Assembly (NCBI GenBank): GCA_028706655.1
Contig: JAQTVW010000006.1
Coordinates: 1-36,595 of the forward strand
Length of the DNA: 36,595 nucleotides
Reading direction: 5' to 3'
Origin: Dehalococcoidales bacterium
Lineage (GTDB): Bacteria > Chloroflexota > Dehalococcoidia > Dehalococcoidales > RBG-16-60-22
A program made the translations under genes and the position numbers. Below are positions 1 to 36,595 of the stretch, piece after piece. Position 1 is the first letter of the stretch, and each line of letters opens with the position of its first letter. Below the pieces are notes generated by a model. It worked only from the letters and a program-made list of their open reading frames with translations, ran no database searches and had not been told where the DNA came from.

Positions 1-115
1 CCGGGGAGGGATTTCGCTTTTCTCCCATCATCAAGCCACCCTCAATATTATCAAAACCTCATTTCTGTGGTAAGCTTATAGAAGTCGTTACTGCGCGCCG
101 CAAGAGGTGATGAAT

Positions 116-946
116 ATGCAGGCTAGTCCGGTCAGAATTCATGCCCGCCCCAAACTGAATGCCCCCAATCTCCTCGCCGCGTGGCCCGGCATCGGCAACG
201 TGTCTGCCATTGCCGCCAACTACCTGACGCGGAAGCTGGAGTTCAAAACCCTCGCCACGCTGGAAGCGGCGGACTTCTTCGAGCCTATCGGCGTGACCGT
301 CAAAGACAACGTCGTGGAAGCGCCGCAGTTCCCCCAGAACAACTTCTACTACTGGAAGAACCGCCGCGGCAAGAGCGATTTAATCATCTTCGTCGGGGAA
401 ACGCAGCCGCCCAACCAGAGCTACGACCTGGCGCACTGCATCCTTGATGCGTCCCTCAAATTCGGGGCGAAGCGTATTTATACCTGCGCCGCCGCCATGA
501 CCCGCATCCATCACACCGAACCGCCGCGCGTCTGGGGCGTTGCGACCAATCCCGCGGTTGCCGCCGAATTGAAGCCCTACGGACTGATGCCCGCTACCAG
601 CGTGCAGATTGCCGGCATGAACGGGCTGCTCCTCGGCGTGGCGAAGGAAAGGAAAATCGAGGGGGTCTGCCTGCTGGGCGAGGTACCGCAATACGCCGCG
701 CGCATCCAGAACCCGATGGCGGCGCTGGCGGTGCTCCGCGTGCTCACGAAGATACTGGATATTGAAATCGACCTGGCGGAGCTGCAAACGTTCGCCGCCG
801 AGACCAGCGAGCGCATGAAGCAAATGGCTTCCGAGGCGATGGGGGAGTATATCGACCTGTTCACCGAGCCTATCTGGCAGCGCAATGAGGAGGAGGACGA
901 GGGGGAGGAAGGCGAAGGCGAGGACGAGGGCGGCGGACTGAACTGA
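116..946 (+). CDS. PAC2 family protein
   Basis: About 276 residues. The sequence resembles the PAC2 (proteasome assembly chaperone-like) family: an N-terminal stretch with AAWPGIGNVS, a central strand LIIFVGETQPP, and a second half with AGMNGLLLG and a conserved VPQYAARIQNP segment. The family is found in archaea and bacteria and its bacterial role is unknown. The C-terminus is a low-complexity acidic tail rich in Glu and Gly. I chose the ATG at 116 because AAGAGG at 102-107 then lies 8 nt upstream; in-frame GTG 107 and ATG 110 leave no room for that ribosome site. The stop overlaps the next start by 1 nt (TGATG), so the acetyltransferase is probably translationally coupled. Confidence 0.8.
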   Translation: MQASPVRIHARPKLNAPNLLAAWPGIGNVSAIAANYLTRKLEFKTLATLEAADFFEPIGVTVKDNVVEAPQFPQNNFYYWKNRRGKSDLIIFVGETQPPNQSYDLAHCILDASLKFGAKRIYTCAAAMTRIHHTEPPRVWGVATNPAVAAELKPYGLMPATSVQIAGMNGLLLGVAKERKIEGVCLLGEVPQYAARIQNPMAALAVLRVLTKILDIEIDLAELQTFAAETSERMKQMASEAMGEYIDLFTEPIWQRNEEEDEGEEGEGEDEGGGLN

Positions 947-1518
947 TGATTACCGGCGGTAAAGTGCGCCTGCGGGAGAAACGGCTCGCCGACGCGCGCG
1001 ACGATTATAACTGGCAGTCCGACCCCGAACTGGCGCAGCTCGATGCCACGTCAGCGCTGCGTGTCCCGTTCGAGGAATACCTGGTGGAATACAGCTACCA
1101 GATTCGCCATCCTTCCGATGTCAGCCGCCATTTTTCCATTGAAAGCCCCGATGGCAAACACATCGGCAACTGCACCTACTATAACATCAACGCCAGCAAG
1201 GCTGAGGCGGAAATCGGCATCATGATCGGCGACCGCAATTACTGGGACCACGGCTACGGCACCGATGCCATAGACACCCTGCTCGCGTATATTTTCCGCG
1301 ATACGAATTTGAGCCGCATCTATTTAAAAACCCTCGATTGGAACTTTCGCGCCCAGCGCAGCTTCGCCAAGTCCGGTTTCCGGGCTTGCGGCAACCTGAG
1401 CCGGGACGGGCACAGCTTCGTCCTGATGGAGCAGACGCGGGCGCAGTGGCAGACAGGAAAGACAGGAAAAAATGGAGCATCAGATAACTTACGCGCCGAT
1501 AGAGTGGCTGGGGGATAA
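946..1518 (+). CDS. GNAT family N-acetyltransferase
   Basis: 190 residues. RimJ/RimL-like GNAT fold: an N-terminal R-L-R-E-K segment, then EIGIMIGDRNYWDHGYGTDA, which contains the acetyl-CoA pyrophosphate loop (G-x-G-Y-G-T-D-A), then LSRIYLKTLDWNFRAQRSFAKSGF, the usual N-x-R-A-x-x-x-F-x-K-x-G-F ending. It probably transfers acetyl from acetyl-CoA to a protein N-terminus or small amine; the substrate cannot be told. The start overlaps the PAC2 stop by 1 nt. The last 47 nt overlap the start of mtnA, so the final residues after the GNAT core are probably not functionally constrained. Confidence 0.85.
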   Translation: MITGGKVRLREKRLADARDDYNWQSDPELAQLDATSALRVPFEEYLVEYSYQIRHPSDVSRHFSIESPDGKHIGNCTYYNINASKAEAEIGIMIGDRNYWDHGYGTDAIDTLLAYIFRDTNLSRIYLKTLDWNFRAQRSFAKSGFRACGNLSRDGHSFVLMEQTRAQWQTGKTGKNGASDNLRADRVAGG

Positions 1519-2521
1519 GGTCAGGCTGCTCGACCAGACCAGGCTGCCCGGCGAGGAAATCTATATCGAAACCGATGATTACCGCGTCGTCGCGGAGGCT
1601 ATTAAGGAACTCAAGGTGCGCGGCGCGCCGGCAATCGGCATCGCGGGAGCGTATGGCGTGGCGCTCGGAGCACTAAAAATCGAGGCGGCATCGCCGGAAG
1701 AGTTCCGTGCCCGGCTCGCCGAGGTCATCAGCACCATCGCCGGCACGCGCCCCACCGCCCGCAACCTCTTCGGCGCGCTGGAATATCTGCAAAAAGCGGC
1801 GCAAACCGGCAAGAGCGTCGCGCAAATCAGAAACAACATCATCGCCGCCGCCATAACCATCCACGAAGAAGAAGCCGCCGCCACCCATAAACTGAGCGAG
1901 TATGGCGCGGAGTTGATTCAAGACGGCGATACCATTTTGACCCACTGCAACACGGGACCGCTGGCGACCACCGGCTACGGCACGGCGCTCGGCGTGATTA
2001 TCCGGGCGCACGAGCAGGGCAAAATTGTGAAGGTCTTCGCGGATGAGACCCGCCCGCTGCTCCAGGGCGCGCGCCTGACCTGCTGGGAAGCGCAGAAGGC
2101 GGGCATCCCGGTCACTTTGATTACCGATAGCATGGCGGGCTATTTTTTGAACCGCGGCTATATCAACAGTGTCATCACCGGCGCGGACAGAATCGCCGCC
2201 AATGGAGATACGGCAAACAAAATCGGCACTTACTCCCTCGCGGTACTGGCGAAGGAGAACGGCGTGCCTTTTTACATCGCCGCGCCGACGACGACCATCG
2301 ACCCGTGCATCGTGACGGGCGCGCAAATCCCCATCGAGCAGCGCAGTCCCGATGAAGTGACCCATGTGCAGGGCGTGTCTTTAGCGCCCGCGGGCGTCGC
2401 CGCCGCCAATCCCGCCTTCGATGTAACGCCGCATAAGTACATCACGGCGATAATCACGGAGAAGGGAATTATCCGCAAGCCGTACAAAGCGGGAATTAAA
2501 AGCATCACCTCAGTTGCATAG
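1472..2521 (+). CDS. mtnA: S-methyl-5-thioribose-1-phosphate isomerase
   Basis: 349 residues, normal for the family. Converts methylthioribose-1-phosphate to methylthioribulose-1-phosphate in methionine salvage. It has the eIF2B-like fold markers: VRGAPAIGIAGAYG near residue 50, HCNTGPLATTGYGTA with the catalytic Cys159, and ITGADRIAANGDTANKIGT with the catalytic Asp239. Both residues match the Cys/Asp pair known for MtnA. The ATG at 1472 has an AGGAA site just upstream and lies inside the end of the GNAT gene. mtnP follows after an inserted DUF2971 gene, so the two salvage enzymes were probably once adjacent. Confidence 0.95.
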   Translation: MEHQITYAPIEWLGDKVRLLDQTRLPGEEIYIETDDYRVVAEAIKELKVRGAPAIGIAGAYGVALGALKIEAASPEEFRARLAEVISTIAGTRPTARNLFGALEYLQKAAQTGKSVAQIRNNIIAAAITIHEEEAAATHKLSEYGAELIQDGDTILTHCNTGPLATTGYGTALGVIIRAHEQGKIVKVFADETRPLLQGARLTCWEAQKAGIPVTLITDSMAGYFLNRGYINSVITGADRIAANGDTANKIGTYSLAVLAKENGVPFYIAAPTTTIDPCIVTGAQIPIEQRSPDEVTHVQGVSLAPAGVAAANPAFDVTPHKYITAIITEKGIIRKPYKAGIKSITSVA

Positions 2522-2542
2522 CGGCGGCTTTCATACTACAAT
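2514..2542 (+). promoter_or_regulatory. sigma70-type promoter for DUF2971 gene
   Basis: TTGCAT at 2514-2519, 17-nt spacer, TACAAT at 2537-2542. The -35 overlaps the last codons of mtnA. The predicted start near 2549 leaves about 60 nt of leader before the DUF2971 ATG. Confidence 0.45.
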
Positions 2543-2609
2543 CTCAGCATAGTCAGATGTGACCTATCCCCCTCGATTTGAGAGTGGATGAAGGAAGGTC
2601 TAGACAAGA

Positions 2610-3386
2610 ATGTTTCGCCAAGAAGACAATATTGTTACTCCTGAAGATGATATTGTGATATGGCGATACATGGATTTCTCGAATTTTATAGATATTATAA
2701 GTACATCTGAACTATATTTTTCTTCTATAAAGAGGCTAAATGATCCTTTTGAAGGAACTTATACGAAAATAAATAAAGACCTACTAAATAAACAATTACG
2801 CGGTGAAATCACAAAAACACCAGGTCTTGATTTTATTGACACAGAGCATCACAAACTGGAAAACATTCGTGATACATTTCTATTTTTACGGAAATCTTTT
2901 GCGGTCAACTGTTGGAACATAAGCGAACATGAATCTGCTGCACTTTGGAAGATGTATTGTAGTGGGCTTGATGGAATCGCTATTCAATCAACAGTAGGTC
3001 GTTTGAAAGAGGCTTTAAAAACAGAAAGTAGGGATATTTATATTGGGAAAGTAAAATATATTAATTATCTGGTTGATATGATACCTTTCTCCGGGATAAC
3101 AACGCCTATTTATTATAAAAGAAAAAGTTTTCAATATGAAAATGAATTGAGATTATCTACTCTTATGCCGATATCCTCCAAAATAGCTGAAACTACGAAT
3201 CATCTTATTACGAAGAGTCAAGAGGGATGTCGTATAAAAATAGATGTAAATCAATTAATTACAAAAGTATATATTTCACCTACATGCGGTAAGTGGCTCA
3301 AGAAACTTGTGGAATCTGTAACATGTAAATATGGATTGATTAAAAACATTCATCAATCGGATTTGAACAAGAATCCCATATTGTAA
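2610..3386 (+). CDS. DUF2971 domain protein, AT-rich insertion
   Basis: 258 residues. Matches the DUF2971 pattern: an N-terminal IWRYMDFSNFIDII, a strand LYFSSIKRLNDPFEGTY with the NDPFEG motif, and CWNISEHESAALWKMYCSG with the conserved Trp-Ser-Glu-Ser-Trp spacing. The function of DUF2971 is not established. Codon use is strongly AT-biased (many AAA, TAT, ATA) against GC-rich neighbours on both sides, which points to recent horizontal transfer. It sits between mtnA and mtnP in the same direction. The start is uncertain: GGAAGG lies about 12 nt before the ATG. Confidence 0.8.
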   Translation: MFRQEDNIVTPEDDIVIWRYMDFSNFIDIISTSELYFSSIKRLNDPFEGTYTKINKDLLNKQLRGEITKTPGLDFIDTEHHKLENIRDTFLFLRKSFAVNCWNISEHESAALWKMYCSGLDGIAIQSTVGRLKEALKTESRDIYIGKVKYINYLVDMIPFSGITTPIYYKRKSFQYENELRLSTLMPISSKIAETTNHLITKSQEGCRIKIDVNQLITKVYISPTCGKWLKKLVESVTCKYGLIKNIHQSDLNKNPIL

Positions 3387-3408
3387 TATTTTGGAGGTTT
3401 CCTAACAT

Positions 3409-4296
3409 ATGCCACAATCACAACCTAAAGCTAAATTCGCGGTTATCGGCGGCACCGGGCTGTATGACATCGAAGGGATTACGGATGTTCAAGAGGTCAA
3501 CCTCGATACTCCCTTCGGCAAACCGAGCGATACTATCGTGGTGGGGAAGCTGGGCGGCGTTGGCGTCGCCTTCCTGCCCCGGCACGGGCGCGGGCACCGC
3601 ATCCCCCCGACCGATGTCCCCTACCGTGCCAACATCTTCGCCCTTAAATCCCTCGGCGTGGAGTTTATCATCGGCATCAACTCGGTGGGCAGCTTCCAGG
3701 AAGAAATCAAACCCGGTCACCTGCTGATTCCCGACCAGCTAATCGACCGCACGCGCAGCCGGGTGAGCACCTTTTTCCGCGAGGACATCGTGGCGCACAT
3801 CGCCTTCGCCGAACCGTTCTGCCCGCTGCTCAGCCAGACGCTCTACCTTTCGGCGCATGAAGCGGGCGCGACGGTGCACCGCAGCGGCACCTATCTCGTC
3901 ATGGAAGGGCCCGCCTTCTCGACGAAAGCGGAATCGCGACTGTACCGTTCGTGGGGCGCGGACGTCATCGGCATGACGGCGCTGCCGGAAGCCAAGCTGG
4001 CGCGCGAAGCGGAAATGTGCTACGCGATTATCGCCTGCGTGACCGATTATGATAGCTGGCACGAGGCGCACGAAGCGGTCACCGTCGAGGTGATTCTCAA
4101 TACGCTGCGCAAGAATATCGAAGTGTCCAAGAAAATTATCAAGCTAGCAATTAGCAAGATACCAGCCACCCACCGCGATTGCCAGTGCGCCGCAGCGCTC
4201 AAGATGGCGCTGGTCACCGCCCCTGACCTTATCCCGCCGGACAAGAAACAGCACCTCGACCTGTTCATCGGCAAATACATGAAGAAGGAGAAATAA
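3409..4296 (+). CDS. mtnP: S-methyl-5'-thioadenosine phosphorylase
   Basis: 295 residues. Phosphorolyses methylthioadenosine to adenine and methylthioribose-1-phosphate, the substrate of MtnA. Diagnostic segments: GGTGLYDIEG near the N-terminus, the phosphate-binding RHGRGHRIPP, the substrate segment MEGPAFSTKAESRLYRSWG followed by IGMTALPEAKLAREAEMCYA, and TDYDSWH with the aspartate that contacts the purine. GGAGG lies upstream of the ATG. The family overlaps with 5'-methylthioinosine and purine nucleoside phosphorylases, but the TALPEAKLAREAE signature and the mtnA neighbour favour MtnP. Confidence 0.95.
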   Translation: MPQSQPKAKFAVIGGTGLYDIEGITDVQEVNLDTPFGKPSDTIVVGKLGGVGVAFLPRHGRGHRIPPTDVPYRANIFALKSLGVEFIIGINSVGSFQEEIKPGHLLIPDQLIDRTRSRVSTFFREDIVAHIAFAEPFCPLLSQTLYLSAHEAGATVHRSGTYLVMEGPAFSTKAESRLYRSWGADVIGMTALPEAKLAREAEMCYAIIACVTDYDSWHEAHEAVTVEVILNTLRKNIEVSKKIIKLAISKIPATHRDCQCAAALKMALVTAPDLIPPDKKQHLDLFIGKYMKKEK

Positions 4297-4303
4297 CCGG
4301 ATT

Positions 4304-4381
4304 TGTCATTGCGAGGAGTCAGAGCGACGAAGCAATCCCAAACGGATTTGTAGAGATTGCCGCGCCTCGCTCGCAATGACA
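4304..4381. repeat. 78-bp palindromic interspersed repeat, copy 1
   Basis: Terminal inverted repeats TGTCATTGCGAG / CTCGCAATGACA match perfectly over 12 bp, with CGACGAAGCAATC and AGATTGCC as inner arms. Related copies are at 14651-14732 and 23478-23554. REP/MITE-like, non-coding, lying between mtnP and the MetE-like gene. Confidence 0.85.
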
Positions 4382-4396
4382 TGAACGAGGAATATA

Positions 4397-5431
4397 ATGC
4401 CTTATATTGAATTCAACTGCCTGCCGACCATCATCGGCAGCATGCCCCATACCGACGCCGCTAAAGCCTGCGCGCTGGTGAGCCGCTACCTGAAAGACAT
4501 CCCCGCGTGGCCCCAATTGCCTAAACGTTCTTTTCTGGAGAACATGTACGCCCAGTACAGCGAGGGCTTCCCCGGCATTACCATCGAGGGCGACCGCATC
4601 TATGTCAAACACACCGCCGACCTGCCGCAGGCACTCGAAGCGCTCTACGCCGCCTATTTAGAAAACGATGTGGACAAGTTCCCCATCAGCGCGGAGTACG
4701 CGGCGGGACTGCACCGCTTTCTCACCGAGACTAACCTTAACCCGAAGCTGGTCAAGGGGCAGGTGACCGGCCCGCTGACGTGGGGACTGACCGTGACGGA
4801 CGAAAACCGGCGCGCCATCCTCCATGATGAAGTCCTCGGCGATGCCGTACCCAAATTACTCAAGCTCAAGGCGGGCTGGATGGAAAAGCAGCTCAGCCAG
4901 GTCAGCAGCAAAACCATCACCTTCCTGGACGAGCCATATATGTCGGCATACGGGTCGTCGGCATCGGCGGGGGCGTTCGCCTCGCCGGAGAAAGTCGTCG
5001 CCCTGCTGGAAGAAGTCCTCGGCGGCATCAAAGGACTCAAGGGCATCCACTGCTGCGGCAATACCGATTGGTCGGTGCTGCTCAAGACGAGCATGGATAT
5101 CCTGAGCTTCGATGCCTACCACTTCGCCATATCGCTGAGCCTGTATACTGACGGCATTAAAAAATTCCTCGACCGGGGCGGGACGGTGGCGTGGGGCATC
5201 GTGCCGGACAGTTCTGAAGCACTGATGGGCGAGACCGTCGCCAGTCTGCAGGACCGGCTGGAAGAGGCGATGGCGCCGTTCACCCGCAAGGGCGTGCCGT
5301 TCAAACAACTCATTACACAGGGACTATTAACGCCGAGCTGCGGACTGGCAACCCTGACCGAAGACTCCGCCGAACTGGCGCTGGCGCTCCTTGCCGATTT
5401 GTCCGCGAAGATACGTAGAAAGTACGGATAG
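4397..5431 (+). CDS. MetE-like / UROD-superfamily methionine synthase-type protein
   Basis: 344 residues, about the length of only the catalytic C-terminal half of cobalamin-independent methionine synthase. TIM-barrel features of the MetE/UROD superfamily are visible: PTIIGSMPHTD at the N-terminus, KGQVTGPLTWG near 120-130, FLDEP with Asp178-Glu179, HCCGNTDW with His218, Cys219 and Cys220, and TPSCGL with Cys315. The His/Cys, Glu and Cys set fits the zinc site that activates homocysteine. Core-MetE proteins lacking the N-terminal half, which accept a methyl group from methylcobalamin or a corrinoid protein, are known from archaea and Dehalococcoides. Location beside mtnP/mtnA supports a methionine role, but a different corrinoid methyltransferase is possible. 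Confidence 0.75.
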   Translation: MPYIEFNCLPTIIGSMPHTDAAKACALVSRYLKDIPAWPQLPKRSFLENMYAQYSEGFPGITIEGDRIYVKHTADLPQALEALYAAYLENDVDKFPISAEYAAGLHRFLTETNLNPKLVKGQVTGPLTWGLTVTDENRRAILHDEVLGDAVPKLLKLKAGWMEKQLSQVSSKTITFLDEPYMSAYGSSASAGAFASPEKVVALLEEVLGGIKGLKGIHCCGNTDWSVLLKTSMDILSFDAYHFAISLSLYTDGIKKFLDRGGTVAWGIVPDSSEALMGETVASLQDRLEEAMAPFTRKGVPFKQLITQGLLTPSCGLATLTEDSAELALALLADLSAKIRRKYG

Positions 5432-5436
5432 CTTTT

Positions 5437-5637
5437 ATGGAATGTAATCTCAAAGCCAATCAACTTAAATGCAAATGTACCTACGAACCCTGCTCCCGCA
5501 AGGGCAAGTGCTGCGAATGTATCTCCTATCACCTCGGCATGCAGGAATTGCCCGCCTGTGCCTTCCCGGTGGAAATTGAACAGACCTACGACCGCTCTTT
5601 TAGCCGCTTTGCCCGCATGGTCCAGAAAAGGGGCTAG
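5437..5637 (+). CDS. DUF6485-type small cysteine-rich protein
   Basis: 66 residues with eight cysteines, arranged C-x8-C-x-C and then C-x5-CC-x2-C followed by CAFP. This pattern suggests a metal-binding (zinc or Fe-S) peptide and matches small proteins annotated as DUF6485 in anaerobes. The start lies 5 nt after the MetE-like stop, so the two are almost certainly cotranscribed. No function can be assigned; a link to the corrinoid or methyl-transfer enzyme upstream is inference from position. Confidence 0.75.
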   Translation: MECNLKANQLKCKCTYEPCSRKGKCCECISYHLGMQELPACAFPVEIEQTYDRSFSRFARMVQKRG

Positions 5638-5749
5638 CGCCGTCATCCCGCTTGCCCTGAGCCTGTATCGAAGGATATTACACGAGCGGATTACCTGACT
5701 TATCAATAACCCACTGGCGCAAACTCCGGTTTTGGGTTATATTAGGGGT

Positions 5750-5875
5750 ATGAACAAACCGCAAAAGGTTGCTCTCCAAAAACGCAAGCACCGGGCAAAA
5801 ATCCTCGACGAGAGGCGCCGCGCCGAGCGCAAGGCAGAACAGCGCGCCGCAAAGAAGAAGCCTGCGGCTGCCTGA
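5750..5875 (+). CDS. 41-residue highly basic small protein
   Basis: Begins MNKPQKVALQKRKHRAKI and continues as an Arg/Lys/Ala/Glu-rich helix ending KKKPAAA. There are no hydrophobic segments or cysteines. The composition resembles a nucleic-acid-binding or ribosome-associated tail. AGGGG just before the ATG could serve as a ribosome site; alternatively TATATT at 5738-5743 could be a -10 placing the start of transcription on the ATG itself, though the matching -35 (TGGCGC) is poor. The gene is isolated between the DUF6485 gene and the kinase gene. Confidence 0.5.
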   Translation: MNKPQKVALQKRKHRAKILDERRRAERKAEQRAAKKKPAAA

Positions 5876-5990
5876 CGCCGGGTGTCAAGGCTAATGTAAC
5901 CGGGTAACAGCGCGATAATGCGGGTATCAATATGCCCGCCGAACAAGGCTTCACGCTGACAGGTAACTGATAACCCCGGAATGAGTCATT

Positions 5991-7550
5991 ATGGCTGAAC
6001 TACCGGAACTGATACAGGCGCTGCTCAACCCCAATCTTTACCCTGAACCGGCGGCGAGGGTCGAGCTGATGCAGACGCAGATGTCCTTCGTCCTCATCAC
6101 CGGCGATTACGTTTACAAAATCAAGAAACCGGTCAACCTCGGCTACCTGGACTATACCACTCTGGACAAACGCCTCGCCCTTTGCCGGAAGGAGCTGGAA
6201 CTCAACCGGAGGCTCTGTCCGGACGCTTACCTCGCGATCGTGCCCATCGTAAAAAGAGATGGCAAATATGCATTGGGCGGTGCAGGCGAAGCCATCGAGT
6301 ACGCGGTGAAAATGCGCCGCCTGCCCCGGGAAGGCATGATGGATGTCCTCCTGCCGCAGGATAAAGTCACAACGGAAATGCTCGCGGGACTGGCGGCAAA
6401 GCTGTCAGACTTCCATTCGCGGGCAGCAACCGGACAGGGTATCAATCAGTTCGGCAGTATCACCGCCGTCAGGACCAACACCGACGAGAACTTTACCCAG
6501 GTCGCGCCATATCTCGGCAGGACTATCACGAATCGCCGGTACCAACGCATCAAGGAATATACCAATACATTCATCGCAGAGAACGTCCCGCTTTTCGAAA
6601 GACGCGTCGCTGACGGGAAAATCCGCGATTGTCACGGCGACCTGCATGCCGCCCACATCTGCTTTGCTGATGGCATCTGCATTTACGATTGCATCGAGTT
6701 CAACGACCGCTTCCGCTATTGCGATGTTGTTTCCGAGATTGCCTTCCTGGCGATGGACCTCGACCATTACGGGCGCGCCGATTTGTCCGCGAGCTTCGTC
6801 AATGCCTACGCTGCGGCAAGCGGTGATACAGACCTCAAAACCCTGCTCCGCTTTTACAAATGTTACCGGGCTTACGTGCGCGGCAAGGTAGGCTGCTTCC
6901 AGCTTGACGACCCGCACATCACTGACACAGAAAAGCCGAAAATTCTAGCGAACACGCAGAGCTATTTCGATTTAGCCGCCGCCTACACGAGAGCAAAGCC
7001 GCTGCTGCTCATCACGGTAGGACTGGTCGGCACGGGCAAGAGCACGCTGGCGCACAATCTGGCAAAGCGGATGGGACTGGCGGTTATTTCCTCCGATGTT
7101 ACCCGCAAGCGGCTGGCCGGCATTCCGGCGACCGAGCGCCATTATGACGAGTTCGACCGCGGGCTCTATTCTTCGGACTCTACCCGCCGCACCTATGACG
7201 CGATGTTCGCCGGCGCGCGGGATTTTCTCAAGGCAGGCATTTCTGTGATACTGGACGCTTCTTTCATCAAAGCTGCGGAGCGCCGCACCGCTAAAGAATT
7301 AGCCGATGCCGCGGGCGCCGATTTTTACATCGTCGAATGTACTTTGAGCGAAACCGCCATCAAAAAGCGGCTGGAAACCCGCCGCAGGCAGGCTTCTGTC
7401 TCGGATGGCAGACTGGAAATCCTCACGCCGCAGCAGCAGAATTTCGAGCCGGTCGCCGAAGTGCCGCCGGAGCGTCACTTCAAAGTCGATACTGCGCAGC
7501 CCAGGGAAGACTCGGCGAGCCACGTAGTTGAGCTAATCGGCATCGATTAG
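5991..7550 (+). CDS. Bifunctional aminoglycoside phosphotransferase-like / P-loop kinase protein
   Basis: 519 residues with two domains. The N-terminal part (about 1-310) resembles aminoglycoside-phosphotransferase-like kinases: VYKIKKPV near 42-48, the catalytic-loop motif HGDLHAAH at 215-222 and the metal-binding aspartate in IYDCIEF at 233. The C-terminal part (about 335-519) is a zeta-toxin/AAA-like P-loop kinase, with Walker A GLVGTGKST at 344-352, ISSDVTRKRL, and a lid-like KRLETRRRQ. Genes with this fusion are widespread in soil and sediment bacteria. The substrate is unknown, and real aminoglycoside resistance should not be assumed. The upstream ribosome site is weak (GGAATGAG). Confidence 0.85.
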   Translation: MAELPELIQALLNPNLYPEPAARVELMQTQMSFVLITGDYVYKIKKPVNLGYLDYTTLDKRLALCRKELELNRRLCPDAYLAIVPIVKRDGKYALGGAGEAIEYAVKMRRLPREGMMDVLLPQDKVTTEMLAGLAAKLSDFHSRAATGQGINQFGSITAVRTNTDENFTQVAPYLGRTITNRRYQRIKEYTNTFIAENVPLFERRVADGKIRDCHGDLHAAHICFADGICIYDCIEFNDRFRYCDVVSEIAFLAMDLDHYGRADLSASFVNAYAAASGDTDLKTLLRFYKCYRAYVRGKVGCFQLDDPHITDTEKPKILANTQSYFDLAAAYTRAKPLLLITVGLVGTGKSTLAHNLAKRMGLAVISSDVTRKRLAGIPATERHYDEFDRGLYSSDSTRRTYDAMFAGARDFLKAGISVILDASFIKAAERRTAKELADAAGADFYIVECTLSETAIKKRLETRRRQASVSDGRLEILTPQQQNFEPVAEVPPERHFKVDTAQPREDSASHVVELIGID

Positions 7551-7561
7551 TGACTGATTTT

Positions 7562-7583
7562 TGTCATTCCGCGAAGGCGGGAA
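7562..7583. repeat. Fragment of a TGTCATTCC-type interspersed repeat
   Basis: TGTCATTCCGCGAAGGCGGG followed by AAT looks like one end of a palindromic repeat (CCGC-GAAGG-CGGG stem). It lies 33 nt before a second repeat of different sequence. Confidence 0.45.
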
Positions 7584-7615
7584 TTTAGGCGCGATGTTCC
7601 GGTTTATCAGGTTCC

Positions 7616-7687
7616 TGTCATTCTGAAGGAGCCGAAGCGACTGAAGAATCTCGTGGCACGAGACCCTTCGCTGCGCTCAGGGTGACA
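7616..7687. repeat. 72-bp palindromic interspersed repeat, second family
   Basis: Starts TGTCATTCTGAAGGAGCCGA and ends CTGCGCTCAGGGTGACA; the ends pair as an imperfect inverted repeat, with GAATCTCGTG/CACGAGACCC as the inner hairpin. Same general design as the TGTCATTGCGAG family but a different sequence. It occupies the convergent space between the kinase and dUTPase-like genes. Confidence 0.7.
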
Positions 7688-7743
7688 ATGCTGGATTATC
7701 GGGTCAAACCTCATAATGACACCTGTTAAACATATCTACTTCG

Positions 7744-8253
7744 CTATTTGATGTTCTCGCCCTGGTAAATCCCGCTGTAACCCTCGGTTTCGCTCGCCAG
7801 CCGGAAAAAGACCAGTTGCCCGATACGGGCATTCTGCTGCACCCGGAAACCGTGCGGGTGATAGACCACCAATAGGGACTGCGAGCGACCGTTATAGCCG
7901 GCGTCCCAGACCGCCATCCCCAGCGTAACCCCGCAGCGCAGCAGGCTGGAACGCGGAGCACCCAGCGCCATGATATCCTTCGGCAGGTGAACGATTTCAT
8001 TGTAGGTGATGAGATAAGCGCCGGGGACTAAATCGATATAGCCAAAAGCATCGTAGGCAAGAGGCGTTTGCGGTGGAATCTGCCGGCTTTTCACCGCGAT
8101 TTCTCCGCCGGTTTCCATCATCGCGACATCGCGCAAAGTGAGGTCGAAGCCATTGGGCTGTACCTGTTCGGCGAGGTTTTGCCAGCTTTCCACCAGCGGC
8201 GGTTGAGCGTTAATCAGGGCGCGGATTTCCTGACCGGATAAAATGCCTGTCAT
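7744..8253 (-). CDS. dUTPase / dCTP deaminase family protein
   Basis: 169 residues. The trimeric dUTPase/dCTP deaminase fold is shown by QPNGFDLTL in the N-terminal third, PRSSLLRCGVTLGMAVWDAGYNGR (conserved Ser-Ser-Leu-x-Arg and the Asp-x-Gly-Tyr-x-Gly-Arg loop) and RIGQLVFF near the end. It removes pyrophosphate from dUTP and/or deaminates dCTP, keeping uracil out of DNA. The family cannot be split safely by eye; the short length and lack of a long C-terminal tail resemble archaeal-type dUTPases. I chose the ATG at 8253 because AAGGAG lies just upstream; an upstream in-frame extension to 8349 has no support. Confidence 0.85.
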   Translation of the reverse strand: MTGILSGQEIRALINAQPPLVESWQNLAEQVQPNGFDLTLRDVAMMETGGEIAVKSRQIPPQTPLAYDAFGYIDLVPGAYLITYNEIVHLPKDIMALGAPRSSLLRCGVTLGMAVWDAGYNGRSQSLLVVYHPHGFRVQQNARIGQLVFFRLASETEGYSGIYQGENIK

Positions 8254-8307
8254 GAGGATTCTCCTTAATTTTCGGTGCTGTTCCAGTATACTAGAAACCG
8301 GCTGTTC

Positions 8308-8336
8308 TTTACATGCCCATCTGCCTGATTTAGAAT
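8308..8336 (+). promoter_or_regulatory. Promoter for the HAD hydrolase gene
   Basis: TTTACA at 8308-8313, 17-nt spacer, TAGAAT at 8331-8336. It lies in the divergent region shared with the dUTPase-like gene, which may use AGTATA at 8285-8290 (TATACT on the minus strand) as its -10. Confidence 0.5.
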
Positions 8337-8369
8337 GAAGGTGTTGCAATATTCCCGAGGAGTAAGTTG

Positions 8370-9065
8370 ATGATTAAAGCCGTCTTTTTCGACCTGTATC
8401 ACACGCTGGTGCGCTACGAGCCGCCCCGGGAAAAGCTCCAGGCTGCCGCGCTGCAGGAGTTCGGCATTGCGTCCAATCCGTCCGACCTCATCCGCCCGAT
8501 TGTCGCGGCTGACGAATTCTTCTACGGGGAGCTCGCGCGCCAGCCGATGAACCAGCGTTCCGAGCAGGACAAGAAGGCGCTGTGGGCGCGCTACCAGCAG
8601 AAATTTCTCGAAGAAGCCGGCATCCCGGTCACGGAGCCGCTGGGCAGAGGGCTGCTGGTCAAGATGGCGCAGGCGAAAATGAAACTCGTCCTCTTTGACG
8701 ATGTCGCACCCACGCTTACCGGACTCAAGACGAAAGGACTGCGGCTCGGTCTTATCTCCAACATCGATAAAGATATCACGCCCATGCTTACGGAACTGGG
8801 ACTGTTGAACTGGCTGGAGATAATCGTCACCTCGGTAGAAGCGGGTTTCTCCAAGCCTCAGCCGGAGATTTTCCACGAGGCGGTCAAACGCGCTCATGTT
8901 ACCCCTGCGGAAGCCATCTTCATCGGCGACCAGTACCAGGTGGACGCCCTCGGCGCGTGCAAAGCGGGACTACAGGGCGTCCTGCTCGACCGCGGCGGCT
9001 ACTACGCGGAAGTGAACGACTGCCGCCGCATCAGGGGTTTAGGACAGGTAGAGAGCTTACTCTGA
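8370..9065 (+). CDS. HAD superfamily hydrolase
   Basis: 231 residues. Motif I is FFDLYHTL with nucleophile Asp8; position 10 is Tyr, not the usual catalytic Asp. Motif II is LISN, motif III the Lys in SKPQPEIF, motif IV GDQYQVDALGA. A cap domain occupies the stretch between motifs I and II. The D-x-Y-x-T form is seen in 2-haloacid dehalogenases and several uncharacterised HAD subgroups, so phosphatase activity should not be assumed. I chose the ATG at 8370, preceded by GAGGAG at 7 nt; an in-frame TTG just before it is less likely. Confidence 0.85.
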   Translation: MIKAVFFDLYHTLVRYEPPREKLQAAALQEFGIASNPSDLIRPIVAADEFFYGELARQPMNQRSEQDKKALWARYQQKFLEEAGIPVTEPLGRGLLVKMAQAKMKLVLFDDVAPTLTGLKTKGLRLGLISNIDKDITPMLTELGLLNWLEIIVTSVEAGFSKPQPEIFHEAVKRAHVTPAEAIFIGDQYQVDALGACKAGLQGVLLDRGGYYAEVNDCRRIRGLGQVESLL

Positions 9066-9075
9066 CTTATTCACC

Positions 9076-9792
9076 CTATGGAGCGGAAATAGGGTATGAA
9101 GGAACTGGAGTGATACGGAAAGGCGCCGCTTCTGTCAAGTCTTGAGATGCAGAAACCGCGTAGAGATTGTCCCCTATTACTGCTTCATTGAACGCTACTG
9201 TTTGACCTTCATAAACGGTGACATAGGCAGGAAGCAGGTATCCATCAGCCAAAGCTCTGACTTGCAAAATAAAGGATATCTGAGCGAATGATGCGTTTGG
9301 ATATTTCGTATTGGTATCATCTTTATGCAGCCAGTCAGTCAACTCCTGTATTGATGCAAAATGCCGCGGGTATTTTATTTTCTTCAACTCAGCAGTCAGG
9401 GTGGTATTCAGATTTTGTTGCGTCTTAACACTATCATTGGCGTTTTGCAGGCTGGTCTGCAGCGTTGCTACCTGCCCTTCTGAAGTTTTCAACTGCGCCT
9501 GCAAATTTGTTGTCTGGGTTTGGGACGCAGTAAGTTTTGTTTGCAGGTCGGCAGCTTTGGTTTCTGAATCCTTCAGTTGACCTTGCAGCCCAGTCGCCTG
9601 AGTCTGCGATGCAGTGAGATTGGTCTGCAAGTCAGCGGCTTTCGTTTCCGAATTAGTCAGTTCCGTTTGCAGGGTGGCTACTTGAGATTCCAAACCCTGT
9701 TTTGCCACATTGGTCTGGTAATACAGACCACCTCCCGCGCCGGTTGTGAGAACCAAGAAAATCAAAACGGGAACGAAAACCTTTGCGCTCAT
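9076..9792 (-). CDS. Membrane-anchored coiled-coil protein with 28-residue tandem repeats
   Basis: 238 residues. A hydrophobic segment at about 5-25 (VFVPVLIFLVLTTGAGGG) anchors it, followed by a coiled coil at about 30-135 rich in Gln, Thr and Leu heptads. Residues 48-75 and 76-103 are tandem copies beginning SETKAADLQT. A globular C-terminal domain (about 137-238) starts with YPRHFASIQELTDWL and has no recognisable catalytic motif. The start has a GAAGGAGGG ribosome site. It lies 11 nt after the HtrA-like protease stop, so the two probably form an operon. Extracytoplasmic location is likely. Function unknown. Confidence 0.75.
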   Translation of the reverse strand: MSAKVFVPVLIFLVLTTGAGGGLYYQTNVAKQGLESQVATLQTELTNSETKAADLQTNLTASQTQATGLQGQLKDSETKAADLQTKLTASQTQTTNLQAQLKTSEGQVATLQTSLQNANDSVKTQQNLNTTLTAELKKIKYPRHFASIQELTDWLHKDDTNTKYPNASFAQISFILQVRALADGYLLPAYVTVYEGQTVAFNEAVIGDNLYAVSASQDLTEAAPFRITPVPSYPISAP

Positions 9793-9803
9793 TTAGCCCT
9801 CCT

Positions 9804-10586
9804 TCAAGTCTTATCGTTGATAAAAGCCTTTGCTTCATCAATCGGGATTGCCAGCCCGATGCCTTCGATATCAACACTCACAAACTTGGCAACATTCACC
9901 CCCACTGCTTCACCTTTCAGGTTGACCAGCGGACTGCCGCTATTTCCGGGATTGATTGCCGCATCGGTCTGTATATAATCAACTCCTTCAATGCTACGCA
10001 CTGCGGAGACGATTCCCTTGGAAACGGTGCTTTGCCCCTGAAGCCCAAGGGAATACCCGATAGCGACTACTTCCTCTCCGACTAATATTCCAGAGGAACT
10101 GCCTAAAGTACATGACGGGAAATCAGTACGATTCGAAATTATCCCTACAATCGCCAGGTCTCTGTGCTCGTCCCGAGCCACGACTATCCCATCAAATTTG
10201 TCACCTGTTACCAGTATGACCTGAACCAGGCTTTCATTACTCACGACGTGTTTATTGGTCAAAACATATCCTGCCTGTGTGAATATCAGACCGGAACCGG
10301 AGCCTCCTGAAGTCTGAATTTTGACTACCGCGGATTTTACCCTGGCAATCACCTCTGCCAAAGAAGTTGCGGGAGTTGCGGTTGGATTGACTAGCGGGGT
10401 AGGCGTAGCAGTCACTGTCGTTGGGGGAAGTGTAACCGTGACAGTCGGGGGCACTGGCGATGCTGCCGGCGTCAAGGTTTGGCTCGGAGTTTTAGTTAAG
10501 GGTGAAGTTTTTATTACTGGAGATGATACACAACCTGAGAATGCCAGTAATATCAGCAGAATTACGCAAATTACCGGCTTCATCAC
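9804..10586 (-). CDS. HtrA/DegP-like trypsin-type serine protease, lipoprotein
   Basis: 260 residues. The N-terminal signal peptide ends in FSGC with Cys19 as the likely lipidated residue; a Thr/Pro-rich linker spans about 26-75. The protease domain has all three catalytic residues: His113 in LTNKHVVS, Asp143 in HRDLAIV and Ser216 in NPGNSGSPL. No PDZ domain follows, so it is shorter than classical DegP/HtrA. It is probably anchored outside the membrane and cuts misfolded or specific envelope proteins; the coiled-coil protein encoded next may be a partner. The start is GTG 10586 or ATG 10583; the promoter predicts a leader of only 3-6 nt. Confidence 0.88.
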   Translation of the reverse strand: MMKPVICVILLILLAFSGCVSSPVIKTSPLTKTPSQTLTPAASPVPPTVTVTLPPTTVTATPTPLVNPTATPATSLAEVIARVKSAVVKIQTSGGSGSGLIFTQAGYVLTNKHVVSNESLVQVILVTGDKFDGIVVARDEHRDLAIVGIISNRTDFPSCTLGSSSGILVGEEVVAIGYSLGLQGQSTVSKGIVSAVRSIEGVDYIQTDAAINPGNSGSPLVNLKGEAVGVNVAKFVSVDIEGIGLAIPIDEAKAFINDKT

Positions 10587-10595
10587 AGTATACCA

Positions 10596-10624
10596 ATAAT
10601 AGTCCTAGGAACAGGCTTTGTCAA
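10596..10624 (-). promoter_or_regulatory. Promoter of the HtrA-like gene, leaderless-type
   Basis: On the minus strand, TTGACA (10624-10619), 17-nt spacer, TATTAT (10601-10596). The predicted start near 10589 is 3 nt before the GTG, and no ribosome site fits in between. Confidence 0.7.
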
Positions 10625-10636
10625 CGCACTCGTTAG

Positions 10637-11989
10637 CTAGTATAAAAGACACTCATCACACTTACCTGCCAAACATCCGGTCTGATAAATGTGCAACAAG
10701 CCCTGCTGGCGACGGGCGGTATTGACCGGCTTGCTTAATCCCAGCTTTTGGCTCATGTGTTTTTCTACCGTGTTGGACTCCAGCCGGGGATAACCGCGGT
10801 AAAGCTCAAGTGCCTTTACGGCAAGTCCCTTTTGTGATACATGATTGCCCCACGCGTAAACAAAAGGCAATAATATGTTCACGACGATGTCCGCCGCCCG
10901 CCCGCGACCGATGAGCATTGCCCCGGCACAGGAACTGTCCCAGGCAAAATCATAGTGGTCTGCCCAGTAGCCATCGGCAACAACGGTGAACATGCGCTCA
11001 AGGCGAGAGGGGTTTTCCGGTGCGGTTTCCCCCACATAATTGACTCCCGCCGCGAGAATCCCTTGCTTGCGATATTGCCGCAGCAAACGGCTCACTGCGG
11101 CGATGCGCCGGGTGGGGAAATTGTCCGGTCTTACTTTGAACATGTGCCAGTCATTTGCCGACATCGTCTCTACCGGCGGAAAGGCCGCCCACGCTCGTTC
11201 CAAATCGTCAATCCAGAGGTCTTCGCCGGCACGTGAAATCGCGCCCCGCTGTGATGGCAGCAGTCCCGCCGTGCCCAGCAGCAGTGCCTGAACCCTGAGA
11301 AGATAATCAGAATCAGGAGAATCTACCCCGCCGGCAGCTTCAAGCGTTTGCAGCGGCAGCCGCCGGGACAGTTCCTGGAAGGGAATCTTGTTGCGGGAGT
11401 AGCCCAGCGCGCCCATGATGCCGGTATAAAGGACCTGGGAGGCATCGTATCTAGCCAGTTCCTCACTAAAGCCGCGGGCTTTGTTTATAAAACGCTCGTC
11501 GCCGGCAGCATCCAGACTTGCGGTCATTGTTTCCCGGGATGCGCCGGTTATCCGGCAGGCGCTCGCTCGTTCCTTGTTGTCTCCAACCAGAGGCACATTT
11601 TCAAGGGTATATTTATGTAAAGCCAATGTTGGAACGTGATTGCCGTTGGCGAGGCAGGCGGTCATTCCCGAATCATGCCAGAACACGGCGTGCAGGATGA
11701 CCTGATTATAGCGCGGGTCGTGCTGGTGATGATGTGTCCACCAGCCGCTGGAACGGACATGGACTTCGACCGCGCCGATAAGTAGCCCGCGTCTGGTGGC
11801 GATAACCGCATCCAGTAAATCGGGACCCTCGTCTTCATTGATGCGTCCCGGGTAGACGACGCTGACCGGCTCGCCTTCTTCGGTGACCAGCTCCGCCTGT
11901 ATCGCCGATAGGTTTTGCCATGCTCTGACCACCAGTTCTTCCGGCAGAGTGGCTGCTCCGTTCTGCCGGACAAATTGCGGTACATTCAA
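10637..11989 (-). CDS. DUF2851 family protein
   Basis: 450 residues, normal for DUF2851. Typical features are LPEELVVRAWQNL near the start, then NEDEGPDLLDAVI, EVHVRSSGWWTHHHQHDPRYNQVILHAVFWHD (conserved Glu, His and Asp suggesting a nuclease-like or metal-binding centre) and a C-terminal QTGCLAGKCDECLLY with cysteines. The biochemical role is not established. The start is TTG at 11989; its promoter puts transcription only 2 nt upstream. The operator shared with the XRE gene lies between -35 and -10, so it is probably repressed by that regulator. The promoter lies within the end of the XRE gene and the 33-nt gap. Confidence 0.85.
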   Translation of the reverse strand: MNVPQFVRQNGAATLPEELVVRAWQNLSAIQAELVTEEGEPVSVVYPGRINEDEGPDLLDAVIATRRGLLIGAVEVHVRSSGWWTHHHQHDPRYNQVILHAVFWHDSGMTACLANGNHVPTLALHKYTLENVPLVGDNKERASACRITGASRETMTASLDAAGDERFINKARGFSEELARYDASQVLYTGIMGALGYSRNKIPFQELSRRLPLQTLEAAGGVDSPDSDYLLRVQALLLGTAGLLPSQRGAISRAGEDLWIDDLERAWAAFPPVETMSANDWHMFKVRPDNFPTRRIAAVSRLLRQYRKQGILAAGVNYVGETAPENPSRLERMFTVVADGYWADHYDFAWDSSCAGAMLIGRGRAADIVVNILLPFVYAWGNHVSQKGLAVKALELYRGYPRLESNTVEKHMSQKLGLSKPVNTARRQQGLLHIYQTGCLAGKCDECLLY

Positions 11990-11997
11990 TACGAGGG

Positions 11998-12026
11998 ATT
12001 ATACACGTTTCCGTGTATCGTGTCAA
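11998..12026 (-). promoter_or_regulatory. Promoter of the DUF2851 gene, leaderless-type
   Basis: Near-consensus on the minus strand: TTGACA (12026-12021), 17-nt spacer, TATAAT (12003-11998). The predicted start is at about 11991, 2 nt before the TTG codon. Confidence 0.8.
12001..12018. promoter_or_regulatory. XRE operator upstream of the DUF2851 gene
   Basis: ATACACGTTTCCGTGTAT is a perfect 7+7 bp inverted repeat. It fills the spacer of the DUF2851 promoter and overlaps its -10. It shares TACAC-N6-GTGTA with the site at 12278-12295. Confidence 0.75.
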
Positions 12027-12268
12027 GGCTTGCGGGGCTTTTTAGCAGGTGGCGCAGCATCGTATTTATAGTCGGCGCGCTCAGCGACCACGGCAAGCAA
12101 GGTTGCGGACGCCCCGCGCGGCTGGTACATGCCGGTCTCCCACTCGCTGATGGTCTGCTGGCGGGTGCCCAGGGTATCCGCCATTTCCTGCTGGGTAAGC
12201 TTCATATGCTGGCGCAATGCCTTTATTTGCGCGCCGTCCCACTGTGGTTTCGCTGATTTCCGAGGCAT
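12023..12268 (-). CDS. XRE-family HTH transcriptional regulator
   Basis: 81 residues. A single Cro/CI-type helix-turn-helix: AQIKALRQHMKLTQQEMADTLGTRQQTISEWETG, with the Q-x-x-x-A and T-I-S-x-W-E-x-G positions typical of XRE proteins. The C-terminus is a short Lys/Pro-rich tail (APPAKKPRKP). The predicted transcription start coincides with the A of the ATG, so the mRNA should be leaderless. Matching palindromes in its own promoter and in that of the next gene (DUF2851) indicate autorepression and control of DUF2851. DNA binding itself is inferred. Confidence 0.88.
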   Translation of the reverse strand: MPRKSAKPQWDGAQIKALRQHMKLTQQEMADTLGTRQQTISEWETGMYQPRGASATLLAVVAERADYKYDAAPPAKKPRKP

Positions 12269-12274
12269 AGCCAG

Positions 12275-12303
12275 ATTTTACACGAATCAGTGTAATCCGT
12301 CAA
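12275..12303 (-). promoter_or_regulatory. Promoter of the XRE gene, leaderless
   Basis: On the minus strand, TTGACG (12303-12298), 17-nt spacer, TAAAAT (12280-12275). Six nt separate the -10 from the ATG, so +1 should be the A of the start codon. Confidence 0.75.
12278..12295. promoter_or_regulatory. XRE operator upstream of its own gene
   Basis: TTACACGAATCAGTGTAA is a perfect 6+6 bp inverted repeat with a 6-nt centre. It lies between -35 and -10, as at the DUF2851 promoter. Confidence 0.75.
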
Positions 12304-12527
12304 AATCGTTCATGGCGAGTCAATCCTCCGATAAGCTCAGTACGAGCGGATATTGCCCGCCGCTTAAGAGGGGCGGCTCCGCCTTGTTCCGGGAAATACC
12401 TGTATGGTTACGCAGTTCCAGCTTTTGACCGGATATCATTTATATCTATTGACGAGATAATCACCAGTAATAATTATGCCAATGCCTGTCCTTACCTGTA
12501 AATGCCTGTAATTTGCTGTATATCAAG

Positions 12528-12557
12528 TTGCCCATATGTTCCCTTCTGCGGTAAGAT
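12528..12557 (+). promoter_or_regulatory. Promoter of groES-groEL
   Basis: TTGCCC at 12528-12533, 18-nt spacer, TAAGAT at 12552-12557. The predicted start near 12564 directly abuts the CIRCE element. The stretch from 12304 to 12527 contains a GGCGG/CCGCC stem near 12371-12384 and no convincing gene. Confidence 0.6.
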
Positions 12558-12564
12558 GTATCTG

Positions 12565-12591
12565 TTAGCACTCTCCCCCCGAGAGTGCTAA
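12565..12591. promoter_or_regulatory. CIRCE element (HrcA operator)
   Basis: TTAGCACTC-N9-GAGTGCTAA, a perfect match to the canonical CIRCE inverted repeat. HrcA bound here represses the groESL operon until heat shock. hrcA itself is not in the window. Confidence 0.97.
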
Positions 12592-12635
12592 AATTTGCAG
12601 AATACAATTCGCTGGAGAAAGACAAAGGAGGAGTT

Positions 12636-12938
12636 ATGGCAATAAAGTTACAGCCGCTAGGTGACCGCGTCGTGGTCAGGCCCATCGAGAGAGAGGAGAG
12701 GACCAAGTCCGGCATCTACCTGCCCGATACTGCCAAAGAAAAACCGCAGGAAGGCGAAATCCTGGCAGTCGGCCCCGGCAGAATGACCGAGGACGGCAAA
12801 CGGATTGCCCTGGATGTCAAGGCGGGCGATCGGGTCATCTACGCCAAGTATGGCGGAACCGAGATTAAGGTCGATGGTGAAGACCTCGTCATTCTACGCG
12901 AGAGCGATATTCTCGCTAAAAAAGCCGGCAAGGCTTAG
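12636..12938 (+). CDS. groES: Co-chaperonin GroES
   Basis: 100 residues. Starts [20 protein letters not shown] and has the mobile loop [22 protein letters not shown] and the conserved [17 protein letters not shown]. Forms the heptameric lid of the GroEL folding chamber in the cytoplasm. The ATG at 12636 follows a strong AAAGGAGGAG site; an in-frame extension into the CIRCE region is not real. groEL begins 28 nt downstream, and both are controlled by the CIRCE site. Confidence 0.98.
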
Positions 12939-12950
12939 TCCAAGAGGTAA

Positions 12951-14588
<1,638 letters not shown>

Positions 14589-14616
14589 TCCGGGTAAATC
14601 CTCATTCACCAGTTCG

Positions 14617-14645
14617 AGAGGGGGCGAAAGCCCCCTCTTCTTTTT
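14617..14645 (+). terminator. Intrinsic terminator after groEL
   Basis: A 9-bp perfect stem AGAGGGGGC / GCCCCCTCT with a GAAA loop, followed by TCTTTTTAT. Confidence 0.95.
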
Positions 14646-14650
14646 ATCCC

Positions 14651-14732
14651 TGTCATTGCGAAAAGTGCAACGACGAAGCAATTCCATACGGGATTAGTGG
14701 AAGTTGCCCCGACTTTTCAGCCCGCAATGACA
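14651..14732. repeat. Palindromic interspersed repeat, copy 2
   Basis: Terminal TGTCATTGCG / CGCAATGACA with the inner CGACGAAGCAATTCC, related to the repeats at 4304-4381 and 23478-23554. It lies just after the groEL terminator. Confidence 0.8.
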
Positions 14733-14762
14733 GCCAGGCATTTCCCAAACAATTTTGAGATA

Positions 14763-14771
14763 TGCTACAAT
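14763..14771 (+). promoter_or_regulatory. Extended -10 promoter of the SDR-MaoC operon
   Basis: TGCTACAAT (TG-N-TACAAT) at 14763-14771 with no clear -35. The predicted start near 14778 leaves a leader of about 68 nt before the SDR gene. Confidence 0.45.
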
Positions 14772-14845
14772 GGTCAACGACTGTAGCGCAACCCGACGGT
14801 CCCATTCCACCGTTAACTACAGAATTCTTAAAGGGGTGAAAAAAT

Positions 14846-15607
14846 ATGGACTGTTCTCTACAGGGTAAAATAGCCCTCATCACCGGCGGCAGCCGCGGCA
14901 TCGGCGAAGCCTCAGCGCTGGCATGTGCGCGGGCAGGCGCCGATGTGGCGTTGACCAGCCGCAAGACCGAGGAGCTGGAACGGGTGGCGGGAGAAATCAG
15001 GAAGCTGGGCCGAAAAGCGCTGGTGATTTCCGCGCACATCGGTCACATGGACGAGCTTAAAGGGATTGCGGATAAGGTCAAACAGGAATTCGGCAGGATT
15101 GATATCCTCGTCAATAACGCCGGGGTCAGTCCCGCTCTCACCGGCGTACTGGATACTGAGGAACGCTTGTGGGACACCATCATGAATGTCAACCTGAAAG
15201 GATTGTTCTTTTTCAGCCAGGCGGTCGCCAAAATCATGAAGGAGCAAGGCGGCGGCAGTATCATCAATATTGCCTCCATCAGCGGCATCCGCCCGGAAAA
15301 GAACCAATCGGTCTATGCCGTCAGCAAAGCCGGCGCTATCATGGCGACCAGGGCGATGGCGCTGGAACTGGCGCCCTATAACATCCGCGTCAACGCTATT
15401 GCGCCCGGGGTCATCATGACCAAGATGGGATATGACCGCTTGAAGTACATCCCCGGCGATAAGGAATTCGTGGAGAGCCGCACGCCGATGAGACGCCCCG
15501 GCCAGCCCAGTGAAATCGCAGACGCCGTGGTCTACCTCGCGTCCGATGCCTCGAGCTATGTCAACGGAGCGACACTGGAAATCCATGGCGGTATGCTTTT
15601 AACTTAA
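14846..15607 (+). CDS. SDR-family oxidoreductase (3-oxoacyl-ACP reductase-like)
   Basis: 253 residues, the classical SDR length. Nucleotide site TGGSRGIGEA near the N-terminus, NNAG in ILVNNAGVSPA, the catalytic Ser in NIASISG, and Tyr-x-x-x-Lys in SVYAVSKAG, then PGVIMTKMG. It reduces a keto group or oxidises an alcohol with NAD(P)H. The substrate is not determined by sequence, but the two hot-dog dehydratase-like genes downstream suggest an acyl-CoA or acyl-ACP substrate. AAAGGGGTG precedes the ATG. First gene of a probable four-gene operon. Confidence 0.9.
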   Translation: MDCSLQGKIALITGGSRGIGEASALACARAGADVALTSRKTEELERVAGEIRKLGRKALVISAHIGHMDELKGIADKVKQEFGRIDILVNNAGVSPALTGVLDTEERLWDTIMNVNLKGLFFFSQAVAKIMKEQGGGSIINIASISGIRPEKNQSVYAVSKAGAIMATRAMALELAPYNIRVNAIAPGVIMTKMGYDRLKYIPGDKEFVESRTPMRRPGQPSEIADAVVYLASDASSYVNGATLEIHGGMLLT

Positions 15608-15636
15608 TATCGCTAATTCAAATTGGAGGATATGAT

Positions 15637-16053
15637 ATGGCGGGAAAACCGACAATAACTAAAGAAGAGCTGCTGAATCAGAAATTCGGTCCGGTGTCTT
15701 ATGACATCGAGAAATGGTGGGTCAAGAAGTTCGTCGAGGCGGTTGACGACCCCAATCCCGCGTGGCAGAAGGTCACTCCGCCCACTTTCGCCACTGCCCT
15801 TATCCTGGAAGACATGCATGATGCCATCGTTAACTATGGCGACTATAAAGCCAGCCTCAACGGCGGCAATGAACTGGAGTATTTCAAACCGATCAAAATC
15901 GGAGATACGATTACCGTTACCGGCAAGATAACCGCCATGAAAGAGCGCCCCGGCAAACTGGGGACGATGGTCATTATCATCAGCGAAGCATCTTATACCA
16001 ATCAGAATAAAGAGCTGGTCGCCAAATGCCGCAGCACCAGCATCAAATATTAG
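15637..16053 (+). CDS. MaoC/FAS1-like dehydratase, N-terminal-type hot-dog protein
   Basis: 138 residues. Resembles the N-terminal hot-dog half of MaoC-like dehydratases: an opening helix KEELLNQKFGPVSYDIEKWWVKKFVEAVDDPNP, then TPPTFATAL and ELEYFKPIKIGDTITVTGKI. In two-subunit (3R)-hydroxyacyl dehydratases this half helps bind substrate while the partner carries the catalytic Asp/His, so it probably pairs with the next gene product. GGAGG lies 7 nt before the ATG at 15637. Confidence 0.8.
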   Translation: MAGKPTITKEELLNQKFGPVSYDIEKWWVKKFVEAVDDPNPAWQKVTPPTFATALILEDMHDAIVNYGDYKASLNGGNELEYFKPIKIGDTITVTGKITAMKERPGKLGTMVIIISEASYTNQNKELVAKCRSTSIKY

Positions 16054-16064
16054 GAGGCGTGGCA

Positions 16065-16499
16065 ATGGCTAAGCAGGTCTGTTTTGAAGATGTCGCTATC
16101 GGCAGCGAAATCCCGGTGCTGGTCAAACATCCCACACCGCGCCAGCTCGTCAAATGGGCGGGCGCTTCCGGTGACTACTACGAAATTCATTACGATAAGG
16201 ACTTCGCGCTCAACAACAAGCTGCCCGGGACTATCGTGCACGGGTGGCTTCACCTTTCCTTCCTCGGTCAGATGATGACGGACTGGATTGGCGAAGAAGG
16301 CACGCTGGTCAAACTGGCCGCCAGTTACCGCGGCATGCTTCGCCCCCACGAAGACCTGTTCTGCAAGGGTAAGGTGACGAAAAAGTACACCGCAGACGGC
16401 AAGAATTTCATCGAAGCAGATATCTGGGTGGAAAATCCCCGCGGGGAAAAGACCACGCCGGGCGCTGCCACCGTCACGCTGCCGAACAAGAAGCAGTAA
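16065..16499 (+). CDS. MaoC-like dehydratase (hydratase subunit)
   Basis: 144 residues. Hot-dog fold with the hydratase-2 motif region ASGDYYEIHYDKDFA. The catalytic Asp and His of the G-D-x-N-P-x-H motif are kept while Asn-Pro is replaced by Tyr-Glu. IVHGWLHLSFLGQ follows, then YRGMLRPHEDLFCKGKV. It probably hydrates or dehydrates (3R)-hydroxyacyl thioesters with the preceding protein as partner. TAGGAGG precedes the ATG; it begins 11 nt after the previous stop. Confidence 0.82.
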   Translation: MAKQVCFEDVAIGSEIPVLVKHPTPRQLVKWAGASGDYYEIHYDKDFALNNKLPGTIVHGWLHLSFLGQMMTDWIGEEGTLVKLAASYRGMLRPHEDLFCKGKVTKKYTADGKNFIEADIWVENPRGEKTTPGAATVTLPNKKQ

Positions 16500-16501
16500 T
16501 C

Positions 16502-16975
16502 GTGAGCCGCTTATCGCCGGAATTGCGGGCGAACCTGCTTTACGAGGATGCTCCGCACTATGCCCTCTGGTTGAAGCTGATTCTTTTCGGGACGCTCGGC
16601 TTGACTCTGGTCCTTGGGTTTTCCCTGCTGGCGGTCGACTTTACCGGCGCGTTGACCTGCTTCGGCGTCACAATTGTAGATGCCGTTATCTTCAGCCTGG
16701 TCTTCCCGCGCCGCTACCAGCTCTTCACCGACCGTCTGCGCATCGTCCTGGGCGGACCTTTCACCTTCACCGTTCCCCTGGACAATATCAAGACCGTCCG
16801 CGTGTTCCACAACAGCCCCTTTAAAGGCAGCGCCCTGAGCATCAACTTCGTGACGAACACCCGCAGTGTGCTGGAAATCGTACGGCACAAAGGCTGGGCA
16901 GTCACAATTACGCCATCCCGCGCCGAATATTTTGCGGAATACCTCAACCGGACAATCAAGGAACGGGCGCGGTAA
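16502..16975 (+). CDS. Two-TM membrane protein with bacterial PH-like domain
   Basis: 157 residues. Two membrane segments at about 24-42 (LWLKLILFGTLGLTLVLGF) and 48-66, then a cytoplasmic beta-rich domain: RYQLFTDRLRIVLGGPFTFTVPLDNIKTVRVF, typical of YdbT/bPH-like domains. The start is GTG at 16502, 2 nt after the MaoC stop, suggesting translational coupling. No relation to acyl metabolism is evident; the role is unknown. Confidence 0.75.
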   Translation: MSRLSPELRANLLYEDAPHYALWLKLILFGTLGLTLVLGFSLLAVDFTGALTCFGVTIVDAVIFSLVFPRRYQLFTDRLRIVLGGPFTFTVPLDNIKTVRVFHNSPFKGSALSINFVTNTRSVLEIVRHKGWAVTITPSRAEYFAEYLNRTIKERAR

Positions 16976-17008
16976 AAAGCTCCTGTTTCCTTCCAGGCAA
17001 TGCTCCTA

Positions 17009-17038
17009 TTGACTCTTTTCTTTTCGGCATGTTAATAT
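17009..17038 (+). promoter_or_regulatory. Promoter of the metal transporter gene
   Basis: TTGACT at 17009-17014, 18-nt spacer, TAATAT at 17033-17038. The predicted start near 17045 falls within the 17040-17061 palindrome. Confidence 0.55.
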
Positions 17039-17039
17039 T

Positions 17040-17061
17040 TTATTGCAATCAGTCGCAATAA
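17040..17061. promoter_or_regulatory. Candidate metalloregulator operator
   Basis: Perfect inverted repeat TTATTGC-N8-GCAATAA, lying across the predicted transcription start of the histidine-rich transporter gene. A repressor bound here would block initiation. The regulator is unknown. Confidence 0.5.
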
Positions 17062-17099
17062 CGAACCGTTGCATATTTCATTTCCGAGGGGATAAGGAC

Positions 17100-17825
17100 A
17101 TGTCCGGCGAAATCACGATTCTACTGGGTACCGCCGCTTTGCTGGGTTTTACCCACACGGTTTTGGGACCCGACCACTACCTGCCGTTCATCGTCCTGGC
17201 GAAAGCCCGGCAATGGAGCGGCGCTAAAACCGCCTTCATTACCTTCCTGTGCGGCATCGGGCATATCCTGAGTTCGGTGGTCCTCGGCTTTATCGGTATT
17301 GCTTTGGGCATCGCCGTTTTCAAGCTGGAAGCTATCGAGTCTTTCCGCGGCGACTTCGCCGGCTGGCTGCTGCTCATCTTCGGCTTTACTTATACGGTCT
17401 GGGGCATCCACCGGGCGCTGCGCAACCGCCCCCATGAGCACCCGCACCTGCATAACCACCAGGAAAGCCACTCCCATCCCCACCAACATATTGCCGGGCA
17501 TACCCACGTACATACCGAACCGGCTGCGGTCAAATCATGGGCAAGCCTCACTCCCTGGGTCTTGTTCACCATCTTCATCTTCGGTCCCTGCGAACCTTTG
17601 ATTCCCATATTAATGTACCCCGCTGCCAACCAGGATATTGCCAGCGTCGCGCTGGTCGCCACGGTCTTCGCGGCGGTCACTATCGGCACGATGATGACGA
17701 TTGTCCTCGCTTCCTTCTATGGCTTGTCCCGATTGCCGGTGCTCAAGCTGGAGAAATATTCCCACGCTTTTGCCGGCTTTGCCATCCTCCTCTGCGGTAT
17801 AGCCATAAAGTTTTTGGGACTATAG
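17100..17825 (+). CDS. Nickel/cobalt-type (UreH/RcnA-like) transmembrane transporter
   Basis: 241 residues with about six membrane segments. The first helix carries GFTHTVLGPDHYLPF, equivalent to the H-x4-D-H metal-selectivity motif of NiCoT/RcnA/UreH-type transporters. A cytoplasmic or external loop at about 103-140 is very rich in His (EHPHLHNHQESHSHPHQH), typical of metal buffering. The second half has FGPCEPLIPILMYPA. It probably moves Ni(II) or Co(II); the direction is not known. I chose the ATG at 17100, preceded by GAGGGG. A corrinoid-dependent metabolism in the same window makes cobalt a reasonable substrate, by inference. Confidence 0.82.
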   Translation: MSGEITILLGTAALLGFTHTVLGPDHYLPFIVLAKARQWSGAKTAFITFLCGIGHILSSVVLGFIGIALGIAVFKLEAIESFRGDFAGWLLLIFGFTYTVWGIHRALRNRPHEHPHLHNHQESHSHPHQHIAGHTHVHTEPAAVKSWASLTPWVLFTIFIFGPCEPLIPILMYPAANQDIASVALVATVFAAVTIGTMMTIVLASFYGLSRLPVLKLEKYSHAFAGFAILLCGIAIKFLGL

Positions 17826-17899
17826 CCGGTCGGTAAATTCTATCTTTTCAGCTTGCGGTTCTTTGATTTCAGGTTCGGAATCAGGATATTTTATTCATC

Positions 17900-17928
17900 T
17901 TGACAAGCACTACATCTTGTGTTATCTT
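17900..17928 (+). promoter_or_regulatory. Promoter of nrdR
   Basis: TTGACA at 17900-17905, 17-nt spacer, TATCTT at 17923-17928. The predicted start near 17935 leaves about 20 nt of leader with an AAGGTG ribosome site. Confidence 0.65.
17907..17922. promoter_or_regulatory. NrdR box in the nrdR promoter
   Basis: GCACTACATCTTGTGT matches the NrdR consensus ACACwATATATwGTGT at 13 of 16 positions and exactly fills the -35/-10 spacer. A weaker second copy, ACACAAGGTGTAGGTG at 17938-17953, lies 31 bp downstream, the tandem spacing usual for NrdR boxes. Autorepression is likely. Confidence 0.65.
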
Positions 17929-17954
17929 AACTCTGCGACACAAGGTGTAGGTGT

Positions 17955-18518
17955 ATGGACTGTCCGTATTGCAAGTATTTCGATTCCAAGGTAGTCGACT
18001 CCCGCGATGTCGATGACGGCATCCGGAGACGGCGGGAATGCCTGCAATGCGGCGCCCGCTTCACCACTTACGAGCGCATCCAGCCGGCAAGTCTTTTCGT
18101 CATTAAAAAAGACCGCCGCCGCGAGGAGTTCCGCCGGGACAAGCTGCTGACGGGCATCCGCAAAGCCTGCGAGAAAAGGACTCTGCCCAGCGGCGCGGTG
18201 GAAAAACTGGTAGACGACATCGAAGCCGAGCTATATCAACTGGGCAAGACGGAAATATCCGGGACCGTCATCGGGGACATGGTGATGGACCGGCTCAAGA
18301 AACTCGACCATATCGCTTATGTCCGGTTTGCCAGCGTCTACCGGGAGTTCGAAGATATTACGGCGCTCAAGAAGGTCGTGGATAACCTGGTCAGCGGCGA
18401 GCCTGAAGCCGGCTTCTCTACCGCCCAACTGCCCCTCCTCCCCGCCGACCGCGAGGGCGCGCCGGGACGGAACCGGGTACGAAAAACAACCGAGGAGAGA
18501 CTAAACAGTACACTATAG
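17955..18518 (+). CDS. nrdR: Transcriptional repressor NrdR
   Basis: 187 residues, longer than the usual 150-160 because of a C-terminal extension (PLLPADREGAPGRNRV and beyond). The N-terminal zinc ribbon is CPYCKYFDSKVVDSRDVDDG...CLQCGARFTTYER; an ATP-cone follows (LFVIKKDRRREEFRRDKLLTGI). NrdR senses ATP/dATP and represses ribonucleotide reductase genes by binding NrdR boxes, one of which sits in its own promoter. The target nrdJ is 1.3 kb downstream, behind an inserted HTH/ImmA pair. Confidence 0.95.
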   Translation: MDCPYCKYFDSKVVDSRDVDDGIRRRRECLQCGARFTTYERIQPASLFVIKKDRRREEFRRDKLLTGIRKACEKRTLPSGAVEKLVDDIEAELYQLGKTEISGTVIGDMVMDRLKKLDHIAYVRFASVYREFEDITALKKVVDNLVSGEPEAGFSTAQLPLLPADREGAPGRNRVRKTTEERLNSTL

Positions 18519-18570
18519 AATAATAAAATACCAGTAATCAAACAAAACCCGATAAGAAAGGAGGTAACTA

Positions 18571-18855
18571 ATGGGTATAGAAGAAAGCGAATTCCCAACC
18601 ATCTGGCGAGCGATAAGAGAGTGGTTGAGACAAAAGGGGCGGTCTCCAGATGCTCTTGCATCATACACGAATACATCCAGAGAGCGTATCCTAAGAGGCA
18701 TTGATAATGGGAGAGAATGGATAGATTCAAAGTTTCTTCATGACTGTGTAGAATTTCTTGGCTTTCAGTTTCATCGGGGATTTGATGAAGATGTTGAAGT
18801 CTTGTCAGATGAAGAATGCATCGACTATTTGATTTCCTCGTTAAACGAATCATAA
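18571..18855 (+). CDS. Small HTH-like protein, partner of ImmA/IrrE peptidase
   Basis: 94 residues, not firmly recognised. Residues about 10-60 (IWRAIREWLRQKGRSPDALASYTNTSRERILRGIDNG) look like a compact helix-turn-helix of the XRE type. The C-terminus is acidic. AAAGGAGGT precedes the ATG at a good distance. Codon use is AT-richer than nrdR or nrdJ. It is followed after 34 nt by an ImmA/IrrE metallopeptidase, a common pairing in which the peptidase cleaves the HTH regulator; that relationship is inferred here. Confidence 0.65.
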   Translation: MGIEESEFPTIWRAIREWLRQKGRSPDALASYTNTSRERILRGIDNGREWIDSKFLHDCVEFLGFQFHRGFDEDVEVLSDEECIDYLISSLNES

Positions 18856-18889
18856 CATTACAATTAAGATTTGTGCTTAGAGGTTTGCT

Positions 18890-19810
18890 GTGACCTCATT
18901 AGAAAATAATGAGCCGAATTGTTCCGAGCTTGCGTTACTAAGCCCTGAACAGGCTACTAATTTGATAGTTGAGAAAGCCAAAAAGCTTGTTGATGAGTTA
19001 ATCCAACAACGCGGTCATGCTAAGCCTCCATTTTTATCTTCAGAGTATGCCAAAATATTAGGAGTAACGAAAATAACGCAACAAAAATTAGGTAAAATAA
19101 GTGGTTTGTTGCTCAAATTTCCGAATCACTATATTATTAAATTGAACGAGAATCACAATCTGGCTAGGCAGAATTTTTCCTGTGCACATGAGCTTGGGCA
19201 TATATTGTTCACCGAACTGAAACTCGGTAACTACACCCAATCTATTGAATATAGAACTTTTGACCCGTCAGCTCGTAACAAGCTACGTTCAGACGCTAGG
19301 GAGCGTCTTTGCGACGCGGCTGCTATAGAGCTTATAATGCCAGAAGCTAAATTTGGAGAGTATTTGTCAAAGTTGGACGTTTCTATATCATCGATTACAC
19401 AATTAGCTAACACGTTTGGAGTGTCTGTACAGGCTACGGCAAAGAGATTTTCTGAAATTAGCATGAATCCTTGCATGGTTTATTTCTGGAAATTCAACAC
19501 TATCAATAAAGGGATATACTACGGTTGGTCTTCTGGTCCAGGAAATATCAATCAACGGCAAGCTCTATTCATGCCTATCAACAAAAATGTAGCTACTCCC
19601 TCTACTTTACACGATGCCTATTTACATGATGATTGTTTTAAGTCTACCAGAACTTTCAAGCGCGGTAACATCATTAAGCGTTTCCAAACAGTAAGCAAAG
19701 GATTTGGTACAGGTGATTCTAGATATGTCCTTTCGCTTGTAATTCTTGATGATGATTATTGTGAAAAACTCCCTTGCACATCAGGAGATACCTTGCATGA
19801 AGGAAGTTAG
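18890..19810 (+). CDS. ImmA/IrrE family metallopeptidase
   Basis: 306 residues. The zinc site is CAHELGHILFTE with His100-Glu101-x-x-His104, and the third ligand is probably Glu147 in CDAAAIELIMP, the arrangement of ImmA/IrrE (COG2856) proteases that cleave repressors. The N-terminal ~75 residues may bind DNA or partner; the C-terminal ~130 residues are not recognised. The start is GTG with AGAGG upstream. AT-biased codons suggest transfer. The last 14 nt overlap the start of nrdJ, and the nrdJ ribosome site lies inside this gene. Confidence 0.85.
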   Translation: MTSLENNEPNCSELALLSPEQATNLIVEKAKKLVDELIQQRGHAKPPFLSSEYAKILGVTKITQQKLGKISGLLLKFPNHYIIKLNENHNLARQNFSCAHELGHILFTELKLGNYTQSIEYRTFDPSARNKLRSDARERLCDAAAIELIMPEAKFGEYLSKLDVSISSITQLANTFGVSVQATAKRFSEISMNPCMVYFWKFNTINKGIYYGWSSGPGNINQRQALFMPINKNVATPSTLHDAYLHDDCFKSTRTFKRGNIIKRFQTVSKGFGTGDSRYVLSLVILDDDYCEKLPCTSGDTLHEGS

Positions 19811-22361
19811 CGGCGGTTATTCGCTGAACCGCACCCAGATTGCGCGCGCGATATTCACCGCGGCGGAATCGATGGGCATCCGCGACCGCGAGATGGTAGA
19901 GCGGCTGACCGGCGAGGTCATCGCCCGGTTCGAGCAGCCGGCGCCGACGCTGCCCGGCATGGAAGGACTGGTGAGCCCGCGCCAGAGCCACCGCAAAGGT
20001 TTGCCCACCGATTCTGAAATTGAAGCTATATTGAAAGAAATACTGGGCTCGCAGAAGCCCTTGCCAAATAAAGAGGAGGCTGCCACCAAAATGGAAACTA
20101 CCGTTAAAGCCGCATCCGAAACCAAGCCCGCCTCGAAGATTGCTCTTACCGATAATGCCCGGCAGGTGCTGGAAAAGCGCTACCTGAAGAAAGATAAAAA
20201 AGGACAGCTTATCGAAACACCCGAGGAGATGTTCCGCCGGGTGGCGCGGGCGATTGCCGCCGCCGAGCTGATTTATAATCCCAAGGTTGATGTCCGCGCG
20301 TGGGAGGAGAAGTTCTACAACGCGATGACCGCGCTGGAATTCCTCCCCAATTCCCCTACCCTGATGAATGCCGGCGGCGAACTGGGGCAGCTTTCCGCCT
20401 GTTTTGTCCTGCCGGTAGAAGACTCGATGGAGTCTATTTTCGATGCCGTAAAATACACCGCCCTGATTCACAAGAGCGGCGGCGGCACCGGGTTTTCCTT
20501 CTCACGGCTGCGTCCGGAAAAAGACCGCGTCGGTACGACGGGCGGCGTCGCCAGCGGTCCGGTGTCCTTCATCCGCGCTTTTGACGTGGCGACGGATGTT
20601 ATCAAACAGGGCGGGATGCGGCGGGGCGCCAACATGGGCATCCTCAGCGTCGATCACCCGGATATTATGCGGTTCATTACCGCCAAGGAAGATTCCAAGG
20701 CGCTGACCAACTTCAATATTTCGGTCGCCATCACCGCCGAGTTCATGGAAGCAGTCAAGAAAGGCGCCGATTATAACCTGATTAACCCGCACAACAAAGA
20801 AGTGGCGGGCACGCTCAACGCCAAAGTGGTCTTCGAGAAAATTGTCGATATGGCGTGGCGCACCGGCGACCCCGGCATCGTCTTCATCGACCGCATCAAC
20901 CGGGACAATCCCACTCCGCAGCTGGGCAAAATAGAGAGCACCAATCCCTGCGGCGAGCAGCCCCTCCTCCCCTACGAGTCCTGCAACCTGGGCTCGATTA
21001 ACCTCAACACGGTGCTGCGCGGTCCCAACGGCAAAGCCTCGATTGACCATGACAAGCTGGGGGACATCGTCCGGCTGGGCATCCGCTTCCTGGATAACGT
21101 CATCGATGTCAACCGCTTCCCGCTGCCGGAGATTGAAGCCATGACCCGCAAGACCCGCAAGGTAGGGCTGGGCGTGATGGGCTTCGCCGATATGCTCCTG
21201 CGCATGGGCGTCCCCTATAATTCCGAAGATGCCCTTAAACTCTCTACCGATTTGATGCGCTTTATTAACGAGACGGCGCTGAAAGCCTCAATGGAACTGG
21301 CTAAAGAGCGCGGCGCTTTCCCCGCATTTGCCGGCAGCGTTTACGATGCGCCCGACCGTTCGAAAGTCCGCAACGCTTCCCGCACGACCATCGCGCCCAC
21401 CGGTACGCTGAGCCTGATTGCCGGCTGCTCCAGCGGCATCGAGCCGCTTTTTGCCCTGAGCTACACCAAGAACATTCTGGACGGCGCGCATCTCGTCGAG
21501 GTGAATCCCTATTTTGAAGAAGCGGCGCGCGCCGGCGGCTTCTACTCTGCGGAGCTGATGAAAAAACTCGCGGAGGGCGTGCATATCAGCGATATCGAGG
21601 GCGTCACCGCCGAAGCGAAGCGCGTCTTCGTGACCGCCCATGAAATCACCCCCGAATGGCATGTTAAAATGCAGGCGGCGTTCCAGAAATCGACGGACAA
21701 TGCCGTTTCCAAGACGGTCAACTTCCCCCAGAGCGCCACCCGCGATGACGTCGCCCGGGTGTACCAGCTCGCCCACGAAGAAGGACTGAAGGGTATCACC
21801 ATCTACCGCGACCGCAGTCGCGATTCCCAGGTGCTGACCACCGGCAATGCGGACAAGCCCGAAAAGCCCGCCGAGGCAAATACTGCCGCTTCCCGCACGC
21901 CGCGCAAGCGCGCCAAGGTCACGACCGGCGTCACCGAGCGGGTCACGACCGGCTGCGGGCACCTTTATATCACGGTGAACTCGGACGAGCGCGGCATCTG
22001 CGAAGTCTTTTCCAGCCTCGGCAAGGCGGGCGGCTGCGCCGCCGCGCAGATGGAAGGCACGTCTCGTCTTATTTCCATGGCACTGCGCTCCGGAGTCGAT
22101 GTCGCTTCCATCGTGAAACAGCTTAAAGGGCTGCGCTGCCCGTCCATCGCCTGGGAAGAAGGCAAAGCGGTGCTCTCCTGCGCCGATGCCATCGCGACTG
22201 TCCTGGAAAGGCACATCGCCGGCGGCGAACAAAACAAGCCCAAGGTCGCCGATTTCGGCTTAGCCAAGAACCTGGCGGGGCAATGCCCCGATTGCAGCAA
22301 TATGCTCGTCTACCAGGAAGGATGCTTCAAGTGCCCCGCCTGCGGCTACACGAGGTGCTAA
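19797..22361 (+). CDS. nrdJ: Adenosylcobalamin-dependent ribonucleotide reductase (class II)
   Basis: 854 residues. Makes deoxyribonucleotides with B12 and no oxygen requirement. An ATP-cone-like N-terminus (about 1-55) is followed by the catalytic barrel with SACFVLPVEDS, NPCGEQPLLPYESCNLGSINL (Asn383, Cys385, Glu387) and RTTIAPTGTLSLIAG. The C-terminus has a TSCPD-type domain from about 715 (GCGHLYITVNSDERG) and a zinc ribbon with Cys830, 833, 843, 846, 849 and 854 (redox cysteines). I chose the ATG at 19797 because AGGAGA is 8 nt upstream. The first strand of the ATP cone is odd (KEVSGGYSLNRTQI instead of a K-R-D-G motif), probably owing to the inserted cassette upstream. Confidence 0.95.
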   Translation: MKEVSGGYSLNRTQIARAIFTAAESMGIRDREMVERLTGEVIARFEQPAPTLPGMEGLVSPRQSHRKGLPTDSEIEAILKEILGSQKPLPNKEEAATKMETTVKAASETKPASKIALTDNARQVLEKRYLKKDKKGQLIETPEEMFRRVARAIAAAELIYNPKVDVRAWEEKFYNAMTALEFLPNSPTLMNAGGELGQLSACFVLPVEDSMESIFDAVKYTALIHKSGGGTGFSFSRLRPEKDRVGTTGGVASGPVSFIRAFDVATDVIKQGGMRRGANMGILSVDHPDIMRFITAKEDSKALTNFNISVAITAEFMEAVKKGADYNLINPHNKEVAGTLNAKVVFEKIVDMAWRTGDPGIVFIDRINRDNPTPQLGKIESTNPCGEQPLLPYESCNLGSINLNTVLRGPNGKASIDHDKLGDIVRLGIRFLDNVIDVNRFPLPEIEAMTRKTRKVGLGVMGFADMLLRMGVPYNSEDALKLSTDLMRFINETALKASMELAKERGAFPAFAGSVYDAPDRSKVRNASRTTIAPTGTLSLIAGCSSGIEPLFALSYTKNILDGAHLVEVNPYFEEAARAGGFYSAELMKKLAEGVHISDIEGVTAEAKRVFVTAHEITPEWHVKMQAAFQKSTDNAVSKTVNFPQSATRDDVARVYQLAHEEGLKGITIYRDRSRDSQVLTTGNADKPEKPAEANTAASRTPRKRAKVTTGVTERVTTGCGHLYITVNSDERGICEVFSSLGKAGGCAAAQMEGTSRLISMALRSGVDVASIVKQLKGLRCPSIAWEEGKAVLSCADAIATVLERHIAGGEQNKPKVADFGLAKNLAGQCPDCSNMLVYQEGCFKCPACGYTRC

Positions 22362-22383
22362 AAACCACCACTCGGTAATTTTC

Positions 22384-22412
22384 ATAGGGGGCTTTCGCCC
22401 CCTATTTTATTT
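22384..22412 (+). terminator. Intrinsic terminator after nrdJ
   Basis: Perfect 9-bp stem ATAGGGGGC / GCCCCCTAT with a TTTC loop, followed by TTTATTTT. Confidence 0.93.
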
Positions 22413-22488
22413 TAATTCTACCTCGGCTGGCTATTTATCGCTCTTACGTTTATAATATCGTAAAATAACTTGAACAAAGGAGCGCAAA

Positions 22489-23463
22489 ATGGCAGCAAGA
22501 AGTCGCAAAGAACCGTTCGAGCCGCGCCTGGCGGGCTGGTATGAAAAACCGATGGACTACCGGCTGATTATCTATGAAGCCGACCCCAAGACCCATATCG
22601 CCAAAATCACGCTCAACCGCCCCGAGGTGATGAACGCCATGAACCACCAGCTGCGGGCGGAGTTCTTCCACGCGCTTAAATTCGCCGAGCGGGATGACAA
22701 AATCAACGTCATCATCATTAAAGGGGCGGGGCGCTGTTTCAGCGCCGGCTACGACCTCAGCTCGGCAAACGTCGCCATCAAACACTCCGACGAGGAGCCG
22801 GACCTCGGCTCGCGGTACGTGGACACCTGCGAAGTGACCCACTGGGCGCGCTATGTCGTCCAGCAGTGGTGGCAAATCTGGGAGCTTTCCAAGGTCACTA
22901 TCGCCCAAGCGCACGGCTACTGCCTGGCGGGCGGCTCGGAACTGGCGGCGATGTGCGATTTGCTCGTGACCACGCCGGATTGCCAGTTCGGCTATCCGCC
23001 CATGCGGGCGATGGGCGTCGATATGGTCTGGTTCCCGTGGCTCCTGCCGATGCGCAAAGCCCACGAACTGGCGTTTACCGGCGATACCATCACCGGCGAG
23101 GATGCCTACCGCTTCGGCATGGCGAACTACTGCGTTCCGGTTGAAAAAATCGATGCGTTCACGGAAAAATTCGCCGAGCGTATCGCGATGATGCCCTGGC
23201 AGATGACCACGCAGTACAAGCGCGCCATCAAGAAAGCCTATGAAATCATGGGCATGCGGACGGCACTTGAGACCGGCGCCATGTTTGCCTACCACCGCAC
23301 CAACGAGAGCGAGCACGCCAAAGAGTGGGACAAGCTCTTCCAGAAGCTGCCGCTTAAAGAATACCTGAACCTCCGCGACCAGCCTTACAAGGACAACCTG
23401 ACGGCACGGCAAGACATCCTGAGCGGCAAGAAGCCGCGCGGCAGACCCAAGAAGAAAATGTAA
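22489..23463 (+). CDS. Enoyl-CoA hydratase/isomerase family protein
   Basis: 324 residues, longer than the usual 255-270 because of N- and C-terminal extensions. The crotonase fold is shown by RPEVMNAMNHQL, the oxyanion loop AGRCFSAGYDLSS, and the second loop GYCLAGGSELAAMCDLLVTTPDCQFGYP. The usual catalytic glutamate after GG is present only as Glu in GSELAAMCD. It probably acts on an acyl-CoA; the reaction could be hydration, isomerisation or another crotonase chemistry. The C-terminus is basic (KKPRGRPKKKM). AAAGGAG lies upstream of the ATG. Confidence 0.88.
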   Translation: MAARSRKEPFEPRLAGWYEKPMDYRLIIYEADPKTHIAKITLNRPEVMNAMNHQLRAEFFHALKFAERDDKINVIIIKGAGRCFSAGYDLSSANVAIKHSDEEPDLGSRYVDTCEVTHWARYVVQQWWQIWELSKVTIAQAHGYCLAGGSELAAMCDLLVTTPDCQFGYPPMRAMGVDMVWFPWLLPMRKAHELAFTGDTITGEDAYRFGMANYCVPVEKIDAFTEKFAERIAMMPWQMTTQYKRAIKKAYEIMGMRTALETGAMFAYHRTNESEHAKEWDKLFQKLPLKEYLNLRDQPYKDNLTARQDILSGKKPRGRPKKKM

Positions 23464-23477
23464 GACTTTACTCTAAA

Positions 23478-23554
23478 TGTCATTGCGAGGAGCGGATCTA
23501 CGAAGCAATCTCTTATGCTTTGTGCAAGATTGCCTCGCTGCACTCACAATGACA
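23478..23554. repeat. Palindromic interspersed repeat, copy 3
   Basis: TGTCATTGCGAGGAGC at one end and CACTCACAATGACA at the other, with CTACGAAGCAATCTC and AGATTGCCTCG as inner arms. Related to the copies at 4304-4381 and 14651-14732. Confidence 0.82.
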
Positions 23555-23562
23555 GCTAAGGC

Positions 23563-23592
23563 TTGACAATCTCCCACTTTTCTGAATATACT
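23563..23592 (+). promoter_or_regulatory. Promoter of the AbrB-like gene and arsM
   Basis: TTGACA at 23563-23568, 18-nt spacer, TATACT at 23587-23592. The predicted start near 23599 gives a 27-nt leader with GAGGA before the ATG. Confidence 0.7.
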
Positions 23593-23625
23593 GAATTATC
23601 GTATTTATCAGTCGTGAGGACTAAC

Positions 23626-23886
23626 ATGACTACAAAAAAGGCTCCGGTATCGCCGGAAACATGTTGCTGCCAGGTGGATGCGGTGGTTACCGTGGACAGC
23701 CGGGGGCAGCTCGTGCTCCCAAAGGAACTGCGGGACAAAGCCGCCATCAAAGACGGCGACAAGTTTGCCGTCATCAGCTACCGTTCCGGGACGGAGGTCT
23801 GCTGTATCTTCCTGGTGCGGGCGGACTATTTCAGTAAGACGATTCAAGGGGCGCTCGGCCCCATGATGAAAGAGATTATGCAATAA
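23626..23886 (+). CDS. AbrB/SpoVT-type DNA-binding protein, HgcAB-associated-like
   Basis: 86 residues. The swapped-hairpin DNA-binding motif VTVDSRGQLVLPKELRDKAAIKDGDKFAV is clear. Unusual cysteine clusters flank it: CCC at 13-15 and CC at 59-60, with GALGPMMKEI at the C-terminus. This combination resembles small regulators found near hgcA/hgcB (mercury methylation) and arsM genes in anaerobes. A thiol-based sensor of arsenic or mercury is a reasonable guess. It is followed 15 nt later by arsM, so it is probably its regulator or partner. hgcA and hgcB are not in this window. Confidence 0.78.
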   Translation: MTTKKAPVSPETCCCQVDAVVTVDSRGQLVLPKELRDKAAIKDGDKFAVISYRSGTEVCCIFLVRADYFSKTIQGALGPMMKEIMQ

Positions 23887-23901
23887 CGGAGGAAATCTAA
23901 A

Positions 23902-24756
23902 ATGAAGGATTCTGAAATCAAGAAAGCAGTGCGGGAAAACTACGCATCGGTCGTAACCAGGGGCAAGTCCTGCTGCGAACCCACCAGTTCCTGCTGTGGT
24001 CCGGCGACTTCCTGCTGCGGCGGCAGTACCGCGAGCAAAGCGGCGGCAATCAGCAAGGGTATCGGTTACAGTGACGAAGAACTGGCTGCCGTCCCGGAAG
24101 GCGCCAACCTGGGACTCGGCTGCGGCAACCCGACAGCGCTCGCTTCGCTGAAAAAGGGCGAGACCGTCGTCGACCTGGGTTCGGGGGCGGGTTTCGATTG
24201 CTTCCTCGCTGCCAACAAGGTCGGCGCGAAGGGCAAGGTCATCGGCGTGGACATGACTCCGGAAATGCTCGACCAGGCGCGGGAGAACGCCCGCAAAGGC
24301 AATTATAAAAATATCGAGTTCCGCCTCGGCGAAATCGAAAACCTGCCGGTCGCGGACAATGCGGCAGACATTATCATTTCCAACTGCGTTATCAATCTCT
24401 CGCCGGACAAGTCGCGCGTCTTCAGCGAGGCGTTCCGAGTGCTCAAGCCAGGCGGGCGGATTTCCGTATCGGATATCGTCCTGCTCAAAGAACTGCCTGA
24501 TTTCATCCGGGAATCAGTATCGGCGTATGTCGGCTGTATTGCCGGAGCGCTCAAGAAAGAGGATTACCTGGGCGCGGTCAGGAAGGCGGGCTTCAAGGAT
24601 ATAAAAGTCGCCGACGAGTGCGTGTTCCCCATCGACTATGTCGCCAACGACCCAACGGTAAAGGCGTTCATCAAAAAGACGGGAACCACGAAGAAGCAGC
24701 TTGATGATGCCGCCGCTTCCGTGGTGAGTATCAAAGTACAGGCGGTGAAGCCTTAA
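23902..24756 (+). CDS. arsM: Arsenite methyltransferase
   Basis: 284 residues. SAM-dependent methylation of As(III). SAM motif DLGSGAGFD at 91-99, VDMTPEML, and the two conserved arsenic-binding cysteines Cys162 (SNCVINL) and Cys212 (GCIAGA). The N-terminal region has three Cys-Cys pairs (24-25, 31-32, 38-39), more than in most ArsM proteins. GGAGG precedes the ATG. Cotranscribed with the AbrB-like gene. The stop overlaps the convergent tilS stop by 4 nt. Confidence 0.93.
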   Translation: MKDSEIKKAVRENYASVVTRGKSCCEPTSSCCGPATSCCGGSTASKAAAISKGIGYSDEELAAVPEGANLGLGCGNPTALASLKKGETVVDLGSGAGFDCFLAANKVGAKGKVIGVDMTPEMLDQARENARKGNYKNIEFRLGEIENLPVADNAADIIISNCVINLSPDKSRVFSEAFRVLKPGGRISVSDIVLLKELPDFIRESVSAYVGCIAGALKKEDYLGAVRKAGFKDIKVADECVFPIDYVANDPTVKAFIKKTGTTKKQLDDAAASVVSIKVQAVKP

Positions 24757-26159
24757 GTCTGACGGGCTATTAGCACCAGGACCCGGCGGGTCGCCCCGGT
24801 TACTTTGACCCGTTCGTCGATGCGGCAGCCGACAATCCAGACCGGCTGGCCCGCCGCAACGACCACCGGGATACGCGGGCGCCACGCCTGCGGAATTTTC
24901 TCATCCATCATGAACCGGTTCAATCTCTTGGGCTGCCCCATGCCCAGCGGCTGAAAGCGGTCGCCGGAGAGACGCGGACGCAGGATCAGCTTATCGCCGG
25001 TCTTGTCAAAGTCAAGGTAAGAGGTAAACCCGTCTTTTTCGCTAATATTTTTCGGCTCGGTAACAACTGCTTCGATTTGCCATCCCGGCAGGACTGTAAC
25101 GCCCGGTATCTTCAACACGTATTCTCCCGACAGAGGCGGGCACGGCGATAGTGCCGCCGGGCGGGCGCTCAGCACAAAGCGGTCGTACTCCACGGTGAAG
25201 ATTAACCCGCCGGGCAAATTGATAAATTTCCCTGCGGGTTTTTGCAGGACGTCCAGCATTTCCTCGACGTGCTGCGCCTCGATATCCTTCAAACTGCCCA
25301 GCGCCTGCTCCATTACGGTGCGCAGTAAGTGCCGGCGCAAAGCCGCCGGCAGAGCCAGCAGCGGTTCTTTCCTGAGGATAACCGCATCGCCTTTGGCGGC
25401 GATGATATTTTTCGAGAACCGGGCGGTTTCCGCATCGAAGAAGGCAATTTCATCGCCGGCGATGCGCGCCGTCCGCAGCAGTGCCGCGCCGACCTGCGGA
25501 TTGTAGCCCTGCAATAGCGGCAGCAGCTTGTGACGGATGCGGTTGCGCAGCGGCGACAGCGAAAGATTGGAGGTATCTTGCCTCGGCTTGAGATGATGAC
25601 CCCGGCAATAAGCGGCAGTCTCCGCGCGGTTCACTTCCAGCAATGGACGAACGACAGTAATTCCTGAGTGACGCCATTCAGCGCTGGGCTGCAGTCCTCT
25701 TAACCCCCGCGTGCCGCTGCCCCGCACCAGATGCAGCAGGATAGTTTCGATATTATCATCCGAGGTGTGTCCGACCGCAATCTGCGTTGCACCTGCCTGT
25801 ACGGCGACCTCGACGAGAAACTGATAACGCACTTCCCGGGCAGCTTCTTCGAGGGAAAGACGGCGCTCTTTGCGGTAAGCGGCAACATCGCGGGAGGAGA
25901 TAGCGGCGGGAAGACCTAATCGCCGCGCCAGACCCGCCACGTAACGGGCGTCGGCATCCGACTCCGCGCCGCGCAAGCGATGATTGAGATGGGCCACGTG
26001 CAGGTCGATGCCGAGTTCCCCTCGTAATTCATTAAGAATGTGCAGCAGGCAGACCGAGTCGGCACCGCCGGAGACTGCCACCAGCAGCCTGCCGGGTGTA
26101 ATAAGGCACGATTGTAGACAGAAGTCCCGGACTCGCTCTGCCAGGGATAAATCGTTCAT
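24753..26159 (-). CDS. tilS: tRNA(Ile)-lysidine synthase
   Basis: 468 residues. Adds lysine to C34 of the tRNA-Ile CAU anticodon so that it reads AUA. The N-type ATP pyrophosphatase motif SGGADS is at 30-35, followed by HLNHRLRGAESDADARYV and GHTSDDNIETILLHLVRGSGTRGL. The C-terminal TilS domain ends in PRLSGDRFQPLGM...RIPVVVAAGQPVWIVG. Essential in most bacteria. It follows the DUF2344 gene after 27 nt, so probably the same transcript, and converges on arsM. Confidence 0.95.
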   Translation of the reverse strand: MNDLSLAERVRDFCLQSCLITPGRLLVAVSGGADSVCLLHILNELRGELGIDLHVAHLNHRLRGAESDADARYVAGLARRLGLPAAISSRDVAAYRKERRLSLEEAAREVRYQFLVEVAVQAGATQIAVGHTSDDNIETILLHLVRGSGTRGLRGLQPSAEWRHSGITVVRPLLEVNRAETAAYCRGHHLKPRQDTSNLSLSPLRNRIRHKLLPLLQGYNPQVGAALLRTARIAGDEIAFFDAETARFSKNIIAAKGDAVILRKEPLLALPAALRRHLLRTVMEQALGSLKDIEAQHVEEMLDVLQKPAGKFINLPGGLIFTVEYDRFVLSARPAALSPCPPLSGEYVLKIPGVTVLPGWQIEAVVTEPKNISEKDGFTSYLDFDKTGDKLILRPRLSGDRFQPLGMGQPKRLNRFMMDEKIPQAWRPRIPVVVAAGQPVWIVGCRIDERVKVTGATRRVLVLIARQT

Positions 26160-26186
26160 GCTGTTTCAACCGCGTTTCGGGTAGAA

Positions 26187-26834
26187 TCAACGCGCTTCGA
26201 GCGTGAGTTTGGTGCGGTGCACCGCCTGCGGATAACCGGCGAAACCGAGCGCCAGCGTCACCTGCTCGGGCCGTCCCGCGCCCCCGCTGCCGCTTTGCAC
26301 CAGCATCCCCAGCGTACAGGCGCTCGCGCGCCAGTCGATGAGCCAGAGGTCTTCGATGAGCTTGCGCAGGTCGTAGTGGTGCGGGCCGGTATCGCGCATG
26401 TGCTGCCACGGCAGTTCGGTCTTTGCCAGCAGTCCGGCGATTGCCGCTTCGATTTCGGCACGGGGCTTGTCCGTCGCCACGTTCACGGAATATTCGGCGA
26501 AGCGCACCTGCGATTGCAGCGATTGCACTTCCAGAGGCATCTGGTAGACCTGGTCGATGCGGATGCCGCCGGGCAGCTGCCGGCTCACCGAGGTATTGAA
26601 AGAGTGGGGTGAAATAAACTTCGCCAGGACGATATCCATCAGCTCGGCTTCACTGGTCACGCCCAGGGGAAGCGGCGCTGCCAGCGAAAGGCGGGGGTGG
26701 GGATTGAAGCCCTCGGAATAGGCAATGGCGATGCCCGCCCGGGCGAGCGCGCGCTGCCACAGGCGCGTCATATCCAGGTGAGAGATGTATTTTAGTTCTT
26801 CTCCGCGGCTGAACCGGATGCGCAGTCTTTGCAT
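26187..26834 (-). CDS. TIGR03936 / DUF2344 radical-SAM-associated protein
   Basis: 215 residues. Starts MQRLRIRFSRGEELKYISHLDMTRLWQRALARAG, the typical beginning of this family, then YSEGFNPHPRLSLAAPLPLGV and SEAELMDIVL. The family is usually encoded next to or fused with a radical SAM protein (TIGR03960), which is absent here. Function unknown; tRNA or rRNA modification is suggested for the family. I chose the ATG at 26834 by family N-terminus and by the promoter, which leaves only a 3-nt leader. Confidence 0.85.
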   Translation of the reverse strand: MQRLRIRFSRGEELKYISHLDMTRLWQRALARAGIAIAYSEGFNPHPRLSLAAPLPLGVTSEAELMDIVLAKFISPHSFNTSVSRQLPGGIRIDQVYQMPLEVQSLQSQVRFAEYSVNVATDKPRAEIEAAIAGLLAKTELPWQHMRDTGPHHYDLRKLIEDLWLIDWRASACTLGMLVQSGSGGAGRPEQVTLALGFAGYPQAVHRTKLTLEAR

Positions 26835-26843
26835 AGCTTTTTC

Positions 26844-26872
26844 ATGATAACATCGGGGTAGGTGAGTGTCAA
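26844..26872 (-). promoter_or_regulatory. Promoter of DUF2344-tilS, leaderless-type
   Basis: On the minus strand, TTGACA (26872-26867), 17-nt spacer, TATCAT (26849-26844). The predicted start near 26837 is 3 nt before the ATG. Confidence 0.65.
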
Positions 26873-26919
26873 AAAAAGAGGAGCTCCTACTCATTCTTAG
26901 CTGTTCCGTCTTAGCACTA

Positions 26920-27096
26920 ACCTCACCCCCTTTATCCCCCGCTCCAAATTACTATCAAGCCTTTATTCGTAATTTGGAGCGGGGGAGAGATCTTAAGGGA
27001 GGGGGCTTTGCCCCCTCCCTTTTTCTTACTCCCTCTCCGGCTCAGCCTATCTCCACTGTAATAAAATGACGGAAGCTGGAGAGGGCAGGGTGAGGT
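26920..27096. repeat. Nested palindromic MITE-like element
   Basis: Outer inverted repeat ACCTCACCC (26920-26928) / GGGTGAGGT (27088-27096). Inside are a 17-bp perfect pair (26936-26952 with 26969-26985, core GCTCCAAATTAC), a 12-bp GC-rich hairpin (26995-27021) and CCCTCTCCGGCT / AGCTGGAGAGGG (11 of 12 pairing). No ORF. Probably a non-autonomous mobile repeat. Confidence 0.7.
26995..27025 (+). terminator. Hairpin with T-run inside the palindromic element
   Basis: AAGGGAGGGGGC / GCCCCCTCCCTT, 12 bp perfect with a TTT loop, followed by TTTTC. It could end transcription from either direction; no gene ends directly before it on this strand. Confidence 0.6.
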
Positions 27097-27118
27097 AAGC
27101 AGGATATCACGACCATGA

Positions 27119-27147
27119 TTGACTCCCTTTGTACACAGCTTTATAAT
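27119..27147 (+). promoter_or_regulatory. Near-consensus promoter, leaderless-type
   Basis: TTGACT at 27119-27124, 17-nt spacer, TATAAT at 27142-27147. The predicted start at 27154 is 1 nt before the ATG at 27155. Confidence 0.75.
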
Positions 27148-27154
27148 ACGTCTC

Positions 27155-27310
27155 ATGGGCGGAGACATTTTTACTTTACAATGGGTCCTGACCGGCATGG
27201 TCGGCACGCTGGCAATTATCTACCTTGCCAGACGTTCCAAATATAGAATCATCCTCGTGGTAGCATGGTTGATTCTGGTATTGCTCGGGATGTGGTGGTT
27301 TTCCAAGTAG
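27155..27310 (+). CDS. 51-residue two-TM membrane protein
   Basis: Starts MGGDIFTLQWVLTGMVGTLA; one membrane segment at about 8-24, a short basic loop ARRSKYR, and a second segment at about 33-48 ending GMWWFSK. No family recognised. No ribosome site exists, but a near-perfect promoter places transcription 1 nt upstream of this ATG, so a leaderless start here is preferred over the in-frame upstream codon at 27119, which falls inside the -35. Confidence 0.65.
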   Translation: MGGDIFTLQWVLTGMVGTLAIIYLARRSKYRIILVVAWLILVLLGMWWFSK

Positions 27311-27365
27311 GTCGTTGGCGCTAACTAATTCAATCCCAGAGATTCAGGAACCCACTTGCACATAT

Positions 27366-27393
27366 TTGACAGGGTTTCTGTTCTAATGATACT
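27366..27393 (+). promoter_or_regulatory. Promoter of the 28-residue membrane peptide
   Basis: TTGACA at 27366-27371, 16-nt spacer, GATACT at 27388-27393. With the terminator at 27591-27626 it would give a transcript of about 225 nt. Confidence 0.45.
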
Positions 27394-27490
27394 CTGGGGC
27401 TGAATACCTGAATTATTTTTCATCTTTTTCGCTTCATAGCAATACCAGGTACATTTAACCGGATAGCCACTTTGTTTGAAAGGAGGATGA

Positions 27491-27577
27491 TTGGAAACAA
27501 GAGTAATCGTTTTTATCCTGGCGATAATCGCTGTAATAATAGTCCTTATAATACGAAATCGGAAAAAGAAAAAATAG
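27491..27577 (+). CDS. 28-residue single-pass membrane peptide
   Basis: TTG start after AAAGGAGG (27479-27486). The peptide is METRV, then a run of Ile/Val/Leu/Ala from 5 to 21, then RNRKKKK: a single membrane helix with a strongly basic tail (positive-inside topology). A dedicated promoter and terminator bracket it. The ribosome-site spacing to the TTG is short (4 nt), and an overlapping ATG frame gives a less convincing Asn-rich peptide. It could be a type I toxin-like or regulatory membrane peptide; no family recognised. Confidence 0.5.
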   Translation: METRVIVFILAIIAVIIVLIIRNRKKKK

Positions 27578-27590
27578 ACTAATTAAGTCA

Positions 27591-27626
27591 GGGGGCGATA
27601 CGAATAGTATAGCCCCTTTTCTTTTT
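27591..27626 (+). terminator. Intrinsic terminator after the membrane peptide
   Basis: Two stacked stems, GGGGC / GCCCC and ATAC / GTAT, around a GAATA loop, followed by TTTTCTTTTT. Confidence 0.8.
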
Positions 27627-27703
27627 CATTGAACACTCTACCTCAATTAAAACTCATTCGGTTAAGTTTCCCGCCGTATCGCACAATCCAAAAGACTTTC
27701 AGC

Positions 27704-27732
27704 TTGACACTATTTTGCCTACACCCTAGAAT
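27704..27732 (+). promoter_or_regulatory. Promoter of tRNA-Leu
   Basis: TTGACA at 27704-27709, 17-nt spacer, TAGAAT at 27727-27732. The predicted start near 27739 is about 6 nt before the tRNA. Confidence 0.8.
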
Positions 27733-27744
27733 AAACTCGTTAAC

Positions 27745-27829
<85 letters not shown>

Positions 27830-27948
27830 GTCAAAAGCGGGAGAGTTTGAGAGGGGCGCGCAGCCCGCTCTCATTCAAATAATTCCCCCTTCCCTGCAAC
27901 CCAAGGGAAGGGGACAGGGGATAGGTCACACCCCGTAAGGAAGAACTC

Positions 27949-28791
27949 ATGAGCCTCGAAAAGCTGGGCAAGCATACCTACGCGGATATCGCCTATAACG
28001 GCGCGAACGTCGGCTGCATCGTTACCGAACAGGGCATGGTGCTCATCGATACCCTCTTCGTCCCCAAAGAAATCCTGGTGTGGGACAAAGTAGTCGCCAA
28101 ACTCAGCGACAAGGGAGTGCGCTGCGTCATCAACACGCACCACCATTTCGACCATGTCCTCGGCAACTACCTGTACCGGGACAAGGCGATAATCTCCCAT
28201 GAAGCCTGCTACCGGGAGATGGCAAAGCCGGAGGGCACGATGACCTGCTACTTCGTGACCCGCCGCGAGGACATCGATCCGGCGACCAAGGAAGAGATTT
28301 ACCGCCTTCCCGAAGTGCTGCCCAACATCACTTTCAAAGACCGCCTGAGCCTGCACCTGGGCGATGTCAACCTGGAGCTGTGGCACACCGGCGGGCATAC
28401 CGAATCCAGCATCTTTGTCCACGTCCTCGAAGACAACGTCCTCTTTACCGGCGATGTCTACCAGCCCTGCCATCCCTACATGGGACAGGCGCATTTCGGC
28501 ACCTGGCTTAAAGCGCTCGCTTCGATCCAGAAGATGGATATCAATGTAATCGTCCCCGGGCACAACGTCATCAGCGGCAAGGCTGAGGCGAAGCACATGC
28601 GGGAGTTCATCCGCATCATGTACGACCGGGCGAAGAAACTCGTGGACGCCGGCGCCAGCCGCGACGAGGTCTTGAAACAGGTACATCCCCATATCAGCTA
28701 CTATCCGCTCCTTCCCGGCGAAGACAAAATCCAGATTTACGAGTTCGATCATGCGGTCGGCAACCTCTACGATGAACTGACCGCCCGCTAG
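27949..28791 (+). CDS. MBL-fold metallo-hydrolase
   Basis: 280 residues. Metallo-beta-lactamase fold with the metal motif THHHFDHV (His64, His66, Asp68, His69), WHTGGHTESS with the third-site His, FTGDVYQP with the bridging Asp, and VPGHN with the last His. It hydrolyses an ester, thioester or lactone; the substrate is unknown. TAAGGAAG precedes the ATG. The gene is flanked by tRNA-Leu upstream and rdgB downstream. Confidence 0.9.
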   Translation: MSLEKLGKHTYADIAYNGANVGCIVTEQGMVLIDTLFVPKEILVWDKVVAKLSDKGVRCVINTHHHFDHVLGNYLYRDKAIISHEACYREMAKPEGTMTCYFVTRREDIDPATKEEIYRLPEVLPNITFKDRLSLHLGDVNLELWHTGGHTESSIFVHVLEDNVLFTGDVYQPCHPYMGQAHFGTWLKALASIQKMDINVIVPGHNVISGKAEAKHMREFIRIMYDRAKKLVDAGASRDEVLKQVHPHISYYPLLPGEDKIQIYEFDHAVGNLYDELTAR

Positions 28792-28876
28792 TGCGCAGCA
28801 TGCCCGCGGTAAGTCCCTGCGGAAGACAGCCGCAACCCCTCAGGGGGTGAGCGATAGCCAAACACCCTCTTTTGCA

Positions 28877-28905
28877 TTGACAGCATTCCAACTGAACGTT
28901 AAACT
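28877..28905 (+). promoter_or_regulatory. Promoter of rdgB-moaA-moaC, leaderless-type
   Basis: TTGACA at 28877-28882, 17-nt spacer, TAAACT at 28900-28905. The predicted start near 28912 is 2 nt before the rdgB ATG. Confidence 0.7.
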
Positions 28906-28913
28906 GAAATTAA

Positions 28914-29534
28914 ATGGAGAAACTCCTCTTGGCGACCAACAACAATGGCAAGGTAAGCGAGTATCGTTTTTTGCTGCAGGGTGTGCCCTTTCAACTAGTC
29001 ACTCCCGCCGAAATCGGTATCACGACGTCAGTCAAGGAAGAAGGCGCCACTTTTGAAGAAAATGCCCGCCTGAAAGCGGTCACGATGGCGCAGCAAAGCG
29101 GGCTGCTCACGCTGGCGGATGATTCCGGACTGGAAGTGGATGCTTTGAACGGCGCGCCGGGCATCATGTCCGCCCGCTATGCCGGTGAAGACGCTTCCGA
29201 TGCCGACCGCATCAACTACCTGCTGGCGAAGCTGAAAGACGTGCCCCCCGGGAAACGCGCCGCCCGCTTCCGCGCCGTGATTGCCATCGCGATACCGGGC
29301 AACGGCGTGGAATTCACCGAAGGCGAATGCCCCGGTTATATCGCCACCGAGCCGCGCGGCACGCAGGGCTTCGGCTACGACCCCGTGTTTTATATGCCCG
29401 AACTCGATAAGACCATGGCAGATCTGCCCGAGGATGTGAAGAACCGGGTGAGCCACCGGGCAAAGGCTGCCGGGAAAGCCATTCCGATTCTCATGAAGCT
29501 GAGCCGGCAGACCGCCAAAGGATATCAAGCATGA
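28914..29534 (+). CDS. rdgB: XTP/dITP diphosphatase (RdgB/HAM1)
   Basis: 206 residues. Removes non-canonical purine triphosphates (dITP, XTP). Typical features: LLLATNNNGKVSEY at the N-terminus, EEGATFEENARLKA, DDSGLEVDALNGAPGIMSARYAG, RGTQGFGYDPVFY, and KNRVSHRAKA near the end. No ribosome site is seen upstream of the ATG at 28914, in keeping with the leaderless promoter. The stop overlaps the moaA start (ATGA), so these are translationally coupled. Confidence 0.95.
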   Translation: MEKLLLATNNNGKVSEYRFLLQGVPFQLVTPAEIGITTSVKEEGATFEENARLKAVTMAQQSGLLTLADDSGLEVDALNGAPGIMSARYAGEDASDADRINYLLAKLKDVPPGKRAARFRAVIAIAIPGNGVEFTEGECPGYIATEPRGTQGFGYDPVFYMPELDKTMADLPEDVKNRVSHRAKAAGKAIPILMKLSRQTAKGYQA

Positions 29535-30514
29535 CCGGACTTTACGATTCCTTCCAGCGTCCGGTCAACTACCTGCGCATTTCCGTGACCGACCGCTGCA
29601 ACCTGCGCTGCGTCTACTGCATGCCGGAGGACGGCGTCCCCCTGTTGCGCCACTCCGATATCCTGAGCTACGAAGAAATTTATGATATTGCCAGGGCTGC
29701 CGCGGGACTGGGCATCAACAAAGTACGGCTCACCGGCGGCGAACCGCTGGTCAGGGCAAGCTTGTCCCGACTGGTGAAAATGCTGGCAAGTATCAGCACA
29801 ATTGACGAAATTTCCCTGACGACCAACGGCACGCTGCTGGCGGAATCCGTCGCGGAGTTAAAAGCCGCCGGACTGAAACGGGTCAATATCAGCCTGGACA
29901 CCCTCCAACCGGAACGGTTCCAATCCATTACCCGCCGCGGCACCCTGGCGGACACGCTGAAGGGAATTACGGCGGCGCAGGATGCCGGACTCAATCCGGT
30001 CAAGCTAAACATGGTCGTCATGGCGGGCGTGAATGATGACGAACTGAACAATTTTGCTGCAAAGACGGTTACGGATGGCTGGCACGTGCGCTTCATCGAG
30101 GTGATGCCCTTTGCCGGCAAGCCTCCCGCCGAATCCGGATTCTTCCCGGTGAGCGCCATGAAACAGCGTATTGAGAGCCTGGGCAAGCTGGAACCCGTCC
30201 TGCACACTGCGGGCAACGGACCGGCGAAGTATTACCGTCTGCCCGACGCAACAGGCACCATCGGCTTCATCACACCGGTGAGCGAGCACTTCTGCTACCA
30301 GTGCAACCGCCTGCGCCTCACCGCCGATGGCAAACTGCGCCCCTGCCTGATGAGCGACCGCGAGATAGATTTAAAAGATGCCTTGCGCCGGAATGTTCCG
30401 GCAGAAGATTTGCAGGACCTGATACGGCAGGCAGTCGCCGCCAAGCCCCGCGCTCACCACCTTGCCGAAGGCTGCGTGCCGCAGGGCAGGTTCTTCTCCC
30501 AGATCGGGGGATAA
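29531..30514 (+). CDS. moaA: GTP 3',8-cyclase MoaA
   Basis: 327 residues. Radical SAM enzyme, first step of molybdenum cofactor synthesis. N-terminal cluster CNLRCVYC (Cys23, Cys27, Cys30); C-terminal cluster Cys255, Cys258 and Cys272 in CYQCNRLRLTADGKLRPC. The two terminal glycines (QIGG) required for activity are present. ATGA overlap with rdgB. moaC follows after 19 nt. Confidence 0.96.
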   Translation: MTGLYDSFQRPVNYLRISVTDRCNLRCVYCMPEDGVPLLRHSDILSYEEIYDIARAAAGLGINKVRLTGGEPLVRASLSRLVKMLASISTIDEISLTTNGTLLAESVAELKAAGLKRVNISLDTLQPERFQSITRRGTLADTLKGITAAQDAGLNPVKLNMVVMAGVNDDELNNFAAKTVTDGWHVRFIEVMPFAGKPPAESGFFPVSAMKQRIESLGKLEPVLHTAGNGPAKYYRLPDATGTIGFITPVSEHFCYQCNRLRLTADGKLRPCLMSDREIDLKDALRRNVPAEDLQDLIRQAVAAKPRAHHLAEGCVPQGRFFSQIGG

Positions 30515-30533
30515 TAATTACCGGGAGGTCAAT

Positions 30534-31022
30534 ATGCCACGCGGTAAAAAGGCTTTAACCCATCTGGATGCATCAGGCAAGCCGAAAATGGTGGATATCG
30601 GCGGCAAGGCAGACACCCGCCGCGAGGCAACCGCCAAAGGGATTGTAAGAATGCAGCCGGCGACCTTCAATCTGATTTACCGGGGGCAAATCGCCAAGGG
30701 TGATGTTCTGACCGTCGCCCAGCTTGCCGGCATCATGGCAGCCAAGCAGACCGCGACTCTGATTCCGCTCTGTCATCCCATTACCATCGATGATGTCAGT
30801 ATTTTCTTTCAATCGTACGAGGCAGACAGCACTATCGAAATCACCGCTACCGTGAGAAGCACCGGCAAGACGGGTGTCGAGATGGAAGCCCTCACCGCCG
30901 CCGCCGTGACCGCCTTGACCATGTACGATATGTGCAAAGCCGTCGACCGCGGTATGCACATCGAAAATATCCGCCTCGTACGCAAGAGCGGCGGTAAAAG
31001 CGGCACGATAGCTCTTGAATAG
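30534..31022 (+). CDS. moaC: Cyclic pyranopterin monophosphate synthase MoaC
   Basis: 162 residues. Converts the MoaA product to cPMP. Signatures: KMVDIGGKADTRREATAKG, LIPLCHPI and TGVEMEALTAAAVTALTMYDMCKAVD with the catalytic lysine. I chose the ATG at 30534, preceded by GGGAGG; an in-frame extension into moaA is not real. The protein follows moaA in the pathway, so the operon order matches the reaction order. Confidence 0.95.
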   Translation: MPRGKKALTHLDASGKPKMVDIGGKADTRREATAKGIVRMQPATFNLIYRGQIAKGDVLTVAQLAGIMAAKQTATLIPLCHPITIDDVSIFFQSYEADSTIEITATVRSTGKTGVEMEALTAAAVTALTMYDMCKAVDRGMHIENIRLVRKSGGKSGTIALE

Positions 31023-31043
31023 TGCCGCCTATTGTTATATACT
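31015..31043 (+). promoter_or_regulatory. Promoter of dnaN
   Basis: TTGAAT at 31015-31020 (inside the moaC end), 17-nt spacer, TATACT at 31038-31043. Leader of about 38 nt with GGGGGTG before the ATG. Confidence 0.55.
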
Positions 31044-31087
31044 CTGCATACTATACCTTAACTTAAGACTTTATTTGGGGGTGTAAT

Positions 31088-32215
31088 ATGAAACTTTCCT
31101 GCCTGCAAGAGAACCTGAACAGGGGACTGAGCATCGTGGGACGGGCAGTCGCCACGCGCAGCACCCTGCCGATAACACAGAATATTCTGCTCGCCGATGA
31201 CGGGGGGCGCCTCAAGCTGGTCGCCACCAATCTGGAGATGGCAATCAGCTACTGGCTCGGCGCTAAAATAGACGAAGGCGGCGCCATCACCGTACCGGCA
31301 CGCCTGCTCACCGAGTTCGTCAGCTCCCTGCCGAATGATAAAATCGATATCAACCTCGCGGGCAAGACCCTAAAGTTAAAGTGCGCCCGCTTCGAAGCCC
31401 GCATCAGTGGAGTGGATGCCAAAGACTTCCCCCCGATACCCTCAATATCCGAAGGTATTACGACCAAAGTAGAGGTCACAGCGCTCCGCGAGGGGATTAA
31501 CCGGGTGATTTTCGCGGCGGCGACCGAGGAATCACGCCCGGTGCTTACCGGCATTGATGCCCAGTTCGAGGGCAGCATACTGACCCTGGCGGCGGCGGAC
31601 GGCTTCCGCCTGGCAGTCGAAAAAGTGCCCATCGCCACGCCGGTCGCCCAGAAGACCGAGGTGATTATCCCCGCCCGCACCCTCGCCGAGCTGAACCGGC
31701 TCATCGGCGATCAGGAAGAACCAGTGGAGATTACGCTCAATCCCAACAAGAGCCAGATACTCTTCCGCATGAAGACCACCGAGCTCGTTTCGCAACTGAT
31801 ACAGGGCAGCTTCCCCAACTACTCGCAGCTCATCCCCAAGAGCTACGCTACCCGGCTGGTAGTGAACGTGGCGGAATTCCTGCGCGCCACCAAGACTGCC
31901 TCCATCTTCGCCCGCGACGGCAGCGGTATCGTGCGGCTGGTGATGACGCCCGGCGCCAAGAGCGCCCCGGGGAAATTAACCGTTTCCGCACGCTCCGAGG
32001 AAATCGGCGATGACACAGGCGAAATCGATGCGACCATTGAAGGCGAGGAGTCCAAGATTGCCTTTAACGGCAAGTATCTCTCCGATGTGCTGGGCGTCCT
32101 CAAAGAAGAACAGGTCGCTCTCGAAACGACCAATCCCTCCAGCCCCGGACTTATCCGCCCGGTTGGCTCGGACAGCTACGTCCACGTGGTGATGCCGATG
32201 TTTGTTCAATGGTGA
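31088..32215 (+). CDS. dnaN: DNA polymerase III sliding clamp (beta subunit)
   Basis: 375 residues. Three-domain ring clamp: starts MKLSCLQENLNRGLSIVGRAVATRSTLPI, then LLTEFVSSLPNDKIDI, the middle domain RPVLTGIDAQFEGSILTLAAADGFRLA, and ends VVMPMFVQW. GGGGGTG precedes the ATG. dnaA and recF are not adjacent, so this does not mark an origin in this window. Its 3' end is the insertion site of the recombinase element: the last 21 bp of the gene form the left part of the direct repeat, and the reading frame is left intact. Confidence 0.95.
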   Translation: MKLSCLQENLNRGLSIVGRAVATRSTLPITQNILLADDGGRLKLVATNLEMAISYWLGAKIDEGGAITVPARLLTEFVSSLPNDKIDINLAGKTLKLKCARFEARISGVDAKDFPPIPSISEGITTKVEVTALREGINRVIFAAATEESRPVLTGIDAQFEGSILTLAAADGFRLAVEKVPIATPVAQKTEVIIPARTLAELNRLIGDQEEPVEITLNPNKSQILFRMKTTELVSQLIQGSFPNYSQLIPKSYATRLVVNVAEFLRATKTASIFARDGSGIVRLVMTPGAKSAPGKLTVSARSEEIGDDTGEIDATIEGEESKIAFNGKYLSDVLGVLKEEQVALETTNPSSPGLIRPVGSDSYVHVVMPMFVQW

Positions 32216-33902
32216 CTAAATCCTTCTTAACAGGATTAAGCATCTTAGCCAAAGGTGAATCTTCGGGAAGTAAATAATCAAGGTTGATTAGGTCTTGAGC
32301 ATTAGTTTCAGGATGTGATTGCTCGAATTCCTTGATAAGTTTATTGACATACGCCATTGAATCTTCGCCAGAGGATTTCAGAATAAAAGCGCCGAGCCTA
32401 AAGCTAAATTTAAAACTTTCAGGGTCAGCTACTAGTTCAAGACAAATGTGTTCGAGAAAACTGCGCTTGTCTTTGAAGTGATTGCTGAAACTGTCATCAA
32501 CTTCAATCGACTGCAAATCCTTTAAAAGTGACTCCGAAACTTGGGTAAGTTTAACATCAAAACGTTCGTTTTGTTTAGCTTGATTCCGAGAATAAAGTAA
32601 ACTCTTAAGTAGTCTCTCATCGTTTAAGCGTTCTCGTTTAAGATTGTCCACCGATTCAAGAACATATTCCTTTGTGACGCTTTCATGCTGGAGCAAACTA
32701 TAGAAATTCTTTTCTTTGATAGAATAGGTCTTTAACTTCTTTCGAAGTATATCTATCTGCTTTTCAAATGAGTCTATCGGGTCGATTCGGTCAAGACCTG
32801 CATGCTCATATTGCCGGAAAAGAATTGTTGTCGGACTGGAAGCCATCTCAACAACCTTTTTCCAGACTTCGCTCTCCAGACGGTCTGCTTTGATATATCC
32901 GGCATTGCATATCTTCCCTCTGGTAGCTGTTGGGCGTGCGCCACGGCATTGATAATATCTGTATTTGCCATTCAACATAGTACCGCCAATGGGCGAGCCA
33001 CACTTGGAACATCTGATAAAACCAGTAAACAAATATGCGGCATTTTTCTTTATTGGTCGGGATTGCTTTATATTAAGTATCGCTTCTTGAGTCTGTTTAA
33101 ACATCTCCTCTGGAATAATCTGTGGTGTTACATCGGCAAGTAAAATCCAATTTTCTTGAGGTGTGGAAACCACTTTAGTCTTACCAACACGCTTGGTCTT
33201 GCCCGAATAGGTCTTTCCGGTGTATGACTCGTTAGTGACAATCCGCTTAATGGTCAAGGGGTGCCATAAAGAGCCCGATTTGGACTTGATGCCAGCTTTG
33301 TTAAGTTCAAGGGCTACCTTGTAAAAGCTGGAGCCTTGTAGCATCATGGTAAAGACTTTCTGGACTACCTTTGATTCCAGTTCATTAATTGTTCTGTGTC
33401 CAGTCTGTTTGTTCCAGTCATAGCCATAAATACCTTTCCCCGTACCATGCGGAAGTTTGCCTTCTTTGAGACGGGCTAACTTGCCTCTCATCGTGCGCTC
33501 TCGTATCTTCTCGGCTTCTATCTGAGCGAATGTTCCCCTGAGATAAGTAATAGCCTCGCCTAACGGTGACTTGTCTATGTCCTCGGTAACAGACTCAAGC
33601 GCAACATGATGTTTATCAAGGTCGTCTCGAAGAATGACCCCATGTGTAGCATTGCGGGATAAGCGGTCAAGGCAATATACAACCACAAGGTCAATATCGC
33701 TGTCTCTAATCAAATTCCGTAGCTTGATAAGCTCCGGGCGTTCCAGTGTAAGCCCTGAGTAGGTCTCGGAAAACTGTCTGACTACTTGATAGCCTTTCTG
33801 CTGACAATAGGCTAAACAGGCCTCTCGTTGGGTCTGAAGACTTGTTCCTTCTTTCTCCTGGTCGTCTGTGCTGACTCGGCAATATATAGCGGCTTTTGTC
33901 AT
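32151..33902 (-). CDS. Large serine recombinase of the dnaN-integrated element
   Basis: 583 residues. Resolvase/invertase N-terminal domain: IYCRVSTDDQ with nucleophile Ser11, then YCLDRLSRN near 77-84 and the long helix. A recombinase domain and zinc beta ribbon follow, with Cys298, Cys301, Cys319 and Cys332 (FIRCSKCGSPIGG...YYQCRG), then a coiled region. The gene is AT-rich against its dnaN neighbour. The last ~21 residues (from TSASPRG) are encoded by the antisense strand of dnaN beyond the repeat, so the protein's tail depends on where it is inserted. It follows the DRT/TIR-like gene by 9 nt on the same strand. Confidence 0.92.
   Translation of the reverse strand: MTKAAIYCRVSTDDQEKEGTSLQTQREACLAYCQQKGYQVVRQFSETYSGLTLERPELIKLRNLIRDSDIDLVVVYCLDRLSRNATHGVILRDDLDKHHVALESVTEDIDKSPLGEAITYLRGTFAQIEAEKIRERTMRGKLARLKEGKLPHGTGKGIYGYDWNKQTGHRTINELESKVVQKVFTMMLQGSSFYKVALELNKAGIKSKSGSLWHPLTIKRIVTNESYTGKTYSGKTKRVGKTKVVSTPQENWILLADVTPQIIPEEMFKQTQEAILNIKQSRPIKKNAAYLFTGFIRCSKCGSPIGGTMLNGKYRYYQCRGARPTATRGKICNAGYIKADRLESEVWKKVVEMASSPTTILFRQYEHAGLDRIDPIDSFEKQIDILRKKLKTYSIKEKNFYSLLQHESVTKEYVLESVDNLKRERLNDERLLKSLLYSRNQAKQNERFDVKLTQVSESLLKDLQSIEVDDSFSNHFKDKRSFLEHICLELVADPESFKFSFRLGAFILKSSGEDSMAYVNKLIKEFEQSHPETNAQDLINLDYLLPEDSPLAKMLNPVKKDLVTIEQTSASPRGRSCPSQPGG
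32195..32224. other. Left attachment site (dnaN 3' end)
   Basis: Thirty bp containing GATGTTTGTTCAATGG and ending TAAATCCT, matching 36302-36331 at 29 of 30 positions (C32216 versus T36323). It spans the last dnaN codons and the recombinase coding end. Confidence 0.8.
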
Positions 33903-33911
33903 ATTAACACT

Positions 33912-34724
33912 CTATGATATATTACTATTTGTATCGTTCGGCTTGATTACTTTATAACGTAGTTTTTTCTCAGCTTTATCGACTTCTAGCTTATTAAAGT
34001 TAACTGCCGAATTCTCGCCAAAGAGATTGGGGTCGTAATCTATTTTCTTTTGCCAAGTACCCGAATAATTCACCGGAGCTCCCGCAATGTCAGGGCTAAC
34101 AGAGATTACTGGTTGCCAAGGCACATTTCTAGTCGTAGTCGATAACATTGATATTACGTTATTGAGTGTATTTGAAAGTGACTCAATCTTTTCATTCATC
34201 TGCGCTAAGCGCACCTCTTCTGGTTTTCCAGATTGCATTAATTTGTTTAAATCAACAGCTTGCGAAATCGGTGAGTCAACCTTGGTAGGGTCTTTTTCGA
34301 CATTTAGTATTTGTTCCTTCAGTCTTTTCTTGCACTCGTCAACACTACGAAGGTCTTGGTAATTAAAACTTATAGTTCTTTGTACGGACACGTCAAATGA
34401 TAAACGTTCCCCTTCAGCTACAAGTTGAACAATTGGTTTCTTAGTCATATGACGGACAGCTAATTCGTAATATACGTTAGGGTTTCCACCACTAAGATCG
34501 GCAACAACAAGGTCATCATACATGATGCGTTGAATGATTTGCGAAGTGATTACTCCGGGCGTTGCAATAGCATCAGCTCGTGTTGCTTCGTAACCCAATT
34601 CTTCGATAACGGGTGTAATTATAAAATCGAGTATTAAGTCAGAGCGATGCCTGACGGGGGTGTTGGGATTATCGATGGGACAAATAACAAAACACCTTTT
34701 TTTCGCCAACTTTTCTTCTTTCAT
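33912..34724 (-). CDS. Nucleoside 2-deoxyribosyltransferase/TIR-like protein
   Basis: 270 residues. The N-terminal ~125 residues have a Rossmann-like pattern: CFVICPID (11-18), RHRSDLILDFIITPVIEELGYEATRAD, ITSQIIQRIMYDDLVVADLSGGNPNVYYELAVRH (Asp76, Glu87) and KPIVQLVAEGE. The D-x-S-G-x-N-x-N-V-x-Y-E-L segment is like the catalytic Glu region of nucleoside deoxyribosyltransferases and the related TIR NADases. The rest (helical, then beta-rich) is not recognised. Start by GGGAG upstream of the ATG at 34724, overlapping the zinc-ribbon stop (TAATG). It could cleave a nucleoside or NAD; a defence effector role is inference. Confidence 0.75.
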   Translation of the reverse strand: MKEEKLAKKRCFVICPIDNPNTPVRHRSDLILDFIITPVIEELGYEATRADAIATPGVITSQIIQRIMYDDLVVADLSGGNPNVYYELAVRHMTKKPIVQLVAEGERLSFDVSVQRTISFNYQDLRSVDECKKRLKEQILNVEKDPTKVDSPISQAVDLNKLMQSGKPEEVRLAQMNEKIESLSNTLNNVISMLSTTTRNVPWQPVISVSPDIAGAPVNYSGTWQKKIDYDPNLFGENSAVNFNKLEVDKAEKKLRYKVIKPNDTNSNIS

Positions 34725-34867
34725 TATTTTACTCCCTTCCATTTAGGTTTATTCCAATAGGGTGAAGCGCAACTTGGACACTTTTTAGGCATTTGAGAAA
34801 TTCTCGGTATCCAGGTATGACCACACCGTAGGCATTTGAGTGTCGGTAATTCAAAGTGAATAGTCAT
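34724..34867 (-). CDS. 47-residue zinc-ribbon peptide
   Basis: Starts MTIHFELPTLKCLRCGHTWI and has two knuckles, Cys12-x2-Cys15 and Cys30-x2-Cys33, ending SPYWNKPKWKGVK. This small zinc-ribbon type with a C-terminal S-P-Y-W-N-x-P is common beside mobile or toxin-like genes. Its promoter puts +1 exactly on the A of the ATG (34867), so it should be leaderless. The stop overlaps the next start (TAATG), coupling it to the DRT/TIR-like gene. Longer upstream frames have no support. Confidence 0.75.
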   Translation of the reverse strand: MTIHFELPTLKCLRCGHTWIPRISQMPKKCPSCASPYWNKPKWKGVK

Positions 34868-34873
34868 GCCTGG

Positions 34874-34902
34874 ATTGTACCAGCATGTTGGTATAGTGTC
34901 AA
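34874..34902 (-). promoter_or_regulatory. Promoter of zinc ribbon-DRT/TIR-recombinase operon, leaderless
   Basis: On the minus strand, TTGACA (34902-34897), 17-nt spacer, TACAAT (34879-34874). Six nt separate the -10 from the ATG, so +1 is the A of the start codon. Confidence 0.8.
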
Positions 34903-35212
34903 TAAGTATTATCGTAATCACAACCCCTCTAAGCCTTGAGAGCGCATCGGGCGCTCTCCTTATCCCTCGCCCGATGCCAGCGAACAAGGACGCAAGCCCG
35001 ACAGGGCGCGCCAGCATTCTGCCGGTAAAGAAAATGCCTCGCCTTTCAGAGTATGTGTTGATTAGTAAGTAACAATGAATGGCAAAGAAGCGGCGGTCGG
35101 CACCGCCGCGCCGCTCATCTACGGTCAGGGGGCGCAGGGGGCGAAGCCCCCGCTATCCCTTGGATTTAACCCGTTTACTCTTAATGTCAAAAAATAGCTA
35201 AATTAGCGGATA

Positions 35213-35241
35213 TTGACAATAGAATAGCCACGGACTACTAT
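35213..35241 (+). promoter_or_regulatory. Promoter of the RHH-SEC-C gene, leaderless-type
   Basis: TTGACA at 35213-35218, 17-nt spacer, TACTAT at 35236-35241. The predicted start near 35248 is 3 nt before the ATG. Confidence 0.75.
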
Positions 35242-35250
35242 GTAAACAAG

Positions 35251-35625
35251 ATGACTAAGGGCAATTCAACAAGCGTGATAGCAATTAGACTTCCTGATGC
35301 GGTGGTCGCCCGAATAAAGACTATCGCCCGACGGCAACGGCAGACTGTCAATGAAATGCTCAAGAAGGTAATACTTGGTTTTGTCGTTGGCAATTACTAC
35401 TCCGAAGAACAGGTGGCAGACCTTTGTGAGAGAGAGCCGCTTGCATGGAGGATAGGCGACAAAACTCGAAAACCTTTTCCCGAAGAAGAACAGAATATCC
35501 CCCGTTCCCTAGTCTCATGGGGACATTCAACACCAGTAACGAGCATCCCGAAAGTTGGTCGGAATCACCCATGTCCGTGTGGTAGTGGTAAAAAATATAA
35601 AAAGTGTTGTGGGGGAAATGCCTAA
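35251..35625 (+). CDS. RHH-like / SEC-C motif fusion protein
   Basis: 124 residues. The N-terminal ~45 residues resemble a ribbon-helix-helix DNA-binding unit ([20 protein letters not shown], then a second helix VNEMLKKVI). The C-terminus is a SEC-C zinc motif, [16 protein letters not shown] with Cys108, Cys110, Cys119 and Cys120. SEC-C is found on SecA and on many stand-alone proteins in mobile or stress contexts. The fusion could be an antitoxin-like or element regulator. Leaderless promoter. It converges on the PD-(D/E)XK-like gene, overlapping it by 4 nt. Confidence 0.75.
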
Positions 35626-36179
35626 AGTACTGTTACGTGGTATCTACGGAGTTTATCTGGTAGAATATCCCCTAGCCGTGACAAGTCTGCATCGTATAAT
35701 TCAATTAGATTAAACTTGTTATTAGAATATATCTCTACTTTAGTATTCTTAATAGCAAGATATTTCTCTTCGTCGAGACCCCAAAATTCTATATAAACAT
35801 TACCGGTGGGGATATAGAAGTCGCAACGATAACTTTTCTCGGGTAGCTTTCTTTCGTAAGCATGGACAATATTGTGAGAGTAGAGCCAGTCGTCAATCAT
35901 TACTTCTGCTCTTGACCTGACCCAATGCCCATCTTCAGTTCGGTATGTTTCGGGATGTTTGTTTTCAAATTCTGTTCTAGCTGAAGCACTTGCATTAGGA
36001 GGCATCTTTTTCTCTGATACTTTGAGAGGGGTATGGGGAGCTTCAAATTGTTTGTTAGAATTGTCTTGTTTCTTGACCTCAGCCCAAGCTTGTGTAAGAG
36101 CTTCTGAGACTGTTAATCCAGATTTGACAAGAGCATCACGACGAACGTAAACTCTGTGCCGCATCTCCTTTATATCCAC
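35622..36179 (-). CDS. PD-(D/E)XK-like nuclease candidate
   Basis: 185 residues. The N-terminal ~40 residues are helical ([20 protein letters not shown]). From about 86 a restriction-endonuclease-like core appears: [14 protein letters not shown] with Glu92, [18 protein letters not shown] with Asp120 and Glu131, and [16 protein letters not shown]. The usual Lys of E-x-K is replaced by Trp (E-F-W), as in some UvrD-associated nuclease domains. It probably cuts DNA; the target is unknown. The start is GTG at 36179, set by a promoter with a 1-nt leader; an ATG at 36164 has AAGGAG directly abutting it, too close to be a good ribosome site. Confidence 0.68.
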
Positions 36180-36186
36180 GAGGACA

Positions 36187-36216
36187 ATAATAAACCTGTT
36201 GGTTTGAGGAAGTCAA
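36187..36216 (-). promoter_or_regulatory. Promoter of the nuclease-like gene, leaderless-type
   Basis: On the minus strand, TTGACT (36216-36211), 18-nt spacer, TATTAT (36192-36187). The predicted start near 36180 is 1 nt before the GTG. Confidence 0.65.
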
Positions 36217-36474
36217 ATAGACCGCATAGACGCGCACTGCGGTAATATGCTTAAAGATTCTTTGTCGGATGCTTGGTCATAGTCAATCCGAATCAAACAT
36301 CCCGATGTTTGTTCAATGGTGATTAAATCCTGCTTGAATTTATTCCAAAATTGAGCAAACTTAGAATTTCCGGGTAAGGGCTTACTATAATCCAACAAGT
36401 CAGCGACTGAAATATCAGGGTGTTGCTGTTCAAATTCTTTGATTAACTTGTTTAAACAACGCTTCATTTGTGAA
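36213..36474 (-). pseudogene. 3' remnant of a second serine recombinase
   Basis: The frame reads RCLNKLIKEFEQQHPD...DLITIEQTS, clearly homologous to the C-terminus of the complete recombinase (VNKLIKEFEQSHPET...DLVTIEQTS) but diverged. It is cut off at about 36474 by an IS21-like end. Its present tail after the att repeat (from GCLIRID) is encoded by the right end of the first element, not by dnaN. It represents the left end of an older, related element. Confidence 0.78.
36302..36331. other. Right attachment site
   Basis: Direct repeat of 32195-32224, 29 of 30 identical. It marks the junction between the right end of the first element and the recombinase remnant of the second. Confidence 0.8.
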
Positions 36475-36595
36475 TGTCAAGCGAAAATACACCCACAGTG
36501 ACGGTTGAAAATGCACCCACCTTTTCCTGGTTCTGATTGATAAGGTAAAATGACACCAGGACACGACGAATCGAGGATGCCATGTTACTTTACGA
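36475..36595 (+). mobile_element. IS21-like insertion sequence, left end (partial)
   Basis: Starts TGTCAAGCGAAAATACACCC. The subterminal repeats GAAAATACACCCAC (36483-36496) and GAAAATGCACCCAC (36507-36520) are the multiple terminal repeats typical of IS21-family ends. A probable transposase start follows: GAGGA, then ATG at 36582 reading MLLY. The rest is beyond the window. It interrupts the second recombinase. Confidence 0.72.
36582..36595 (+). CDS. Probable istA start (partial, runs off the window)
   Basis: Only four codons (MLLY) are visible, after a GAGGA ribosome site. Position inside an IS21-like end suggests the IstA transposase, whose N-terminus is often M-L-x-Y-like. An alternative ATG lies at 36577 in another frame. 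Confidence 0.4.

Follow-up and report, generated by a model that had tools for sequence, protein, structure and literature searches.

A stretch of 36,595 bases (here called the window), one of the 151 contigs of a 1.82-Mb Dehalococcoidales genome, contains a small membrane protein gene, ORF A, whose reading frame is under purifying selection in the one pairwise comparison made. Judged from its sequence, ORF A has a leaderless-type start, and it has so far been seen only in its own genus. Downstream of it lies ORF B, a shorter frame for a single transmembrane (TM) peptide. Taken together, ORF A probably represents a leaderless, genus-specific gene for a hairpin protein, and ORF B a TM peptide that is young or acquired. 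The features concerned are as follows.

27119 to 27147, plus strand: ORF A promoter, TTGACT, 17 nt, TATAAT; 11 of 12 consensus positions, hexamers conserved in the sister genome
27155 to 27310, plus strand: ORF A, apparently leaderless gene for a 51-aa membrane protein with two helices; sister homologue, hairpin model
27366 to 27393, plus strand: ORF B promoter-like site, TTGACA, 16 nt, GATACT; 10 of 12
27479 to 27486, plus strand: Shine-Dalgarno (SD) sequence AAAGGAGG; predicted mostly paired (mean unpaired 0.14)
27491 to 27577, plus strand: ORF B, TTG start, for a 28-aa peptide with one TM segment and a basic tail; no credible homologue
27590 to 27626, plus strand: intrinsic terminator, a hairpin with one mismatch followed by a T-rich run; seen in the fold and in a one-mismatch scan
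27745 to 27829, plus strand: tRNA-Leu(UAA), a conserved neighbor and anchor for the locus in the sister genome

The sister, Dehalococcoidales bacterium MAG STB_135 (contig JAQTQH010000023.1), is the sole genome of the same genus that we compared. Around the two ORFs, the window carries tilS-like and DUF2344 genes on the minus strand and, on the plus strand, tRNA-Leu(UAA), a metallo-beta-lactamase (MBL)-fold gene, a Ham1-like gene and a moaA-like gene; a promoter-like site at 27704 to 27732 lies beside the tRNA. The MBL-fold gene is 71% identical between window and sister, and the sister homologue of ORF A lies on the same side of this gene and of tRNA-Leu(UAA) as ORF A does in the window. The window genome has a GC content of 0.531 in the sample that we analyzed.

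The preliminary description of this DNA had proposed a 51-residue protein with two TM segments. The ORF is present (ATG at 27155, stop ending at 27310; product MGGDIFTLQWVLTGMVGTLAIIYLARRSKYRIILVVAWLILVLLGMWWFSK), and two helices are predicted. Its sister homologue is also 51 aa long, and 38 of the 51 residues (75%) are identical. Differences between the two genes fall at codon positions 1, 2 and 3 in the numbers 11, 7 and 26; 17 codon differences are silent and 13 change a residue. We estimate dN at about 0.17 and dS at 2.0 to 2.8 by two methods, the latter near saturation. When the substitutions were instead placed at random, mean identity fell to 25.9 of 51, none of 20,000 placements reached 38, and 16,452 of them contained a stop. 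Frame conservation in relatives that share the locus, the check proposed earlier for both peptides, is thus borne out for ORF A in one relative, with dN/dS well below 1. Codon usage is neutral: 0.45 of intergenic frames score as high as ORF A, and 0.54 as high as its sister homologue. ORF A stands beyond chance because its frame is conserved, and we conclude that it is a genuine protein gene.

A near-consensus promoter of the leaderless type had also been proposed for ORF A, and it too is conserved in the one relative. In window and sister alike, the −35 hexamer TTGACT (starting at 27119 in the window) is followed by TATAAT (27142 to 27147) and then by 7 nt before the ATG. The hexamers are identical at 12 of 12 positions, compared with 9 of 17 in the spacer and 5 of 7 in the gap between the −10 box and the ATG. 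That the hexamers are better conserved than the spacer supports a leaderless ORF A mRNA, as does promoter spacing kept in two species. By eye, no SD sequence precedes the ATG in either genome. ORF A therefore has the sequence hallmark of a leaderless gene, a conserved −10 box some 7 to 8 nt upstream of the start without an SD sequence. The surrounding 3.5 kb holds 6 promoter-like sites, against 2.1 ± 1.5 in shuffled sequence, and the pattern TTGAC..TATAAT..ATGG occurs once in the window genome, at ORF A, and not at all in the control. Transcription would begin on the A of ATG 27155 or on an adjacent base, and ribosomes would initiate on the terminal ATG of the resulting leaderless mRNA. A strict scan lists a short terminator-like hairpin at 27150 to 27166, across the start of ORF A; were the transcript leaderless, the greater part of the hairpin's 5′ arm would be missing from it.

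TA-like signals some 12 bp 5′ of bacterial starts have been interpreted as promoters of leaderless genes, with a TAtaaT form in Chloroflexi and other groups of medium GC content (Zheng et al. 2011, PMC3160421). ORF A has in common with the TA-led genes described there a −10 box 8 to 13 nt before the ATG, the TAtaaT form and the lack of a visible SD sequence. It differs from them in that its case is drawn from two genomes and that wider leaderless use is only weakly visible in this genome. Among 292 sampled genes of the window genome with free upstream DNA, considered with up to four candidate starts per gene, gaps of 6 to 8 nt yielded 11 promoter-like sites where gaps of 10 to 59 predict about 6, and a cruder count gave no peak at the leaderless spacing. 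With so weak an excess, we rejected leaderless starts as a general rule in this genome. Separately, the Ham1-like gene has a promoter-like sequence (TTGACA-17-TAAACT, within 28877 to 28914) whose −10 box ends 8 nt upstream of the ATG, so this gene may also be leaderless.

AlphaFold, run on the two-sequence alignment, predicts helices at residues 3 to 27 and 31 to 50 of ORF A, packed as a helical hairpin (mean pLDDT 78, pTM 0.49, moderate confidence). The product would thus insert into the membrane as a hairpin. On the positive-inside rule, its conserved basic loop ARRSK(Y/F)R would be cytoplasmic and both ends would lie outside.

ORF A has no match above cut-off in Pfam (best DUF981, 15.5 bits against 29) or NCBIfam (best 11.6 against 37), and its sister homologue has none in Pfam (best PGF-CTERM, 15.3 bits against 18.8). 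PHROGs and plasmids returned no match at E ≤ 1. Across 156 genomes of the order (E ≤ 0.05), we found no credible match beyond the window genome and the sister, with weak matches in three other genomes; across 393 genomes of the class (E ≤ 0.01) there was again none that was credible, with weak matches in four other genomes. Pattern scans of the genome-contig and viral-contig collections found nothing; these exclude near-identical relatives only, and the genome-contig scan missed the sister homologue that its collection contains. The one weak match inspected from the order-level and relatives searches is antisense to an ORF resembling, by eye, a response-regulator receiver, and we rejected it. 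So, too, with two of the four class-level matches (those in G293 and G494, which we inspected): both are antisense to a long proline- and threonine-rich ORF.

Since no credible homologue is found outside the genus, what ORF A does can only be proposed. We saw no catalytic motif in its sequence, its hairpin has a conserved basic loop, and no operon partner is kept in both species; on these grounds, the product most likely acts by binding laterally to a membrane complex, in the manner of small membrane regulators. The enterobacterial examples AcrZ, MgtS and KdpF are short, consist of TM helices only and have no enzymatic motif, and ORF A resembles them in all three respects. It differs in having two helices and a leaderless-type start, and the likeness is drawn without one-by-one sequence comparison. 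Short leaderless membrane-protein genes are easily overlooked. Our literature search found no paper that treats leaderless mRNAs or small proteins of Dehalococcoides, and ORF A, with a conserved frame and a conserved leaderless-type promoter, is a specific gene on which leaderless translation in this lineage could be tested. The overall kind of gene is already known.

What of ORF B? The features ascribed to it in the preliminary description (a 28-residue single-TM peptide with a basic tail, a promoter-like site, an SD sequence and a terminator) are all present in the sequence. The frame opens with TTG at 27491, 4 nt past the SD sequence, and its product is METRVIVFILAIIAVIIVLIIRNRKKKK. The SD sequence is immediately followed by an ATG (27487) that opens a competing hydrophilic frame. 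The terminator hairpin spans 27590 to 27618 and is the sole terminator found between 27311 and 27640, appearing in the RNA fold and in the one-mismatch scan and not listed by the stricter scan. We counted small ORFs with an SD sequence of at least 6 nt and a TM hydropathy of at least 1.8 across 101,840 bases treated as intergenic, drawn from 638,533 sampled bases of the window genome (contigs chosen by number; crude gene calling by greedy ORFs of at least 100 aa). Three such ORFs were found, ORF B being the strongest (SD 8, hydropathy 3.46). Of 20 Markov replicates, four had one such ORF, and none reached a hydropathy of 2.8; this comparison overstates the case, since ORF B was chosen after it had been seen. 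We conclude that ORF B is probably beyond chance.

There remains a substantial chance, if a less than even one, that ORF B is untranslated and that 27400 to 27620 specifies a short noncoding RNA or represents a relic, its hydrophobic frame a by-product of AT-rich sequence. The lack of conservation favors this reading. The sister has the locus, with other ORFs in the place of ORF B and no match to it at E ≤ 10, so the frame conservation expected of the 28-residue peptide did not materialize. In 60 other genomes, weak matches occur in 12 (best E 0.038), all within longer open frames; these 13 places, with one more in the window genome (frames of 87 to 1,273 aa, E 0.038 to 1.83), we took as hydrophobic noise. 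There is no match to phage at E ≤ 10, and the nearest NCBIfam entry, an LPXTG anchor, scores 12.8 against a cut-off of 15.9. Codon usage points the same way, being atypical and below that of the average intergenic frame: 87% of intergenic frames equal or exceed its score, and 5 of the 8 isoleucine codons are ATA, compared with 13.9% in genes. So does the start, a TTG just 4 nt from the SD sequence while an ATG in another frame adjoins it. Against an untranslated ORF B stand the Markov replicates, none of which combined an SD sequence of at least 6 nt with a hydropathy of 2.8 or more, and a noncoding RNA would have to be reconciled with a fold z score for 27400 to 27632 of merely −2.0, terminator included. 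We regard ORF B as, plausibly, an orphan with no known relatives; it most likely encodes, downstream of ORF A, a single-TM peptide that either arose recently or was acquired. As a separate observation, a 10-mer from the −10 region of ORF A, TTATAATACG (27141 to 27150), recurs within ORF B at 27546 to 27555; no promoter-like site is listed at this second copy.

Each peptide had been credited with its own signals. This is correct as regards initiation, each ORF having a promoter or promoter-like site, and it does not extend to termination: neither the strict scan nor the one-mismatch scan of 27311 to 27640 finds a terminator between the ORFs. Transcription of ORF A may accordingly run through ORF B. 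The ORF B peptide, if made, would be translated from such a read-through transcript or from one begun at its own promoter, both ending at the one terminator. A long imperfect RNA hairpin at 27328 to 27405 covers the ORF B promoter-like site and has no T-run after it; the fold of 27290 to 27410 has a z score of −1.84, with 10 of 200 shuffles as good.

Perhaps ORF B is a type I toxin, with a single TM segment, a basic tail and a masked SD sequence, held in check by an antisense RNA that we do not see? Membrane toxins of this type commonly are small, with one TM segment and cationic residues mostly at the C terminus (PMC8309996). ORF B fits on all three counts: it has fewer than 60 aa, a TM helix and a cationic end. 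These traits are generic and fit much else. Its SD sequence is predicted to be mostly paired (0.14 unpaired against a null mean of 0.34), but 26 of 200 nulls are as low, so that this masking does not reach significance. The compact arrangement of promoter-like site, leader of about 90 nt and terminator would suit a toxin gene. The toxin family Hol_Tox (PF16935) is the best Pfam entry for ORF B and appears for none of 10 core-shuffled controls; its 15.8 bits nonetheless lie under the gathering cut-off of 23.3, and all 10 controls score higher in Pfam with other families (16.1 to 19.8 bits). For an antisense RNA, the minus strand of 27100 to 27760 has no promoter-like site above 9 of 12, the sole 9 lying at 27412 with a 19-nt spacer, and Rfam gives no match at E ≤ 1. 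Likened to TisB, Fst, Ldr and AapA1, as described in PMC8309996, and to Hol_Tox, ORF B shares size, a single TM segment, a basic C terminus and a structured leader; it differs in its sub-cut-off score, in the lack of a detected antisense signal and in having no credible homologues. Of the toxin look described earlier, then, the generic traits (size, one TM segment, basic tail, paired SD sequence) stand, while the Hol_Tox score is below cut-off and the minus-strand promoters are poor. A toxin is weakly indicated, one option among several, and we consider it unlikely; the label should not be repeated as though it were established.

In the sister (L005, positions 2498 to 3416), the interval from ORF A to tRNA-Leu holds a 128-aa ORF (130 aa from an earlier TTG) and then a 164-aa ORF, both absent from the corresponding place in the window. 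The former begins with an ATG 7 nt past the ORF A stop and encodes a Cys-rich protein that looks, by eye, zinc-ribbon-like; the latter has an Rce1/CPBP-like match below threshold (18.2 bits against 22.4). The presence of other ORFs here marks the stretch as variable between the two species. Because a CPBP (Rce1-like) ORF comes after ORF A in the sister, ORF A could be placed in a bacteriocin/immunity-like unit, with the 128-aa and 164-aa ORFs following it. This is very unlikely, as the window has neither ORF there, a search of the window genome and 39 other relatives gave nothing for the 164-aa protein at E ≤ 0.001, and the 128-aa protein has a single weak match, at another place, in each of the two genomes searched.

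Two further readings seem to us highly improbable. In one, ORF A and ORF B would together make up a membrane module of two peptides, new and particular to this Dehalococcoidales genus: a hairpin protein, leaderless and constitutive, would be followed on the same transcript by an SD-masked TM peptide, the former restraining the latter, or the latter modulating the former, in the membrane. ORF B would then be an exchangeable passenger in the stretch from ORF A to tRNA-Leu, a view suggested by the other genes that the sister has there. In the other, ORF A would be a 63-aa protein starting at TTG 27119, and hence not leaderless; the frame is indeed open from this TTG in window and sister, but the −35 hexamer begins with this very TTG, so that the promoter would sit within the ORF, and of the 12 extra residues 7 differ from the sister, the 5 that match coming from the two hexamers and from the ACG that follows the −10 box.

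We return to the leaderless 51-aa ORF A, whose promoter is abutted by a copy of a dispersed repeat of about 250 bp that resembles a miniature inverted-repeat transposable element (MITE), at 26895 to 27118 (by alignment, about 26883 to 27122). Queried with these 224 nt, the window genome has nine other copies and the sister four, matched over at least 139 nt. From the aligned copies, the repeat runs from GGTTCTGTTCA to TGAACAGAACC, with terminal repeats GGTTCTGTTCA, and has internal perfect inverted repeats of 18 nt and 12 nt. Ten copies with both ends located measure 250 to 263 bp. Among 14 copies besides that of the window, five have clear flanking duplications of 7 to 9 nt, and four have one or both ends not reliably found; for the window copy, the end search did not find the right end, and no duplication was recognized. 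An autonomous partner was sought in 60 stretches of the window genome, yielding one loose terminal-repeat pair. Could the repeat have supplied the ORF A promoter? We rejected this, as the sister has the promoter and no MITE-like repeat upstream of ORF A. The sister's upstream DNA aligns with its own four repeat copies no better than shuffles do (34 to 66 of 200 as good); with the window copy, 5 of 200 shuffles were as good, through a single 11-nt match. Since the sister promoter stands without an aligning upstream repeat, we take the ORF A promoter to be older than the insertion.
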